From Bacteroidota bacterium (GTDB lineage: Bacteria; Bacteroidota; Rhodothermia; Rhodothermales; Bin80), in the NCBI GenBank assembly GCA_026708685.1, contig JAPOUL010000136.1, forward strand, positions 1 through 64,000: a stretch of 64,000 nucleotides of DNA. The letters are read 5' to 3'. Under the pieces are notes generated by a model. It searched no databases and was not told the origin of the DNA. It saw only the letters and a list, made by a program, of their open reading frames with translations. Below, piece by piece: positions 1 through 64,000 of the stretch. The translations under genes and the position numbers were made by a program. Position 1 is the stretch's first letter, and each line of letters starts with the position of its first letter.

Positions 1-24
1 AGCTCCAATGGGGTGAAATTAATT

Positions 25-1166
25 TTAAAACTCAATCGTCGTGAATATTATGGGTTGGAGTTCAGACTTCATCCATTGATGCATTGAGGGGATTGGAACT
101 GAATACAAATATCCATCCTTTGCTAATATTCCTTCTTTGACAAATTTTTGAAATAGTTTTGTGCCATTAGGAATCCCAAACTTCTCATTTAAGGCAGATT
201 CGACAGATTCTTTACGGAACGGATTTCCATCTTGTATCTCTGCAATCGACATAGCTAGACTAAGAATTTCATCTCCATCAAATACATCAATCAATTACCT
301 GTAATACTTCGCTCTTGCATCCCGCCCTCTTTCCAGTAAGGCATTGAGCCCAATCAGTGGTGATCATATTTTGATCCGTTTTTAATTGATCTATAGCTTG
401 GTCTGCATACGAAATGATGTGCTGAGGCCAACCATGGGTTTCTTTCATTACAGCCTCAATCCAACTTGATGGGTCATTGATAGCTTGACCTTCTTTCATG
501 AGCCAGTCTCTCAGAATAGCGATTTGATGTTTTTCATCAAGGTGTCTGAGTTCCACAAAGTATTTTCCAGATGGATGTGAGATCCCCAACATTTTGAAGG
601 CTTATTTCATCCCATGTAAACCAGCTGCTATAAAAACAACAGGACGTTCCAATAAACCATTGTGAATAGCATTTAGGATGGATCGCGGGTCCTATCTGAT
701 CTTCAGATGGCTTGTTTCCAGTCAGTAAAGTTTGAGATTCGTCTAATGATAGAAGCAGTGGTTTTTTGTACCTTTTAAAAATCATAATATTAATAGGCAT
801 ACTCTCAGCCAAGTTTGACGTAAAATTTGTCCATGAAAATTTTGTGGATAGAATATTTAGTAATGCAATCAATAGATGACGCATCCACCCAATGCCAAGT
901 GATATTCGTAAAGCAACTGGTTCCTAAATGGCTACGGGAGTCTCAAGCTTTACCACCTTCCATCCGTTCTTTTCAGCGAGTTTTTCAAACTCGTAAAGAA
1001 GAGTACTTTTACCAGCACCCGCTACACCCTGAATGAGGAAAGTAGATCCTCGCTTGATCTTCACTGCATTCGAGATAAGTTCGCAAAAATGATTCAAAAC
1101 TTCTTCACGGCCATGAAAATACTTGGCAGGTCCGCGATCAAATGTAGCTGTCAATAGATCAGACAT
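25..1166 (-). pseudogene. Decayed AAA ATPase of the FHGR family
   Basis: A P-loop ATPase gene broken into several frames. The first piece (from an ATG at 1166) has the family N-terminus RGPAKYFHGREEV and Walker A GVAGAGKST. After a frame change a second piece carries the Walker B-like KKPLLLSLDESQ. Another shift leads to the sensor-like stretch VVFIAAGLHG, an in-frame TAA near 606, then RDWLMKEG and GWPQHIISYA. A last frame change gives the C-terminal PIPSMHQWM. Aligned by eye with the intact relatives at 13320-14711, 44452-45750 and 57607-58749, the order of blocks is complete apart from a deleted stretch near 290, so this was a full gene that died recently enough to remain recognisable. It lies downstream of the methylase gene on the same strand. 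Confidence 0.88.
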
Positions 1167-1385
1167 AGACGATTAATTGCTCCCTGATTTACTAGTTAAG
1201 CAATTGTATACATCAATGGGGTTCACATTAGCATTTGGTGCGTACCAACAAACGTATTGATGAGGTTTTTTGACTCATCTAAGCGTGGCAAACAAAGATC
1301 ACTCATAATATAGATCACCATTGTTGGTGGTATCAATTATTTTCTCTCACAACCAGCATGCTTTGATTAATTGATAAATCCCCTA

Positions 1386-1415
1386 CTCTACTCATCAGTG
1401 TCATGCTCAGTAGAG
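1386..1415 (-). terminator. Possible hairpin at the end of the methylase gene
   Basis: Two perfectly complementary 7-base arms (CTCTACT and AGTAGAG) at 1386-1392 and 1409-1415 bracket the TGA stop of the methylase gene, with a 16-base loop. No clear U-run follows on the minus strand, so a terminator or 3'-end-stabilising role is only a guess. Confidence 0.25.
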
Positions 1416-4400
1416 CTCGGGTAAGTTCGTTGTTGATTCAACTTTCTTGGTGCTACGCATTCGCTTACCACCTGCATTTTTTGACTGATTTTCCGAGCGG
1501 GCAAGATTTTCAGCGAGTAAACGCTTTAATACTTCTCTACGGGCTCTTGGGCTGATGGTGTATCTAACTCTGTCATTTTCGGGTAGTGTTTCCACCTCGT
1601 GAAAATCATGTTCAAGGTCAAGATCATGCCATCCATAGGCATCACGAACAGCGATATCAAGGCTGACATGAAGACGGCGGAGTTCAAGTATTCCCTCATA
1701 ACCTGCAGTGGCAGTTTCCTTGTCTTTTTTGGAACTCAATGCTGTTATTTCGGGGGATAGATCGCGGTCGTGAAATAAATTGTACACATCCGTCAAACCA
1801 AGCCAAAGTGTCAGCATCAATTCTTTACGATGAGCGTGATAACGTTCTCCAATCTGTGCAAGGTCTGCATTTGGCGCTTGCCATAGTCTTTTTGGAAATG
1901 TAAATGTGTTGAAGCATTTTGAGGGGGAATAGCGGAGAATTGTAGAGAGCTTACCGCTATACTTACGAGCCCAAACCTCATGTAGGGTGGATTGAACGAC
2001 GCTGATTAGATCCCAACGATCAGAGGTCAAGATATAAATTGTATTTCCGAATACAATATTAGTAGGCATTTGCGAAAAGTTCAGATACTTAGTAGTTGCA
2101 GTAGCTGCAAAGCATTTTGGTAAATCTTTGATGTTGTTGTATAGATTTGAAGCCAGTGAACCAAATTGCCACCAGTTTTCACGCCTACTTTTCATTTTAT
2201 TAGTTGCACGTATCGGCTTAACTAATGACATTATTCGTTCAAATGGTTCTTCATATTCTTGTGCTTTCTCAATTGGCAACTCCTTAAAATTGATAATGCT
2301 TCTGCCGGGTAACTGATCGGGGTTGTTGGTAAGTTCTATACCATTTATAATCGACATGATGACCTCGGCATTTCGCGAATCTAATGCTATGAGTTGATGT
2401 GCTTCCTCGTGAGAAAGTAAAAATCCATCCCCCAGAAAAATAGATCCTTGGAACATTGAATTACGATTTTCATTGATAACTTTGGGTTCATCAAATTCTT
2501 CATCTTCTTCAAAATATGTGTTGATCGTGTTAACCAAACAATTGTCAAGCATCATTGGTCCATTCCATTCTCCCTTATGGAGAGCAAAAGTGGATACCAC
2601 AAGATTGGCTACACCCGGCCATTTCATTCCCCGAATCGCCATGTTGATCTCCCCTCCTGACGAAACAATTTGTGCCAATCCATCCTTACGAATTCTCCCG
2701 TCAATAATTGAATTAGTTGTGATAATTGACAGAAAACCGCCCTCTCTCAGTAGCCCATAAATACGTCTGAGGAAGAATACCACCAAGTCACTCAAACCAG
2801 CTGGAGCATACCCCCATTTGATAAACTCACAAAATGGATAACCGTAGTTACCACTCAAAGCCTGACCTCCCAAATAGGGTGGATTACCAAGAATACAGTC
2901 AAACCCGCCCCGCTTCATAATCTCTGGAAATTCCAAAAACCAGTGAAAGAAACGCTTTTGTCGACTGATCTGGAGAGCATTATTAATTTGATCTTCCGTA
3001 GGCTTTGATTGTCCGTTGTAATACGCACGAAACTCGCTATCGGTAATAAGTTTGTGTTCGTCTTTCAGTGTCTTTGGAGTATAAAACTGTGCAATTGGAA
3101 TACTTGCAATCGTCCGCAGGAATCTTGATTTCTCTCCCTGATCTAAATCATAGAACCGCTCAGACTTCAGATCTAATTGGACAAGAGTATTATCGGGGAG
3201 GTTTGCAAGGTCTTCTGATTCTTCTACGTGTTCACTATATCGCTTGGATGTACTGGTTTTGTCATAAATGGACAACTGCCCTTGCTGATTCAATTCCTTT
3301 TTATTACGCTTGCGATATACCGTAGCTAATTCTTTGTCATCATCTTGTAAAGCTTTGAATGCCTCAACCGGTACACCTTGTTTTAAATCATCAAAATGAG
3401 CAAAGCCAACAATAGCATTACCACACTTGATATGGTGGTCCAAAAAATTCAGAGGCTTTCCCGGAATATGTGCCTCAAGCCAGAGTGCAACCTTACATAA
3501 TTCCACTGCTAATGGATTCAGATCTACACCATAAATGCATCCACTGATCACTTCACGAATGGCATCACGATAGGCCTCAGGAGATGGTTGCTCCTCGCCT
3601 GATTGAACGATGGCCAACTGAGTAGCAATCCGCCGGGCCGCGGCAAGAAGAATATGACCAGAGCCACAAGCAATATCAGCAACCCTTAAATCCAACAATG
3701 CACTTGCTGGATCAGATTTTTTCAGACACGCATCAATCAGATGGTCCAGCGAATGTTTGATCAAAGGCTGTACCAAATCATCGGGCGTATAGTGAGAGCC
3801 CGTTGCAGAGCGCTCCTTTCCCTTTCGGAATTGAAATCTCCACTCATGCCCTTCCCGAATAAATTCGGATTCAAACTCAAGGAGCCCCTCATAGACCGAC
3901 CCAAATTCCTCCACATTCAATGCCGCATAATTGACACGGATGAGCTGGCGACTCTCTGGATGTCGGTAAACACTCAAAGAGTGTAGACACTTTTGAAAGA
4001 CCTCATTACCCAGTTTACAACCGTTCAGATCACGCAACGCTTCGGTGGAAAACAAATGACCCGCCAAAGGAGTAATGCCAATATGATGCCCCGGTCCATC
4101 GGCCTCAAATAAACGAAAACATGCCAACAATGCAAACCAGAGATTATAGTGGCGATCTACATGAAGTGCACGATTCTCCGAAAGATGTCGCAAACGAGAT
4201 ACACTGTAATAGCCATAATATATATCCCGATGCTCCTTTTTGGCTTGTTCACCATAGACGAGCCCCCTCTCCTCAATCACCATCAAAAAGAGTAGACGAT
4301 AAATGAGCCTCAAGATCTGCTGATAATAGTCACTTGCCGAGAGTTCCTCTCTTTCAATAGCATCTTGAAGATCAGAGTTGTCTGGATGCTTCAGAAAACC

Positions 4401-5153
4401 ATTACCAAAATTGAGCACGGCATCTTTGACTGCACTGCTGAGTCCTTCCCGAATCCTAGCACCCTGCTCAAGAGAATCCTGATGGTACTGCTCAATCAAA
4501 CTCTCGGCAGCCGTATCATTGGAAAGAGGTAGACGAGTAGCATGAACTATGCGGTATAGAAGTGCGAAATCCGCAAAGAGTTTATCTCTAAAAATGCGGT
4601 CTAAATCAAATTCAAGATAACTCAGCTTGACGAGCCTTGAACTATCTCTCAGAAGCCGTAACACAGATCCATTAGTCACAATGCCGTAGAGTTGCTCATG
4701 CAGGTTGAGAAATTCCTGAATCAGTGCATGAGCCGACATCCGACGACGGGCATTTTCAGGTTTCTTGTCAAGCCCAGAGGAATCTTTAGCTCCTATGATA
4801 TGCACTGGAGTATCTGCTCGGTTAGTTGCAATATGGTGGAAGGCATAAGTGCGTCCATCAATGATAGCACCTTTTTGTTGATACTGAATGTCATAATGCA
4901 AGAGCCCTAACAATGGGATGATCCACTGATTACGGGTCTCGGTTGTAGCATTGTCTTTTACGGTTTCCAACTTACGCTGGAAGATACGCCAATAGTCAAA
5001 TGCATCCGCCCATGTGCGCGCGATTTCATCCTTGACCTTATCCTTAGAATCAAGTCCAAAATCAACCGGTCGTTGGCCTTGCTGCTCCTCAATCTGTCCA
5101 AAAATATCTGGAGATAGAATGGATCCTTCAATACGGATACCAGGATAATTCAT
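1407..5153 (-). CDS. Eco57I-type adenine-specific DNA methyltransferase (DrmMI/PglX-like)
   Basis: A 1248-residue protein with an N6-adenine methylase core. Residues 451-457 (TGSHYTP) lead into the SAM-binding motif I DIACGSG at 493-499. YGVDLNPLAVEL follows at about 541, and the catalytic NPPY lies at 757-760. The long N-terminal part (1-440) resembles the helical region before Eco57I-class methylases, and the C-terminal 400 residues probably form the target-recognition region. No PD-(D/E)XK nuclease motif was evident. It is the last gene of a three-gene operon: its ATG lies one base after the stop of the SNF2 helicase gene. Together with that helicase and the DUF1998 helicase, this is the gene content of class 1 DISARM, where the methylase marks self DNA. 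BREX PglX and type IIG enzymes share the fold, so the family name rests on neighbours. Confidence 0.9.
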   Translation of the reverse strand: MNYPGIRIEGSILSPDIFGQIEEQQGQRPVDFGLDSKDKVKDEIARTWADAFDYWRIFQRKLETVKDNATTETRNQWIIPLLGLLHYDIQYQQKGAIIDGRTYAFHHIATNRADTPVHIIGAKDSSGLDKKPENARRRMSAHALIQEFLNLHEQLYGIVTNGSVLRLLRDSSRLVKLSYLEFDLDRIFRDKLFADFALLYRIVHATRLPLSNDTAAESLIEQYHQDSLEQGARIREGLSSAVKDAVLNFGNGFLKHPDNSDLQDAIEREELSASDYYQQILRLIYRLLFLMVIEERGLVYGEQAKKEHRDIYYGYYSVSRLRHLSENRALHVDRHYNLWFALLACFRLFEADGPGHHIGITPLAGHLFSTEALRDLNGCKLGNEVFQKCLHSLSVYRHPESRQLIRVNYAALNVEEFGSVYEGLLEFESEFIREGHEWRFQFRKGKERSATGSHYTPDDLVQPLIKHSLDHLIDACLKKSDPASALLDLRVADIACGSGHILLAAARRIATQLAIVQSGEEQPSPEAYRDAIREVISGCIYGVDLNPLAVELCKVALWLEAHIPGKPLNFLDHHIKCGNAIVGFAHFDDLKQGVPVEAFKALQDDDKELATVYRKRNKKELNQQGQLSIYDKTSTSKRYSEHVEESEDLANLPDNTLVQLDLKSERFYDLDQGEKSRFLRTIASIPIAQFYTPKTLKDEHKLITDSEFRAYYNGQSKPTEDQINNALQISRQKRFFHWFLEFPEIMKRGGFDCILGNPPYLGGQALSGNYGYPFCEFIKWGYAPAGLSDLVVFFLRRIYGLLREGGFLSIITTNSIIDGRIRKDGLAQIVSSGGEINMAIRGMKWPGVANLVVSTFALHKGEWNGPMMLDNCLVNTINTYFEEDEEFDEPKVINENRNSMFQGSIFLGDGFLLSHEEAHQLIALDSRNAEVIMSIINGIELTNNPDQLPGRSIINFKELPIEKAQEYEEPFERIMSLVKPIRATNKMKSRRENWWQFGSLASNLYNNIKDLPKCFAATATTKYLNFSQMPTNIVFGNTIYILTSDRWDLISVVQSTLHEVWARKYSGKLSTILRYSPSKCFNTFTFPKRLWQAPNADLAQIGERYHAHRKELMLTLWLGLTDVYNLFHDRDLSPEITALSSKKDKETATAGYEGILELRRLHVSLDIAVRDAYGWHDLDLEHDFHEVETLPENDRVRYTISPRARREVLKRLLAENLARSENQSKNAGGKRMRSTKKVESTTNLPELY

Positions 5154-5154
5154 C

Positions 5155-8013
5155 TTAACTCTCTGGCAAAAGAATGTAGATCCCCATTAAATCCATCGGC
5201 AACACTGGATAGACCACCTGATAACGACGTGGCCCGATCAATGCACTGAAGCGTTCATGGGCATCTACGAGTTGCTTGGATTGGTTTTCAGCGATCTGAG
5301 TGAAGACATCATCAAACCGATCAAGGAGTTTCAGATCATTCTTCAGAAACCCTGCACGGGCTTCATTCGTGAGATTACTACTGGCTTGCACCGTGCGTAA
5401 CAACGTATGTGCCTGCTCATGATCAAGATGCACTGGATCATCAGGAGTCCCACTCCATCCCCACAAGAACATCTCTTCTGCAACAATCTGGTGCTTCCCC
5501 CTTTGCTTTTCAATCACATTCCGACATCTAAAAAGAAGCAGTGAAGTCTTAACATCAACTTGTTTGGTGCGAATGACAGCAGATCGTGCGGCTCGCTTTC
5601 CCTCACGGTCCATCGTATTAGACATCACCAGATGGCAAAGCTGTTCAACAAAGCGATGGTTTCTACCAACGTAGTGATACCCTTCAGGGGTTGGTGATGT
5701 AAAACTGATTTTGATGATCTTATCCTCTGGAAGAAGCCCCACGAGCTGATGAGGTAAGTTGCCCGAAACGATCCCAAACCCTTTCTCCTCCTTCGCAATC
5801 TGAACACCAAATAGATTCCTTAGTGCACCCGTCACAAAATCCTTGACCGCATCAGGATCCCCTATCGCTTCATCAACCTTTTTGAGATCTTCTTCAATCT
5901 CTTGGGCCTTTATGCGATTTTGGGCAAAAATACTACGAGAAAGTTGATTCCACTTGCGTCCCTCTTCCACCTGTCGAGAAACCCTCTCTTGCATTTTCTT
6001 AACATCTTCATCATCACTCCAATCATATAATTCACCCTGTTGCGGTGTTTCAGACTTTTGAATTTTGCGATTGGGATTCAGAAGCAATGACTGAGTAATA
6101 GTATCAATAATACTCTGTGAATCTTCGGGAAATGGAACATTGATTCCAGTGGAGCGCTTGATTTCACGTACCTTTTTTAGTAAAACATCAAGTACAATAC
6201 CGTCAATCGGATTATCACTACCATAGAGTAGGCAGATTTTGACCTCTGGTGCCTGCTGACCAAACCGGTCCACCCGCCCTTCCCTCTGTTCAAGATCATT
6301 AGGATTCCATGGAAGATCATAGTGCAAAACTGCAGAGAATAATTCCTGTAGGTTGATTCCCTGGCTCAAACAGTCGGTTGCAATCAAGAGGCGTGGATGA
6401 TCACCAGCCATATCCTCAATCCTCTGTTTACGCAGATCATCGGGTTCATCACTGGTGATGACCTCCAGAACCAATTTTGGTATCTTTTTGGACAGTAATG
6501 GACGAAGGTGTTCTCCCAAGTAGTACGCCGTTTCAATAAAACGACAGAAAATTACTGGATTGAATCCACCTAAAATCCAGTCCTCAATAATCAGTAATGC
6601 GGCGTACAGTTTTTCATCATTGTCAATTCCAGCAAATCCTTCAAGATGTCTTGCAAAAAATCGCAACTTCTTCCATTGATAATTCGTCCAGTTCTTGCGA
6701 TCCATTACCTGCGTAGGAACAGTGTCTGTAGCCACTCCGTTTTCTGAATCTCCAACTGGATTATAGTCATCTAATTCTTCTCCAGTAGACAACGGTTCTA
6801 TTTCAGAAGATACTAACTTTTCCCGTCGTCTACGGAGCATTTTGACACCCGCACTTGGGCTGGACATAATGCCCCGTAGCAAACCAAGTGCAGTCCAATA
6901 ATGTGCACGCTTCGTCTTTGCACCATCGGGTCCTGGTGCTACCAGTTTTCGTGCAAACTCAACCACATCATTGAAAAATTTTAGATAATTCCCCTTCAGA
7001 TTGTAATCCAACTCAAACATGTCTCGTCTCGGGAAAGGAGTATCTTCATTCATCCACTTTTCAACATCACCTCGCTTGCGTTGTACAAAATGCCGTGCTA
7101 AATCTTTGCGCTCATTTTGTGTTGATGTGGGCAGATCTAAGTCCTCAAATTCGGATTTAAGCAATCCCAACAAGGAATGAAATTCTTCTGGTTTGCCACT
7201 GTGGGGAGTGGCCGTAAGTAAGACCAAATGTTGATCCGCCTTCTTGGATATGTCATGTAGCAGGTGATAGCGTTGTTGTTGAGCACTTGAAGCCCCTTGC
7301 GGCCGGGCACATGTGTGGGCTTCGTCAACAATAATCAGTTCTGGACACTGCTCTATAAATACATTACGACGAGTATCCACTTTGATATAATCAATACTGA
7401 TGATCTGATAACGATAGTACTCATAGACACTCACATCTCCTGGGACCATTCGATCTAATCTTGCCTGCGTATTGGATCGGATAATGACGGCATCAATCCC
7501 AAGTTTTGCCTGTAATTCTTGTTGCCATTGATCACAAAGATGGGGAAGGCAAATCACGGCAAATCGTTTGATCTGTGCCCGTTCCATCATTTCTCGAAGA
7601 ATGAGTAGTGCTTCCACAGTTTTACCAACTCCTACATCATCTGCAATCAAGAGGCGTACGATGTCTTGACGCATTGCCATCACCAATGGGATGATCTGAT
7701 AGGCTCGTGGTCTAAAGGATAACTTTGCAAAGCAACGGAATGGACCCGCACCATGACGAAATGCTAATCGTGCAGCATCATAGAGAAAGCGTGCAGTAGA
7801 TATATCACCAAGATCTGAGGTATTTGGATACTCAAAGTGAGCGTCTTTGGGGGTATCTTCTTCAATTTCAAAGGGCAGATAAATACCCGTTGACTCCTCT
7901 TCTGAACCTCCAAGCGGTTTGATAATCAGCAATTCAGGATTATCGGACGGAAGGACCACCCACTCACGACCACGAAGAGAAACCAACTTACCCGGCTGCC
8001 ATGCTACATTCAT
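5155..8013 (-). CDS. SNF2/HepA-type helicase (DrmD-like)
   Basis: A 952-residue superfamily 2 ATPase of the SNF2/RapA type. Walker A is DDVGVGKT at 125-132, the DEAH box is at 230-233, motif III LLTATPHSG is near 265, and motif VI QREGRVDRFGQ is at 576-586. The N-terminal 60 residues resemble the small beta domain that precedes HepA-like helicases. The start ATG overlaps the stop of the preceding helicase gene in an ATGA arrangement, and the stop is directly followed by the methylase gene, so the three are almost certainly translated from one transcript. DISARM class 1 systems contain a SNF2-like helicase (DrmD) beside an adenine methylase, which fits. Restriction-associated SNF2 helicases in other systems cannot be excluded. 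Confidence 0.88.
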   Translation of the reverse strand: MNVAWQPGKLVSLRGREWVVLPSDNPELLIIKPLGGSEEESTGIYLPFEIEEDTPKDAHFEYPNTSDLGDISTARFLYDAARLAFRHGAGPFRCFAKLSFRPRAYQIIPLVMAMRQDIVRLLIADDVGVGKTVEALLILREMMERAQIKRFAVICLPHLCDQWQQELQAKLGIDAVIIRSNTQARLDRMVPGDVSVYEYYRYQIISIDYIKVDTRRNVFIEQCPELIIVDEAHTCARPQGASSAQQQRYHLLHDISKKADQHLVLLTATPHSGKPEEFHSLLGLLKSEFEDLDLPTSTQNERKDLARHFVQRKRGDVEKWMNEDTPFPRRDMFELDYNLKGNYLKFFNDVVEFARKLVAPGPDGAKTKRAHYWTALGLLRGIMSSPSAGVKMLRRRREKLVSSEIEPLSTGEELDDYNPVGDSENGVATDTVPTQVMDRKNWTNYQWKKLRFFARHLEGFAGIDNDEKLYAALLIIEDWILGGFNPVIFCRFIETAYYLGEHLRPLLSKKIPKLVLEVITSDEPDDLRKQRIEDMAGDHPRLLIATDCLSQGINLQELFSAVLHYDLPWNPNDLEQREGRVDRFGQQAPEVKICLLYGSDNPIDGIVLDVLLKKVREIKRSTGINVPFPEDSQSIIDTITQSLLLNPNRKIQKSETPQQGELYDWSDDEDVKKMQERVSRQVEEGRKWNQLSRSIFAQNRIKAQEIEEDLKKVDEAIGDPDAVKDFVTGALRNLFGVQIAKEEKGFGIVSGNLPHQLVGLLPEDKIIKISFTSPTPEGYHYVGRNHRFVEQLCHLVMSNTMDREGKRAARSAVIRTKQVDVKTSLLLFRCRNVIEKQRGKHQIVAEEMFLWGWSGTPDDPVHLDHEQAHTLLRTVQASSNLTNEARAGFLKNDLKLLDRFDDVFTQIAENQSKQLVDAHERFSALIGPRRYQVVYPVLPMDLMGIYILLPES

Positions 8014-11000
8014 TGAACCTTCTTAAAAATATCAGGACGGACAGCAATCTTGGTAGCAAGGTCATCACGATAATGCCAGCACCATACCTCATCACCGCGA
8101 GCAATGATCAGTTGACGCTGATTCTCATCACGTTCACGCACCTGCGGGTCATCATGAGGTGATCCATCGCAAAAGATCCATATCCGCGGCTCATAATAGA
8201 AGTCTGGCTGGCAGTAAATCCCAGGTACCCGCTTCTGTGCTTGATCAGGTAACCGTAATCCATTTTTGAACAAGTAATCAATGAAGACCCGTTCTGTAGA
8301 CGAATTTGGATCTATATGATTGAGAATATGCTGATACTGCTGTTCATAATCTCTTGATGAAGGACGATCATTGATCTGAATTTCCGCAGTTGCTAGTTTG
8401 ATGAGTGCATCACGGATTAGAAAGCGGTCTATACGCTGATGATAACGCTGATTGTAGTAACTCAACAGATCGTCATAGGATGCGGGAGCTTTGTAGGAAT
8501 CATCTTCAAACTTACAGATCTCTTCCGCTTTTTGAATGATTCTTCGAAAAATGTTTGGATCTTCAACAAATTGCGATAAAATGCCAAGACTCCCCTCGGT
8601 CGCTTCATAAATGAGAATGCGGGGAGACTCTGGATCTCCAATCTCAGTCACCCCAATCTCATTGGATTCTACCTGAAAAAAAGACTCAATGGCCCGTTTG
8701 AGTGCATACTGGAGGGTAATGATCCCATTGGGGTCCAAATTTAACGATTCAGTGGACTCAATGTACAGTGCATCGGCTGAATTGGATGTCCATAACTTGA
8801 CCAAGCGATATTCCTCTCCGCGGTCTGATTTCGGCATTTCTGTCCACCAGAGACCAGAAGTCATACCCAATGGAAATCCCTCAACTTGTTGAGATCTCCA
8901 GCCTCTGTTGACTTGGATCAATCGTGCTGCTGGAATAAAACGTAGAGTCATTAGATGGCTTTCTCTAAAACAAATCCTCGCAGGACGAATACTGTCAAAG
9001 TTGCCTCCATCCACATGCACAAAAGATTCAATATCATACCCACGCGAAAGTCGTTCTTCTTCCTCGCAGGTAATACGAGTCGTTTCTTCCCCTCTTGATT
9101 CGGTCATTTCAATCAGATGATGGAGATACTCTGTATTCCCAGCTTCACTGAGATTAATTCCAGAAAAGGGACAGATCTCTAAATCAGACTGTTCATTCAT
9201 GAAAAAGTAACCAGCACGAAGATTGATCTTCACATCCATCAAGGATGATTCCGCATCTTGAACGACCATCTGTGTAACCCTAAATTTGGATCCATTATGA
9301 TAGATCTGATTCCCAGGTCCAAATTCCCGTAAGGCTACCGCACGTGTACGGGAAATGTATTCGCCCGAAGTGGTGCTGTTGGGAAGAAAGACGCTCAGAG
9401 GAAGGCGTGTGAAGTTATAACCGGGTAGAAATCCCGCAGCAGCCAGATACCTGTATGGATAAAATTCACTGAAGTGAGAGTGCCAGCCACGATCGTTGCG
9501 TAATAAGTTGAGTTGTCGGTTTGCCTGATCTTGCAATCGCTTGTATTTTCGATATTCCTTACCTCCCACTTGGAGCAATCCAGACTCAATTGGCTGAGTA
9601 GCACGGGTGAGTAAGGATCGTGCCGATTGGTGGAGCGTTCTCCATCGCATCAGAGCATCATCAAGACTAGTGGACATGTCCAATAAGTTCTTGTCAATCC
9701 AATCATCACCGTACCATGAATTGGGTATTTCTTTCAAATCTTCTGAAAAATCTTCAATCGTTCGTAAGAAATCCGATTTGATGGATTTTAAAGCTTTCTG
9801 TCCAAGTTTCAACCCCTTATGAACACTTGGGGATAATGGCATTTCTGGATGATTCTCATCTATAAGCCGGATTAATGATGCTTTTTGCCCACCCATATGA
9901 TCCAAGCCGGGTAAGCCAACGGTGCTGATTGCAAGTGCATGGAGATGTGATTTCAAAAGCTCGCTGTTAGCGAGGTCAATACGTGGTGCATGGACCACCC
10001 CAGCTACCATGTCTACCTGTTCGTTAAAGTAATGGCGATCATGAGCAGAAAAACCTGAACAATAGGTAAAGACTAATGCCCCCTGTCCGCTCCGTCCTGC
10101 ACGGCCAGACCGTTGAACATAATTGGACGCATTGGGCGGAGCATTTCGCATGTGAACGACAGTCAATCCACCAATATCTACGCCTAGTTCCATCGTTGGC
10201 GAACAATACAAAGCACTCACAGACTCTCTCGAGATCCGCTTTTCATCAAGCATCTTGTTAGACTCGTCCACATACCAGTCCGCACGAAAACGATCCTCAC
10301 GATTCTGACGTTTAGAGACACTCAGTTGTCCAGTATGATCCTTAGCGATTAATCGCTTGCCTTTGGTGTAATTGGCTGAATAGACACTCTGGAAAAATTG
10401 GTTTGGAGAGATTTTGGATGCTTTGTAGGATCGACTTTTGATTGGATCCTGTCGTACGGTCTTACCATCACCCAACTTCCATAGAATCTTTTCAATACGA
10501 AGTCGAAAAACGGGTACTTTTTCCTTATTTGAACTCAGAGCGGTCTCCTCATACAAATAGTCGACTTCTTTCAACTTTCTCAAGAGTAGCAAAATGAACT
10601 CGTTGTATCGTTCTCCACGAAAATGATCAGGCTCCAAGTTTATTTGCGTTGCACAATCTTTGATATATTTTCCAAAAGAGCTTGTCTGTCCTATACTCTT
10701 GTGAGAGAAGCGTTCTCGTTTATGGAGGGTCTGCAATCTAAGCACGGACGGATGAGTCAACTCCTCATCTTTATCAAGCGTCCAAGGTCGCTTCAGTTTT
10801 TCACGGAAATGTTTTTCAAATGTGCGTAGACTGTCCGAATTCAAATAGTATTCACTGTGGATGGCGTACTCATGTCGGAAATAATCAAGGATGGCGGTTA
10901 GAAACTTCTTGCGTTCAGTATGATCCAGACGGTTAATAATCTCAACCTCAGACCAGAATTCATCCTCAGCTACAATATCGTCAAGATTCTTGTAGTCAAT

Positions 11001-13181
11001 TTGCAGAAGAGCACATTGTTCTAAATTGGGAAGAACGATGCGCCAACTTCTACGTAGATCCTCAAGTGCCCGAATGAAAAGATAGTGGCGCAGGGCTTTA
11101 TCGTACTTCTTTTTGATCTGTGCTAATTCGGGTTCACCATCACGATGGCCATAATCTCCGAAAGGCAAATCCAGAGATGCAAAGATCGCATCACCCAAGG
11201 TTGCGTAGTCAAGTATTCCATGCTCAGAAGTCTCCAGTGCGCGAAATATGCCAGCACGCAAACGAACAACTTGAATAAAGTCATTGAAATGCCCCGACTG
11301 TAATGCGGCATCCTGACGATTATCGGTAAAACTCAGCAATTTTTGATCTTGTACAGAATACCCCCTATCACGGAGATGATTCAAAATCAAAAAGGAAAGG
11401 ATTGTAGTGGATGTGCTACGTCCTTCGCTACCCAAGGGGGTCAGCTTTGTACTATCATTGGTTCGGTGGTCATAGAATACACCACCGGTAGGATCAAAGA
11501 GAAGAGGAGCTTGCATGAACCACCCCCAGTATTTCATTGGCTCGGTATGGGAGCAGTTTCCAGATTCGTCATAATACAACTTTTGTGGAAACTTATCTTT
11601 TATCTTTGGGTGTGGAGCTTGCCGTCCACCTGAACGGTTTTGGACCCATGCACTGGGCAAATGAGAGAGATCTTGCTGTGGATCCCAAATATCATTGCCC
11701 ACAATCAGGTAGCCATCTGTCGCAGATAAATCCTCTTCTCCACTTGAACGAAACTCACGAGGAATGAGCTGTCCATCTGCCAGAGAAACACAAAAGAATG
11801 GATGCCCTGTAGCCCGGCTAAATACATTTGGGAAAATAGGCTTGGAGATGTCATCATGTTTATAGATCCCAGGTTCAAGTGTAATGTAACGATCCTCGCC
11901 TTGATCAAGGGTTGTATAGACGGATCCAGTCTGAGCAATAAATTGATGAAGTTTGTAAGGAAGTAGCGTTTCTCTACCTCCATGTTCCCGAATCTTTTTG
12001 TTCACCTTACTGATCCATTGAAGAGCTTTTTCAAGGATCTGTTGACATGATTCTGTAGAATGGCCAGAGTCCTCCGACAAAGCCTCAACGACCTTATAGA
12101 AGCCCATTGGCTTACGACGATGAACATTTCCATCCGATCTTATCTCCAATGCAATACGTCGCTCAAGCCAATTCATCACTGGATGTTCACACAATTCGTT
12201 ATCACTTGCATCAGTATTAATCCCAGCAGTAATACTAGCATTTAGTTCACTTTTGGAGGGCAAATTTATAAGGAGACTTCCAAGTGAAGGTGCAAGTGTT
12301 TCATCTACAATTTGGTCTTCTTGAAAGCGTTTTCCAAAAATCTTGCTCGCTGTATCTGCGACTTCTATACGATGTGAATTGGACTCATCCATTGATACCA
12401 TCGTCGCCGAAGTTCCAATGCAACAGATGGATTGTTGACATTGGGACCGAATCCGCCGAATCAACATTGAAACATCCGCCCCCTGCCTTCCACGGTAAGT
12501 ATGAAGTTCGTCAAAAACAAGATACCGTAGATGTTTGAAGATGGCATCTCGTATTGAACGTTCCTGAATGCGAGTGAGTAAAAGCTCAAGCATCATGTAG
12601 TTGGTCAGCAGAATTTGGGGAGGATGCTTTCGCATCTGCTCTCTCTGCTCCTCCGTTTCTTGACTGGTGTATTGATGATATGAAATCTGGAAATCACGCT
12701 CCGTACTCTTTTCGTAGTTGTCCTTGTAGGTGTTAAATTCGTTGGTCTGAGAATTAATCAGAGCATTCATGGGATAAACGATGACCGCAGTAACTCCCTC
12801 AGTCTCTGGATGGGTCAACAGATGATTGAAAATCGTACCAATGTAGGTCAATGACTTTCCTGAACCCGTTCCTGAAGTCACTACAAAATCACGCCCCTTG
12901 ATTCCTAATTGAAGTGCTTCATCTTGATGACGATACAGCAAATAACCCTTGAAGATATGCTTTACATCACGGTGTAGTAACCCACCTTCAACCACCTTTT
13001 CAACTGAACCAGCCTTTTCGTAGGCAGGATTGAACTGTAGTAGTGGTTGAGGCCAAAGAATCCCCTCGGAGAGATGTTTTTCAACCTCAAGTTTAATTTC
13101 TGAATCAGAAATATTGATGAAACTACGGATGTACTCGGAATAGCTCTTAATAATCTGTTTGTGCGTTTCGTAAATATTCAT
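8010..13181 (-). CDS. Giant DEAD/DEAH helicase with DUF1998 and probable C-terminal nuclease fold (DrmA/DrmB-like)
   Basis: About 1720 residues, counted here from a TTG at 13208. The first ATG (13181, beginning MNIYETHK) is the better start. Motif I SGTGSGKS is at 112-119, the DEAH-like box DELH at 233-236, and SAT at 267-269. After a very long insertion, motif VI QRSGRAGRSGQ lies at 1032-1042. Around 1500-1560, YEATEGSLGIL matches the glycine-rich core of DUF1998. In DISARM, the helicase (DrmA) and the DUF1998 protein (DrmB) are separate; here both appear in one chain. The last 90 residues (E1639, PDF at 1668-1670, IFCDGSPHD at 1678-1686, then spaced D and R residues) look like a Vsr/DUF559-type PD-(D/E)XK nuclease. 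That is inference. First gene of the operon, 138 bases after the ATPase gene. Confidence 0.88.
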   Translation of the reverse strand: MNIYETHKQIIKSYSEYIRSFINISDSEIKLEVEKHLSEGILWPQPLLQFNPAYEKAGSVEKVVEGGLLHRDVKHIFKGYLLYRHQDEALQLGIKGRDFVVTSGTGSGKSLTYIGTIFNHLLTHPETEGVTAVIVYPMNALINSQTNEFNTYKDNYEKSTERDFQISYHQYTSQETEEQREQMRKHPPQILLTNYMMLELLLTRIQERSIRDAIFKHLRYLVFDELHTYRGRQGADVSMLIRRIRSQCQQSICCIGTSATMVSMDESNSHRIEVADTASKIFGKRFQEDQIVDETLAPSLGSLLINLPSKSELNASITAGINTDASDNELCEHPVMNWLERRIALEIRSDGNVHRRKPMGFYKVVEALSEDSGHSTESCQQILEKALQWISKVNKKIREHGGRETLLPYKLHQFIAQTGSVYTTLDQGEDRYITLEPGIYKHDDISKPIFPNVFSRATGHPFFCVSLADGQLIPREFRSSGEEDLSATDGYLIVGNDIWDPQQDLSHLPSAWVQNRSGGRQAPHPKIKDKFPQKLYYDESGNCSHTEPMKYWGWFMQAPLLFDPTGGVFYDHRTNDSTKLTPLGSEGRSTSTTILSFLILNHLRDRGYSVQDQKLLSFTDNRQDAALQSGHFNDFIQVVRLRAGIFRALETSEHGILDYATLGDAIFASLDLPFGDYGHRDGEPELAQIKKKYDKALRHYLFIRALEDLRRSWRIVLPNLEQCALLQIDYKNLDDIVAEDEFWSEVEIINRLDHTERKKFLTAILDYFRHEYAIHSEYYLNSDSLRTFEKHFREKLKRPWTLDKDEELTHPSVLRLQTLHKRERFSHKSIGQTSSFGKYIKDCATQINLEPDHFRGERYNEFILLLLRKLKEVDYLYEETALSSNKEKVPVFRLRIEKILWKLGDGKTVRQDPIKSRSYKASKISPNQFFQSVYSANYTKGKRLIAKDHTGQLSVSKRQNREDRFRADWYVDESNKMLDEKRISRESVSALYCSPTMELGVDIGGLTVVHMRNAPPNASNYVQRSGRAGRSGQGALVFTYCSGFSAHDRHYFNEQVDMVAGVVHAPRIDLANSELLKSHLHALAISTVGLPGLDHMGGQKASLIRLIDENHPEMPLSPSVHKGLKLGQKALKSIKSDFLRTIEDFSEDLKEIPNSWYGDDWIDKNLLDMSTSLDDALMRWRTLHQSARSLLTRATQPIESGLLQVGGKEYRKYKRLQDQANRQLNLLRNDRGWHSHFSEFYPYRYLAAAGFLPGYNFTRLPLSVFLPNSTTSGEYISRTRAVALREFGPGNQIYHNGSKFRVTQMVVQDAESSLMDVKINLRAGYFFMNEQSDLEICPFSGINLSEAGNTEYLHHLIEMTESRGEETTRITCEEEERLSRGYDIESFVHVDGGNFDSIRPARICFRESHLMTLRFIPAARLIQVNRGWRSQQVEGFPLGMTSGLWWTEMPKSDRGEEYRLVKLWTSNSADALYIESTESLNLDPNGIITLQYALKRAIESFFQVESNEIGVTEIGDPESPRILIYEATEGSLGILSQFVEDPNIFRRIIQKAEEICKFEDDSYKAPASYDDLLSYYNQRYHQRIDRFLIRDALIKLATAEIQINDRPSSRDYEQQYQHILNHIDPNSSTERVFIDYLFKNGLRLPDQAQKRVPGIYCQPDFYYEPRIWIFCDGSPHDDPQVRERDENQRQLIIARGDEVWCWHYRDDLATKIAVRPDIFKKVQ

Positions 13182-13319
13182 GTATAAACTAAAATAACTG
13201 CACGCCAATTATGAGTTCATGGGGCGAGTTGGATTCACGAGATAAAATCTCACTCTTAAAATAAAGGAATGATATTGATGTGTAGCCCAAGTGCTGTGAT
13301 ATATTCACTGGAGGATTCC

Positions 13320-14711
13320 CTACCATTTCAACTTACAAGTGGGCGTGTTCACAACACTTTGGGTGAGGGGTTGGATTGACAAATGATTGTTGTGTCCCTT
13401 AGGGTTGGCTTCTGAATGATGTTTACCGCCATGGAGATAGTGCCCGTCCCTCCCTCTCTTTCTGGCAGGATCAGAGTCCTTCTCCTTGATCTGAGACGGA
13501 TCATCTTTCTTGACGGGAGGCAGTGCCTTTTGAGTGGGATCATCATACAACGCCTTGCGATGAGCATCATGTCCTTTGGATTTGCCCTTGGTGTACGTAT
13601 CAACAAGCCAAGTATGCATTGAATCAATAGGAATGTGGTAGCCATCCCCGCCCTTAGCTGCGATTACCCCCTCCTCAAGGAGTCTGTCAAAAAGATCTGT
13701 AGCCTTCTTGTCTCCATAGATTTTTGTAAGTGACTTCAGCACATCCAAGCAATCAAAAACCCCACCCGCACTGGTCTTCCTGAGATACTTGGCCAAATGC
13801 TTTATCTCGTCAACATAGAAATCGCTGAGACGCTCCATGTAGTATCCGATTCGCCCCTCTTTGCCCTTCGCGATGATTTCTTGCAACCCCTCAGCAGTCA
13901 TGACCCCATCCCTTGATTTTAGATGTTTGGATGCGTGCACCGAATACGAATGTACATGGCGAGGCCAAACGCCAGATTCCTTGGCGATTATATTTACCCA
14001 CTCGGATGTGTCTCCCCTTGCCATTCCATCTCTGACAAGCCAATCACGAATCACTGCACGAGCATCTTCCATGGAGAGAGACCCAATCTCAGAGGTGTTC
14101 TTTTCGCCAAACCTTGAAATATCCAGTGTTTTAAGCGCTGTTAATGCAGAACCCAGCCCTGCGGTAAGCAGGATAATTGGTCTGCCGATCTTTCCGTTGT
14201 GGATAAGCTCAAGCAGCTCAGTCACTTTCGCTTTGTGTTGGGGGCGGAGTATATCTTTGTTTCCTATGGACTGAACTTCGTCAAGAATTAACAAGAGCGG
14301 TTTAGAGCTCTCTCTGAGCAATCTCTTCACAGAGGTCTTTGATCGAACGCGTTTTCGTGCCCAGGTATATATACCCTTTAGCCCAACTTGATGGGTGCTT
14401 TCAGATGACGAGTATTCCCCATCTTGGCCCATAATCTCGCGAAGATTGTCAGCCTCCCAAAGTGAGGGCACAGTAATATAGAAGCTGTCAAATCCCTTAC
14501 TATCAGCCGCATTCTTGCACTCATGGAGTAGTGCAGTTTTTCCAGAGCCAGGTGCTCCATATATAAGGCGAACCATGCCCCCCCCTGTCGCCCGTACATC
14601 TGACAGTGTTCTGGCAAAGCCCGCCAGAATGTCTGAGCGTCCATGGAAATACGGGGTTGGTCCCCGATCATGCGACCCTGTGCGCGGATCACAGGTTACA
14701 GATTGCTTCAT
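13320..14711 (-). CDS. AAA ATPase of the FHGR family, next to the DISARM-like operon
   Basis: A 463-residue P-loop ATPase resembling AAA_16/ORC1-like proteins. The N-terminus has RGPTPYFHGRSDIL, Walker A GAPGSGKT is at 52-59 and Walker B LLLILDEVQ ends near 147. Further on are a LLTAGLGSALTAL sensor-like stretch, RDWLVRDG, a W-P-(R/Q)-H motif, and a probable winged-helix end with IPIDSMHTWLV. A lysine/aspartate-rich tail of about 75 residues follows; its LPPVKKDDPS is echoed in the paralogue at 44452-45750. No nuclease, protease or membrane domain is visible. It precedes the helicase-helicase-methylase operon on the same strand, so co-transcription is possible. The gap is larger than the overlaps inside that operon, and related copies elsewhere lack the operon, so it may be an independent gene. 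Function unknown. Confidence 0.85.
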   Translation of the reverse strand: MKQSVTCDPRTGSHDRGPTPYFHGRSDILAGFARTLSDVRATGGGMVRLIYGAPGSGKTALLHECKNAADSKGFDSFYITVPSLWEADNLREIMGQDGEYSSSESTHQVGLKGIYTWARKRVRSKTSVKRLLRESSKPLLLILDEVQSIGNKDILRPQHKAKVTELLELIHNGKIGRPIILLTAGLGSALTALKTLDISRFGEKNTSEIGSLSMEDARAVIRDWLVRDGMARGDTSEWVNIIAKESGVWPRHVHSYSVHASKHLKSRDGVMTAEGLQEIIAKGKEGRIGYYMERLSDFYVDEIKHLAKYLRKTSAGGVFDCLDVLKSLTKIYGDKKATDLFDRLLEEGVIAAKGGDGYHIPIDSMHTWLVDTYTKGKSKGHDAHRKALYDDPTQKALPPVKKDDPSQIKEKDSDPARKRGRDGHYLHGGKHHSEANPKGHNNHLSIQPLTQSVVNTPTCKLKW

Positions 14712-14915
14712 GAAAGATGCTCGTTAATGATTCCCAGAAAAATCGTATGAGTTGATTGCAGTAAGTCAACCACCAAGAGTGGAGTTAGTTCAGATTTAGC
14801 CTATAAATTAACCAGAAGAAGGCAAAGTACTTTTATCTCTAAGTTTAGATAGGTCTGCCTTTCGTCATGAACTCGATTTAGCAATGGAGAAACTGTTTCG
14901 TATCTTATTCGAAAC

Positions 14916-15640
14916 ATGGAACCATCCACTCCCATTCTTGCTACCCTTCGGGGTTCTTTATCGGCTCTATCAGCAACAGTAGCATCTCACTCTGGTCAGA
15001 GTCGTAGTGAGCTTGGTAGGGCTGTATGCAGACACTTCAACTTTATAAATGCACATGGGAGGTTACGTCTTCCCGGCTGTATGAAGGCGTTACGGACATT
15101 AGAGGGTGAGGGACATTTTACCCTTCCAGAGAAGCAATCGGAGTCTACCGTACGCGGTCCTCGTTGTCTGGGTATTGTGATTCCCAAGCCGTCTGAGTTC
15201 CTATTGGATGTACGTCAGATCCAGGATGTGGAGATTACAGTGGTCTCCAGAGCAGAGGATCGTAGGATTTGGAATACGCTCCTTGCTGAAGAATATCTAC
15301 TTGGAACGACAACCTTTGCAGGTTCACAGATTCGGTATTTGATTCGGAGTGCCCATGGGATTCTTGGTGTCGTTGGGTTTTCGGGGGCAGCTCTGCACTT
15401 GCAAGCTCGTGATCAATGGGTGGTTGGGATCATGCCAAGCGGATGACGCACTTACATTGAGTGATGAACCTCAGTCGGTATCTGGTTCGCTCCGATGGGA
15501 GGTGCAAAAACCTTGGGAGTTACTTGTTATCTCGTGTCATGCGACGATACTACAACGGAGAACGGCTTGCACCTGATATTTACAGGGTGCGTCTCTCCGT
15601 GGATGGTATGCCTGAAGGGAACACCCATCGGATGGTGCGA
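14916..15640 (+). pseudogene. Broken DruA-like (DUF4338) gene
   Basis: The first frame runs 176 codons to 15446. Its C-terminal part (LIRSAHGILGVVGFSGAALH, then QARDQW) matches the DUF4338 pattern in DruA of Druantia systems and in transposon-linked relatives. In those proteins the text continues roughly RW-IGWD-x-R-x-NL-x-x-VVNN-RFLIL-PWV-KNLASH-L-LARR. Here it continues in the next frame as GWDHAKRMTHLH, an in-frame TGA, then VMNLSRYLVRSDGRCKNLG and SYLLSRVMRR, before similarity fades near 15600. So there is one frameshift near 15420, one nonsense codon and loss of the C-terminal half. It lies beside the DISARM-like locus in divergent orientation to the ATPase gene. It could be debris of a Druantia system or of an insertion element. 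Confidence 0.7.
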
Positions 15641-15705
15641 ATATATGTAGTAATTTCTTTATTGCCCGTATGTGGTCAATCATTTCCTACCATCTTTAAA
15701 AATCA

Positions 15706-15984
15706 ATGGAAGATTATCAATTCTATATGATCGTTGGTAGCGTAATTGCTATCGGTCTGACAATCATTGCATTCCTATGGAAAATATCGAGTGATAACCG
15801 TAAGGCGGATGCGGCCAGACACAAAGAGGTGCAGGGGTTTATGAATGATTTGCGTATGGAGATGCATCAGATGCGGATTGATCTATCCGAAGATATCCAC
15901 GAGTTAGGTGAACGTGTTGTGCGTATTGAGGGACGGCTTGACGAAAAGGACTCGTGGAGACGTACAGAGGAGTTAGTTCAGTGA
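15706..15984 (+). CDS. Small membrane coiled-coil protein, copy 1
   Basis: A 92-residue protein with one N-terminal transmembrane segment (about residues 7-25, MIVGSVIAIGLTIIAFLW). A charged stretch (SSDNRKADAARHKE) and a heptad-like helix (residues 45-80) follow, ending in GRLDEKDSWRRTEELVQ. The topology suggests a single-pass inner-membrane protein with a short coiled coil on one side. It is tandem-duplicated in the next gene: the central part is nearly identical at DNA level, and both copies end in the same EELVQ-TGA followed by a small hairpin. No functional family is recognised. The product resembles many short bacterial membrane proteins with a coiled coil, and a holin/haemolysin-like or structural role would be guesswork. 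Confidence 0.7.
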   Translation: MEDYQFYMIVGSVIAIGLTIIAFLWKISSDNRKADAARHKEVQGFMNDLRMEMHQMRIDLSEDIHELGERVVRIEGRLDEKDSWRRTEELVQ

Positions 15985-15985
15985 T

Positions 15986-15998
15986 CCCACATCGTGGG
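15986..15998 (+). terminator. Hairpin directly after small membrane protein copy 1
   Basis: CCCAC and GTGGG with a 3-base loop begin one base after the stop codon. There is no T-run after it. A hairpin in the same place follows copy 2, so it was probably part of the duplicated unit. It could slow decay of the transcript or act as a weak terminator. Confidence 0.35.
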
Positions 15999-16069
15999 GG
16001 CAATATCAGTTCTAATTTCTTGATTAACCCCTATGCAGGCTGAATCGTTTTATATAAATTGTTAAATCA

Positions 16070-16345
16070 ATGCAAGACTATCAATTCTTAACAATCGTTA
16101 TAGGCTTTGCCACTCTCTTTGTCGGCATTGTTGCAGTCTTTGCTTTATTGTGGAAAATATCAAGTGATAACCGTAAGGCGGCTACGGCCAGACACAAAGA
16201 GGCACAGGACCTTAGAAAGGAGATGTATCAGATGCAGAGTATGCTGTCCCATGAGATCCGTGCCGTAGGCGAATGTGTTGCACGTATTGAGGGACGACTT
16301 GATGAAAAACAATCGTGGAGACGTGCGGAAGAGTTAGTTCAATGA
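16070..16345 (+). CDS. Small membrane coiled-coil protein, copy 2
   Basis: A 91-residue paralogue of the preceding gene: MQDYQF start, one transmembrane segment (about 8-28, richer in F and V than in copy 1), the shared KISSDNRKA segment, then a coiled-coil region ending GRLDEKQSWRRAEELVQ. The two differ mainly in the membrane segment and the middle of the helix. They keep the same spacing of charged residues, so selection seems to have kept both as proteins. The 85-base spacer between them holds no other gene. Function unknown; the two could form hetero-oligomers. Confidence 0.7.
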   Translation: MQDYQFLTIVIGFATLFVGIVAVFALLWKISSDNRKAATARHKEAQDLRKEMYQMQSMLSHEIRAVGECVARIEGRLDEKQSWRRAEELVQ

Positions 16346-16349
16346 TCTC

Positions 16350-16368
16350 ACATCCCTATGGGGCATGT
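16350..16368 (+). terminator. Hairpin after small membrane protein copy 2
   Basis: ACATCCC and GGGGCATGT pair with one bulged C around a 4-base loop, starting five bases after the stop. No U-run follows. It corresponds in position to the hairpin after copy 1. Confidence 0.3.
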
Positions 16369-16478
16369 AGCACTACAAGTTGACGCAAATTAGGTGAACC
16401 GTGTTTCCATAGAACCACGAAGACGCTTGCCTAAGTGCTGTTCATCACCACATTCGGTAATAAATACATCCAGCACAT

Positions 16479-18113
16479 TTACGCAGAAGTCGTAGCGGGA
16501 ACCTGGGTTGATCGGATGTGAATGTCTGGATTCTTCGCCCTATGGAGGGTCCTGAGAAGATAATAGCGGACACCGTCTGTGAGGGCTTGCCAACTGGCAT
16601 CTAAAATGTTGCGAGATACACCAACGGTATGCCAAATATCATCTCCATGGATGTCGTGATGTTCAATCAGTACACGAACCGAGGCTGCCGTGGCTTTTTC
16701 TGGGGTGAGCACACGTACTTTATAGTCAGCAAGCCTCAAGTCATCCAGACGGGGATAAAAGCGATAGAGAGCCCGATTGAGTGCATGTGATAATGCATCC
16801 ACCGGTCCTACTCCCTCTCCAACAGCAAGCTCACGATGATCGCCCACAAAAACGACAACCGTCGCTTCAGACCACTCAGATCCATATTCGTCCTGTTCAC
16901 TGTATACCCGAAGCCGATCTAACCTAAACATCTCGGTGTCTTCACCCTTGATGGTGCGAAGAAGGAGTTCAAAAGAAGCCTCCGCTCCCTGAAATTCATA
17001 GCCAAGATGCTCCAATTCCTTGATGCGCTGAACCGCACGCCGTGCCTCCTCGCGTCCATTCAGGGAAATGCCTAACTCTTCTGCCTTATAGCGAACATTG
17101 GATTGCCCCGATAAATCCGAAACCAACACACGGCGTTTATTGCCAACCAATTCAGGCTCCAAATGCTCATAAGCCCTAGGTTCTTTCATCACCGCAGACA
17201 CATGAATTCCTCCTTTATGAGCAAAAGCACTACGTCCTACAAAGGGAGCCCGGTCAATCGGCAACATGTTGCAGACTTCATTGACAAATGCACTCAAATC
17301 CGAGAGCATGGCAAGCTGCTCATCCGAAACGCACTCATACCCCAGTTTACTCTGAAGACAGGCAATGACCGTACACAAGTCGGCATTACCAGTACGCTCA
17401 CCAATCCCGTTGATCGTTCCCTGAACATGACAGGCACCCGCTTCAACAGCAGCAATGGAGTTTGCAGTTGCCACTCCACTGTCATTATGTGCATGGATCC
17501 CTATAGGGATATCATTAAAATGAGAGCATACCTGTTCGGTAATGGTGCTAATTTCAGAGGGCATGCTTCCACCATTGGTGTCACACAAAACCAGTACAGT
17601 AGCCCCTGCATGGGCAGCAGCACGTAAGGTCTGGATTGCATACCCTGCGTCATCCTTATAGCCATCAAAAAAATGTTCAGCATCATAAATCACACGCCGT
17701 TGATTTTGAGCCAGCCACTCAATGGATCCTGCTATCATGTCAAGATTTTCCTCGGGTGTGACATTGAGGGCCTTCCTGACATGTAATAGCCAACTCTTTC
17801 CAAAAAGAGAGACAACGGGTGTATTGGCGTTCAGCAGTGCAGACAGGTTAGGATCTTCCTGAGAAGTATTGTGCGAACGTCGGGTGGATCCAAATGCACA
17901 GATATGAGACTGGTGCCACTGTTCTTCGTGAGCACGCTCAAAAAATTCCTGATCCTTCGGATTGGACCCAGGCCATCCACCTTCAATAATATGAATTCCA
18001 AACTCATCCAATCGATGAGCAATTCGAATCTTGTCATTCACAGAAAGCGTCACATGCTCTCCCTGCGTTCCATCGCGTAGAGTGGTGTCAAAAAGTTCAA
18101 TTCGTTCGTTCAT
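16479..18113 (-). CDS. cimA: (R)-citramalate synthase
   Basis: Condenses acetyl-CoA and pyruvate to citramalate, the first step of the threonine-independent route to isoleucine. The N-terminal HMGL-like barrel begins ELFDTTLRDGTQGEHVTLS, with the catalytic arginine/aspartate pair R-D-G. Metal-ligand histidines lie in GIHAHNDSG, and the NGIGERTGNADL glycine loop follows. The C-terminal LeuA dimer/regulatory domain occupies roughly residues 400-530. The GTQGEH variant of the loop and the length (544) fit the long CimA/LeuA2 class rather than true LeuA, which is present separately at 19967-21586. The ATG at 18113 shares one base with the leuD stop (TGATG), indicating translational coupling. Last gene of the ilv-leu operon; LeuCD probably serve citramalate isomerisation too. 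Confidence 0.93.
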   Translation of the reverse strand: MNERIELFDTTLRDGTQGEHVTLSVNDKIRIAHRLDEFGIHIIEGGWPGSNPKDQEFFERAHEEQWHQSHICAFGSTRRSHNTSQEDPNLSALLNANTPVVSLFGKSWLLHVRKALNVTPEENLDMIAGSIEWLAQNQRRVIYDAEHFFDGYKDDAGYAIQTLRAAAHAGATVLVLCDTNGGSMPSEISTITEQVCSHFNDIPIGIHAHNDSGVATANSIAAVEAGACHVQGTINGIGERTGNADLCTVIACLQSKLGYECVSDEQLAMLSDLSAFVNEVCNMLPIDRAPFVGRSAFAHKGGIHVSAVMKEPRAYEHLEPELVGNKRRVLVSDLSGQSNVRYKAEELGISLNGREEARRAVQRIKELEHLGYEFQGAEASFELLLRTIKGEDTEMFRLDRLRVYSEQDEYGSEWSEATVVVFVGDHRELAVGEGVGPVDALSHALNRALYRFYPRLDDLRLADYKVRVLTPEKATAASVRVLIEHHDIHGDDIWHTVGVSRNILDASWQALTDGVRYYLLRTLHRAKNPDIHIRSTQVPATTSA

Positions 18114-18676
18114 CAAGCACCAATCAATCCATTCTGCCTTGCATATTCAAAGACATTTCCAGCGTTGAGAATATCTGCGACATCCCCAAGAGGCTTCAAG
18201 AGATATTCCTGTCCCGTGGTAAGGTTCGTGAGTTGTCCAACCCGAGTATCGAGTTCTAATTCGTCACGAGTACGAATCTGATCGTTAATTTTTTCATGAG
18301 ATTCAAACGGAATCACGAAGCCCCCGTCAATGGTGTTGCGATAAAAAATTCGTGCATAACTCTCAGCAATGACGACTTTCGCACCCGCTTCTGTCATGGC
18401 AAAAGGAGCATGCTCACGCGAAGAGCCACACCCAAAATTAACACCACCAATCACGAATGTAAATTCGCTCAGATACTGGTCTGGATCCGTAAATGGAATA
18501 TGACCGTAAGGAAGCCCCTGCTGATCAACAGGTACTCCACTCATCGCATAACGACCGTACATACGGCGTTCGTCCGGTTTGTTGAGACTAAACACTAAAT
18601 GTTCGGCGGGGATGATCTGATCGGTATCAATCGCATCCCCAACCACATAGGCTAAACCCCTTATTGTTGATTCCAT
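18113..18676 (-). CDS. leuD: 3-isopropylmalate dehydratase small subunit
   Basis: A 187-residue aconitase swivel-domain subunit that pairs with LeuC to isomerise 2- to 3-isopropylmalate, and probably citramalate to 3-methylmalate. It shows GDAIDTDQIIPAEHL near residue 15, FGCGSSREHAPFAM at about 80, and FYRNTIDGGF, all typical of the substrate-binding loop of LeuD/HacB. It lies between leuC (spacing 1 base) and cimA (one shared base). The short archaeal/thermophile-type form matches the compact LeuC encoded beside it. Confidence 0.95.
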   Translation of the reverse strand: MESTIRGLAYVVGDAIDTDQIIPAEHLVFSLNKPDERRMYGRYAMSGVPVDQQGLPYGHIPFTDPDQYLSEFTFVIGGVNFGCGSSREHAPFAMTEAGAKVVIAESYARIFYRNTIDGGFVIPFESHEKINDQIRTRDELELDTRVGQLTNLTTGQEYLLKPLGDVADILNAGNVFEYARQNGLIGA

Positions 18677-18677
18677 C

Positions 18678-19970
18678 TTACACTAACACTTCTCTGGGGT
18701 CCGTAATCAGACCAGTGAGTGCACTGGCGGCAACCGTGAGTGGTGACGCTAAATACACCGAGGCTTGCTTGGATCCCATGCGCCCAGGGAAATTCCGATT
18801 GGTTGTAGAAATCACCACTTCATCGCCCTGCATACGTCCGAAGGTATCAGGGGGGCCTCCCAAACAAGCAGCACAGCTCGCCTGCCCCATTTTGCAACCT
18901 GCATTGACAAACACATCCCATAAGGTCATCCCATCAAGGGTTTCCGAGCGAAGAGACTCAGAGATTTCTGTCGTAGCAGGTACGATATAGGTGTCAATGA
19001 CAACTTCCTGCCCCTTGATGATATGAGCTGCAGCCTCAAAATCTTCCAACTTTCCGCCAGTACAACTGCCAACATACGCACGGTCTAAACGCGTTCCAGC
19101 GACTTCAATCACACTTGCACGGTTATCAGGTCGATGCGGTTTGGCCACTACGGGCTCCAGCCTAGATACATCATAGCGGTATTCGGAATGGAATCGGGCA
19201 TTGTCATCACTGTAAATGCATTCAAAGTCGTGATCAGTTCGTGCACGCACATATTCAATCGTCGTTTCGTCTGGAGCAATGACACCATTTTTCCCGCCAG
19301 CTTCAATGGCCATGTTGGTCAGTGTCATCCGCTCTTGCATGGACAAGGAATAAACCGATTCACCATCAAACTCCATGGCACGGTACGTAGCACCATCACA
19401 CCCAATATCTCCAATCACAGCTAGAATCAAATCTTTGGCCATCAGATAGGGAGGCAATTCACCCTCAAAAATAAATCGCATGGTCTCAGGGACTCTCAAC
19501 CAGATTTTCCCCGTCCCCATGATCAGAGCCGCATCGGTGTTGCCCACGCCAGTAGAAAACATCCCGAATGCTCCAGAGGTGCATGTATGACTGTCTGTTC
19601 CAATCAGTAACGAACCTGGTCGATTGAATCCCTCTTCGGCCAAGGCCATATGGCAAACCCCTTTATATCGGGGAGACCCTACATCGTAATAGTGAGGCAA
19701 ATCATGCTGCTCTGCAAATGCTCGCAAAAGTTGAACATTTCGGTTTGCATGATGATTTTCGGTGAAGATATAATGGTCCGGGAGAATCACCAGTTTCTCT
19801 GGATCCCATACCTTCGCATCCTCTCCAAATTCCCGCTTGAAGATATCTATGGTCGGAGGACCACAAACATCATGGGTCATCAGGATGTCTACATCCACCC
19901 AGACACTTTCACCGGGTGCAATCCGGTTACGTCCGCAATGGCTTGAAATAATTTTTTCGGTAATGGTCAT
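18678..19970 (-). CDS. leuC: 3-isopropylmalate dehydratase large subunit
   Basis: A 430-residue aconitase-family subunit carrying the [4Fe-4S] cluster. The cluster cysteines are visible in GSCTGGK and in the pair ASCAACLGGP; the substrate loop LLIGTDSHTCTSGAFG is present. At about 430 residues it is the compact (HacA/archaeal-like) form rather than the 460-470-residue enterobacterial one. Its ATG overlaps the leuA stop in an ATGA arrangement. It works with LeuD in leucine synthesis and, given cimA in the operon, probably in isoleucine synthesis. Confidence 0.95.
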   Translation of the reverse strand: MTITEKIISSHCGRNRIAPGESVWVDVDILMTHDVCGPPTIDIFKREFGEDAKVWDPEKLVILPDHYIFTENHHANRNVQLLRAFAEQHDLPHYYDVGSPRYKGVCHMALAEEGFNRPGSLLIGTDSHTCTSGAFGMFSTGVGNTDAALIMGTGKIWLRVPETMRFIFEGELPPYLMAKDLILAVIGDIGCDGATYRAMEFDGESVYSLSMQERMTLTNMAIEAGGKNGVIAPDETTIEYVRARTDHDFECIYSDDNARFHSEYRYDVSRLEPVVAKPHRPDNRASVIEVAGTRLDRAYVGSCTGGKLEDFEAAAHIIKGQEVVIDTYIVPATTEISESLRSETLDGMTLWDVFVNAGCKMGQASCAACLGGPPDTFGRMQGDEVVISTTNRNFPGRMGSKQASVYLASPLTVAASALTGLITDPREVLV

Positions 19971-21586
19971 GATTTTTGACTTCCGTCACTGCCAAATGAT
20001 TGCATAATTCCGTCGGACACAAACTCTTCACCGCTACTGACTCTAAAGGCTTCCAGCTGATTTAATGCCTGAACATAAGCATTCGCTGATGCCTGCAGAA
20101 CATCGGTATGTTGAGCAATGCCTCTAAACAGGGTTCCATGCTCGCTGATGAGCACTGTTACTTCTCCCATCGCATCTTTACCCTCCCCTACCGATCGTAT
20201 GGCGTAAGATACCAGGCCATGACGACTGCCAGCAGCCAAATCAATGGCTCTGTAGATGGCCTCAACGGGTCCATCTCCCTCGCCAATTTTTCGGCATGAT
20301 GTATCCGATGATCCGTGATATAAAAGAACTTCAGCACGAGGAACTCTCCCCGTTCCACAGTTTACAGATAGATGATCCAGACGATAATGGATGATTGGAG
20401 AATCCCCTTTCTGTCCCTGAGCAATGGCAATCAGATCTTCATCAAAGATCTCTTTTTTTAGATCTGCAAGTGCAACAAATTCATTGTATACATCTTCTTT
20501 TCGATCCTCTCCAACAAAAATCCCCAACTTCTCCAGTCGACTGAAGAGTCCATGCCGGCCAGAATGTCGTCCTAAACGGATCGCTTCAGGGTCTTGACCT
20601 ACATCCTCGGCTTTCATGATCTCATAGGTCTCCCGGCTTTTGAGAACCCCATGTTGGTGAATCCCAGCCTCATGGCTAAACGCATTCGCTCCGACCACCG
20701 CTTTGTTGGGAGGCACGGGAAAGCCCGTTGCACTTGAGACCATCTTGCTGGTTGCAGACAGTAAGCGCGTTTCAATCCCTGTATGGGTGCCAAACAGCTT
20801 GCCTCGCACATGTAAAGCCATCACCACCTCTTCCAAAGATGCATTGCCAGCCCGTTCCCCAATGCCATTGATCGTACATTCGACTTGTCGTGCACCAGCA
20901 AGAACACCCGCCAAAGAGTTCGCAACCGCTAACCCTAAGTCATCATGGCAATGAACCGAAAGGGTCACATTCTCTATGTTAAGGCATCTTTCTCGAACGG
21001 TTTTGAAGAGAGCCGCATATTCACGAGGCACACAATACCCCGTCGTATCGGGAATGTTGATCGTCGTCGCCCCCGCTTCAATAGCAACATTGATGACATC
21101 TACAAGAAAATCCACCTCCGTTCGACCTGCATCTTCAGCACTGAATTCCACATCATCGGTGATCGCACATGCCTGACGAACAGACCGATCCACCATGTTC
21201 AGGACCGACTGGCGTTTTTCATCCAAGGACTTTCCATAACGATCGGCTCCAAACTTTGCCTTCAAGTGGATATCACTGGTTCCTACAAAGGTGTGAATGC
21301 GGGTTTTGCTACCCGTCTTGAGGGCTTCACCTGCAGCGTCTATATCAGCCTCTATGGTTCGGGCAAGAGCCGCTACCACAGGACCCTCTACCTCGTTGGC
21401 AATGGTCTCTACAGCTTCAAACTGGGCAGGGGAAGAAATCGGAAACCCCGCTTCAATAATGTCTACATTGAGCTGAGCCAACTGATGAGCAATTCGGATT
21501 TTTTCCGAAATGTTCATGGAGGCACCAGGAGCTTGCTCTCCGTCTCGCAACGTGGTTTCAAAAATCAATACTTTATCGCTGATCAT
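19967..21586 (-). CDS. leuA: 2-isopropylmalate synthase
   Basis: Condenses acetyl-CoA with 2-oxoisovalerate in the first committed step of leucine synthesis. 539 residues: the HMGL-like barrel starts with ETTLRDGEQAPGASMNISEK, metal-binding histidines lie in SVHCHDDLGLAVANS, and the glycine-rich NGIGERAGNASLEEVVMAL follows. HEAGIHQHG is in the linker, and the C-terminal LeuA allosteric dimer domain (about 390-520) is the usual site of leucine feedback inhibition. The 50-base gap to leuB is the largest inside this operon, so a minor internal promoter is possible. Confidence 0.96.
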   Translation of the reverse strand: MISDKVLIFETTLRDGEQAPGASMNISEKIRIAHQLAQLNVDIIEAGFPISSPAQFEAVETIANEVEGPVVAALARTIEADIDAAGEALKTGSKTRIHTFVGTSDIHLKAKFGADRYGKSLDEKRQSVLNMVDRSVRQACAITDDVEFSAEDAGRTEVDFLVDVINVAIEAGATTINIPDTTGYCVPREYAALFKTVRERCLNIENVTLSVHCHDDLGLAVANSLAGVLAGARQVECTINGIGERAGNASLEEVVMALHVRGKLFGTHTGIETRLLSATSKMVSSATGFPVPPNKAVVGANAFSHEAGIHQHGVLKSRETYEIMKAEDVGQDPEAIRLGRHSGRHGLFSRLEKLGIFVGEDRKEDVYNEFVALADLKKEIFDEDLIAIAQGQKGDSPIIHYRLDHLSVNCGTGRVPRAEVLLYHGSSDTSCRKIGEGDGPVEAIYRAIDLAAGSRHGLVSYAIRSVGEGKDAMGEVTVLISEHGTLFRGIAQHTDVLQASANAYVQALNQLEAFRVSSGEEFVSDGIMQSFGSDGSQKS

Positions 21587-21637
21587 ACGACAGTCTGCTC
21601 TGGTAGATTTCCTTATTAAGATAGGATAAAATAATGA

Positions 21638-22708
21638 CTATACCGTTGATGGTGATCGCTCAAATGCAGAACTGAGTACAGCATCTCCGAACTTAGTGGT
21701 AGAAGCGGTTCCACCAAGATCACGTGTTAGGATTCCACGATCCAACGAGTGAAAAATTCCATGCCGAATACGTGCACCAGCGTCGCGTTCTCCAAGTGTT
21801 TCCAAAAGCATGGCAGCACTCAGAAGAGCACCCGCAGGATTGGCAAATCCTTTTCCCGCGATATCGGGTGCACTTCCATGGATCGGTTCAAATAATCCTA
21901 CCCTCCCACCCATTGTCGCGGAGGGCAGGATCCCTAACGAGCCTGGGAGTGTCCCAGCCAAGTCACTGAGGATATCACCAAACAGGTTAGCGGTTACAAT
22001 CACATCAAATTGGGCTGGGCGAAGGATCAACTGGATCGCAGCGTTATCCACATAGAGGTGTTCTAAATCTACATCAGGAAACTCTACCCGATGAAGTTCA
22101 CTGACCACAGAACGCCACAATTGGGAAACTTCCAGAACATTTGCCTTATCTACAGAGGTAAGTATTCCTTTTCTTTTTCTGGCAAGATCAAATGCTAGCC
22201 GAGCAATTCGCTCTACCTCAAATCGCGAATACACCATGGAATTACATGCATTCTCGGCAGTCATGCCGCGAGGAGTTCCAAAGTAAATCCCTCCAGTGAG
22301 CTCGCGTACGATCAAAAGATCTGTTCCTGAAACCCTCTCTGGTCGCAGTGGAGAACTGCCTACAAGGCTTTCAGGGACCAAGACAGGACGCAGATTTGCA
22401 AATCCACCCAACGCCTTACGAAGGGAAAGAAGAGCAGCCTCGCACCTGCGAGATCCCGTTTCGTGATCCCACTTTGGACCACCAAGTGCTCCCAAGAACA
22501 CCGCATCCGATACCAGACACGCATCACGCGTGGCATCTGGGAATGGCGTATCATACGCGTCAAGAGCACATCCTCCAATCGGCCATTCTTCAAGTGATAC
22601 TTTAAATCCAAACTCGTTAGATGCTGTATGGATGGCTCTTACAGCTTCCCGAGTCACTTCAGGTCCAATACCGTCACCGGGTAATACAGCCACTTGATAG
22701 GAAGCCAT
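21638..22708 (-). CDS. leuB: 3-isopropylmalate dehydrogenase
   Basis: NAD-dependent oxidative decarboxylation of 3-isopropylmalate. A 356-residue member of the isocitrate/isopropylmalate dehydrogenase family. It starts VAVLPGDGIGPEVT, has LRPERVSGTDLLIVRELTGG and the substrate/Mg motif VDNAAIQL with downstream NLFGDILSDLAGTLPGSLG, and FEPIHGSAPDIAGKG near residue 270 for NAD binding. Located 11 bases after ilvC in the operon. Confidence 0.96.
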   Translation of the reverse strand: MASYQVAVLPGDGIGPEVTREAVRAIHTASNEFGFKVSLEEWPIGGCALDAYDTPFPDATRDACLVSDAVFLGALGGPKWDHETGSRRCEAALLSLRKALGGFANLRPVLVPESLVGSSPLRPERVSGTDLLIVRELTGGIYFGTPRGMTAENACNSMVYSRFEVERIARLAFDLARKRKGILTSVDKANVLEVSQLWRSVVSELHRVEFPDVDLEHLYVDNAAIQLILRPAQFDVIVTANLFGDILSDLAGTLPGSLGILPSATMGGRVGLFEPIHGSAPDIAGKGFANPAGALLSAAMLLETLGERDAGARIRHGIFHSLDRGILTRDLGGTASTTKFGDAVLSSAFERSPSTV

Positions 22709-22719
22709 GATCTACGAAT

Positions 22720-23724
22720 TTACAGATTAACGGTATCGTTGCTTTTCTGAAGCCATGCCATCATCTTGCGTAGTTTTTGTCCTATTTTTTCTACTGGATG
22801 AGATGCAGTTGCTTCCCGATAAGCTTGAAATGTCGGTTGTCCCTCCTCACATTCCTGAATCCATTCTTGAGCAAACTGTCCAGACTGAATTTCGGAGAGA
22901 ATCCGTTTCATCTCTTGTTTCACTTGGGGGCCTATGATCCTTGGACCTCTTGAGTAATTACCATATTCAGCCGTATCGCTAATGGAGTAGTTCATATAGG
23001 ACAGTCCTCCTTCGTAGTAGAGATCTACAATCAGCTTCAGTTCGTGAAGAACCTCAAAGTAGGCTAATTCTTCAGGATAGCCTGCCTCGGTCAGGGTTTC
23101 AAATCCAGCCTGTATTAGTGCTTGTGATCCTCCGCAAAGGACAGCCTGCTCTCCAAAGAGATCGGTTTCTGTCTCGTCTTTGAAATTTGTCTCAATAACT
23201 CCAGCACGTGTACCGCCGATTGCGTGGGCATAACTCAGTGCGAGGGCCATGGCGGAGCCGCTAGCATCTTGAGCTACGGCAGCAAGACAAGGAGTTCCTT
23301 TGCCCTCTTCAAAGGTGCGCCGAACCAAATGTCCTGGTCCTTTGGGAGCGACCATGAAGACATCCACGCCTTCGGGGGCCTGAATTTGGTCGTAATGGAC
23401 ATTAAATCCATGACCAAAGGCTAACGCTTTGCCGGGCGTAATGTGTTGGGCAATCTCCGCTTCGTAGACGCGTTTCTGATCCTGATCTGGGATGAGAATC
23501 ATGACGACATTTCCCCATGCAGCAGCATCGGAGATTGACATCACTCGAAGTCCCTTCGCACGAGCCTTTTCGACAGACTGAGATCCATCCCGTAGTCCAA
23601 CGACTACATTTGCCCCACTGTCTTTGAGATTCAAGGCATGGGCATGGCCTTGACTTCCATAACCGATCACCGCCACTTTTTTGTTGAGAATGATGGAAGG
23701 ATCGGCGTTATAATGTACGTTCAT
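22720..23724 (-). CDS. ilvC: Ketol-acid reductoisomerase
   Basis: Mg-dependent isomerisation and NAD(P)H reduction of acetolactate/acetohydroxybutyrate. A 334-residue class I (short) KARI. The Rossmann motif is [17 protein letters not shown] and the cofactor loop [12 protein letters not shown] carries a serine before the Q-S pair typical of NADP preference. Catalytic residues lie in [13 protein letters not shown], and the C-terminal metal-binding region [14 protein letters not shown] and [14 protein letters not shown] is present. Between ilvN and leuB. Confidence 0.97.
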
Positions 23725-23744
23725 AAGTTGATTAAGTATTATAG

Positions 23745-24311
23745 TTATGAGTCACGTTGCATCGCAACTCGGCCACTCCGTGCAACTTCCAGAATTTTGT
23801 GAGAGGCCATCATTTGAATGAAAGCGTCAATTTTGGGAGATGGACCTCGAAGTTCAAACATCATGGTTTTTGGGGTAATATCAACGACCTTACCCCGAAA
23901 GATGTCATTGACATCTAGGATTTCAGATCGAGTATCTGCGGTGTATGCGACTTTAAGCAGACAGATTTCTCGCTCTACAAAATCAGTATCGGTCAGATCA
24001 ATGACTTCAATGGTGTCCACCAGTCGGCTCAATTGTCTTAACACTTGGGAAATAATGCGTCCATTGCCGACCGTCACGATATTCATCCGGCTGATCGTTG
24101 GATCTTCAGTAACACCGACAGTAACACTATCAATATTAAACCCACGGGCTGAAAACATATTCACTACACGAATGAATGCACCGATACTGTTCTCCACGAG
24201 AACGACAATCGTGTGGGAGTGCACCATTTCGTTTTCATCCGGTTCAATAGGCTCCCCTGCAGCCTTTTTACGAATGATTTGCTGTGGGGTCAGGATAAGG
24301 GTTTCGGACAT
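23745..24311 (-). CDS. ilvN: Acetolactate synthase small (regulatory) subunit
   Basis: A 188-residue regulatory partner of IlvB. The ACT domain occupies about residues 28-105 ([20 protein letters not shown], then [14 protein letters not shown]), followed by the ALS_ss_C domain (110-185). The family form with the long C-terminal domain corresponds to IlvH/IlvN and normally confers valine feedback inhibition. It follows ilvB by 22 bases. An N-terminal extension of about 25 residues precedes the ACT domain. Confidence 0.93.
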
Positions 24312-24333
24312 CAGGAAATCAAGAAAGTGTACC

Positions 24334-26133
24334 TCAAACGAATGAGTTCGGAGTCATGCGATCGGTGATCATATCACCTGTGGCAGCTCCAGCAGGAACC
24401 ATTGGAAAGACCATCTCTTCTTTCTCAACACAAAACTCCATTAAAACGGGCTTGTCATGAACCTCCCATGCCTGATCAATCACAGATTTGGCCTCTTCAG
24501 GGGTCGTTGCTTTGAGTCCGACACAATGATGAGCTTCGGCTAACTTCACAAAATCAGGGTTGGTATCTGATAGATCGGTATGGCTATAACGCTCCATATG
24601 AAAGAGTTCCTGCCATTGACGAACCATTCCTAAGAACCGATTATTGATCACTGCAATTTTCAAAGGTAGCTTGTGAGCAGCGGCAACACTCATTTCCTGT
24701 GCATTCATCACAAACCCTCCGTCTCCGCTAATACAGATGACGGGACGAGATAACCCTTTTTCACGCATACCAAAAGCAGCTCCCATAGCGGCAGGCATTC
24801 CAAATCCCATGGTACCCAAGCCACCACTGGTGATATGGGTTCTAGGATAGAGGAATCGAAAATACTGAGCAGACCACATCTGATGTTGACCCACATCCGT
24901 AATGACGACCGCATCACCACCTGATTTATTGCGTAATTGTTCAATCACACCTTGGGCGTGGAGTTTGCCATCATGGCCATATTGGAGGGGGCATTCCTGC
25001 CGCCATGCTTCAATTTCTTGGAGCCATTCGGTGGTATCTTTCGGCTTGACAAGTGGTCGCAGACGCTCTAAGACATTCTGCACATCACCCAAGATGGCAC
25101 AATCTGCAAATATATTCTTTGATATACATGACTGATCAATTTCAATATGAATCACCTTCGCATGAGGAGCCCACGAATCCAGCTTGCCTGTAACACGATC
25201 ATCAAATCGTGCACCGACCGCAATGAGGAGATCACAGTGCTGAACGGCCTGATTGGCCCACCATGTTCCGTGCATCCCCAGCATTCGTAATGAAAGAGGA
25301 TCCTCTTCTGGGAATGCACCTAATCCATGCAGAGTTGTGGTGACGGGGATATTCGAATGACGTGCCAACTCCGTCAGATGTTGGGGAGCATCTCTGCTGA
25401 TGGCACCTCCACCCACATAAAACAGCGGGCGTTTTGATTCGGCAATCAACCGTGCAGCACGCTCCAGCTTTTCCGGTCGAACGGGATCCGCCATGGCATA
25501 ACCGCGCATATTGACGGTCTTCGGGTACTGGAACGGAGCCTCAGCTAAAAGCACATCCTTGGGCAAGTCAACCAATACAGGGCCGGGGCGGCCGGTTCTT
25601 GCAATGTGATAGGCTTCCTTGACCGTTCGTGCCAAATCCTTGACATCTCTGACCAAGTAACTGTGCTTAGTGATGGATCGTGTGATTCCAATGGCATCAC
25701 ACTCCTGAAATGCATCGTTGCCAATGAGTGCAGTGGGAACCTGCCCTGTAAACACGACAATCGGAATCGAATCCATATAGGCATCAGCAATTCCCGTAAC
25801 GGTATTTGTCGCACCAGGTCCACTGGTAACAAGAACCGTCCCAACATTACCAGTGGCTTTGGCATAGCCCTCGGCAGCGTGAGTGCCACCCTGTTCATGT
25901 CGAACGAGGATGTGTTGGAAACTGGGATTGATCCGGTGCATCTCGTCATACACTTTGATGACGGCACCGCCGGGATGTCCGAAGATGATTTTGACTCCCT
26001 CGGCTTCAAGAGAGCGAAGAAGAATTTCTGCCCCAGACATCACCTGTGAAGAGGCAAGGACGGGAGCATGATCCTCTGGAAGTGCATCTCCAGAAGTGAT
26101 GGGTTGTACTTTTGTATGGGTATCGTAAGTCAT
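24334..26133 (-). CDS. ilvB: Acetolactate synthase large (catalytic) subunit
   Basis: A 599-residue thiamine-diphosphate enzyme making acetolactate and acetohydroxybutyrate. Domains in order are the TPP N-terminal domain (FGHPGGAVIKVYDEM, RHEQGGTHAAEGYA with the catalytic glutamate), the central FAD domain (about 220-350) and the C-terminal TPP domain with GDGGFVMNAQE and NNRFLGMVRQWQ. First gene of the ilv-leu-cim operon. A promoter would have to lie in the roughly 100-base gap upstream or further into the DUF4249 gene. No leader peptide rich in branched-chain codons or T-box was recognised there. No ilvD or ilvE lies in the window. Confidence 0.97.
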   Translation of the reverse strand: MTYDTHTKVQPITSGDALPEDHAPVLASSQVMSGAEILLRSLEAEGVKIIFGHPGGAVIKVYDEMHRINPSFQHILVRHEQGGTHAAEGYAKATGNVGTVLVTSGPGATNTVTGIADAYMDSIPIVVFTGQVPTALIGNDAFQECDAIGITRSITKHSYLVRDVKDLARTVKEAYHIARTGRPGPVLVDLPKDVLLAEAPFQYPKTVNMRGYAMADPVRPEKLERAARLIAESKRPLFYVGGGAISRDAPQHLTELARHSNIPVTTTLHGLGAFPEEDPLSLRMLGMHGTWWANQAVQHCDLLIAVGARFDDRVTGKLDSWAPHAKVIHIEIDQSCISKNIFADCAILGDVQNVLERLRPLVKPKDTTEWLQEIEAWRQECPLQYGHDGKLHAQGVIEQLRNKSGGDAVVITDVGQHQMWSAQYFRFLYPRTHITSGGLGTMGFGMPAAMGAAFGMREKGLSRPVICISGDGGFVMNAQEMSVAAAHKLPLKIAVINNRFLGMVRQWQELFHMERYSHTDLSDTNPDFVKLAEAHHCVGLKATTPEEAKSVIDQAWEVHDKPVLMEFCVEKEEMVFPMVPAGAATGDMITDRMTPNSFV

Positions 26134-26236
26134 GATTCTAAAAGTGAATAGTTACCTACAAGAACACTGATACGAATAAGTCGGTCAGATGTCCCCTCAT
26201 CAAGAATGAATGATTTCATCAGCTCTACGACGCATC

Positions 26237-27508
26237 TTAACGGCCCGATGTTTTGATAAATGTTCTTTGGAACACGGCAAATCGTCCATTGGCATCAAGC
26301 CCCGATTGGATCATCATCAACGAAAGTTGTCTATTGCTGTACGACCGATTAAGAATAAGTTCAGTATTCCGAAATAAGGTCTGTGCATCATGATAAAGCC
26401 GAATCTGATAGTCTAACCCATCATGATGGGAAATGTTATACGCTCCATCAAGTGAAACTGTCATCATGGAATCCGGCAAAGATTCATGTGGAACTTGCAT
26501 GAATCCAGTCACCCTGTTCTTTGGATGGAGAGTAAACTCAATGTGATCGGGTGTTGTATCCACCTTACCGAAGTTGAGTATGCTAAATCCTGATGAAGTA
26601 TATGTTCCCAGTAGTTGGTGGTGGAGAATTTCAGGCGAATCATCTCCGTCAACATCAAGCATGTATCCTGCAAAGACTCCATGCCCACCCATGATATTGG
26701 ATGTTACTGAACTCGGCTCTGCAAAAGGGGTGTCACGAGAATTTTCTTGCACTGTTTTGGTCAAATAGTAATCATAGTACGATGAACTCACCGTGTGTAA
26801 ATACGTCGTTGGATCTGAGGAGGAGAATTGTGGAGAAATATTCATAGTGAAGGTTTGTCCATTAAACGGTTCATCATGGATGAGTGCCACTCTCACTATT
26901 GGCTGGTCAATGTAGGGAGCCAATGGATCCTGAATTGAAAACTGCTTCATCTGCTCATTCAATTCTGCATTCAATACTTGAAATGACCCATATTGTATAT
27001 TATGGGTCAACATAGAAAGTGTGTAATAATGTTTGGCATTCCCATCATCCTCCAAGGTCACGAAAATACGCTCACTCTCGGAGTTGATCACCACCTCTTG
27101 AATCTTTGTCAAGGATGGGAGTTGATCGGTTGCTTCCACACTTTCAAACCCCGTGGCTTCCACCGTTAAAGTGTAAACAACTCCCATCTTCGGCAGTGAG
27201 GACTCTCCAAAATAAAACCCTCCCCCCTCATGGGATAATGTCAAAAATGTACCATCACTCCCTTCAATGGTGACTTTAGCGTGATCAATGATCGCAGGAA
27301 TGATGGATTCCTGTTGGACCCCTACGGTTTGTTGGAGGACTACTTTCCAGGGTGCACCCTCTGTGAAGAGACAGTTGACAACAATCTGTGGATCTGGACT
27401 ATCGATTTTAATCTCAAGCACGCTACTACAACGTGTCAATGCGAGACAATAAAACGCTACAAATATCGCTGTGAAAAGAATTTTGAAAAAATGATTTAGC
27501 ATAGTCAT
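26237..27508 (-). CDS. DUF4249 lipoprotein, partner of the TonB receptor
   Basis: A probable outer-membrane lipoprotein of about 423 residues. The open frame reaches a TTG at 27553, but the first ATG (27508, MTMLNHFFKILF) gives a normal signal peptide with a lipobox ending LALTRCSS, so I prefer it. The segment IVVNCLFTEGAPWKVVLQQT is the characteristic start of DUF4249, whose members in Bacteroidota are encoded beside TonB-dependent receptors. It begins about 45 bases downstream of the receptor gene. The substrate is unknown. By analogy with SusD-type partners it may capture ligand at the cell surface, but that is inference. Confidence 0.85.
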   Translation of the reverse strand: MTMLNHFFKILFTAIFVAFYCLALTRCSSVLEIKIDSPDPQIVVNCLFTEGAPWKVVLQQTVGVQQESIIPAIIDHAKVTIEGSDGTFLTLSHEGGGFYFGESSLPKMGVVYTLTVEATGFESVEATDQLPSLTKIQEVVINSESERIFVTLEDDGNAKHYYTLSMLTHNIQYGSFQVLNAELNEQMKQFSIQDPLAPYIDQPIVRVALIHDEPFNGQTFTMNISPQFSSSDPTTYLHTVSSSYYDYYLTKTVQENSRDTPFAEPSSVTSNIMGGHGVFAGYMLDVDGDDSPEILHHQLLGTYTSSGFSILNFGKVDTTPDHIEFTLHPKNRVTGFMQVPHESLPDSMMTVSLDGAYNISHHDGLDYQIRLYHDAQTLFRNTELILNRSYSNRQLSLMMIQSGLDANGRFAVFQRTFIKTSGR

Positions 27509-27553
27509 TGTTCGTTCATGGCGAAGGGAAGCCCAAATAATGTGTCCATACAA

Positions 27554-29935
27554 TTAAAAATAAAATCGATAACTCAGCGAGGGAATGATGGGAAAAAGCG
27601 TAAACTTCTTGATGGTACGCTGCTCGTTGTAATATCCGATATAGGGATCTACGTTCTGGTTATCTTTGGTTTCTATAAAAAATGTATTCCGTCGACTATA
27701 CATATTGTAGAAGCTCAGAATGAATTCTGACGGTTTAGCCGAGTCCCGAGGAAAGTGGAGCGAAAGATCTAATCGGTGATACGCAGGCACCCTGAATCCA
27801 TTGTGCTCGCTGTAAAGGTCAATGATCGCTCCCTCATGGGTGTACCTTGAGGTAGAAAGCGTGACCGCATGACCGGTGCTGTAGACCCAGATTACCGAAA
27901 TTTTTCTACGACCCAACTCTCGAACGAGTGCAATGGAGATGTCATGTCTTCGGTCATAGCGATGTGGAAATACACGACCTTCATTCAAATCGGAGAATCG
28001 TCTGTGTGAATAGGAGAGCGTATAACTGATCCAACCCGTGGTTTGACCGCGTTTTCTTCGCACATAGAATTCTGCCCCATACGTCCAACCACGACCAATA
28101 GTAACCGCATCCTCCCAATTTTGATTGGATCCAACAAGATTGCCACCCTCCTTATAGGCGATCACCCCATCCATCTGCTTATAGTATCCCTCAAGGCTGA
28201 CATCCAGTGCATAGCGATCAATGGTTCGTTCTATACCCGTTGCAAGCTGCCAAGCTTTCTGAGGTGGAATGTCTGTCGTACTTGGTAACCACAAATCGGT
28301 CGGAAGCCCTGAACCACTATTTGACAACAACTGAATGTATTGTTGCATCTGAGCATACGAAATCTTGAAAGCCCAATCTCTGGGCAGAAGGTAGGATGTA
28401 GATACCCGAGGCTGAACCGATGTATAGGTGGAGTTTTGGGTAACATAGCCAGAGATATGAACGCCGACATTCGCTTTGAGCTTCCTGCTTAGAGTGATTT
28501 CATCTTCTGCATACGCAGACCATTCAGATGTTGAAACTTTCACGGGAATGACAATGGTTGTATCTATATTCAATGCGGATTCAAATTCATGATGACGTTG
28601 AATACTTGGGGTAAATTGATGGTAGGTCCCCATCGCACCAAAACGGACATGATGATCACGATGGGGAAAATATTCAAGATCCGTCTTGATGCTGACATCT
28701 GTTAATCCATTCGTATATCGATCTCCAAATGTGCCTGTATTCGTATATCGATCTCCAAATGGGCCTATATTCGTTTCGGTTTTGTACTTTAACTCTTCAA
28801 GAATGCCGGATTGAAAATGACTTAACAGAATGGTCATGTTCGAAAACAAGCGAGAATTAAACACTCGGTTCCAACGAGAAGTAAGCGTCACATTATTCCA
28901 GTCCAGCTCAAATGAACTTTGATCCGTCTCACCGGGTGCAAAGGATGTACGATCATGTTCGTAGGCCTTATCCCTGCCAGCATAAAAGCTGACAAAGACT
29001 CTATCCTTTGATGTAACATCCATATTCCATTTTGCATTGACATCATAGAAATGATACCCTTGAATGTAATCTGAACCAATTAATTTTTGAAATCCCCAGG
29101 TGATGAGATCCAGATAGGTCCGGCGGGCTGATACGATAAATGAGCTGCGTCCATTAAACAGAGGTCCTTCTACGGTCACGCGTGAAGCCACCAATCCGAC
29201 TGCTCCCCTACCCTCAAACTTGTTCCTATTCCCCTCACGCATCGTCACATCCAGCACACCCGAAAGGCGTCCTCCATAACGCGATGGAAATCCACCTTTC
29301 AATACTGTGGCAGTGTTGATTGCATCGGTGTTGAAGGTAGACATAAATCCAAACAAATGGACTGCATTATAGACAGTAGCACCATCCAACAGAATCAGCG
29401 TTTGCCCTGGAGTGCCACCACGGATATAGAGTCCAGTAGACCCTTCAACACCCGATTGTATCCCTGGCATTAACTGGAATACTTTCAGCAGATCGGTTTC
29501 TCCCAGAAGAGCAGGCAATGCCTCTACTTCTTCCATGGATACCTCCATGCTGCTCATTTGCACTTGCTGATGAAGCCCATCATACTCATCAGCTTCTATG
29601 ACTAATAACGAATCAAATGCAATCACAGTTGGAAGCAACTGAATTCTCTGTAACTCTTCTAAGGGATCTTTAAAACTTAAGATCAGTGCTTCAAATCCCT
29701 GATGACTAAAACGAATGACGGCGGAATCTCTTGGAACGGTAAGGCTAAAAAACCCGTATTGATTGGTGGTCGTTCCTTGTTGGAGATAGATTTCCCATAG
29801 ATTCGTACCGACCAGAGCTTCTCCATTGCTTGCATCGGTGACATAACCACTGATTATAAGAGATTGGGCAAATGAAACATTCAGTGGGGTAAGAAATACT
29901 AAAAATCTCAGTATTATTTTTGAAAAAAACTTCAT
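27554..29935 (-). CDS. TonB-dependent receptor with carboxypeptidase-like N-terminal domain
   Basis: A 793-residue outer-membrane receptor. The signal peptide (MKFFSKIILRFLVFLTPLNV, ending SFAQS) is followed by a carboxypeptidase-regulatory-like beta domain (ISGYVTDASNGEALVGTNLW) at about 28-115. The plug domain has PGIQSGVEGSTGLYIRGGTP and PSRYGGRLSGVLDV at about 150-240, and a 22-stranded barrel follows, ending in YRFYF with a terminal aromatic residue. Repeated GDRYTN units near residue 390-405 come from a 30-base tandem duplication in an extracellular-loop region. With the DUF4249 lipoprotein it forms a two-gene import unit; ligand unknown. Confidence 0.92.
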   Translation of the reverse strand: MKFFSKIILRFLVFLTPLNVSFAQSLIISGYVTDASNGEALVGTNLWEIYLQQGTTTNQYGFFSLTVPRDSAVIRFSHQGFEALILSFKDPLEELQRIQLLPTVIAFDSLLVIEADEYDGLHQQVQMSSMEVSMEEVEALPALLGETDLLKVFQLMPGIQSGVEGSTGLYIRGGTPGQTLILLDGATVYNAVHLFGFMSTFNTDAINTATVLKGGFPSRYGGRLSGVLDVTMREGNRNKFEGRGAVGLVASRVTVEGPLFNGRSSFIVSARRTYLDLITWGFQKLIGSDYIQGYHFYDVNAKWNMDVTSKDRVFVSFYAGRDKAYEHDRTSFAPGETDQSSFELDWNNVTLTSRWNRVFNSRLFSNMTILLSHFQSGILEELKYKTETNIGPFGDRYTNTGTFGDRYTNGLTDVSIKTDLEYFPHRDHHVRFGAMGTYHQFTPSIQRHHEFESALNIDTTIVIPVKVSTSEWSAYAEDEITLSRKLKANVGVHISGYVTQNSTYTSVQPRVSTSYLLPRDWAFKISYAQMQQYIQLLSNSGSGLPTDLWLPSTTDIPPQKAWQLATGIERTIDRYALDVSLEGYYKQMDGVIAYKEGGNLVGSNQNWEDAVTIGRGWTYGAEFYVRRKRGQTTGWISYTLSYSHRRFSDLNEGRVFPHRYDRRHDISIALVRELGRRKISVIWVYSTGHAVTLSTSRYTHEGAIIDLYSEHNGFRVPAYHRLDLSLHFPRDSAKPSEFILSFYNMYSRRNTFFIETKDNQNVDPYIGYYNEQRTIKKFTLFPIIPSLSYRFYF
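28709..28768 (-). repeat. 30-base in-frame tandem repeat in the TonB receptor gene
   Basis: Two 30-base units (28709-28738 and 28739-28768) differ at only two positions and encode the doubled segment around PFGDRYTN / TFGDRYTN. The reading frame is kept, so the surface loop is simply longer by ten residues. Confidence 0.85.
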
Positions 29936-30605
29936 TGCTTATTAGTTAGTCATAGCGAGGCTTTCGCAAAACTCCGAGCTTTAGTAGAAATATTGCCTTG
30001 TAGCCCTTTAACGTTATTGAGGATTGACTGGAGGGCAAATATCCATCCTGTCATAAGTAATTGAATCATTTATTATATTTCAAAAATTTGAGATCAGTGA
30101 GCATACCCGCACATGCCAGTAAAAACGTGCTTTGACAGTACTGAATAAACTTTCGGAAATGACTGCTTGAATCATGTAAAAGATTATTCAATCATGGAAT
30201 AAGTTAGTGAAAACTTTCCATGAATTAGATTTCTTTCAGAAGACCACAATTACACAGTTCTATGGATAGATTGTTCTCAATGTGTGATTATGATTTTTAT
30301 TCCAGTAAGTTGAACCGCATGAAAATATCCTATTTGGTAAAAATCTTCGGGAATCATAGTTACAATTTATCGTTGATTTCCGTAAATATATCACGATTCA
30401 AGAATAGTTTCTATAAAATTATAAACTTTAAAATGAAATTTAAATTGAGCTTTTTAGGACGGGGACTAATAGCAGGCGGCTGGATATTCCTCTCTACTTG
30501 ACTAAAATTAACTGAATTATATGGCGTGAACCTAAAATGAACACACTACCAACGTACGAGTAAGAGATTTGGTTTTTTCTCATATACTTCAACCCACACA
30601 CAATC
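29936..30605. other. Intergenic, 670 bases, no gene supported
   Basis: A divergent spacer between the TonB receptor (minus) and the lipoprotein (plus), visibly AT-rich. It should hold both promoters. A 79-codon frame at 30262-30501 lacks any recognisable domain and I do not call it. No strong hairpin or repeat was noticed. Confidence 0.6.
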
Positions 30606-31673
30606 ATGAAGCATTCGGTTATTCCGCACTCTGCGTACTTTCTGGTTACAACTGTCTGGATTCTCTCTCTCGGATCATGTACTTCCGTAATTGATCCCGA
30701 ATACGATGCAACTTCGGACTTACTAACGCTTGAAATCAACTTGGGAGATGGACAATTTTTTACTGTTAAACTCAGCGATATGATTATACCCGATACTCGA
30801 ATTTTTGATGATATTGATGACCTGTATCAATTTATGGATAGTATTGATGCAAGCGGACAAGTTTTGCTGAATACTGATTTGTTCCACAGACTCAAGCATG
30901 CATTATACCCCTATGAGATAGCTGCTCTTGATTTAGATGGAACTGCTATCGTTGGTGATTTAAAATATTTGATCACGAACGAAAAAATTCAAAGTATTAA
31001 CATTACAGAAATAAATCCATCACCACAATTGGAAACCTATTATGGACTGAGTGGTGATGAATATCTTGTTGAATTTGCAAAATTGGCAAGCAATCTCAAT
31101 AACATTAATGAGGTATCCAGCCTTGAACTTAAAGATCCAGAGATTCTCTCTCTATACAAGGATCTCACAAATCATTCTTTGGAAAAAATAGAAACGATAG
31201 ATCAGGAATTTCTTGGTCCATACGGTGGTACATTTTCGTTTACACCTATAGACCCCCAAACAGGAGCTATCAACCCATTTAACCCTCTTGTACATGAACG
31301 TGGCTATAATATCTGGAACCAATCAATTGGACGGTTTATCCGTAGATCCATTGCTTACACTGGAGTTGTATATAGACCCTTAAATACTGAACGCTGGTAT
31401 GGATATAATCACATTAACTATACATCGGTCTTATCCCGATACAACTCTACAAGTTTTGTTAAGACTTCTGTTAAAGGAGGAAAAGAACGGAAATACTGCA
31501 CCGGTATATATGAATGCACTGCAAGAGCTCCAAGGAAAAAGAAAACGGGCACTACAAGTCAGCATTCTGCTGGATTCCGTGTGGAATTTCCCCCGCCTCC
31601 GCCCGATCGTTTAGAAATTCCTACCTATTTTAGCTACGAGTCTTATCATATTGAAGATAAGGATTTGGAGTGA
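30606..31673 (+). CDS. Uncharacterised lipoprotein
   Basis: A 355-residue protein with a lipoprotein signal peptide (hydrophobic stretch FLVTTVWILSLGSC, cysteine at about residue 26). It is acidic at first (repeated D/E with I and L, residues 30-210). Around residues 205-230 there is a glycine/proline-rich stretch (GPYGGTFSFTPIDPQTGAIN). The last part is tyrosine- and arginine-rich and includes a KGGKERKYCTGIYECTARAP cysteine pair near 295-310 and a proline run (FPPPPPDR). No family recognised. The export signal and neighbourhood suggest an envelope protein. It is monocistronic, with about 300 bases to the next gene. Confidence 0.75.
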   Translation: MKHSVIPHSAYFLVTTVWILSLGSCTSVIDPEYDATSDLLTLEINLGDGQFFTVKLSDMIIPDTRIFDDIDDLYQFMDSIDASGQVLLNTDLFHRLKHALYPYEIAALDLDGTAIVGDLKYLITNEKIQSINITEINPSPQLETYYGLSGDEYLVEFAKLASNLNNINEVSSLELKDPEILSLYKDLTNHSLEKIETIDQEFLGPYGGTFSFTPIDPQTGAINPFNPLVHERGYNIWNQSIGRFIRRSIAYTGVVYRPLNTERWYGYNHINYTSVLSRYNSTSFVKTSVKGGKERKYCTGIYECTARAPRKKKTGTTSQHSAGFRVEFPPPPPDRLEIPTYFSYESYHIEDKDLE

Positions 31674-31978
31674 CTCAAGATTTCCAATAAGTTTTGGGTA
31701 AAATTAACTCATAAGATGGTATTGGATTTGAAGAGAATTGATGGAGTATTTAAGAATTCCCAATTACATCTTATCCAATCATACATGCAATTACTGACTG
31801 ATTACAATTCTGATTGTCTTGTTACTATCTTGTGACTAGACACTAGTGCCCTTGTAGACGATTATGATTGCATCTGAATCAGATTGAAGAATACTTCAAT
31901 CCTCGACATTCAGCCTTCATGTTCTATCAAGTTGTTGCTCTTTTGGAACTTGCTTAAATAATAAAATTTTCTCCTGTG
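31674..31978. other. Intergenic, about 300 bases, nothing recognised
   Basis: AT-rich spacer between two plus-strand genes. No open frame, tRNA or clear hairpin seen. Confidence 0.5.
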
Positions 31979-33568
31979 ATGATATTTTTGTGGTGCATCT
32001 TGCCTATGACTGGAGTGAGCCAAGACATATCACCAGTATCTGGAATTCTTGGTAATTCAATCACGAATCTCCATGCTGAGGGAGAAACCATATGGGTTGG
32101 TCCTCATCTCAATCTCAGCAGTGATGGTGGACAATCATGGGGCGTTGTTAACTCTGACTCACTGGCTGGATTGAAAAATACCGTCTACTCCATTGACATA
32201 GAAGGCAATGTGATATGGGTTGGTCTTGGAGACAGTAATCGTCAACGATCTGGAGGTGGACGCGGGTCAACCATCCATCAAACAGCCGGACTCTTAAACT
32301 CAATGGATGGTGGCCTCACATGGAACTACATATCTTATTTTCCGAGAAACAGTGAGGATCCGAATACGACTGGATTGCTTGATTTCCCAGATGATACGCT
32401 GGTTGTTTACGGTGATAACGAGCTCTGGTCATTGGCTACAACGGTTCCAGAGTTAAGCCCGCCTTGGGACATTGACTATGACCAAAATACTGGAGATGTG
32501 TGGGTGGCTTCACAGGTTGCTGGCTTGCGTAAATCATCCGATAATGGGCAAACTTGGAAACGCATTGTACTCCCCCCAGATACCTCAAAATTTATTTCTC
32601 CCGATTTGGACATTGACTTTCCTTTCTTCTCACTACCCGAACCAGCTGGGATTACACCCAGAGATTTTCGGGGATATAATTTTCTTACCTATTCAGTGTT
32701 GGTGGACGAGCTTGGAACCGTGTGGGTTGGCACTCTTGGTGGATTAAATATGTCTGATGATGGGGGGCGTTCTTGGAAGCATTTGACAGCACAGGATGGC
32801 TTACTGGGCAATGTGATCTATTCCATTGAGGAACAATCGAGACCTGGCCAATCCCCTGCCATTTGGTTCGCCCATCGGAGCGGCTCCGCCACTTCAGAGG
32901 CTTTTGAGTCTAGCGGCATCTCCGTGACACGGGATCGGGGAGAAACGTTTGAACATGCTCTTTACGGTCATGAATGTTTTGACTTCGCATTTGATTGGCC
33001 ATCTGTCTACATTGCCTGTGAAACAGGTGGTCTATTTATTTCCCGTGATGATGGATCAACCTTCACTTCCATCAACCAGTTTCAATCTAACCAATCCACT
33101 TTCGTATCTCTAAATAATCTTGAGGTATTATCCGTAGCCCTAACCAATGGCATCCTATGGGTTGGTACAAACGACGGTTTATTTCGGAGCATGGATGGAG
33201 CCCATACTTGGAATCGGTTTCGGGCGAATGTCCCCTTGAACCCAAGTGGACTTCCACCCATTGTCTCCCCAGAACAAGTTCCAGAAGTGAGCACTTATGC
33301 CTATCCAAATCCATTCTCTCCGTATTCTGATGGAATTGTGCGTATTCGGTATGATTTGGAAACAACCGAGCAGGTAGCCGTACGGATCTTTGACTTTGGT
33401 ATGAAACTAATTCGCACCATCGTCAATGAATCTCAATCTCAGGGAATTCAAGAAGTAGTCTGGAATGGAACCGATGATTCTGGGATCCATTTGGCTAATG
33501 GACCCTACTTCTACGAAGTAAAAACCCAAAATGACAGGTTTATGGGTAAAATTCTGATCGTGCACTAA
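31979..33568 (+). CDS. Secreted Asp-box beta-propeller protein with FlgD/T9SS-like C-terminal domain
   Basis: About 529 residues, starting at an ATG one codon inside a GTG-initiated frame. A short signal peptide (MIFLWCILPMTGVSQD) is followed by at least seven Asp-box/BNR motifs of the S-x-D-x-G-x-(T/S)-W type: SSDGGQSW, SMDGGLTW, SSDNGQTW, SDDGGRSW, TRDRGETF, SRDDGSTF and SMDGAHTW. They alternate with IWVG strands, giving a sialidase-like or photosystem-stability-factor-like propeller. The C-terminal 85 residues (YAYPNPFSPYSDGIVRIRY, then GTDDSGIHLANGPYFYEVK) are a FlgD Ig-like fold as used in type IX secretion targets of Bacteroidota relatives. No sialidase catalytic signature is obvious, so an enzyme activity should not be assumed. 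Confidence 0.85.
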   Translation: MIFLWCILPMTGVSQDISPVSGILGNSITNLHAEGETIWVGPHLNLSSDGGQSWGVVNSDSLAGLKNTVYSIDIEGNVIWVGLGDSNRQRSGGGRGSTIHQTAGLLNSMDGGLTWNYISYFPRNSEDPNTTGLLDFPDDTLVVYGDNELWSLATTVPELSPPWDIDYDQNTGDVWVASQVAGLRKSSDNGQTWKRIVLPPDTSKFISPDLDIDFPFFSLPEPAGITPRDFRGYNFLTYSVLVDELGTVWVGTLGGLNMSDDGGRSWKHLTAQDGLLGNVIYSIEEQSRPGQSPAIWFAHRSGSATSEAFESSGISVTRDRGETFEHALYGHECFDFAFDWPSVYIACETGGLFISRDDGSTFTSINQFQSNQSTFVSLNNLEVLSVALTNGILWVGTNDGLFRSMDGAHTWNRFRANVPLNPSGLPPIVSPEQVPEVSTYAYPNPFSPYSDGIVRIRYDLETTEQVAVRIFDFGMKLIRTIVNESQSQGIQEVVWNGTDDSGIHLANGPYFYEVKTQNDRFMGKILIVH

Positions 33569-33631
33569 AGATCATTCAGATCATCTTCATCTACTGAGCA
33601 AAGTCTTTAAAAGAGCTAAATGCATATCCAG

Positions 33632-34510
33632 CTATCTGATCATTCGGAGTACATTCTTATCGGTTAGAAGATAAAGTTGATCTTCAAACGGTTCAGCTCC
33701 AATCAATGGATCATTCAACTGAATATTAAGTTCTTGATCAAGTCTGCCTTGATCAGAGTACACCTTGATACCATTCTCAAAGACAACCCATAATTGGTCA
33801 TCTGCCGTAGTTATGCTCTTCACTTCTTGCTTCGTTTGAATACTCCTCACATATCCACCAAAATAATCATAGACCTTGATTTCATTTAACGATTGATCAG
33901 CAACATAAACGAGGGTAGCATCAGTAGCGGTTTTAGATGGATTGATCAACTGTCCTGCACCAGATCCAAACGCTCCTATCGTACGTTCCAATCTTCGACT
34001 GCCATCCCACTTTAAAACACTCTGAGAAGAAGCATCAATAGCAAAGAGTTCACCAGATACACCGACGGATACCGATATTGGCTGTCCAAGGAGTGTTGTG
34101 CGTTGATCAGGAAACTCCACTCGTGGAGACCGCCCTACTTCCGTTTGTGCGTTTCTGGGGACTCGAATCGTTTCCAAATGTAATAATTCTTTCGTAAATC
34201 GGTATAAGCTTCCATGATCTGCATCTGCGATCACCCAGATCAGCCCCGTGCCGGGTGCAATATCGGAGAGGTCGCCGAATACCCCCAGATTTGTTCCATC
34301 AAGATGGGAAAGGACCGTGCCCTGAGGATCCAGCTGAAGTATCTTGGATGCGGTCACTACATAGATCAGTCCTCCCCGATCAATAGCTAAAGATCTAGGC
34401 TCTGTAATCTCGGCAAGCACTTGGTACTCAGGATTGGAAGTATTCTGAGCTCCCAAAGATCTCACATCAATCAAAAGGAGGATGAATATACATTGCAGGA
34501 TCGCTTTCAT
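33632..34510 (-). CDS. Exported NHL-like beta-propeller protein
   Basis: A 292-residue protein with a signal peptide (MKAILQCIFILLLIDVRSLG, ending AQN) and repeated propeller strands such as PRSLAIDRGGLIYVV, GLIWVIADADHGSLYRF, SVSVGVSGELFAIDASSQSV and ATLVYVADQSLNEIKVYDYF. The spacing of roughly 40-45 residues fits a six-bladed NHL/TolB-like propeller. The ATG overlaps the purD stop by four bases, so it is translated with purD although no functional link is apparent. It probably acts in the periplasm or at the cell surface as a binding scaffold. Confidence 0.78.
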   Translation of the reverse strand: MKAILQCIFILLLIDVRSLGAQNTSNPEYQVLAEITEPRSLAIDRGGLIYVVTASKILQLDPQGTVLSHLDGTNLGVFGDLSDIAPGTGLIWVIADADHGSLYRFTKELLHLETIRVPRNAQTEVGRSPRVEFPDQRTTLLGQPISVSVGVSGELFAIDASSQSVLKWDGSRRLERTIGAFGSGAGQLINPSKTATDATLVYVADQSLNEIKVYDYFGGYVRSIQTKQEVKSITTADDQLWVVFENGIKVYSDQGRLDQELNIQLNDPLIGAEPFEDQLYLLTDKNVLRMIR

Positions 34511-35775
34511 TCCCTGTGAAGAGCACGATGTCCTATATCACGCCGATAGTGCTTGCCTTCAAACTCAATGATGTCGGCAGCTTGATACGCCCTGTGAAGT
34601 GCATCCTGTAAGGTTGAACCAATCGCAGTGACACCAAGTACTCGTCCTCCATTCGTAAAAACCGAGTTCCCATCGGTTGATGTGCCTGCATGAAAGATCA
34701 ATGATCCAGATACTTCAGAAGCTTCCTTGAGTCCAGTAATTACCTTGCCTTTTGGGTAATCGCCTGGATAACCACCACTTGCTAAAACGACACATGCAGC
34801 TGATTTCGACTGTGCTGAATATCGTAAATTGCCAATTCCGCCCGTAGCAGCACACAAAAGCATCTCCATAGGATCACCATCCATCAGAGGCAGGACAACC
34901 TGTGCCTCTGGATCACCGAATCGACAGTTAAATTCAACGACCTTTGGCCCCTCATCTGTGATCATAAGTCCAGCATATAAACATCCTTTATAGAGCCTTC
35001 CCTCCGATGCCATACTTTGAAGTACAGGTTCAATCACGGTTGAACATGTTGTTTCAATCAACTGTTGAGTCATCACTGGTGCAGGTGCATAGGCCCCCAT
35101 TCCACCAGTGTTCGGCCCTTGATCATTGTCAAAAACTCGCTTATGATCTTGGGCTGAATCCAATAGTAGATAGTCATCTCCATCTGTGAGAATAAATAAG
35201 CTCGCCTCCTCACCAGTCATCCATTCTTCAATCACGACTTCTTTACCAGCATCTCCGAGATTTCCATCAATCAAGAGTTCACGGAGTGCCTTTTCTGCTT
35301 CAGAACTATGTTCACACATGATCGCACCTTTACCGGCTGCAAGTCCTGATGCTTTCACCACGCATGGACCGAGTTGCTCTGCATAGATCTTTGCTTCTTC
35401 ATACTGATCGGATTCAAATGATCTCCATTCTGCGGTGGGAATATGATTCCTCTGCATCAATGCCTTTGCAAACGATTTACTGCTTTCAATTTCTGCTGCA
35501 GCTGCCGTAGGTCCAAAACAGGCAATTCCACCCTGGTCAAGTGCATCTGCAAGGCCATTAGCAAGGGGTTGCTCTGGTCCTACAACGACCAAGTCAATCT
35601 TTTCATCCCGAGCAAATGATACGATTCCATGATGATCCGATGGATCAAGAGGAAGATTGTGTCCTAAACCCTGAGTACCTGGGTTACCTGGAGCGATATA
35701 CAGTGCTTCTGCATTTTTGAGAGTCCATGCCAAGGCATGTTCTCTCCCTCCGCTACCAATAATAAGAATTCTCAT
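34507..35775 (-). CDS. purD: Phosphoribosylamine-glycine ligase
   Basis: A 422-residue ATP-grasp enzyme of purine synthesis (GAR synthetase). The N-terminal domain starts MRILIIGSGGREHALAW, the ATP-grasp region has VVKASGLAAGKGAI and EEWMTGEEASLF, the family signature RFGDPEAQVVLPLM is near 290, and a C-terminal GARS_C domain follows. Length is normal. It overlaps the downstream propeller gene by four bases. Confidence 0.97.
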   Translation of the reverse strand: MRILIIGSGGREHALAWTLKNAEALYIAPGNPGTQGLGHNLPLDPSDHHGIVSFARDEKIDLVVVGPEQPLANGLADALDQGGIACFGPTAAAAEIESSKSFAKALMQRNHIPTAEWRSFESDQYEEAKIYAEQLGPCVVKASGLAAGKGAIMCEHSSEAEKALRELLIDGNLGDAGKEVVIEEWMTGEEASLFILTDGDDYLLLDSAQDHKRVFDNDQGPNTGGMGAYAPAPVMTQQLIETTCSTVIEPVLQSMASEGRLYKGCLYAGLMITDEGPKVVEFNCRFGDPEAQVVLPLMDGDPMEMLLCAATGGIGNLRYSAQSKSAACVVLASGGYPGDYPKGKVITGLKEASEVSGSLIFHAGTSTDGNSVFTNGGRVLGVTAIGSTLQDALHRAYQAADIIEFEGKHYRRDIGHRALHRE

Positions 35776-35987
35776 CGGTTTGATGTTCTACAATAATCTT
35801 GAATTGATTAAATATTTGGACGCAGTATATTTTGATACAGTTGATGTGGTCGTTAGACGATTGAAAGAAAAGTTCTTCTTAACGATGTGAAAGCACAGTT
35901 GAGCTATGATTCCATATAATCCAAACTTATCTGGATGAATGGACTCGCACTCTGGGCATAGGGTGATTTCTGGGGAGGACACTGTAA

Positions 35988-36461
35988 TCAAATATTCCTA
36001 GTTTTGAACGCAACATAGGCCGCAAAAGCTCTTCGTTCACTTGATTTTAACTTGTAGAAGGAATTAATCGCGCCCTCAACTTTTCGGATGTCTCTCAATA
36101 CCTCAGAACGGTAAAGTATTCCAAAAGGATCATAGTCGGCTTCATTTCGCTTATCATGCATTTCTGTGATTAGATTTCCCAATAATTGAATTTCTGGAGG
36201 AAAATCTTTCATTACATGTTGGCGATTACAATTTTGCCTGATTTGAGTATGAGTTACTCCTCGATAAATCTGCCTATATGCCAGATTATTTCTGTCATTT
36301 TTGTTGGTGCCAATCATTGAATCGGCAACTGTTATAGCCACGCAATGAAAGAGTTCATAACAGACAGTGCTCACACTTCGGCGAAGATCTGACTGTCTCG
36401 GTCTGCCTCGTCCACCAGTGGCTTGTTTTTTAGCTGATAAAGTTAAATCTAGTGGTTTCAT
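35988..36461 (-). CDS. HEPN-like protein
   Basis: A 157-residue, mostly helical protein with a basic N-terminus (KKQATGGRGRPRQSDLRR). It has a helix with CYELFHCVAITVADSMIG, a second with LGNLITEMHDKRNEADYDPF, and a C-terminal helix with KSSERRAFAAYVAFKTR. The R-N-x-A-D-Y-D-P pattern in a helical context is what HEPN proteins show around their R-x(4-6)-H or related active site; here RN at the helix end is present but no textbook R-x4-H is seen. HEPN proteins are often RNases in toxin-antitoxin or abortive-infection modules. No MNT nucleotidyltransferase gene is adjacent. The only small same-strand neighbour is the duplicated gene at 36762. Confidence 0.6.
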   Translation of the reverse strand: MKPLDLTLSAKKQATGGRGRPRQSDLRRSVSTVCYELFHCVAITVADSMIGTNKNDRNNLAYRQIYRGVTHTQIRQNCNRQHVMKDFPPEIQLLGNLITEMHDKRNEADYDPFGILYRSEVLRDIRKVEGAINSFYKLKSSERRAFAAYVAFKTRNI

Positions 36462-36761
36462 AATAATAATAGATCACGTTGAAAAAATGACTGAGCGGGA
36501 AGCATTATGAAAATCCATCTCTGGTAATTTATGGAAGTCATAACCGTATAAAACAAGTAAATTGTCCTCTCTGGTTGTGAGCGTAGATTATACTGTGTGC
36601 TCATCACACATTAATTAAGAATAGAAATAGCTCATACATAGGATAGTAAGTCCCGATCTTAAGAATTAATCCAACTATGGGGTATGTCACACATATTCAT
36701 AAAATGATATCTCTGGTTGAGGGAGCCAGTATAATCATTCACAAATAAGATTCATCACATC

Positions 36762-37067
36762 TCACAATAGGAGTAATTCTTTGGGAGTATTGGCCATATA
36801 ATCTTCGTATTCCACCATAGATAAGACTGGGAAGCGGTGCTCGTTAATCTCCCTAAGTTTTGTTCTAGCATTGGTAGAAAAATACAAGTCTTCCTTGCGG
36901 TCAAGATCACCATCAAGCAATTTAAAGACAATCATTACACGAATGCAATCATTCTCTTCAAAATACTCAGGATACCGAACAGTGATTAACTTGAGTTCAG
37001 CATTTTTGAATTTTTCTTCAAAAAGATCTCTAAAAACATCTTTAATTTGCTCCGATGTAGGAGTCAT
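36762..37067 (-). CDS. Uncharacterised 101-residue protein, intact copy of a duplicated pair
   Basis: The frame reaches a TTG at 37136, but the ATG at 37067 (MTPTSEQIKDVF) is supported because the broken second copy also has an ATG at the matching place. The protein looks like a small alpha/beta fold: helix EQIKDVFRDLFEEKF, strand AELKLITVRYP, strand CIRVMIVFKLLDGDLDRK, and a C-terminal helix/strand NEHRFPVLSMVEYEDYM. No family recognised. The HEPN-like gene lies 300 bases downstream on the same strand, so the two may form a toxin-antitoxin-like pair. That is speculation from position. Confidence 0.65.
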   Translation of the reverse strand: MTPTSEQIKDVFRDLFEEKFKNAELKLITVRYPEYFEENDCIRVMIVFKLLDGDLDRKEDLYFSTNARTKLREINEHRFPVLSMVEYEDYMANTPKELLLL

Positions 37068-37333
37068 TGATAGATCAAATTTTAGTTGAAAAGAATCCAA
37101 AAGACTGAGGAACTTGTACAAAATAAAGCCAGTCAAATTAGTGTAACGGACTCGGTTGTCTAAAGTTTCAAATCAATGAATATACCTAGACAAATTAACA
37201 TATAATCCAGAGGTGAAGCCACACTTTTTTTATATTCTTCCCCTACGAATTTGAGATCTTATTGTGATCTGAAAGTACTGATTACAATAAGCAGGATCAT
37301 CAGAAATCAGTCAATTCTGAGAAAATGCATCAT

Positions 37334-37641
37334 TTATGCAACAGTAGTAGTTCTTTGGGGGGGTATTGGCCTATAATCCTCGTATTCCACCATTGACATA
37401 ACCGGAAATCGATACTCATTGATTTCTCAAAGCTTTGGTATAGCATTAGTGGTAAAATATAAGTTTTCCTTGCGGTCAAGATTACCTTCAAGCAATTTAA
37501 AGACGATCATGACACGAATGCAATCATCCTCTTCAAAATACTTAGGATACCGAACAGTGATTAACTTGAGTTCAGCATTTTTGAGCTTTTCTTCAAAAAG
37601 CAGTCTGAAAACATTTTTGATTTGCTCAGCTGTGGAGTCAT
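37334..37641 (-). pseudogene. Broken second copy of the 101-residue gene
   Basis: A near-duplicate of the preceding gene at DNA level. Relative to the intact copy it has a one-base deletion a few codons after the ATG at 37641, a TGA where the intact gene has an arginine codon (in the CTT-TGA-GAA-ATC context near 37427), and at least two single-base indels at the 3' end, one of them in a run of seven C. The middle (residues matching AELKLITVRYPKYFEEDDCI) is still almost intact, so the inactivation is recent. Confidence 0.85.
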
Positions 37642-37838
37642 TTACATAAAATATGAGAGCAAGAGATTGCAAGATGTGAGTGTAAAATTGGAAAGAGATG
37701 GAACGCTTTGTTGGTGCGGAAACGATTACGAAGAGTTCCAAAAAATCGCTCGGCCAAACCAGATGCCGCTCCGAAAGCCTAAAAAGTAGCTTATTGTGAT
37801 ACATCAACAATTGACTCAAAACCATCGGTGTTGAGTCC

Positions 37839-40415
37839 TTATTGATTTGAATGAGACATTTCTTTTAACTCTGCCAAAAGCGTGAGTGCCTGCATAGGTG
37901 TCATATCATTCGGATTGAGTTCATGCAATCGTTCTTCAATTGGATTGGGGCATCTATCTTCAAATAATGACATCTGAACTGTATGAGCAGGAGGAGGAGC
38001 CTCTGTTGTCATCGTTTGTTTTGATTCTAACTTCTGAAGGATTGATTTTGCCCGTTGGAGGAGCTCCGATGGTAAACCTGCCATTCTTGCTACTTCAATT
38101 CCATAGGAGTGATCCGCTCCTCCACGTATCAGTTTTCTGAGGAAGATGAGCTTTCCATGATGCTCCTGTACATGAATACGGTGATTTTCTACACGGTCAA
38201 GCTGTTGTTCAAGAGCATTGAGTTCGTGGTAATGGGTGGCGAATAATGTTCGTGATGCAATGGAGTCATTCTGGTGAAGATACTCTACCAATGCCCATGC
38301 AATTGATAGCCCATCAAAAGTGCTGGTGCCCCGCCCTACTTCATCCAATAAGATCAGAGATCTTTCCGTAGCATTGTTGAGAATATTAGCTGTTTCATTC
38401 ATCTCAACCAAGAAAGTACTCTCTCCAGCAGCAAGATTATCGGATGCCCCAACTCTGGTAAAAATTCGATCTACAATTCCGATTTCGGCCTCTTTGGCAG
38501 GGACAAAACTTCCTGCCTGTGCCATCAAAACAATCAATCCAACCTGGCGGAGAACCACACTTTTTCCAGCCATATTTGGACCCGTAATGATATAGATCTG
38601 ATTTTTATCAGGATGGATATCTACCGAATTAGGAACAAACGGCTCCGAAATGGACTGCTCTACGATTGGATGTCGACCGTCAATGATACGAAGATGACGC
38701 GTACTGTTGATCTCAGGACGCACATAGGACTCCTGAACTGCAATGTCCGAGAAAGCGATCAGACAGTCCAATAGAGCAATCTTCCTTGCCAATTTCTGAA
38801 GGGGCTCCGAGTATTGAATTAAATCATTGCGAAGCGCTATGAGAAGTTCATGTTCCAAGGAGGTGATCTTGTCTTTTGCGGTCAGTATGCGTTCTTCATA
38901 CTGCTTCAACTCTGTGGTGATGTATCGCTCGGCATTGACTAGTGTCTGTTTTCGTACATATCCATCAGGTACTTTATCACGGTGAACATTGGTCACTTCT
39001 ATGTAATATCCGAAAACCTTGTTATATCCAACCTTGAGTGACGGGATTCCCGTCCGCTCAATCTCCCGCTTTTGAAGTGTTTTGATGTATTCTTTGCCCG
39101 AATGAGAGATGAGCTGGAGTTCATCCAGTTCAGCATGAAATCCAGTGCAGAAAATCTTCTCCATGGATTCGTCTAACGCCTTAAAAATCAAAGATTCAAC
39201 TTCACTGCAAGGATCCAGATGATGTGCTAAGTTGTGCAATACAGGAGAGTCAACCTGATGTAGAAGAGATATGATCTCTGGGACTTGGCGCAAAGCAATT
39301 CCCAAAGCCAACAGCTCACGAGGTATTGCACGCTGCGTACAAATTCTTGCGACCACACGTTCAATATCGCAGATTTTTTTCAGATACCCTTGAAGATCTG
39401 TTCGGTTATCTGAACGCTGAACAAAGGCTTCAACAGCATCAAGCCTTTCATTGATTCTGCCCACATCACGGAGTGGCTGAAAAAGCCAACGCCTCAATGA
39501 TCTAGCCCCCATTGGGGTTTGGGTTTGATCCATTAAATCAACCAGAGTCACGGAGTTAGAGTCACCATGAACTGGCATCAACAATTCAAGATTTCTTCGC
39601 GTTTGCGGATCAAGAAGCATAACACCTTCATCCTTTTGAAGTTGAATTTTCTTTAGATGATCAGGTGTACCCTTTTGTGTTTCAATAACATAATGAAGAA
39701 CAGCACCAGCTGCTACTACCCCATCAGAAAGTCCCGTAATTCCAAAACCTTTCAAAGAATGAGTACCAAAGTGTTTAAGAAGGGTCTGATTTGCAAAATC
39801 GTGATCAAAAACCCAATCTTCGCGCGGTGTGACGACATAACCGAGATCCTTTATCTGGCGTATAGAATCACGGTCAGATTTATCCATCAGAACCTCTGCC
39901 GGGTCAATATTTAAGAGATAATTCGTCAATTGACATGGGTTCATTTCAGTCAGTACAAACTCTCCAGTAGAAATATCTGCATAAGAAATTCCCGTCTGCT
40001 TTTTTCCAAGGTATACAGCTACTAAATAATTCGCTTTTTTCGGTGAAAGTGTGTTATCTCGAAGAGAGACACCGGGGGTTACAACTTCGGTTACTCCTCG
40101 TTTAACCAGTGTCTTGGTGGACTTGGGATCTTCAAGCTGCTCGCATATAGCCACTCTCAATCCAGCCTCAATCAGTTTGGGTAAATGGTTTTCAAGAGCA
40201 TGATGCGGGAAACCTGCCAGCTGGACGGAAGTGGCAGCACCGTTTGCACGTTTTGTCAATACAATCCCTAAGACACTACTAGCCTTGACGGCATCCTCTT
40301 CAAATGTCTCATAAAAATCGCCCATTCGAAACAGCAATAACGTATCGGGATTTTCACCTTTGATCCGATAATACTGCCGCATTAGCGGGGTTTGTCCTTT
40401 ATTCAACTTTGACAT
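37839..40415 (-). CDS. mutS: DNA mismatch repair protein MutS
   Basis: An 858-residue mismatch-recognition ATPase. The N-terminal mismatch-binding domain has the F-x-E-type motif in FRMGDFYETFEEDA. The clamp/lever domains follow, and the ATPase has Walker A GPNMAGKSVVLRQ, DEVGRGTSTFDGLSIAWA, and the ATHYHEL motif. Length and domain order are standard. Together with mutL at 51916-53715 both core mismatch-repair genes are in the window but not adjacent. About 11.5 kb of accessory and other genes lie between them. Confidence 0.97.
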   Translation of the reverse strand: MSKLNKGQTPLMRQYYRIKGENPDTLLLFRMGDFYETFEEDAVKASSVLGIVLTKRANGAATSVQLAGFPHHALENHLPKLIEAGLRVAICEQLEDPKSTKTLVKRGVTEVVTPGVSLRDNTLSPKKANYLVAVYLGKKQTGISYADISTGEFVLTEMNPCQLTNYLLNIDPAEVLMDKSDRDSIRQIKDLGYVVTPREDWVFDHDFANQTLLKHFGTHSLKGFGITGLSDGVVAAGAVLHYVIETQKGTPDHLKKIQLQKDEGVMLLDPQTRRNLELLMPVHGDSNSVTLVDLMDQTQTPMGARSLRRWLFQPLRDVGRINERLDAVEAFVQRSDNRTDLQGYLKKICDIERVVARICTQRAIPRELLALGIALRQVPEIISLLHQVDSPVLHNLAHHLDPCSEVESLIFKALDESMEKIFCTGFHAELDELQLISHSGKEYIKTLQKREIERTGIPSLKVGYNKVFGYYIEVTNVHRDKVPDGYVRKQTLVNAERYITTELKQYEERILTAKDKITSLEHELLIALRNDLIQYSEPLQKLARKIALLDCLIAFSDIAVQESYVRPEINSTRHLRIIDGRHPIVEQSISEPFVPNSVDIHPDKNQIYIITGPNMAGKSVVLRQVGLIVLMAQAGSFVPAKEAEIGIVDRIFTRVGASDNLAAGESTFLVEMNETANILNNATERSLILLDEVGRGTSTFDGLSIAWALVEYLHQNDSIASRTLFATHYHELNALEQQLDRVENHRIHVQEHHGKLIFLRKLIRGGADHSYGIEVARMAGLPSELLQRAKSILQKLESKQTMTTEAPPPAHTVQMSLFEDRCPNPIEERLHELNPNDMTPMQALTLLAELKEMSHSNQ

Positions 40416-40433
40416 AAAAATTAACTGACAGAA

Positions 40434-41843
40434 TCATACTTGATGTCCTAACCATGATTCCAAAGCACCTCGTAAAGATCCAATATAAGCCCCATGTTGA
40501 TGACTCCATAGAATGATGTGTTCAAAATGCTCTTTCCAACCTGGATAATCCATTTCTTCACCCATGACATTATGCCATAATGCAACTCCAACCCCACCAA
40601 ATTTCTTACACTGCAAAAGTAAATCAGCACTTTTTGAAATTGCATCATTCATGGATAAATTCTCCCGATTGAAGAGAGAGCCATCCATAATTAATAACGG
40701 CATCTCCCAGAGATCCATGACTTGATTGTTCCTACAATCAAATTTAAGAAATGGCATACAGGTTCCATTTCTGAATCCACTGCATTCCGCATAGCCAAGG
40801 GATGAATCAATCCTGAACCCAGCACCGACCTGAAGATGAGGGGTGATCGTTGATTGATACCTTAGATAATGGTTGCGAACACTCACAGGGGCCTCCCCTA
40901 CACATTGGGTAAGCAAGCTTCGTTCATCTCGGACATAACCTTGATGATCCGACGCATGGTAGCTCGGATGAAGTCCTATTTCAAACGAGTCAGACTGTAG
41001 ATTTCTGATCATCTTCTGCAGGTAGGGTTGATTCAGTTTATACCGTACATCATTGGGGCCATGAGCACCTGCTTTGAAAAAGACTGTACCTTTTCCATAT
41101 TCTCGTATGTAATGATGCATCATATTGAGTGCTTTTTGAAAAGCATCACCGGGTGAATAATAACTTTTTACAAATTGAAATAATCGTCTCCAACGCTCCC
41201 CGGTATTCATCTTTCGGGCATTCAACAAAAAATACTCAACTTTTTCACGAAAAATCATCCCCAAGCGCCAATGCTTTAGATAGTCAACATCAATCGTAGG
41301 ACAAAAAGCCCAATCTTTTGCTACCCATGATCTAGGTTCAAAGTGAATCTGGGTGCTACTAAGTTCGTCTTGAATCAACGAACGATAATAATCTACCACT
41401 GGAAGATGAGTGACCTTCAGTTTTTCTTGCAAGGATGCAGAATGTGGGAAACGACCATGTTGATCACGAGTGTGAACCGTCCATTCATGCCAACCCGAGA
41501 GCCAATAAAATGCAGATGCAACCAGATCATCCCCCTTTTCAGATGAGAAAAGAACGGGAATTTTTACCCCCAAGACATCAACCCATTTAATCTTGTTTAG
41601 ATCTATAGGTTGATTCATTTGATAAAACGCCTCACAATCAGAGGCTATAGGTAGAATGATGATGCCTGAATTAAGACCTGATAGATTTTGTCCATAATAA
41701 ATTCCTTGGCATTCAAGTTCACTTTTCGACATAAAAATTGGAGATACTCCAAGCGGTTGGAGTAACATCCTAATGCTATACTTCGCCTTAGACATATAGT
41801 TATGACCAACTTCCAGACACACTGGTAGTTTTGAATTTCTCAT
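40434..41843 (-). CDS. Polysaccharide deacetylase-family protein
   Basis: A 469-residue protein. The N-terminal half resembles the DUF7033-type region found before deacetylase domains in Bacteroidota relatives (WLSGWHEWTVHTRDQHGRF). The second half has the NodB-like elements CPTIDVDYLK (aspartate ligand region), IGLHPSYHASD (histidine pair) and a C-terminal LWHNVMGEE. No signal peptide, so it may be cytoplasmic, perhaps in lipopolysaccharide or capsule precursor modification. It sits 18 bases upstream of mutS and is probably co-transcribed. Confidence 0.75.
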   Translation of the reverse strand: MRNSKLPVCLEVGHNYMSKAKYSIRMLLQPLGVSPIFMSKSELECQGIYYGQNLSGLNSGIIILPIASDCEAFYQMNQPIDLNKIKWVDVLGVKIPVLFSSEKGDDLVASAFYWLSGWHEWTVHTRDQHGRFPHSASLQEKLKVTHLPVVDYYRSLIQDELSSTQIHFEPRSWVAKDWAFCPTIDVDYLKHWRLGMIFREKVEYFLLNARKMNTGERWRRLFQFVKSYYSPGDAFQKALNMMHHYIREYGKGTVFFKAGAHGPNDVRYKLNQPYLQKMIRNLQSDSFEIGLHPSYHASDHQGYVRDERSLLTQCVGEAPVSVRNHYLRYQSTITPHLQVGAGFRIDSSLGYAECSGFRNGTCMPFLKFDCRNNQVMDLWEMPLLIMDGSLFNRENLSMNDAISKSADLLLQCKKFGGVGVALWHNVMGEEMDYPGWKEHFEHIILWSHQHGAYIGSLRGALESWLGHQV

Positions 41844-42581
41844 GATTAAAGTGATTCAAAATACAATCAGAAATAATATCAATTCTGTTTCATGCATGCC
41901 CTCAGGCATTCATCAACCTCATTCATAAGTAAAATACTGCCAAAAGTCTACTGTCAATGGTTTCAAAAAAACTCTTCATCAGCCGATAATAATTAAAGTT
42001 TCATGAATCACAATATAGATTGAGTCTTTCTCAAGTTAACAATCTGATCATTGTTTTGATTCCTTGGGTAACGAATGGCCGAATAACGACTTACGAATTG
42101 ACCCAGATGAAATCATCAATTGTATTGAGTTCTGATCATGGCCTTGATGAACTCCAGCACTATTCGGGTTTTGGAATACGGAGATGAATGAGATCATCCT
42201 GCTTGAGAAGGAACATTCTCTTATTTCAAACATATCCACAACACTGAAGAATATTATTTCTTGTACTGCACTTTGAACCTGTGCAGATTTATTTTGTTAG
42301 GTAATCCCCTAACCATCGCAGACATTCTTGCTTTAAAGTTCAAGATTCTCATTTATTTACCAACCTATATCTCTCAGATTATGCATTCACCGTTGGGAAT
42401 GAATGACAAGTGTTGTGATCTTCACCATTGCAACCAATCATCAACTGTGTAAATTGGGAATCAGTGATACAGTATAGTCATCATGGATCCTCTCATGTGT
42501 AGTAAATGTGTCTCAAAAACAACTGAATCAACTTCACCGTTATTTCTCTGTTCCCCCCTCTCTTTGACCGCCTAAAATCTT
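41844..42581. other. Intergenic, about 740 bases, no gene supported
   Basis: A divergent region between the deacetylase gene (minus) and the HD-domain gene (plus). Several 60-codon frames exist on both strands but none shows a domain, a good start or codon bias, so I call none. It is AT-rich and rich in runs of A and T. It marks the left edge of the accessory block at 42.6-49.8 kb. Confidence 0.5.
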
Positions 42582-43937
42582 ATGTCTGAGAAACTCATTA
42601 TGCTTTCCGATCCTGTTCATGGGTTTATAGAAGTAGAAGACAGATTTATACAAGATCTGATCAAGACGCGTGAAGTTCAAAGACTCCGACGTATTAAACA
42701 GTTAGGAATGGGGTTTATCGTTTATCCATCCGCTGAGCATAGTCGTTTTCCGCATGCATTAGGAGCCATGGGACTTCTCAAGGATGCATTAGATTATATA
42801 GAGTCTAAAGGAACCCCTATTAGTGACAACGAGAGGCTCGCCTCGCTTGCCGCAATTCTACTACATGATATAGGCCATGCCCCATTTTCACATACACTTG
42901 AATCCCAATTAATTTCAAAAGCTTCTCATGAAAAAATTAGTGTAGCACTCATCAAGCATATTCAATCTGATATGGTTCCTGATTCAAAAGATTATGGTCT
43001 ATTAGACCTTGCCTTGAAAATATCCAACAAAACGTATCATCGTCCCTTCTTTCATCAATTGATTTCGGGGCAGTTTGATATGGATCGTTTGGATTATTTA
43101 CGTAGAGACTCACAATTGACTGGGGTTGTAGAGGGAAAGATTGGAATTGATCGGATTCTGAGAACATTGTGCGTTCATCCAAAGGAAGGGGGCGCAGATT
43201 CATGTTTGGCTATTGAATCCAAAGGGGTTTATACCATTGGGAATGTACTCATTGCTCGAAGACTAATGTACCAACAGGTATATCTGCATAAGACTGTCAT
43301 TGCCGCTGATTGTGTTCTGCGTGGAGCAATTAAAAGAGCAAAATATCTCATCAACAATGGTAAAGTTGTTGCTGTAAGTGATATTTCGCCATCACTCCAG
43401 TATTTTCTTGAAAATAATGTGACTAAGAAAATGCTTTCGGATCAGAAAGTATTGGATCATTTTCTGAATCTGGATGATGCTGAAATCATATGTAGCTTGA
43501 AAAAATGGCAGAATAGTCCAGATAAAATTCTTGCAGACCTGTCTGATCGTTTTATCAGCAGAAACCTGTTCCGATGTGTCTTTCTGAAAAAAAATCCTCC
43601 TCAGAAAATAGAGGATTCCTGGGGGGAGAAAGTCACGAAATTTCTCAAAAAGACTAAAGGAATAACAAGTACTGATATCCGTGAGTATTATTTGCATTCC
43701 TGTATTACTGGCCGTTCTACAAATGATGATCGGGACAGAAAAGATGATGATCGGGACAGAAAAGATGATATACCTGTTCTGACATCCGATGGTAAAATCT
43801 CTAGCCTCACTGATTATGCCGCTTGGACTTCTATTAGTGCACCAACGGATTACCCCCAAATACCCTATGTTGCCTATCCTAAAGAAGTTCACTTAGATTT
43901 AGAAGAGTGGACAGATGATGCACCACATTATACTTAA
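42582..43937 (+). CDS. HD-domain phosphohydrolase, SAMHD1/dGTPase-like
   Basis: A 451-residue HD protein. It starts LSDPVHGFIEVEDRFIQDLI, as do SAMHD1-like bacterial HD proteins. It has RRIKQLG, the first metal/base-binding histidine in EHSRFPHALGAMGL, the HD pair in LLHDIGHAPFSHTLE, the glutamate/histidine of SHEKISVALI, and the distal aspartate in FDMDRLDYLRRDS. Members hydrolyse dNTPs or related nucleotides; some dGTPases protect bacteria against phage by depleting dNTPs. Residues 382-393 are a DDRDRK tandem duplication in a low-complexity linker. It stands alone on the plus strand beside the FHGR ATPase and the Gabija-like genes, consistent with (not proof of) a defence role. Confidence 0.85.
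   Translation: MSEKLIMLSDPVHGFIEVEDRFIQDLIKTREVQRLRRIKQLGMGFIVYPSAEHSRFPHALGAMGLLKDALDYIESKGTPISDNERLASLAAILLHDIGHAPFSHTLESQLISKASHEKISVALIKHIQSDMVPDSKDYGLLDLALKISNKTYHRPFFHQLISGQFDMDRLDYLRRDSQLTGVVEGKIGIDRILRTLCVHPKEGGADSCLAIESKGVYTIGNVLIARRLMYQQVYLHKTVIAADCVLRGAIKRAKYLINNGKVVAVSDISPSLQYFLENNVTKKMLSDQKVLDHFLNLDDAEIICSLKKWQNSPDKILADLSDRFISRNLFRCVFLKKNPPQKIEDSWGEKVTKFLKKTKGITSTDIREYYLHSCITGRSTNDDRDRKDDDRDRKDDIPVLTSDGKISSLTDYAAWTSISAPTDYPQIPYVAYPKEVHLDLEEWTDDAPHYT
43725..43760 (+). repeat. 18-base tandem repeat in the HD gene
   Basis: Two identical 18-base units (43725-43742 and 43743-43760) encode DDRDRK twice, in frame, in a charged linker near the C-terminus. Confidence 0.9.
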
Positions 43938-44035
43938 ATCTGTACCTCTATTCTATGCCTATCGGAAATCAAACATACCCCAGAGCATTGAATTACACCC
44001 ACCTAATGACAGATAGTAATAGCAAGAATCCATGT
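43938..44035 (+). repeat. Left arm of a degenerate direct repeat flanking the AAA ATPase gene
   Basis: About 95 bases related to 46079-46168 in the same orientation. Shared blocks in the same order are TCTG(T/C)ACCTCTA(T/C)T, GCATTGA, CCACC(T/C)AATGA, and CAGAT(A/G)GTA(A/G)TAGCAA followed by (G/A)AAT(C/T)CAT. The two arms enclose the ATPase gene at 44452-45750 plus roughly 400 bases on each side. Confidence 0.65.
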
Positions 44036-44451
44036 ATAGGCATTACAGAAACCTATACCGCTCAATGCAAGCTTCAGCCCCCAAATTTACTCTTGATCAT
44101 ACCATCTCAAAGATCCACGGAGTGGCACAATCAAAAAACTGATTACACCTTTGCATGAAGTGCAATTTGCACAAGAACGATAAGATGTGGACCAAGTCCA
44201 TTTGAGAAGAAAAAACTCCGCATTTTATAGTGGCGTACAGATAGTGGATGTCCCAAATATCCATACAGGCAAAACCACGCTCGAGGATGGGCAATTCTAT
44301 CGTTCCCGCGGGTATATTCTGCAATGCAGGATGGAGCATAGATACTGATAGCATGCCCATTGAGGACCTTAAGGCGTGATGCATCTCAATTAGTTCTGTA
44401 ACCAAAGTGTTGTGAACAACATGGTTTTCGGGGCTCCCATCCGTCAGCAAA
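44036..44451. other. Non-coding stretch downstream of the ATPase gene
   Basis: About 415 bases between the left repeat arm and the ATPase stop. One minus-strand frame stays open from inside the ATPase gene down to 44097 (about 120 codons past the ATPase stop), but the product shows no domain. Its low-complexity start is just the ATPase tail read in another frame. A frame slip in the ATPase tail cannot be excluded. Confidence 0.4.
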
Positions 44452-45750
44452 TTATCGTTCCATTGAAAACTCGCCACTACCTTTGCTGTAGCCTCTGTCA
44501 TCGCCTTTATCTTTCTTAACACCCGATGGATCATCTTTGTTGGGTGGAGGCAATAACTGGTCAAGCTTGGGAGGTAGCTTCTTGGGTGTCTGGGGGATGT
44601 CTTGGCTCTTGTTCTTAGCGTACTGATCAATAAGCCAGTTATGCATGGATGGAATGGGAATCCCATATTCTCCGCCGTCGCGCTGATCAATTATTCCCTG
44701 CTCAAGTGCTTGGTTGAAGAGTTTATCAGCTTCTTCTTGAGTTAGCCCACTCTGCTTTAGATCGTCTATGATGCGGATACGAGTCGTGGCGCCATCTATT
44801 GGAACATCCATAATGGCTCTTGCAAGAGCTTCGCGCCACTCCTTATCAATACCATGTGCTCGACTCTCGTAATACTCCGCACAATATTCAGTACCTTTCT
44901 CAAGCACAAACTCCAGTCCCTCATCGGTCATGAGATGATGATTAGAACAGAGATACTCCACGGCAGGGGTAATATAGGACATGATATGCTGAGGCCACCC
45001 GTACGTATGCTCCGCTATGGCTTCAATCCATGGACTTGGATCATCTTCCACGCCACCTACCTGCATGAGCCAATCTCGGATCACCCCACATGTAGATTCT
45101 CTGTCTAATCGCCCAAGGTGGATATCGCAACTACGATCGATCCGCGAAAGTCCAAGCGTATTCAATGCTGCCTCTGTTGTCCCAAGTCCGCCTGCAAGGA
45201 GCATCACTGGGCTTCCCAAGTCTCCATTGTGTATCTCTTTGAGAACATTTCCAACAGTGGGCTTCATTTCTTTAGGCACCAAATCCTCTTTCCCCAAAGC
45301 CTGAGCCTCATCCAAGATCAGCAGAACGGGCTTCTTCTGGTCCTGTAATATCTTAATGATGGTACGAGCGGCACCCTTAATATCTATACTCAGGTTAGCA
45401 TGTCCAATATCTGCAATCCCGATTTCGCCACTTACACCAGTGAGTTGGCGGCCACCCTTTCCCAGTCTGGACAGTACATCATCTATGTCCCATAGAGTAT
45501 TGGTGCCGATATGCACAGTTTGCCATCCGCTTTCCTTTGCGTCTTTCGCGAGCTTATCAATCAACGCTGTCTTTCCTACACCTGGTGGACCTTGTAACAA
45601 AAATGTGGTTCCCTCATTTAGACTTCTGTGTCCATATAGGACTCTTCTGAAAGTGGTCCTGATCTCTTTTCGCCCATGGAAAAAGGGGGATCGACCGCGA
45701 TCTCGTGGTAGAATGGGCGGGTGATTGGAATCGGATGGTTTTGGATCCAT
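44452..45750 (-). CDS. AAA ATPase of the FHGR family, next to the Gabija-like genes
   Basis: A 432-residue paralogue of the ATPases at 13320 and 57607. The N-terminus reads RDRGRSPFFHGRKEI, Walker A GPPGVGKT is at 54-61 and Walker B VLLILDEAQ ends at 150. The sensor-like stretch MLLAGGLGTTEAAL, RDWLMQVG and YGWPQHIMSY follow, and the winged-helix end has IPIPSMHNWLID. A charged tail of about 50 residues contains LPPPNKDDPSGVKK, similar to the tail of the 13320 copy. Same strand as the Gabija-like genes, whose last stop lies 430 bases upstream. It is enclosed by a degenerate direct repeat, suggesting it arrived as a unit. Function unknown. Confidence 0.87.
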   Translation of the reverse strand: MDPKPSDSNHPPILPRDRGRSPFFHGRKEIRTTFRRVLYGHRSLNEGTTFLLQGPPGVGKTALIDKLAKDAKESGWQTVHIGTNTLWDIDDVLSRLGKGGRQLTGVSGEIGIADIGHANLSIDIKGAARTIIKILQDQKKPVLLILDEAQALGKEDLVPKEMKPTVGNVLKEIHNGDLGSPVMLLAGGLGTTEAALNTLGLSRIDRSCDIHLGRLDRESTCGVIRDWLMQVGGVEDDPSPWIEAIAEHTYGWPQHIMSYITPAVEYLCSNHHLMTDEGLEFVLEKGTEYCAEYYESRAHGIDKEWREALARAIMDVPIDGATTRIRIIDDLKQSGLTQEEADKLFNQALEQGIIDQRDGGEYGIPIPSMHNWLIDQYAKNKSQDIPQTPKKLPPKLDQLLPPPNKDDPSGVKKDKGDDRGYSKGSGEFSMER

Positions 45751-46078
45751 GATCGGATGTTACTACTCTGCGACAAATATTTGTAACTCTATGCTTTCAC
45801 ATTGGTTCGCAACTAATGGGCATCACTCTCTTTTGAAGTGGTTGCCTGTTATGAGAATAGATGGGTAAAAATGGTGCGGGAACACTGACGTATTCTATGT
45901 CCAAATGCCCCCTACATCACCTCCCACTCACCTATATCATTTCCCTTTCATTTCATTAACCTATCTGCCTGTCGCCAAATGGGTGTTTCAACTAACATTG
46001 AAATGTGCACACTACTAAACTCATCAAACGTATAATTACTCATAAAATTTCAACCCCGATGTACCACCTTATTCATAG
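45751..46078. other. Intergenic, upstream of the ATPase gene
   Basis: About 330 bases between the ATPase start and the right repeat arm. No open frame with support. Should contain the ATPase promoter. Confidence 0.4.
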
Positions 46079-46168
46079 ATCTGCACCTCTACTTTTATCA
46101 CAGGAGTTTCAAATAGCATTGAGCCACCCAATGATGGCAGATGGTAGTAGCAAAAATTCATAAGTATG
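46079..46168 (+). repeat. Right arm of the degenerate direct repeat
   Basis: Counterpart of 43938-44035 (see there). It ends just before the stop of the UvrD-like gene at 46180. Gaps of a few bases separate the matching blocks, so the duplication is old. Confidence 0.65.
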
Positions 46169-46179
46169 CTTTGACTGAG

Positions 46180-48108
46180 TCATGCAGGTAGCTCAATGGC
46201 TTCTTCTGTCGAAGTGTTTACACGGGAGCAATGGTCATTACTCGTAATTGATTGAAGTCCCATCTCCTCTATGAATTGGGAAGGTTTTGCACTACTCCCA
46301 AAGTATTCCATAGAACATGTCATGGTCAATGATTTCTGGGCTCGGGTCATGGTAGCAAAGCAATGTCTACGTTCTTCATCCATTTTCTGACTGTTTATGC
46401 CATCCCTGATTGCATCATAAGACGGAATGCTACCCTGTATCATTCCCGCGAAAAAAATATGCTCAAAGCGAAGTCCTTTAGCACGTTCAATCGTAATACA
46501 TTGTAAAGAATTTGGACTGGACGATTCCATCTTTGATAACGGTGAAAAATGTGTGATGTAGTCACTCAGTGTGATTCTGGATCCAAATTTCTTGATCAAC
46601 TCTTGATGAAGATTCTTCCATTTCATCACCTCATTCATCAGAAAAGATTGATGAGTATCACCACGGTATATGTCTGAAATCGAATCAAAAAACGCAGATA
46701 TCAACGTAAGAAAATCAAATCGTTCAATAAGATGATTTTCAATGAGCATAAGTGTGGAGTGATGTTCCCTTGGTTCATTTCTATGGGCTACATTAAACCA
46801 TGCATTCAAAAAACCGATTCGAAACAATACTGACTCAGTAACCACTTCTTGTGATTCAATAATGTTACCCGTGTGGAGATACCATTGATGACAGAGTCGA
46901 TTTAATGCAGTCCTGTCACTCGGATAATGGGCCAACCAAAGAATTTGAAGGATCACACGAAGCACGGGAGATTCAAAGTAATTCTCATTCTCGGGAACGA
47001 ATGGATGTATCCCTAAATTTTGAAGTTCAAATGCAGTAGCCTGTACCAAACGATTTGTTGGAGCAATGACCGCACAGTTCTTACCGTCCCCACCAAGTGA
47101 GGTAATACATTGTGCTATGTATTCCACCTCTTCCTTGTGATCGTAGAAAATCTTAAAATCTACTGAGAGTTTCGTAAACGAGTTATTGGAAGAATCAACA
47201 ATCACTTGATTGTTACTATGTTTACTTTGAAACAATTGACTCGCTTGCTTGACTATTTTTGGTGGGCACCGAAAATTTTCTGGAAGTTGAATGATCTCCA
47301 AGTCATAGTCATCAGATAATGCTGAAAAATGTTTCAGGCTAGATCCATTCCATTGTTGACTTACTGGGTACTGATCCGTAACAAGTAACAGACTCTGGTG
47401 TTTGTTTGGGGCTAAATAACGAAGCAAATTATACTGGGCTTGATTGATATTTTGAAATTCGTCAACACATATAGTGGTCCACAAAACATTCAAATGCTTT
47501 GTAAAGAAAGTATGTTCTTTTAGTAATCGATTACAAAAAAACAACATACTTCCAGAATCTTGATAATTAGCCTTGAGTAGTGCATTACAGTACTCTTTGA
47601 ATAAGTTAGAAATCCAACCCGGCCATTCCGGAGAAATGTCATCATATTCTGGATCATATGATTCAGAAAATAGCCACTCCATGATGCGTACTATATCGCC
47701 ACATTTATCACGTAAGTAATGATGGGCACCAAAAACATCCTTCACGACATCATCCATAAATAACTCTTGATCATGATGTGAATGAAGAGGAATGAAATTT
47801 GGTGAGATTCCAATGCGTCCCCCCTGATAATTAAGAAGCCATTCGGTCAGTTGTGAGAACGTAGTAATACGTGGGTCAGCTTTGCGAGACACTGAATGTT
47901 GGTGAATGATTTTTTTTATCGCTGAAACATCTTTAGGAGTGGTAGCAATGACCAATGCACCACCATCATTGGATGCTCTCATTAGTTGAAGAATTCGTTC
48001 ACCTATGATCGTAGTTTTACCAGATCCCTTGCCCGCAACCACTAAAAGATGACCATCTCTGGTCACGGCCTCATATTGACGATCATTGAGATCTTGAATG
48101 TTAACCAT
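46180..48108 (-). CDS. gajB: UvrD/Rep-like helicase (GajB-like)
   Basis: A 642-residue superfamily 1A helicase. Motif I AGKGSGKT is at 25-32, motif II VDEFQN at 215-220, and GADxxQ-like ATDQYPVSQQWNGS lies near 260. The RCPPKIV motif IV region, TIERAKGLRFEHIFF (motif V region) and ATMTRAQKSLTMT (motif VI) follow. In Gabija, GajB is a UvrD-like protein that pairs with the GajA nuclease; this one is longer than the roughly 500-residue Bacillus protein. Its ATG begins two bases after the stop of the OLD-family gene, so the two are one unit. The symbol is assigned from the pair. Confidence 0.82.
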   Translation of the reverse strand: MVNIQDLNDRQYEAVTRDGHLLVVAGKGSGKTTIIGERILQLMRASNDGGALVIATTPKDVSAIKKIIHQHSVSRKADPRITTFSQLTEWLLNYQGGRIGISPNFIPLHSHHDQELFMDDVVKDVFGAHHYLRDKCGDIVRIMEWLFSESYDPEYDDISPEWPGWISNLFKEYCNALLKANYQDSGSMLFFCNRLLKEHTFFTKHLNVLWTTICVDEFQNINQAQYNLLRYLAPNKHQSLLLVTDQYPVSQQWNGSSLKHFSALSDDYDLEIIQLPENFRCPPKIVKQASQLFQSKHSNNQVIVDSSNNSFTKLSVDFKIFYDHKEEVEYIAQCITSLGGDGKNCAVIAPTNRLVQATAFELQNLGIHPFVPENENYFESPVLRVILQILWLAHYPSDRTALNRLCHQWYLHTGNIIESQEVVTESVLFRIGFLNAWFNVAHRNEPREHHSTLMLIENHLIERFDFLTLISAFFDSISDIYRGDTHQSFLMNEVMKWKNLHQELIKKFGSRITLSDYITHFSPLSKMESSSPNSLQCITIERAKGLRFEHIFFAGMIQGSIPSYDAIRDGINSQKMDEERRHCFATMTRAQKSLTMTCSMEYFGSSAKPSQFIEEMGLQSITSNDHCSRVNTSTEEAIELPA

Positions 48109-48110
48109 GA

Positions 48111-49793
48111 TTACCCACCTTGGGATATATGTCTCAGCTTTTCTAAGACAAAACGTATTTGGGGCGGTACTCCTGCTTCCCCCTGATCTTCCATCAAAAC
48201 AGCAACATCGGCTGCAGCCTTTGTTTTTGAACGTTTGGGAATACTCTTAGCATACTCTTCCCAATAGCCAGATTCGTCAGACGATTTCTTTGGAAGTCTT
48301 AAATCTGTAACATATTGAGCGTATACTTGATCATAACCGTGCTGAAGTAAGTTTGTTTCTATATTGGGATAGGGAAATTCCATTTTTTCATTTAAATCTC
48401 TATCACTGATGATCGGTAATAGTTTTTTTTCAACTTTTTTTCGGTTCTCATCATCATCTCCCACGCAATACCATAAAATACCTAATGCATCTCCAATCTT
48501 AGCTAGCATAGCAATGTCAGATTGCTGGTATTCAACGATTCGGATGCCCTCATCATGAAGATTCCAGCCGAGAGCAAGTGCGGCACTGGGATATATCCAT
48601 GATTCTGTCTCTCCTTCAACAAGCAACCAACATCGTGCATATAACAGACCACTTTGTGCTCTGCGAATATGAGAATTAAATTTTCTAGACTCTTCACGAG
48701 AAAGTAAACCAAGTGGAACCTGATGCACCTTTATTCCATCTGAAGATTGAGATAGACGGCGAATATCATGGATATCAACCTCGGCAAGAAGTTCACCACT
48801 GTGAGTTGAAATTAATCGCTGGTTGGCATATGTCTGTAGAATTTTCCATAAAATTCGTATAGCAGAAGGATGAAGATGAGCCTCTGGTTCTTCTAATGCT
48901 AGGAAGATAGTACTTTTAGAATGGCTGTCGAAAAATGCTGAAAACAACATTAGTACTGAAAGGCTCTGTGTTCCTTCTCCATGCCTTACAAGTGGAATCA
49001 TTGCTCCAGTTTTGGATCTAATTTGAACTTGTGCTCTTGAGAGGATGTCAAACATACGACTCGGAACTGCATCTACGGAAACCACATCATCTTGAGCTAG
49101 GAGAACAAGACTCTGAAGTTCACGAAGTCGGACCATCACATTTTCAAAACTAGCGTGAGAAGCAACTATTAGATCATTAATTTCTACGAGTTTCGATTCT
49201 ATTTCTTCTCGGTTTTTCTTTGAAAGCTGAGAGTTAATGAGAAATGGCTTCCAAAATGGCCCTGATTCATCAAAATGTTGAGCAGCATCTCGTAGAGCCC
49301 CCAAGTAATAGTATTGAAACAGTTGGCTAAATTCTGCAAACACGAATCTTGGGATATCATCAGATTTATTTCCGTTTTGATCGATAAAACTCCATGTTTG
49401 AACAAACTCTGAATTATAGGAATCATAAAAGCACTGGAGATGTAGTTGAATGGTTTTAATGTCTCCTAACTGCCATTGAATGATTCTGTATTCTCCCACC
49501 AATCGCTCTATCTTGGTCCCCCATTCCCCTTTGAAACGCTCCGAGAATGTAACAGTGATTTCAATTGGGTCAGTAGATGTAGGTTCGGATGAATCGGTTG
49601 GGAGATGAAAATCTAAGGCATCAAATACAATACGATTCCGTGGCTCTATATCTTCTAGGCACAGCCGTAATGCATCCATCACGGATGTCTTGCCAGTATT
49701 ATTCTCACCAACTAAAACAGTCGTCTCTCCTAATTCAAGATCAAGACTCTTGATCCCCCTAAAATTTCGAATCTGAACCGATGTTATCTTCAT
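48111..49793 (-). CDS. gajA: OLD-family ATPase/TOPRIM nuclease (GajA-like)
   Basis: A 560-residue class 2 OLD protein. The N-terminal ABC-type ATPase has Walker A GENNTGKT (29-36), a signature-like EGTQSLSVLMLF near 275 and Walker B FLALEEPEAHLHP (297-309), then STHSGELL. The TOPRIM domain has the glutamate in LLVEGETES (391-399) and the acidic cluster GDDDEN (445-450), both needed for metal-dependent cleavage. An OLD gene followed directly by a UvrD-like helicase gene is the definition of class 2 OLD/Gabija loci. GajA-GajB complexes cut phage DNA when nucleotides are depleted. The HD phosphohydrolase next door is interesting in that light. Confidence 0.88.
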   Translation of the reverse strand: MKITSVQIRNFRGIKSLDLELGETTVLVGENNTGKTSVMDALRLCLEDIEPRNRIVFDALDFHLPTDSSEPTSTDPIEITVTFSERFKGEWGTKIERLVGEYRIIQWQLGDIKTIQLHLQCFYDSYNSEFVQTWSFIDQNGNKSDDIPRFVFAEFSQLFQYYYLGALRDAAQHFDESGPFWKPFLINSQLSKKNREEIESKLVEINDLIVASHASFENVMVRLRELQSLVLLAQDDVVSVDAVPSRMFDILSRAQVQIRSKTGAMIPLVRHGEGTQSLSVLMLFSAFFDSHSKSTIFLALEEPEAHLHPSAIRILWKILQTYANQRLISTHSGELLAEVDIHDIRRLSQSSDGIKVHQVPLGLLSREESRKFNSHIRRAQSGLLYARCWLLVEGETESWIYPSAALALGWNLHDEGIRIVEYQQSDIAMLAKIGDALGILWYCVGDDDENRKKVEKKLLPIISDRDLNEKMEFPYPNIETNLLQHGYDQVYAQYVTDLRLPKKSSDESGYWEEYAKSIPKRSKTKAAADVAVLMEDQGEAGVPPQIRFVLEKLRHISQGG

Positions 49794-50053
49794 GAAATCT
49801 TGTGAAATTTGTCTAACAACCTATCCGCCCTTATTACCCCCGTTTCGCATTCTTGATTCAGAAAATCATATTTCCAAAATGCTCCAAATTCTCCAACAGA
49901 TACATTCCTGACAATACTTATCAACAATCTGGTATGATAACTTGCTCTCCCCGATATTCTATTTCTAGGGGTCTTACCAGTGAAAGATGTCTTTGATCAG
50001 TAAGCAAAATAGTAGATGGAAATTTAAGCAGAGATTTGATCCATAGGTGAAAT

Positions 50054-50614
50054 TCAACCAAATGAAGTGGTATCAAGGTAGTAGAGGGCTGGTAACTCAC
50101 GGAGTTCCTGAGCTATGTCTAATCCATATCCTACGATAAATTCTCCGCTGGAAATAAATCCTACATAGTCCACATCCACAGGACTCCCTTTCACCTTTAC
50201 AAGTGAAACCGTCGTGACTGATTTCGGACCACGTTTCTTGAGTTCCTGACGAACATACGACAGCGTCGTTCCACTATCCACAATATCCTCCACCAAGATG
50301 ACATGCTTTTCATGCAGATCAAGCGTTGGGGTCATGATCTCCTTGACCGATTTTGTGCTTGTTATGTTATCACCGTAGGAGCTCAAGCGCCAGAAGTCTA
50401 CCTTACATGGAAGTTTGATTGCCCGAACCAGATCTGCCGTGAACATGAATGCACCATGCATAATTCCAATGACGATGAGAGAATTTCCCCGATGGACCTG
50501 TGTCAGAATACTTCCCATTTCCTGAATTCGATTGGCGATTGCATGCTCATCCTGAAATAAACGCAATGGCCTTCCATGAATCCTTTCAATGTCTGATGAA
50601 ACAGATTTTTGCAT
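50054..50614 (-). CDS. hpt: Hypoxanthine phosphoribosyltransferase
   Basis: A 186-residue purine salvage enzyme. The open frame extends to a TTG at 50665, but the ATG at 50614 (MQKSVSSDIERIH) is the natural start. The PRPP-binding signature is VILVEDIVDSGTTL (about residue 120), with LIVIGIMHGAFMF upstream and VDYVGF near the base-binding end. Its start overlaps the end of tilS by 29 bases; tilS-hpt neighbours are common in bacteria. Confidence 0.94.
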   Translation of the reverse strand: MQKSVSSDIERIHGRPLRLFQDEHAIANRIQEMGSILTQVHRGNSLIVIGIMHGAFMFTADLVRAIKLPCKVDFWRLSSYGDNITSTKSVKEIMTPTLDLHEKHVILVEDIVDSGTTLSYVRQELKKRGPKSVTTVSLVKVKGSPVDVDYVGFISSGEFIVGYGLDIAQELRELPALYYLDTTSFG

Positions 50615-51929
50615 ACTTCTTTGTTGACTGTGTAATTCTAAAATGATGGGATAACCGATGTCCAATCACCCATACAATGTCCTCCTCACTACATACGACC
50701 ATTACCTGCTGACGCTCCGTAACTGGAATTTTTAAATCCGTCAATAGATCACTGACCTTCTTTGTCCCCTCCATTCCAAGTGATTGGATTCTATCGCCCT
50801 GCAACCAATGCCGAACAGTTAGTGGCAGGTTCAGTTTTTCTGCATCCAGCCATATCCCGTCTGGAGCCTGAAGCTCCCCTGGTCTTTCATCAGAAATACT
50901 CAATTGAAGAGATCCTGTCGGTAGAGTGACTTCACTTGAATCTGAAAGAGATTGAGATTCTACGATCGTTTGATTCAAACATGCCTTCTGAAATACAAGA
51001 TGATGACGGTCCCTCCAAACCGCTCCCCCACCCACCTCAATCCGTTTACCCGGCTGAAGATCCATCAGCCCCCTAACCCGTTCCGCCAGTGCCTCATCTA
51101 CAAACGCATCAGCGATCCATCGCCTAATCCCCTCAATGATCAAGCGTTGGACTAAGACCTCTGGTACATTCCTGAGTGCAGAAATTTTAAGAGCTGATCC
51201 TTCAGATATGGCTGAAAAATGACTGTCAATCAAGGGATCAATCACTTGATCCATCCACAGGCGAATAAGATGAGAACTGCGTGCCAAGGCCTTGGCATTT
51301 AAATGCGGTATCACAGATGAACGAATATGAGAGCGTAGATATTTATCATCCTGATTCGTGGAATCCTCTCTCCAGCGTAAGTGATGTGCCTTAGCGAATG
51401 CTGTGATAGATGCCCTCGTTTCCTCAAGTAATGGGCGAATTAAGTCAACCTTTTGATCCAGTGATCGCACTGGCCGCATCCCTGCTATTCCCTCGGGGCC
51501 GGTTCCTCTATTCAGATTGATCAGCAAGGTTTCTGCCTGATCGTCAGCATGATGTCCCACTGCTACAACCGAAATCTGTTTCGCCATTGCAGTTCGTATG
51601 AACAAATCGTAGCGAACTTTTCGAGCAATCATCTGAATGGAGGAACCTGAGTTGGCTGCATCATCACGTATAGGGGCATCATGAAGATGTAGATTTAATC
51701 CTCGATGTTGGCAAAGATTGGATACAAAATAGGCATCCTCATCAGACTCTTTTCCGCGCAAATGATAGTTCACATGAACGACATCACACAGATAGCCTAA
51801 CCCACAGAGAACATCAAGAAGGACTACGGAATCAACGCCCCCACTGACTCCTACCAAGATGGATTGATGCTTGGCACTCTGACCCGTACGACTCATGTAC
51901 GAGCCAACGCGATCTTTAAAGGATCTCAT
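50586..51929 (-). CDS. tilS: tRNA(Ile)-lysidine synthase
   Basis: Converts C34 of tRNA-Ile(CAU) to lysidine. The PP-loop is ILVGVSGGVDSVVLLDVL, with the HHADDQAET motif and LNRGTGPEGIAGM typical of TilS, and a C-terminal substrate-binding domain (VTERQQVMVV near the end). ATGs at 51983, 51941 and 51929 are all in frame. I prefer 51929 because it puts the PP-loop about 30 residues from the start, as usual, and keeps the overlap with mutL short. Confidence 0.93.
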   Translation of the reverse strand: MRSFKDRVGSYMSRTGQSAKHQSILVGVSGGVDSVVLLDVLCGLGYLCDVVHVNYHLRGKESDEDAYFVSNLCQHRGLNLHLHDAPIRDDAANSGSSIQMIARKVRYDLFIRTAMAKQISVVAVGHHADDQAETLLINLNRGTGPEGIAGMRPVRSLDQKVDLIRPLLEETRASITAFAKAHHLRWREDSTNQDDKYLRSHIRSSVIPHLNAKALARSSHLIRLWMDQVIDPLIDSHFSAISEGSALKISALRNVPEVLVQRLIIEGIRRWIADAFVDEALAERVRGLMDLQPGKRIEVGGGAVWRDRHHLVFQKACLNQTIVESQSLSDSSEVTLPTGSLQLSISDERPGELQAPDGIWLDAEKLNLPLTVRHWLQGDRIQSLGMEGTKKVSDLLTDLKIPVTERQQVMVVCSEEDIVWVIGHRLSHHFRITQSTKKYAKICFIRH

Positions 51930-53715
51930 CGGGTTCTGCATGACCAGTGATTCGCTGATCAAATTGACGCTTAATCTCATCATGCGTCATTCGGATGAGC
52001 GTTGGCTTTCCTTCGGGGGTCTGATAGGGCTGCTTACATTCAAAGAGACGATCAATCATGGTTCGCATCTCGTCATCTTCCAACTTACGACTTGAATGCA
52101 TTGCACCATGTTTAGCAACGCTCCGGGCAAGCTTTTCTTCTTTTGTAGAGGAACTTCCTTCCACGGCATCATTGTCTTTGTATCCTTGAAGGACCAACTG
52201 CAGAAAGTCCTTCTCCGCACCCGTTCGGATATGAGAAGGAACCCCTCGAATCGTAACGGTCAAATTTTCAGAAATGGAATAGTCAAACCCCAACGAAGAA
52301 GCCAGCGGGTTGAGTTCGTTCAATAGACGACAGTCCTCTTCTGTGAAACACACCAACTGATGAAATAAGAGTTGCTGTGACATTCCCGTTCCATTACGAA
52401 CATCATCCAGCGTTCGCTCATAAAGAATTCTCTGATGGGCAGCAGATTGATCAACAACCATGATTCCATGGCTGAGTTGTGTAAGGATGTATCCCCCCTG
52501 AAGAGGCCAGAGAAGTCCAGTTGGTTCTGGATCAGCTCCAACGGGTAATCGGCTAGGTTCAACCTCGTATACAATAGAAGACTGTTGATCATGAGCAGGT
52601 TTCAGGTCATCTGCACGAGGCGGAGGAGTCCAGGAATTTCCACGGGATGAAGGTTGAAAACTTAACGAAGAAATGTCTCCTGGATGCTCTGGAATTAAAT
52701 TGGCCACACCGAGTGCACGTTTGCAGATGGACTGCAAAAAATTGTAGACACCCCGATCATCATCAAAACGAACCTCCATCTTTGATGGATGCACATTCAC
52801 ATCCACATGATGAGGATCTATCGTCAGGAAAAGGGTAAAGACTGGATGGAAACCCTCGGGTAGGACTGGATCAAAGGCCGTGCGGATGGCATGCGATAAA
52901 CTAGGGCTCTTGACAGGACGATAGTTGACAAACAAATGTTGATCTTTCCTAGATTTGCGAGCATGTTCGGGATGTGATAGAAATCCTAATACCGAAAGAT
53001 AGCTTGATGACTCATCCACGGGCACCATATGCTGGGCAATCTCCGATCCAAGAATCGACCGTATACGCTCGCGCAGTGCATGGTGGTAATGATCAGCACG
53101 AGAGCCAATGAGCCTGAAAATATCCTTGCTGTCATGTTCTAACTTGAAGCCTGTCCATGGATTTGCCAGGGCACTGGATACAAAGACATCCGAGATATGC
53201 CTGAACTCGGTGGAAGGGGCCTTGAGAAAACTCCGCCGTGCGGGGACATTGAAAAATATATTTCGAACATCAACAATCGTGCCCTGCGTTGTTGCACATG
53301 GCGACGATTCAACCACTTCCCCGCCCTCAATACGCACAAATGTTCCTTCGGTATCATCTTTACGTTTCGTTTTCAGAGAAACTTGTGCAATGGCCGCAAT
53401 AGAAGCCAACGCCTCCCCTCTAAACCCAAGGGTGCGGATATTTTCCAAATCTTCAGAGCTAGTGATTTTGCTGGTTGCATGTCGCTCAAAGCATTGTAAC
53501 GCATCGGTAGAATTCATGCCCGTTCCATTATCCGATACATGAATCAGACTACTTCCAGAGGACTTGATCTTCACTTCTATCTCGGTAGCCTTTGCATCAA
53601 TTGCATTTTCAAGGAGTTCCTTGACTGCGGATGCTGGACGCTGGACTACTTCACCAGCAGCAATCTTATTGGCTAACTCAATCGGCATACGCCGGATATG
53701 TCCCTCTTTAGCCAT
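51916..53715 (-). CDS. mutL: DNA mismatch repair protein MutL
   Basis: A 599-residue GHKL ATPase. The N-terminal motifs are AAGEVVQRPASAVKELLENA, then DNGTGMN and TLGFRGEALASIA, followed by the transducer domain. The C-terminal dimerisation domain has VVDQSAAHQRILYER where endonuclease-type MutL proteins carry DQHAAHERILYE: the histidine is a serine and the first glutamate a glutamine. The last part ends KQPYQTPEGKPTLIRMTHDE, which includes a form of the C-terminal P-x-G-(R/K)-P motif. Embedded in a minus-strand run with cdsA upstream and tilS downstream. Confidence 0.95.
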   Translation of the reverse strand: MAKEGHIRRMPIELANKIAAGEVVQRPASAVKELLENAIDAKATEIEVKIKSSGSSLIHVSDNGTGMNSTDALQCFERHATSKITSSEDLENIRTLGFRGEALASIAAIAQVSLKTKRKDDTEGTFVRIEGGEVVESSPCATTQGTIVDVRNIFFNVPARRSFLKAPSTEFRHISDVFVSSALANPWTGFKLEHDSKDIFRLIGSRADHYHHALRERIRSILGSEIAQHMVPVDESSSYLSVLGFLSHPEHARKSRKDQHLFVNYRPVKSPSLSHAIRTAFDPVLPEGFHPVFTLFLTIDPHHVDVNVHPSKMEVRFDDDRGVYNFLQSICKRALGVANLIPEHPGDISSLSFQPSSRGNSWTPPPRADDLKPAHDQQSSIVYEVEPSRLPVGADPEPTGLLWPLQGGYILTQLSHGIMVVDQSAAHQRILYERTLDDVRNGTGMSQQLLFHQLVCFTEEDCRLLNELNPLASSLGFDYSISENLTVTIRGVPSHIRTGAEKDFLQLVLQGYKDNDAVEGSSSTKEEKLARSVAKHGAMHSSRKLEDDEMRTMIDRLFECKQPYQTPEGKPTLIRMTHDEIKRQFDQRITGHAEPDEIL

Positions 53716-53726
53716 TTCCGTAGGAT

Positions 53727-53930
53727 CTAACGCCCGATCGCGTTATAGATATAGAGAGCGGTGAGCAACAATGCAGCGAGATAGTAGAGAGCCATAGGGC
53801 TACGTCGTCGGCGAACCCGACTCTTGATTGTCATCCGCCGTTTCAGATTCTCATCTTTGCGCGGATCATAATACCGTGGTGTGTAATCAAACTTGCGAGG
53901 TTTTGGCTTTCGTCCGAAAAAAAGGCCCAT
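53727..53930 (-). CDS. Small basic membrane protein between cdsA and mutL
   Basis: A 67-residue protein. The N-terminal half is very basic and aromatic (FGRKPKPRKFDYTPRYYDPR, then KRRMTIKSRVRRRRS), followed by one transmembrane segment (MALYYLAALLLTALYIYNAI). The frame is flanked by only 1 and 11 bases from cdsA and mutL, so it is a real operon gene. No named family, though a small gene of this kind at this place is plausible for relatives of this lineage. Confidence 0.75.
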   Translation of the reverse strand: MGLFFGRKPKPRKFDYTPRYYDPRKDENLKRRMTIKSRVRRRRSPMALYYLAALLLTALYIYNAIGR

Positions 53931-53931
53931 G

Positions 53932-54741
53932 TTAAAATCGACTGGCGATAAAAATGATGTACATATAAGCTAAGGGTGCGGCAACAATGATACCATCAAA
54001 ACGATCCAAAATTCCTCCATGCCCTGGTAGAATAACTCCAGAGTCCTTCACACCTGCAAATCGTTTGAAGCGGCTTTCTGCTAAATCTCCCACCGCCCCC
54101 GAAAGCGTGCATACAATCGCAAGGATCAATAAATGGGTCATTGCTAATGGCATATCTACCATGAAACTAAGGATTACAGATGCGAGTAGAGCACCCCCAA
54201 CTCCTCCAAGAAATCCCTCCCATGTCTTACCTGGAGATATTGAAGGTGCAAGCGGACGATTGCCGAAAAAAGAACCGGCAAAGAATGCAAAAATGTCACT
54301 TGCCCAAACCAATACGAGAACCGTTATCGTGAGTGCCAGAGCCTCCTCGCCTGTATAGCCAGAAATGGATCGCAAATCGGTTAAAAAAGCCAGAAGAGCT
54401 GTAGGATAAACAGCACCAGCCAGCGTAGCTCCAAGACGCATTAAGGGTTGATGACTCTTTGTAAAGGTACACCATAAAACAAGGCCAACCACTGGCACCG
54501 CCGTGAGCAGAAAAATATTAGGAACAATCGCTCTCAGGGCTAAGCCCGAACCGATCAATAACCCCGTAATCCTCCATGCTTTTACCCCACACCGATTATA
54601 GAGCTGATATAACTCAATCTGGCCTAGCAGTGCAATGAGTAAGACTACTCCACCAAAATACGATGGGCCAAGCCAAGCGGAGCCAATTAATATAGATGCA
54701 CCAATCGTCGCCGTGAAGAAGCGTGTAATCAGCTGTGACAT
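53932..54741 (-). CDS. cdsA: Phosphatidate cytidylyltransferase
   Basis: A 269-residue multi-pass membrane enzyme making CDP-diacylglycerol. Hydrophobic segments span most of the length. The family signature is in the C-terminal part: SRFKRFAGVKDSGVILPGHG followed by GGILDRFDG, preceded by SPGKTWEGFLGG. Central to phospholipid synthesis. Confidence 0.96.
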   Translation of the reverse strand: MSQLITRFFTATIGASILIGSAWLGPSYFGGVVLLIALLGQIELYQLYNRCGVKAWRITGLLIGSGLALRAIVPNIFLLTAVPVVGLVLWCTFTKSHQPLMRLGATLAGAVYPTALLAFLTDLRSISGYTGEEALALTITVLVLVWASDIFAFFAGSFFGNRPLAPSISPGKTWEGFLGGVGGALLASVILSFMVDMPLAMTHLLILAIVCTLSGAVGDLAESRFKRFAGVKDSGVILPGHGGILDRFDGIIVAAPLAYMYIIFIASRF

Positions 54742-54759
54742 GGTTAGGATGAAGGAACC

Positions 54760-55026
54760 TTAGTGCTTTTTAAGGGCTTCCTGAGTCAACTCATCGTCGG
54801 TGATGGATGAGGTAGAAAGTAATTCGGAAGCGATTTCATACATGGACTCTGGAACCATGACTTTCACTTTGGCTAAATAACCATGCGTGAGATTAAAGGC
54901 ATGATCTCTCTGATTTAAAATCACCGTGGGAATGTCTGCATCTCGTAGAAGTGCATACACAAGGGCCGCTTCATAATCGGTGCCACTGCGAAAGATTTCT
55001 ACCCAATCCGACTTGTCTTTACTCAT
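54760..55026 (-). CDS. DUF2007-type small protein
   Basis: An 88-residue protein with the pattern WVEIFRSGTDYEAALVYALL and a second half VKVMVPESMYEIASELL, matching DUF2007 (putative signal-transducing, ferredoxin-like). It overlaps the end of the CPBP gene by eight bases and precedes cdsA by 18. Role unknown. Confidence 0.82.
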   Translation of the reverse strand: MSKDKSDWVEIFRSGTDYEAALVYALLRDADIPTVILNQRDHAFNLTHGYLAKVKVMVPESMYEIASELLSTSSITDDELTQEALKKH

Positions 55027-55903
55027 GCCTACGATGAAGAAAGATTATACAAACTGAAAATAAGATGCCACTGACAACAACCATGAACCATGGAATTGTT
55101 TCGGGGTCTGACAAAGATTCTGATCCCCACTCGGAAACGGCTAATGTCAAGCCATTATTGAGAAAATGTACGACAATTGGAATCATCAGGCTTCCCGTTC
55201 TCCATGTAACATACGCCATGTAGCATCCAAGAACCGCCAGAGGCAATGCCTGCGTCAATCGAAGATGAAACAATCCAAATAGAATCCCCGAAAGCAAAAT
55301 TCCCCCGACAATCCCCATGCTACGCTCAGCACGCCGTTGCAGGAATCCCCGAAAGAAGACTTCCTCAAACAATGCAGGGGTGATAGCAACCAAAACGAGA
55401 TTGATCCAGAAATTACCACCGCCAGATGATAACCATTCAACGATCACTAGCTGCTGATCTTCCATTTGTTGAAGAATTTCTGGTAATGGAAGTTTCTCAT
55501 TCAAAATGCCAAGACTCAACACTATAGGTAATAAACAGAACAGCCCGATACACGATAATCCCAAATCTTTTGGCGTGCAACCGGTCATACGCAAGTACTC
55601 CAGAGGACGAGAAGAGTCAAGCCAACTGGCAAGCAGTGCGATCCCTCCTAATCCCAATGCTAAACCTATGGCGTTCGCTCCCAACAACTGACTCCCATGT
55701 CGTTGAAGAACCGCTTCTGGATTGGTCACCAAGTCTTGTAATGGAACCCCTTTCAATTCCAGCATCAAGATGGATGCCAAGTTACCGATGATGAGATACA
55801 AGATCAAACCAACAGTGACCCACAGTGCTATCACTGCAAATGTGGGCCATTTGCCTGAGATACCATCAAAGACTCCTAACTCTTCACGAAGATGATCAAC
55901 CAT
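55019..55903 (-). CDS. CPBP-family intramembrane glutamic endopeptidase
   Basis: About 294 residues, starting at the ATG at 55903 (the open frame begins at a TTG five codons upstream). Eight or so transmembrane segments. The three CPBP motifs are present: EEVFFRGFLQRR (two glutamates), FGLFHLR (histidine) and VHFLNNG (H-x-x-x-N). The family includes CAAX-prenyl-protease-like enzymes and bacteriocin-immunity proteins; the substrate is unknown. First gene of a minus-strand run to hpt. Confidence 0.9.
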   Translation of the reverse strand: MVDHLREELGVFDGISGKWPTFAVIALWVTVGLILYLIIGNLASILMLELKGVPLQDLVTNPEAVLQRHGSQLLGANAIGLALGLGGIALLASWLDSSRPLEYLRMTGCTPKDLGLSCIGLFCLLPIVLSLGILNEKLPLPEILQQMEDQQLVIVEWLSSGGGNFWINLVLVAITPALFEEVFFRGFLQRRAERSMGIVGGILLSGILFGLFHLRLTQALPLAVLGCYMAYVTWRTGSLMIPIVVHFLNNGLTLAVSEWGSESLSDPETIPWFMVVVSGILFSVCIIFLHRRHE

Positions 55904-55994
55904 GATCTGAAACCTCAACGAAAGATTCTAAATCAATTTGGAAATGGTACGTAAAAATGAAACCGTTCAACCCTTTGTAACATTAGAGTAGCAT

Positions 55995-56068
55995 GCGCCC
56001 GTAGCTCAGCTGGATAGAGCGTCTGCCTCCGGAGCAGAAGGCCAGAGGTTCGAATCCTCTCGGGCGTA
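55995..56068 (+). tRNA. tRNA-Arg (anticodon CCG)
   Basis: Complete cloverleaf: acceptor GCGCCCG/CGGGCGT (G1-U72 wobble), D arm GCTC-AGCTGGATA-GAGC, and anticodon arm TCTGC-CTCCGGA-GCAGA with anticodon CCG. The variable loop is AGGCC, the T arm AGAGG-TTCGAAT-CCTCT, and the discriminator base is A. The CCA end is not encoded. Reads CGG codons. It stands alone, with the symporter gene converging 11 bases away. Confidence 0.96.
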
Positions 56069-56079
56069 CTCTCTAAGGT

Positions 56080-57369
56080 TCACTCGGTCTTGAGTTGACC
56101 TTCAGACGAAGCCACTACCGTAGCAACGGTCGCATCTCCAGTCACATTACATACCGTTCTGCACATATCAAGAATACGATCAACCCCAAGGATTAACGCA
56201 ATTCCAGTGGCTGGAACCCCAATGGACTGTAAGATGATAATCAACATGATGATCCCCGCACTTGGGACTGCAGCCGTTCCAATGGAGGCGAGAACTGCCA
56301 GAAGAATGATTTCCAGTTGATCCATAAACCCAAGAGCAATTCCAAGGGTTTGGGCAATGAAGACTGCAGCAACCGCTTGATATAATGCCGTACCATCCAT
56401 ATTGATGGTCGCACCAAGTGGAAGTACAAAGGACGAAACTTCTTCGCTCACACCTAATTTGTTCTCTGCCCGATCCATGGTTACAGGGAGAGTTGCACCA
56501 CTGGATGAGGTACTAAATGCTACCAGCTGTGCAGGAGCAATGCCTGTAATAAACTTCTTAATTCCAAGAGGCGTTAAGAATTGAATAATTGAACCGTAGG
56601 TAATCGTTACATGGACAATCAGGCCTAAAATGACCACCAGCATATAAAACCCTAAGGCACCCAGCAAACTCCACAGTTCACTCATATTATCCTGTGAAAT
56701 CAAACTGACCGTATCAGCAAGGAGTGCAAAGACACCAATCGGGGCAATCCACATGATGATTTCTACCAGCTTGATGACTGCCGCAGTTAGGCTATCAAAG
56801 ACTCGCAATAGTGGTTTTGCCTTGTCAGAGGGAATCAATAGTAGTGATATGCCGAATAAGACTGCAATGAGAACCACCTGTAGCATATTGCGATTATTGG
56901 ATGCAGCAGAAGCAATATTACGAGGAACCATGTCTACGAAGGCTTGGAGTGGCCCCCTCTCTTCAGCAGATTCAGCACTTTCCATGCGCATCTCTGCTGA
57001 ATCACCCCAGTCTGACTGCAACTGCGTACGAACTTCATCTGGAACGGTATCCCCTGGACGAATCGTATTCACCAAGATTAATCCAATCACGAGTGCAGCT
57101 ACGGTGGTCCCGATATAGATTGCGATGGTCTTCCCACCGATTCTAGCGAGTTTTCGGGTATCCGATAACGAGGCAATTCCGGTAATGATGGATCCAAGAA
57201 CCAGAGGCACCGCTATCATAAACAGTGCATTCAAGAAGATGTCACCAAAGGGACTAATCCAGTTTTGCGTAAATTGCCCCCAACCCATAGAAGCTGAGAG
57301 AATTCCGTACCCCAAGCCTAAGACAAGACCAAGGATGATCCAAATATGTAGATTTTTTGACCAATTCAT
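56080..57369 (-). CDS. Dicarboxylate/amino acid:cation symporter (GltP/DctA family)
   Basis: A 429-residue sodium or proton symporter of the DAACS family. It begins with eight helices typical of the Glt fold (ISPFGDIFLNALFMIAVPLV). The serine-rich re-entrant loop is AFSTSSSGATLPVTMD, LPLGATINMDGTALYQ is the TM7 NMDGT motif, and GTAAVPSAGIIM and DRILDMCRTVCNVTGD are TM8 with substrate-binding D, R, T and N. A hydrophilic insertion near residues 110-140 is rich in E and S. Likely transports glutamate, aspartate or C4-dicarboxylates. Confidence 0.94.
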   Translation of the reverse strand: MNWSKNLHIWIILGLVLGLGYGILSASMGWGQFTQNWISPFGDIFLNALFMIAVPLVLGSIITGIASLSDTRKLARIGGKTIAIYIGTTVAALVIGLILVNTIRPGDTVPDEVRTQLQSDWGDSAEMRMESAESAEERGPLQAFVDMVPRNIASAASNNRNMLQVVLIAVLFGISLLLIPSDKAKPLLRVFDSLTAAVIKLVEIIMWIAPIGVFALLADTVSLISQDNMSELWSLLGALGFYMLVVILGLIVHVTITYGSIIQFLTPLGIKKFITGIAPAQLVAFSTSSSGATLPVTMDRAENKLGVSEEVSSFVLPLGATINMDGTALYQAVAAVFIAQTLGIALGFMDQLEIILLAVLASIGTAAVPSAGIIMLIIILQSIGVPATGIALILGVDRILDMCRTVCNVTGDATVATVVASSEGQLKTE

Positions 57370-57606
57370 GAAATAATTAATAATTAAGGTAGAATATACG
57401 CAATAATTTTGGGTTGAATGTTGAAAATCACATAGATGATCACTTCATGATTGTAAAAACCTTCTTGACCTGTTAATTCTGTCTTCGTGTTGAGAAGATA
57501 GTGATCCATCATCTATGATTCTACCCATTAAATGGGAATTATACATGTGATGATCCAGACTGTTGTGCCCGGGCATTATTGCCTACCGCCCAAGCCCCCG
57601 ATCGCC

Positions 57607-58749
57607 TTACACAAATTTCTTGGCGAGTTTTTGAGGTTGACGCTCCTTTGCATAACTACGAACGAGCCATGTGTGCATGGACGGGATCGGAACCGCAAAA
57701 TCGCCATCTTCCCGCTCATCAAGGACACCCTGTCTGAGGGCACGCGTAAACACATCCTGTGCTACCTCACTGGGGTACTCTGTCTCAAGCACTTCAATCA
57801 CATCCTCTTTGTCTACGGACTCACCAGGGTGTAAGTCTGTGAACAGGCTCGCTAAAAGAACACGTTGCTTCCTTGATATACCATGGGCCCTAGCTTGGTA
57901 ATATGCGGACATGCGGGCTTCGCCCTTAACAAGGATTTGTTTGAGATGCACCTTTGTCGGATCCCCTCCTGCCTGAGCAAGGGTGCTTTTGACAGACTCT
58001 ATGCAACTCATCATATGGTGAGGCCACCCTTGTGACTGCTCGGCAAGGGATTCGATCCACTCCGTTGGTGGATTTTTCATACCGCAGCTATGGCACAGAT
58101 GATCGTGGATCACGGCACAAGTGGACGTGTGCCCCAGTGCTCCGAGCCGCACCCTGTGGGTATCTTCAAAGCGTGAGACACCTAACGACTCAAACGCAAG
58201 TTCAGTAGTGCCTAGTCCGCCCGCCAACAGGAAGACTGGCAACCCAACCTTTCCATTGTGTATCTTGTCCAGCGTGTTCATAGTAGCGACCTTGACCGCT
58301 TCGGGTGTCACAAGTTCTGCGAGGTGCTGAGCTTCGTCCAACACTAAGAGTAGCCCATTGCCATGTGCGGCCTTTTGCACTATATGAACGACTGCCGACG
58401 ACTGGGTCAACTCTTTTTTACCTGACACCCCTGCGATCTTCGCATCTACATGTGCCCCCAGTTCTTTGCGGGACGTGTACTCCACGCCGAGCGTAGCCTC
58501 CATGTCCTCGGGTACATACAGGTCGGAAGGGCTAACGGTATCCTTTACGGCATAGCCTATATCGTCAGCGTGCTCGGCGAGTTTTGTTAACAGTGCTGTC
58601 TTTCCCGCACCTGGTGGACCCTTGATGAGAAAGGTGGTGCCTTTACCTCTGTTACGGTAATGCTCAAGTGCATGTACAAAGTGCTTGATAATTTCTGTAC
58701 GCCCATGAAAGTATTCTGCGGGCCCCCGGTGCTCAGTGAATGCATCCAT
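57607..58749 (-). CDS. AAA ATPase of the FHGR family, stand-alone copy
   Basis: 380 residues, the shortest intact member. The N-terminus has HRGPAEYFHGRTEII, Walker A GPPGAGKT is at 44-51 and Walker B LLLVLDEAQ ends at 141. FLLAGGLGTTELAFESLG, IHDHLCHSCG (where relatives have RDWL), SQGWPHHMMSC and IPIPSMHTWLVRSYAKER follow, with almost no tail. The base composition looks richer in G and C than its neighbours, judged by eye. It lies between the symporter and a shattered Panacea gene. This copy shows that the family can exist without the DISARM-like or Gabija-like genes. Function unknown. Confidence 0.85.
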   Translation of the reverse strand: MDAFTEHRGPAEYFHGRTEIIKHFVHALEHYRNRGKGTTFLIKGPPGAGKTALLTKLAEHADDIGYAVKDTVSPSDLYVPEDMEATLGVEYTSRKELGAHVDAKIAGVSGKKELTQSSAVVHIVQKAAHGNGLLLVLDEAQHLAELVTPEAVKVATMNTLDKIHNGKVGLPVFLLAGGLGTTELAFESLGVSRFEDTHRVRLGALGHTSTCAVIHDHLCHSCGMKNPPTEWIESLAEQSQGWPHHMMSCIESVKSTLAQAGGDPTKVHLKQILVKGEARMSAYYQARAHGISRKQRVLLASLFTDLHPGESVDKEDVIEVLETEYPSEVAQDVFTRALRQGVLDEREDGDFAVPIPSMHTWLVRSYAKERQPQKLAKKFV

Positions 58750-59111
58750 GGTTTTGAGATTAGAATAATCATATAACCCCTGTCTCGGTCGAATGTTTAG
58801 GACTCAGACAGTAGCGATCTTTCTGTTGGTGGTGTGCAGTAATACCCACGTAGAGCACGACGCACCTCATCGTTTCTTCACCTTGCTGGGGGGAGTACTC
58901 ATCGTCTTCTTCGCCAGAGTCTCATGTGAACCTTTCTCGATCGAGTGCTGGACATCCGCAAAATCCCTGAGTGGTCGCCGTGCTTATCTTGCGGGGTAAT
59001 ACTATATCGTTGGAAACCAAAATTGCAGTATATTATATCATATTATACTAATGCTTCCATCTTGCGTATCCTGAATATTTCTGATGTCAGATCATCGACT
59101 ACAAATCTTTC
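58750..59111. other. Intergenic, about 360 bases, no gene supported
   Basis: Between the ATPase start and the Panacea remnant. A 68-codon plus-strand frame at 58793-58999 has a hydrophobic start but no domain; I do not call it. An AT-rich TATATCATATTATACTA-type stretch lies near 59030-59050. Confidence 0.4.
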
Positions 59112-59365
59112 GTGACAAAGAGAAAAGGAGATGGGTTGTCTCATGCCAGTGCTGTTGCGAATTATTTCATTGTACACTCAAAAAATGAAAAAAATCTTTT
59201 TGAGCAATCTGTCCATGCAAAAATTAGTATATTTTGCCTATGGATGGATGATGATACACACGAAGAAAATTATTTTATGACCGCATTGAGGCATGGCAAT
59301 ATGGTCCTGTCATTCCATCTCTGTATCATTCATTGAAACAATTTGGTCGGAAGAAAATTCCCTAA
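59112..59365 (+). pseudogene. Shattered Panacea-domain (SocA/GepA-like, DUF4065) gene
   Basis: Three frames read in turn give the start of a Panacea domain: SHASAVANYFIVHSKNE in the first frame, [20 protein letters not shown] in the second, and [20 protein letters not shown] then [11 protein letters not shown]-stop in the third. Intact members read roughly A-x-x-VANYFI, LxxQKLVYFAxGWxL, and IEAWxYGPVxPxLYHxFKxFG. Panacea proteins are antitoxins in toxin-antitoxin pairs. At least two frameshifts, a stop before the domain's end, and no intact toxin nearby. Confidence 0.82.
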
Positions 59366-59378
59366 GCATTCATTACGG

Positions 59379-60344
59379 TTATTTGGAATTTGTATCTAAT
59401 GCAAAGGTCATTTGAGGACCAATGTGAATCCCTCCGTAGTTATCTTGAATCAATCCAAGACGCAGTTGGATTCTTCGGTTGTGTAGGCGGGCAAAGATTG
59501 TAGCATCCACCGCTGCCATCACATGATTTACAATCAGGAGCGTTGTTATCCTAGATGCCCTACGCAAGTATCCGTTTGCATCGGCATGATCGTCCGCGTA
59601 CTGGTAAAATCGCTCGGATACATTCGCTTTACCACGATCACCTCCACCCTCTTCGGGTTCAATGGATGGCAAAAAATTTCCGTTTTCATCAATCCATGTG
59701 AGCTGACCATTGCGTTCAGTGGCCGTATAATCATCCCATCCAGGGGCATATTGAAAATACTTCCCGATCAACTCATAATACTGTTGTTCACCAAAAAATG
59801 GTAATACATGAGAAAAAGCCGCTCCAGTGTCACCATGATAGGAAGCACTTTCAACACGCCGAATTTCGTTAAACAGATTTCGTATCACGAGCTGTTCCGA
59901 TTGGGTCCAAGACGACGGATCTGCTAAGTTAATCCCTTGAAGAGAACTTGGAATATTCACTGGATCAATATCAACGGTTCTTCCGTCCGGTAACTGATTC
60001 AGGTACTGAGTATAATCATTGAGCCAATGAGCATATTTGAGTGGGCTCCAAAAGGTATGGGCCTGGGTCTGGTAAGCATCACGCCCATTGACACCGCGTG
60101 AATGCCAAGACTGATACAGTAGTAGAACCGTGGCTTCCCCCGCAAGTGCAATCGTCGCTTTAATCCAATCACGATTGTAAACCTGCCCCGCTCCTGGAAG
60201 AATAGCGGAAAGTCCAAACGCAAGGGGAACACTGCGGCGAGGGCTTGAAAATAAGGTCTCTAAGCTATCTGCACTCGGTTGAGCAACCACTTGACTGGCA
60301 AGTAGAAAACTCAGACTTAGAAAGAAAACCTTGATCATTCTCAT
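59379..60344 (-). CDS. DUF5683-family exported protein
   Basis: About 321 residues from an ATG at 60344 that overlaps the upstream stop in an ATGA arrangement; the frame itself extends to a TTG seven codons earlier. A signal peptide (MIKVFFLSLSFLLASQVVAQ) is followed by the DUF5683 core SVPLAFGLSAILPGAGQVYN and WIKATIALAGEATVLLLYQ (pairs of hydrophobic segments). A long hydrophilic insertion follows, and the C-terminal segment RITTLLIVNHVMAAVDATIF carries the NHVxxxxDA pattern. The family is widespread in Bacteroidota and relatives; role in the envelope unknown. Confidence 0.83.
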   Translation of the reverse strand: MRMIKVFFLSLSFLLASQVVAQPSADSLETLFSSPRRSVPLAFGLSAILPGAGQVYNRDWIKATIALAGEATVLLLYQSWHSRGVNGRDAYQTQAHTFWSPLKYAHWLNDYTQYLNQLPDGRTVDIDPVNIPSSLQGINLADPSSWTQSEQLVIRNLFNEIRRVESASYHGDTGAAFSHVLPFFGEQQYYELIGKYFQYAPGWDDYTATERNGQLTWIDENGNFLPSIEPEEGGGDRGKANVSERFYQYADDHADANGYLRRASRITTLLIVNHVMAAVDATIFARLHNRRIQLRLGLIQDNYGGIHIGPQMTFALDTNSK

Positions 60345-60982
60345 GACGCAAGCTGAGCTAACCAAGGAGTCACCAAACCTTCAAAATACTCAAAATTGCC
60401 AGCACCTTGGACACGCTCTCTGATCATGCCTTCTCCATCAATGACAAACGTCACTGGTCGTCCACTGGCTAATTCATCCTGAAATAGTTCAGGCAATCTC
60501 TCGTACTCAATATATCCAGAGACGGTTTGCTGAGGAAGTAAATCTGAATAGAGTAGCAATTCGTCCAAACTCTCGTCCGATACGGTCATCACGGTTAATC
60601 CCACATCACCATAGGCTAGTTGAAGTTCATCCAGTTCAGGAAGTTCTGTAATGCAAGGTTGACACCATGTAGCCCAAAAATTCAAGAGAATCACCCGGCC
60701 ACGGTAATCACTGATATTTCTTTTTTCTTGATTGGACACCAGCTGAAATTCAAATGCAGGTACCTGAGAAAACTCAACTTGATGAGATTCAGAAGGTTCT
60801 TCATAGACCAATATCAGTACAATAATCAAACTGGAAAGTCCAATGAGCATGACACTCATGATGGATGCGATCCATTGCAGAGGTCCCTGTGGGATTGGAC
60901 GAGCATTTTTTCGGAGCATAAAAATGATGCCCACCACACCCGTCACGATAAACACACATGAAAGAATCAAGATCATCATCAT
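60341..60982 (-). CDS. TlpA/ResA-like thioredoxin with N-terminal membrane segments
   Basis: 213 residues. Two transmembrane helices (about 2-22 and 37-60) are followed by an exported thioredoxin-fold domain. It has VILLNFWATWCQPCITELPE with the CxxC redox pair (CQPC), and ASGRPVTFVIDGEGMIRERV with the cis-proline-type region. Probably a thiol-disulphide oxidoreductase in the periplasm, e.g. in cytochrome maturation or reduction of envelope proteins. Overlaps the DUF5683 gene. Confidence 0.9.
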   Translation of the reverse strand: MMMILILSCVFIVTGVVGIIFMLRKNARPIPQGPLQWIASIMSVMLIGLSSLIIVLILVYEEPSESHQVEFSQVPAFEFQLVSNQEKRNISDYRGRVILLNFWATWCQPCITELPELDELQLAYGDVGLTVMTVSDESLDELLLYSDLLPQQTVSGYIEYERLPELFQDELASGRPVTFVIDGEGMIRERVQGAGNFEYFEGLVTPWLAQLAS

Positions 60983-60994
60983 CTAGGTCAGATC

Positions 60995-63900
60995 CTATAC
61001 ATCAAACCCAAATAAGACTCCAAAGTGCCATAAAAGTTGCTGTCCATATTCAATAGAGGGTTGGGTCGAGATAAATGCATCATCTAATTGGATCCGATAA
61101 GAATCAAGTCCATAGGTGGAACTGATAAACAGGGCCGTAGGCAAAAGATAATAACTGCCCATCATGATCCGAAGTTCAGCTCCAAGATCTTTACGAAACG
61201 AGCGACTCTCGGGAAGAACCCTTGCGGCATCTGCATAGAACCGCATGAAGATCTTATCAACATAGATCGGGCCAATTTGACGCTTAAGATCAGGCATCAG
61301 TGGAAAAGTCCAAGATGTTTGCAACCAGAGGGTTTCGGTTCCGCCAAGTCCATAAAAAGGATAGCCTCTGGCCCCTGAAAGTCCACCTACATAGTCATAA
61401 TAAAAGGAGTCTACTGTTTTACCAAAGATGGTGGATGCACGTACATTAACGTTGAGACCATGAGCAGCCCCATTGATGGAACCCGGCAACCGCATGCCAG
61501 CCCCCACATCAATACTCAATCGATCTATGGCCGTTTTGCTATAAACGGGTACAAGCTGCCCATCTTTTATATCAAACTGTTCAAGTAATCTGCCATTTTC
61601 TCGATCGTAGGACGCAGTGAGTTTCAATCCAGTTTCAAACATATCGGATTCACGGTGAGGACGGATCAACTCAACATAAGCATTGGCCATAAAACTGCGA
61701 CCAATATAGTATCGCGACGAGCTACTGGGAATCCAATCGGCCAGTTCACGGGAGTAAAATCGATTGGTTGTCACGCGGTAGGGGCTATATTTATAGCCAA
61801 TCTCAAGGACAGTCCATCGATTCAATTTACTACGTAGAAAGACATTTCCCTCCCACAATCCGTATGTCAAGTCTGCGGTAGATGGCTCTGGAAGGCAAGC
61901 TGTACAAGGATGTTCTTCTATGGACAATCCATTTTCTACCATTCGCTGAATATTGTAGACTTGAATAGATACTTGCGGTGACCATCTTTTAGGTAAGAGT
62001 CTAAACCCTTTGGCATAATCAAACTGAAGGAAGAGATCTCGCTCCAGAGCCAACAAGTTAGCAGGGGCGAGAAATGAACCGCCCCCATGAGATCCAGGGC
62101 CAATCAGAACCCCAGCAAAAAAACTCATTCCCTCAAGAATTTCTCTGGAGGAAAGGTACGTGCCAAATTTGAGGTTTCGCCAGAGCGTTTCCGCTCTACC
62201 TCGGATCCTCCCCTCAAGTTCTCGCTCCACATACTGGTCTAAACGAATCACAGGAGAAACGGTGAAACTGGTAAAATCAGCCCCATAACTGGAAATAGAC
62301 AACGAATCAACACCTATCGTTGTTTGCTGATCAATGGCATCAGTTAGCTCTTTGTGAGTGATGGGATGAATATCTGCATCGCTATGAAAAGAATGGGAGT
62401 CTGTCGTTTTTGTGATTACATCTGGTGGAGAGTAGGAGAAGTCGGAGTCCACCACTCCGGGTTGATTCAAGATTGCAATTTTATAGCCATCCCATTGATA
62501 GTCGGCATACGCAATCCGACCATCAGGGGCAACACTTGGCATGAATGCACCCCCCAGCACCTGAGTCAATTGTTCTGTATGACCTTCAGATCTTTGGTAA
62601 AGATTATAGATGCCATTACTGTCGGATGCATAGTACAACATGCCATTGGATACGATAGGCGATCGTTCATCGGCGGTCGTTTTTAACACGATCGTTGGAT
62701 CTGATCCATCTGGTCTAATGCGCCAGAGGTCATTTCCGTGATACCCTGGATCCAACTGTGCATAATAGATCCACTGTCCATCCCATGAGGGGCCCGAGAC
62801 CTGCGTACCATTGGTAAAGTCTGTCACAGGAGATATCTCGCCTGACTCAACATCCAAAAGCATCAGATTACTGGTTCCATCATTGGATGTAACATAGACC
62901 ATCTTCGTACCTGTTGCATTCCATACGGGTTGAGAAGCTCGTGCATTACGGGTGAGTGGCGTTGACCGTTCAGTGCTTAGATCATACACATGAAGATCGG
63001 TATAGAGAAACCCTTCCGATGTCGTCCGCTGGCGAGCATAGGCAAGTGCCTGTCCATCGGGTCTCCAAGAAGCCCCACCCGTAACACCTGCTCTGATCCG
63101 ATGACCCAATGAGCAGATATAGTCATGGGTGGCAAAGTCAAGGTTGTGGACAACCACCGAATGATCGGTTAAATCTCGGACGTATAAGCTGACTCGACTA
63201 TTGTGCTCGCCTTGATTGGAGATATAGGCGAGTTTGGATCCATCGGGTGAGAAACGGGGATAATAATTTGCAAATCCATGGGGTTCAATGACCGTACCAG
63301 CAACAAGAGAATGTTCAATCGGAGCTGTAGCATCCTGATAGGATCGTTGTAGCTCTTCCAGCCACTGGCGATAGACCTCCTTCCCAGAAACCCCTATGGC
63401 CGATTCAATCGCCTTTTCCACGCGCCAAATCCCCCACTTTCCTAACTCATCCGTGATTTTGGAGACAACATCCGTTCCGTACTTGCGGGTTAAGTACGAC
63501 GTAAACGCAAAGCCATAATTATAGACTCCCTCACGCATATGGCTATTTTTAGAATAAAAACTGCCAAGTTCACTCAATGTCATCGTCTTCTGGTGGAGCA
63601 CTCGAGTCCGGAGCAACATATCTCTATGGGAGTCCCACTGATCATAGTAAAGGTGCTCATCTTGAAATTGAGCGGTTCCTTCGGCTAACCATGCGGGATT
63701 ATTCAATCCCATGATCGGATAACTCATAATGGCATTTGGAAATCCATACAACACATCAGGCCTACGAACCTTTTCGTAATCGATCACTTGGAGATAACCA
63801 AACGGAACCGTACGGGGTAGCTTCATGGACGCTTGCACCTGCACGATATGAGTAAATTCGTGGGTGATGACATTTCTAAGCCAGTCATGTGCACCTCGGA

Positions 63901-64000
63901 GCGGTGAATCCAATGCGGGAGCCCAAATCTCGATCTTATTATCAAAAAAGAACGCCGCTCCATTGGAGTAATCTTCGTAATCCTTTAGGATGATATGGAC
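60995..64000 (-). CDS. Metallopeptidase-like / TolB-propeller / outer-membrane barrel protein, cut at the window edge
   Basis: At least 1001 residues are visible; the frame is still open at 64000 (reading NGAAFFFDNKIEIWAPALDS into the core), so the true start lies outside. A gluzincin-type region has HEFTH (two zinc ligands and catalytic glutamate) and AEGTAQFQDE (third ligand). Then come TolB-like PD40 repeats (PRFSPDGSKLAYISNQ, ASWRPDGQALAYAR, PVWNATGTKMVYVT, PSWDGQWIYYAQ). A C-terminal beta-barrel follows with SGARGYPFYGLGG and ends near LFGFDV. The domain order (peptidase, propeller, barrel) suggests an outer-membrane protease or assembly protein. It lies 12 bases upstream of the TlpA-like gene. 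Confidence 0.88.
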   Translation of the reverse strand, partial: VHIILKDYEDYSNGAAFFFDNKIEIWAPALDSPLRGAHDWLRNVITHEFTHIVQVQASMKLPRTVPFGYLQVIDYEKVRRPDVLYGFPNAIMSYPIMGLNNPAWLAEGTAQFQDEHLYYDQWDSHRDMLLRTRVLHQKTMTLSELGSFYSKNSHMREGVYNYGFAFTSYLTRKYGTDVVSKITDELGKWGIWRVEKAIESAIGVSGKEVYRQWLEELQRSYQDATAPIEHSLVAGTVIEPHGFANYYPRFSPDGSKLAYISNQGEHNSRVSLYVRDLTDHSVVVHNLDFATHDYICSLGHRIRAGVTGGASWRPDGQALAYARQRTTSEGFLYTDLHVYDLSTERSTPLTRNARASQPVWNATGTKMVYVTSNDGTSNLMLLDVESGEISPVTDFTNGTQVSGPSWDGQWIYYAQLDPGYHGNDLWRIRPDGSDPTIVLKTTADERSPIVSNGMLYYASDSNGIYNLYQRSEGHTEQLTQVLGGAFMPSVAPDGRIAYADYQWDGYKIAILNQPGVVDSDFSYSPPDVITKTTDSHSFHSDADIHPITHKELTDAIDQQTTIGVDSLSISSYGADFTSFTVSPVIRLDQYVERELEGRIRGRAETLWRNLKFGTYLSSREILEGMSFFAGVLIGPGSHGGGSFLAPANLLALERDLFLQFDYAKGFRLLPKRWSPQVSIQVYNIQRMVENGLSIEEHPCTACLPEPSTADLTYGLWEGNVFLRSKLNRWTVLEIGYKYSPYRVTTNRFYSRELADWIPSSSSRYYIGRSFMANAYVELIRPHRESDMFETGLKLTASYDRENGRLLEQFDIKDGQLVPVYSKTAIDRLSIDVGAGMRLPGSINGAAHGLNVNVRASTIFGKTVDSFYYDYVGGLSGARGYPFYGLGGTETLWLQTSWTFPLMPDLKRQIGPIYVDKIFMRFYADAARVLPESRSFRKDLGAELRIMMGSYYLLPTALFISSTYGLDSYRIQLDDAFISTQPSIEYGQQLLWHFGVLFGFDV

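Follow-up and report, generated by a model that had tools for sequence, protein, structure and literature searches.

A three-gene helicase and methylase operon of a Bacteroidota bacterium as a probable ARMADA Type I system of an apparently zinc-free branch

Which defence system is encoded by a minus-strand cluster of two helicase genes and an adenine methylase gene in a draft Bacteroidota genome (170 contigs, 3.8 Mb), and does the AAA ATPase gene that precedes the cluster take part in it? The window, as the whole analysed stretch of 64,000 nucleotides of contig JAPOUL010000136.1 is called here, had been described in a preliminary description as carrying three tightly coupled genes, and their open reading frames were recovered exactly, with one corrected start (Table 1). 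The methyltransferase and SNF2 genes are separated by 1 bp, and the SNF2 and helicase genes overlap by 4 bp. The helicase frame had first been read from a TTG at 13208; since its homologues begin at residue 10 of that frame, translation very probably starts with the ATG at position 13181. With this start, the interval between the ATPase and helicase genes is about 138 bp, unlike the tight spacing within the operon. Promoter and terminator scans of this interval returned promoter-like matches at the rate of shuffled sequence.

Table 1. Features of the operon and of the neighbouring ATPase family in the window
Feature	Coordinates	Strand	Remarks
PglX/MmeI/DrmMI-like adenine DNA methyltransferase (ArmB equivalent)	1407..5153	-	1248 aa
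SNF2/RapA-like helicase (ArmA equivalent; BrxHII/DrmD/DpdE relative)	5155..8013	-	952 aa
YprA-family helicase-nuclease (ArmC equivalent)	8010..13181	-	1723 aa from ATG at 13181
Domains of the YprA-family helicase			DEAD/RecA1, RecA2, DUF1998/MZB, predicted C-terminal Vsr-like nuclease; CxxC motif absent
Predicted C-terminal Vsr/EDxHD-like (PD-(D/E)XK) nuclease domain of the helicase	8013..8345	-	AlphaFold, Foldseek, sequence profile
AAA ATPase, neighbour outside the system	13320..14711	-	Member of a dispersed multicopy family
Further copies of the ATPase family	44497-45714; 57646-58728	-	
Degraded copy of the ATPase family	70-1172	-	

The core of the operon consists of a YprA/DruE-like helicase, a SNF2 helicase and a PglX/MmeI-type adenine methylase. 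Pfam profiles identify DEAD, Helicase_C and MZB (DUF1998) domains in the first protein, SNF2 and Helicase_C in the second, an Eco57I/MmeI methyltransferase domain together with a target recognition domain of MmeI type in the third, and AAA_16/ATPase_2 in the product of the adjacent gene. Catalytic motifs are intact in all three translations: those of the large helicase, ADDVGVGKT and DEAH of the SNF2 translocase, and ACGSG and NPPY of the methylase.

The same combination of a YprA helicase, a BrxHII-like helicase and a PglX-like methyltransferase was described as ARMADA by Bell et al. 2025 (PMC12458937). According to that description, the YprA gene of Type I systems generally comes first, followed by the BrxHII-like and PglX-like genes, and the YprA protein ends in a Vsr-type nuclease, whereas Type II systems have the reverse order and a fourth gene, GajB/RelE. 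The window operon has the content and order of Type I, running from the YprA helicase through the BrxHII-like SNF2 protein to the PglX-like methyltransferase; a single chain contains the helicase, the DUF1998 module and a Vsr-type C-terminal nuclease, predicted to be active from its fold and conserved residues. With Type II, represented by ArmABCD of E. coli, it shares homologous SNF2 helicase, methyltransferase and YprA helicase genes, but there the order is SNF2-MTase-YprA-GajB/RelE, the helicase has about 2100 residues, and the fourth gene, ArmD, has no counterpart in the window operon. In a 41-protein tree (midpoint-rooted, built by a fast search and containing some long branches) the window helicase falls within the three-gene Type I group, and the ARMADA II anchors (L102 of E. 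coli, L108 and L109) and Druantia III (L101 and L103) lie apart; the Type I rows of this tree were chosen by operon structure, gene order and separation from Type II, and the Type I reference protein of PMC12458937, WP_108720193.1, was left out. Among solved structures, the best relatives are 9tu7 (1.2e-78) and 9wae (1.4e-48), both large helicases, ahead of B. subtilis YprA, 6znp (2.9e-38). A probable BrxA-like helical domain after RecA1 is implied by the alignment of the protein, over its full length, to other Type I helicases. We therefore read the operon, with a probability of roughly nine in ten, as an ARMADA Type I anti-phage system, apparently of a zinc-free branch, its antiphage activity being proposed by analogy; the phage tests in PMC12458937 concern Type II systems. 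The architecture suggested earlier to be distinct is indeed distinct from DISARM, but the type itself has already been described, as all genes of the three-gene core correspond to ARMADA Type I in the same order (PMC12458937).

The trio recurs with identical order in Gammaproteobacteria, Burkholderiaceae, Deinococcus, Actinomycetota and many Bacteroidota, including plasmids of Paraburkholderia, Caballeronia, Deinococcus and Nocardioides, and because of this recurrence the grouping of the three genes is not accidental. An operon from a Gammaproteobacterial genome is 69% identical; Chlorohelix has the same cluster with two extra genes inserted, and in Haloquadratum and Planktothrix the order is reversed, as PMC12458937 describes for archaea and cyanobacteria. 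A scan of genome contigs with one protein as query gave two loci, and among viral contigs a first scan gave 0 loci and an alignment-based scan 7. One predicted viral contig with a tape-measure-like gene (L130, IMGVR_UViG_3300048586_000404) encodes an ARMADA I helicase of the zinc-free kind, 61% identical, together with the SNF2 protein, which suggests mobile carriage. On the conjugative Nocardioides sp. JS614 plasmid pNOCA01 (L031), DISARM DrmA/DrmB, an ARMADA I operon and McrBC-like genes adjoin one another.

Whether the ATPase preceding the operon is a linked component, as the preliminary description left open, can be judged from its distribution. A four-gene system with the AAA ATPase as a working part, e.g., a sensor or regulator, would agree with its position on the same strand shortly upstream and with a family member found about 1.9 kb upstream at a second locus (L020). 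However, of 39 ARMADA I loci examined over 1.6-5 kb upstream, 37 have no homologue there, the window and L020 being the two exceptions and both belonging to one bacterial family, in which a genome may hold up to dozens of scattered copies, and the whole Gammaproteobacterial genome with the 69%-identical operon yielded no homologue either. The window's own genome holds at least 28 scored homologues (81 first-look candidates), and the copies examined stand alone between unrelated or housekeeping genes, many of them with in-frame stops. Homologues occur in 16/16 genomes searched of the window's family and in 0/43 others of its order; a YFHGR-type DNA pattern gave 33 matches against 3 in the control, and a plasmid protein search with the ATPase as query gave no matches. 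A four-gene system is thus very unlikely: the ATPase is an unrelated neighbour, and that it should not be added to the system can be taken as settled. The family itself, with the motif RG.A.YFHGR...GAPGAGKT and restricted to one bacterial family among those searched, is possibly a finding in its own right. By eye, several copies (L117, L118, L122 and L124, for example) have a common upstream sequence, GAACC.ATG...GAGTTGACT, and the dispersed genes may therefore be served by one kind of promoter.

The assignment to ARMADA Type I also has to be weighed against described systems with related proteins. PADLOC and NCBIfam models detect all three protein types, a complete DISARM, Hma or Druantia set being absent. 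The nearest PADLOC models are DruE for the helicase, a DpdE model at 552 bits over the full length for the SNF2 protein (then DrmD, 254 bits, and HmaA, 170 bits), and DrmMI at 694 bits for the methyltransferase. The kinship with DISARM class 1 noted earlier is borne out by the DrmMI-like methyltransferase and DrmD-like SNF2 protein in common, and it is likewise correct that helicase and DUF1998 module form one chain and that DrmC is missing. Could the operon derive from DISARM by fusion of DrmA with DrmB and loss of DrmC? The DrmMI and DrmD scores would speak for this, as would 282 bits to the NCBIfam DrmD model; but the last is far under its cut-off of 610, DrmA models fail with E of only 0.006-0.007, and DrmB and DrmC genes are absent from the operon, whereas in DISARM class 1 DrmA and DrmB are separate genes accompanied by DrmC, and the family scores of the window proteins lie far under the cut-offs. 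Moreover, the helicase is nearest to DruE-type models and is placed in the ARMADA I group by the tree. According to PMC12458937, a single chain for helicase and DUF1998 is the norm in the family, and DISARM is the one branch consistently split; therefore, the single chain seen here did not arise by fusion of two genes of DISARM, and a DISARM variant is even less likely than a four-gene system.

Hma, proposed earlier as the closest relative, does not hold that place, given the 552 bits of the SNF2 protein to DpdE against 170 to HmaA; HmaA is only a secondary PADLOC match of that protein, and no Hma partner is among the matches listed for the methyltransferase or the ATPase. Druantia III (DruE, DruH) has in common a large YprA-family helicase-nuclease, DruE being among the closest solved structures, but it differs in its DruH partner, its PLD nuclease domains and its lack of a methyltransferase or SNF2 gene; among the open reading frames of the operon and their PADLOC matches there is no DruH-like gene. 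The DISARM, Hma and Druantia identities were all rejected on the basis of family scores, gene content and phylogenetic placement. Dpd (DpdE, DpdJ) is related through the SNF2 protein, which matches one PADLOC DpdE model end to end, and through DpdJ, a YprA lineage with reported loss of the DUF1998 cysteines, but the window operon is devoid of 7-deazaguanine genes and DpdJ models match its helicase weakly.

The C-terminal nuclease of the helicase was examined by structure prediction and by sequence profile. The last 111 residues are modelled by AlphaFold at pLDDT 93.7, and Foldseek gives its best-supported match to I-Bth0305I, a Vsr-like homing endonuclease (3r3p; probability 0.99, TM 0.59/0.66), with E only 0.048; a sequence profile independently places 3r3p first (E 0.042), DUF559 is matched by 3/7 members, and E18, D48, D60, H64 and D73 of the domain are invariant in 7/7 diverse sequences. 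Weak singly, these lines combined support a Vsr-like nuclease that is predicted to be active.

The feature that sets the window helicase apart from the Type I description is the complete lack of CxxC motifs: the CxxC zinc-binding modules and DUF1998 cysteines, which the main text of PMC12458937 gives as typical though not defining for Type I, are missing. An alignment of 34 ARMADA I helicases, 18 cysteine-bearing and 16 of the window clade, contains 11 clustered columns (window positions 464/467, 572/575, 1329/1332, 1346/1349 and 1573/1577/1580) that are cysteine in 18/18 of the former; in the window clade nine of these have no cysteine (0/16), and the others retain it in 1/16 (575) and 10/16 (1346). 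A histidine beside the DUF1998 cluster, present in 18/18 of the other set, is found in 8/16. Isolated invariant cysteines behave differently, being kept in 12/16 (388) and 16/16 (1002) of the clade, so there was no general cysteine loss, and some replacements are themselves conserved: S464, D572 and D1580 occur in 16/16. All 16 helicases lie on one side of a single branch (SH-aLRT 100), and as the two sets had been labelled by CxxC count before the tree was built, the single change on the tree is a test of the grouping. The clade spans several Bacteroidota families, one Gammaproteobacterium and two Burkholderiaceae plasmids, and the viral-contig copy also lacks CxxC. A draft genome might suggest that a single diverged or degenerating gene gives a false impression of loss, but this is the least credible of the alternatives: all 16 helicases show the loss, they come from several phyla and in some cases from complete plasmids, and they have unbroken reading frames, intact helicase motifs and the same replacements throughout.

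This clade thus appears, from sequence, to have lost three predicted zinc sites together, the DUF1998 cluster included, while its catalytic motifs stayed intact, and its helicases are apparently without bound zinc. Retention of the DUF1998 fold is suggested by the MZB match, which lies above the Pfam cut-off, and by the alignment; the AlphaFold model of residues 1095-1732, made for three sequences, is of low confidence (pLDDT 34.4) and plays no part in this. As the main text of PMC12458937 reports loss of the DUF1998 cysteines only for Dpd, the zinc-free clade is new relative to that text. We lean towards regarding it as a distinct ARMADA I subtype of several phyla, whose helicase has other residues at three structural zinc sites of the canopy and RecA2 inserts and would function there without metal, independently of the Dpd loss.

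A mechanism may be proposed by analogy with ARMADA II, DISARM and Druantia III. In ARMADA II, deletion of any of the four genes, or mutation of most catalytic motifs tested, abolished protection, and infected cells stayed intact (PMC12458937); the Druantia III relative DruE is a helicase-nuclease that loads on 3' single-stranded DNA. By this analogy, the PglX/MmeI-like methylase would mark host DNA at an adenine-containing motif as self, and the SNF2 translocase and YprA-type helicase would act on phage DNA that is incoming, unmodified or replicating. The YprA helicase would load on 3' single-stranded regions and move under an OB-CON-DUF1998 canopy, and its C-terminal Vsr-like nuclease would cut the phage DNA, making the defence direct and not abortive. 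In the branch described here, zinc would not be needed to keep the canopy and the RecA2 insertion modules in shape.

The zinc-binding DUF1998 module is regarded as a hallmark of the YprA family and as part of the movement on DNA. A clade of defence helicases without the predicted zinc sites, but with fold, operon and catalytic residues kept, would therefore amount to a natural experiment on the role of these sites. The zinc-free window helicase and a helicase with four CxxC motifs (L016, genome G002) come from the same bacterial genus, and so the two forms are directly comparable. If the proposal is true, the zinc-free subtype might keep working under zinc scarcity or thiol oxidation.

Several further observations concern related genes and the surroundings of the operon. 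Elsewhere in the same genome (L022, G000:C97, 9797-20000), a 2065-aa YprA helicase that groups with ARMADA II, and would be labelled DruE by PADLOC, is followed by a 696-aa GajB-like helicase, a locus that looks like an ARMADA Type II operon. Within the window, a plus-strand ORF of 176 aa at 14916-15446 matches DruA (DUF4338, E 1.7e-10) and is 52% identical to a stretch of the 484-aa L018 protein; it is apparently a truncated remnant, outside Druantia. Beside it, two imperfect direct repeats (15761-16354; about 80% identical, 361-373 bp apart) lie inside short plus-strand ORFs. An apparent inverted repeat with arms on either side of the region (528-584 / 16293-16361) was rejected because these arms are not in mutually inverted order. 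Solitary genes of 477 aa in four Bacteroidota genomes (L076, 3482-4915; L089, 5640-7073; L090, 6503-7936; L091, 7861-9294) correspond to the zinc-free helicase in its N-terminal part only and end at an identical point. The contig of L076 also carries a full-length helicase gene (L077) with the same start as the 477-aa gene, and the convergent neighbours of L089 and L091 resemble BREX brxL/pglZ by eye. The shared end point is possibly a site of recombination or phase variation.
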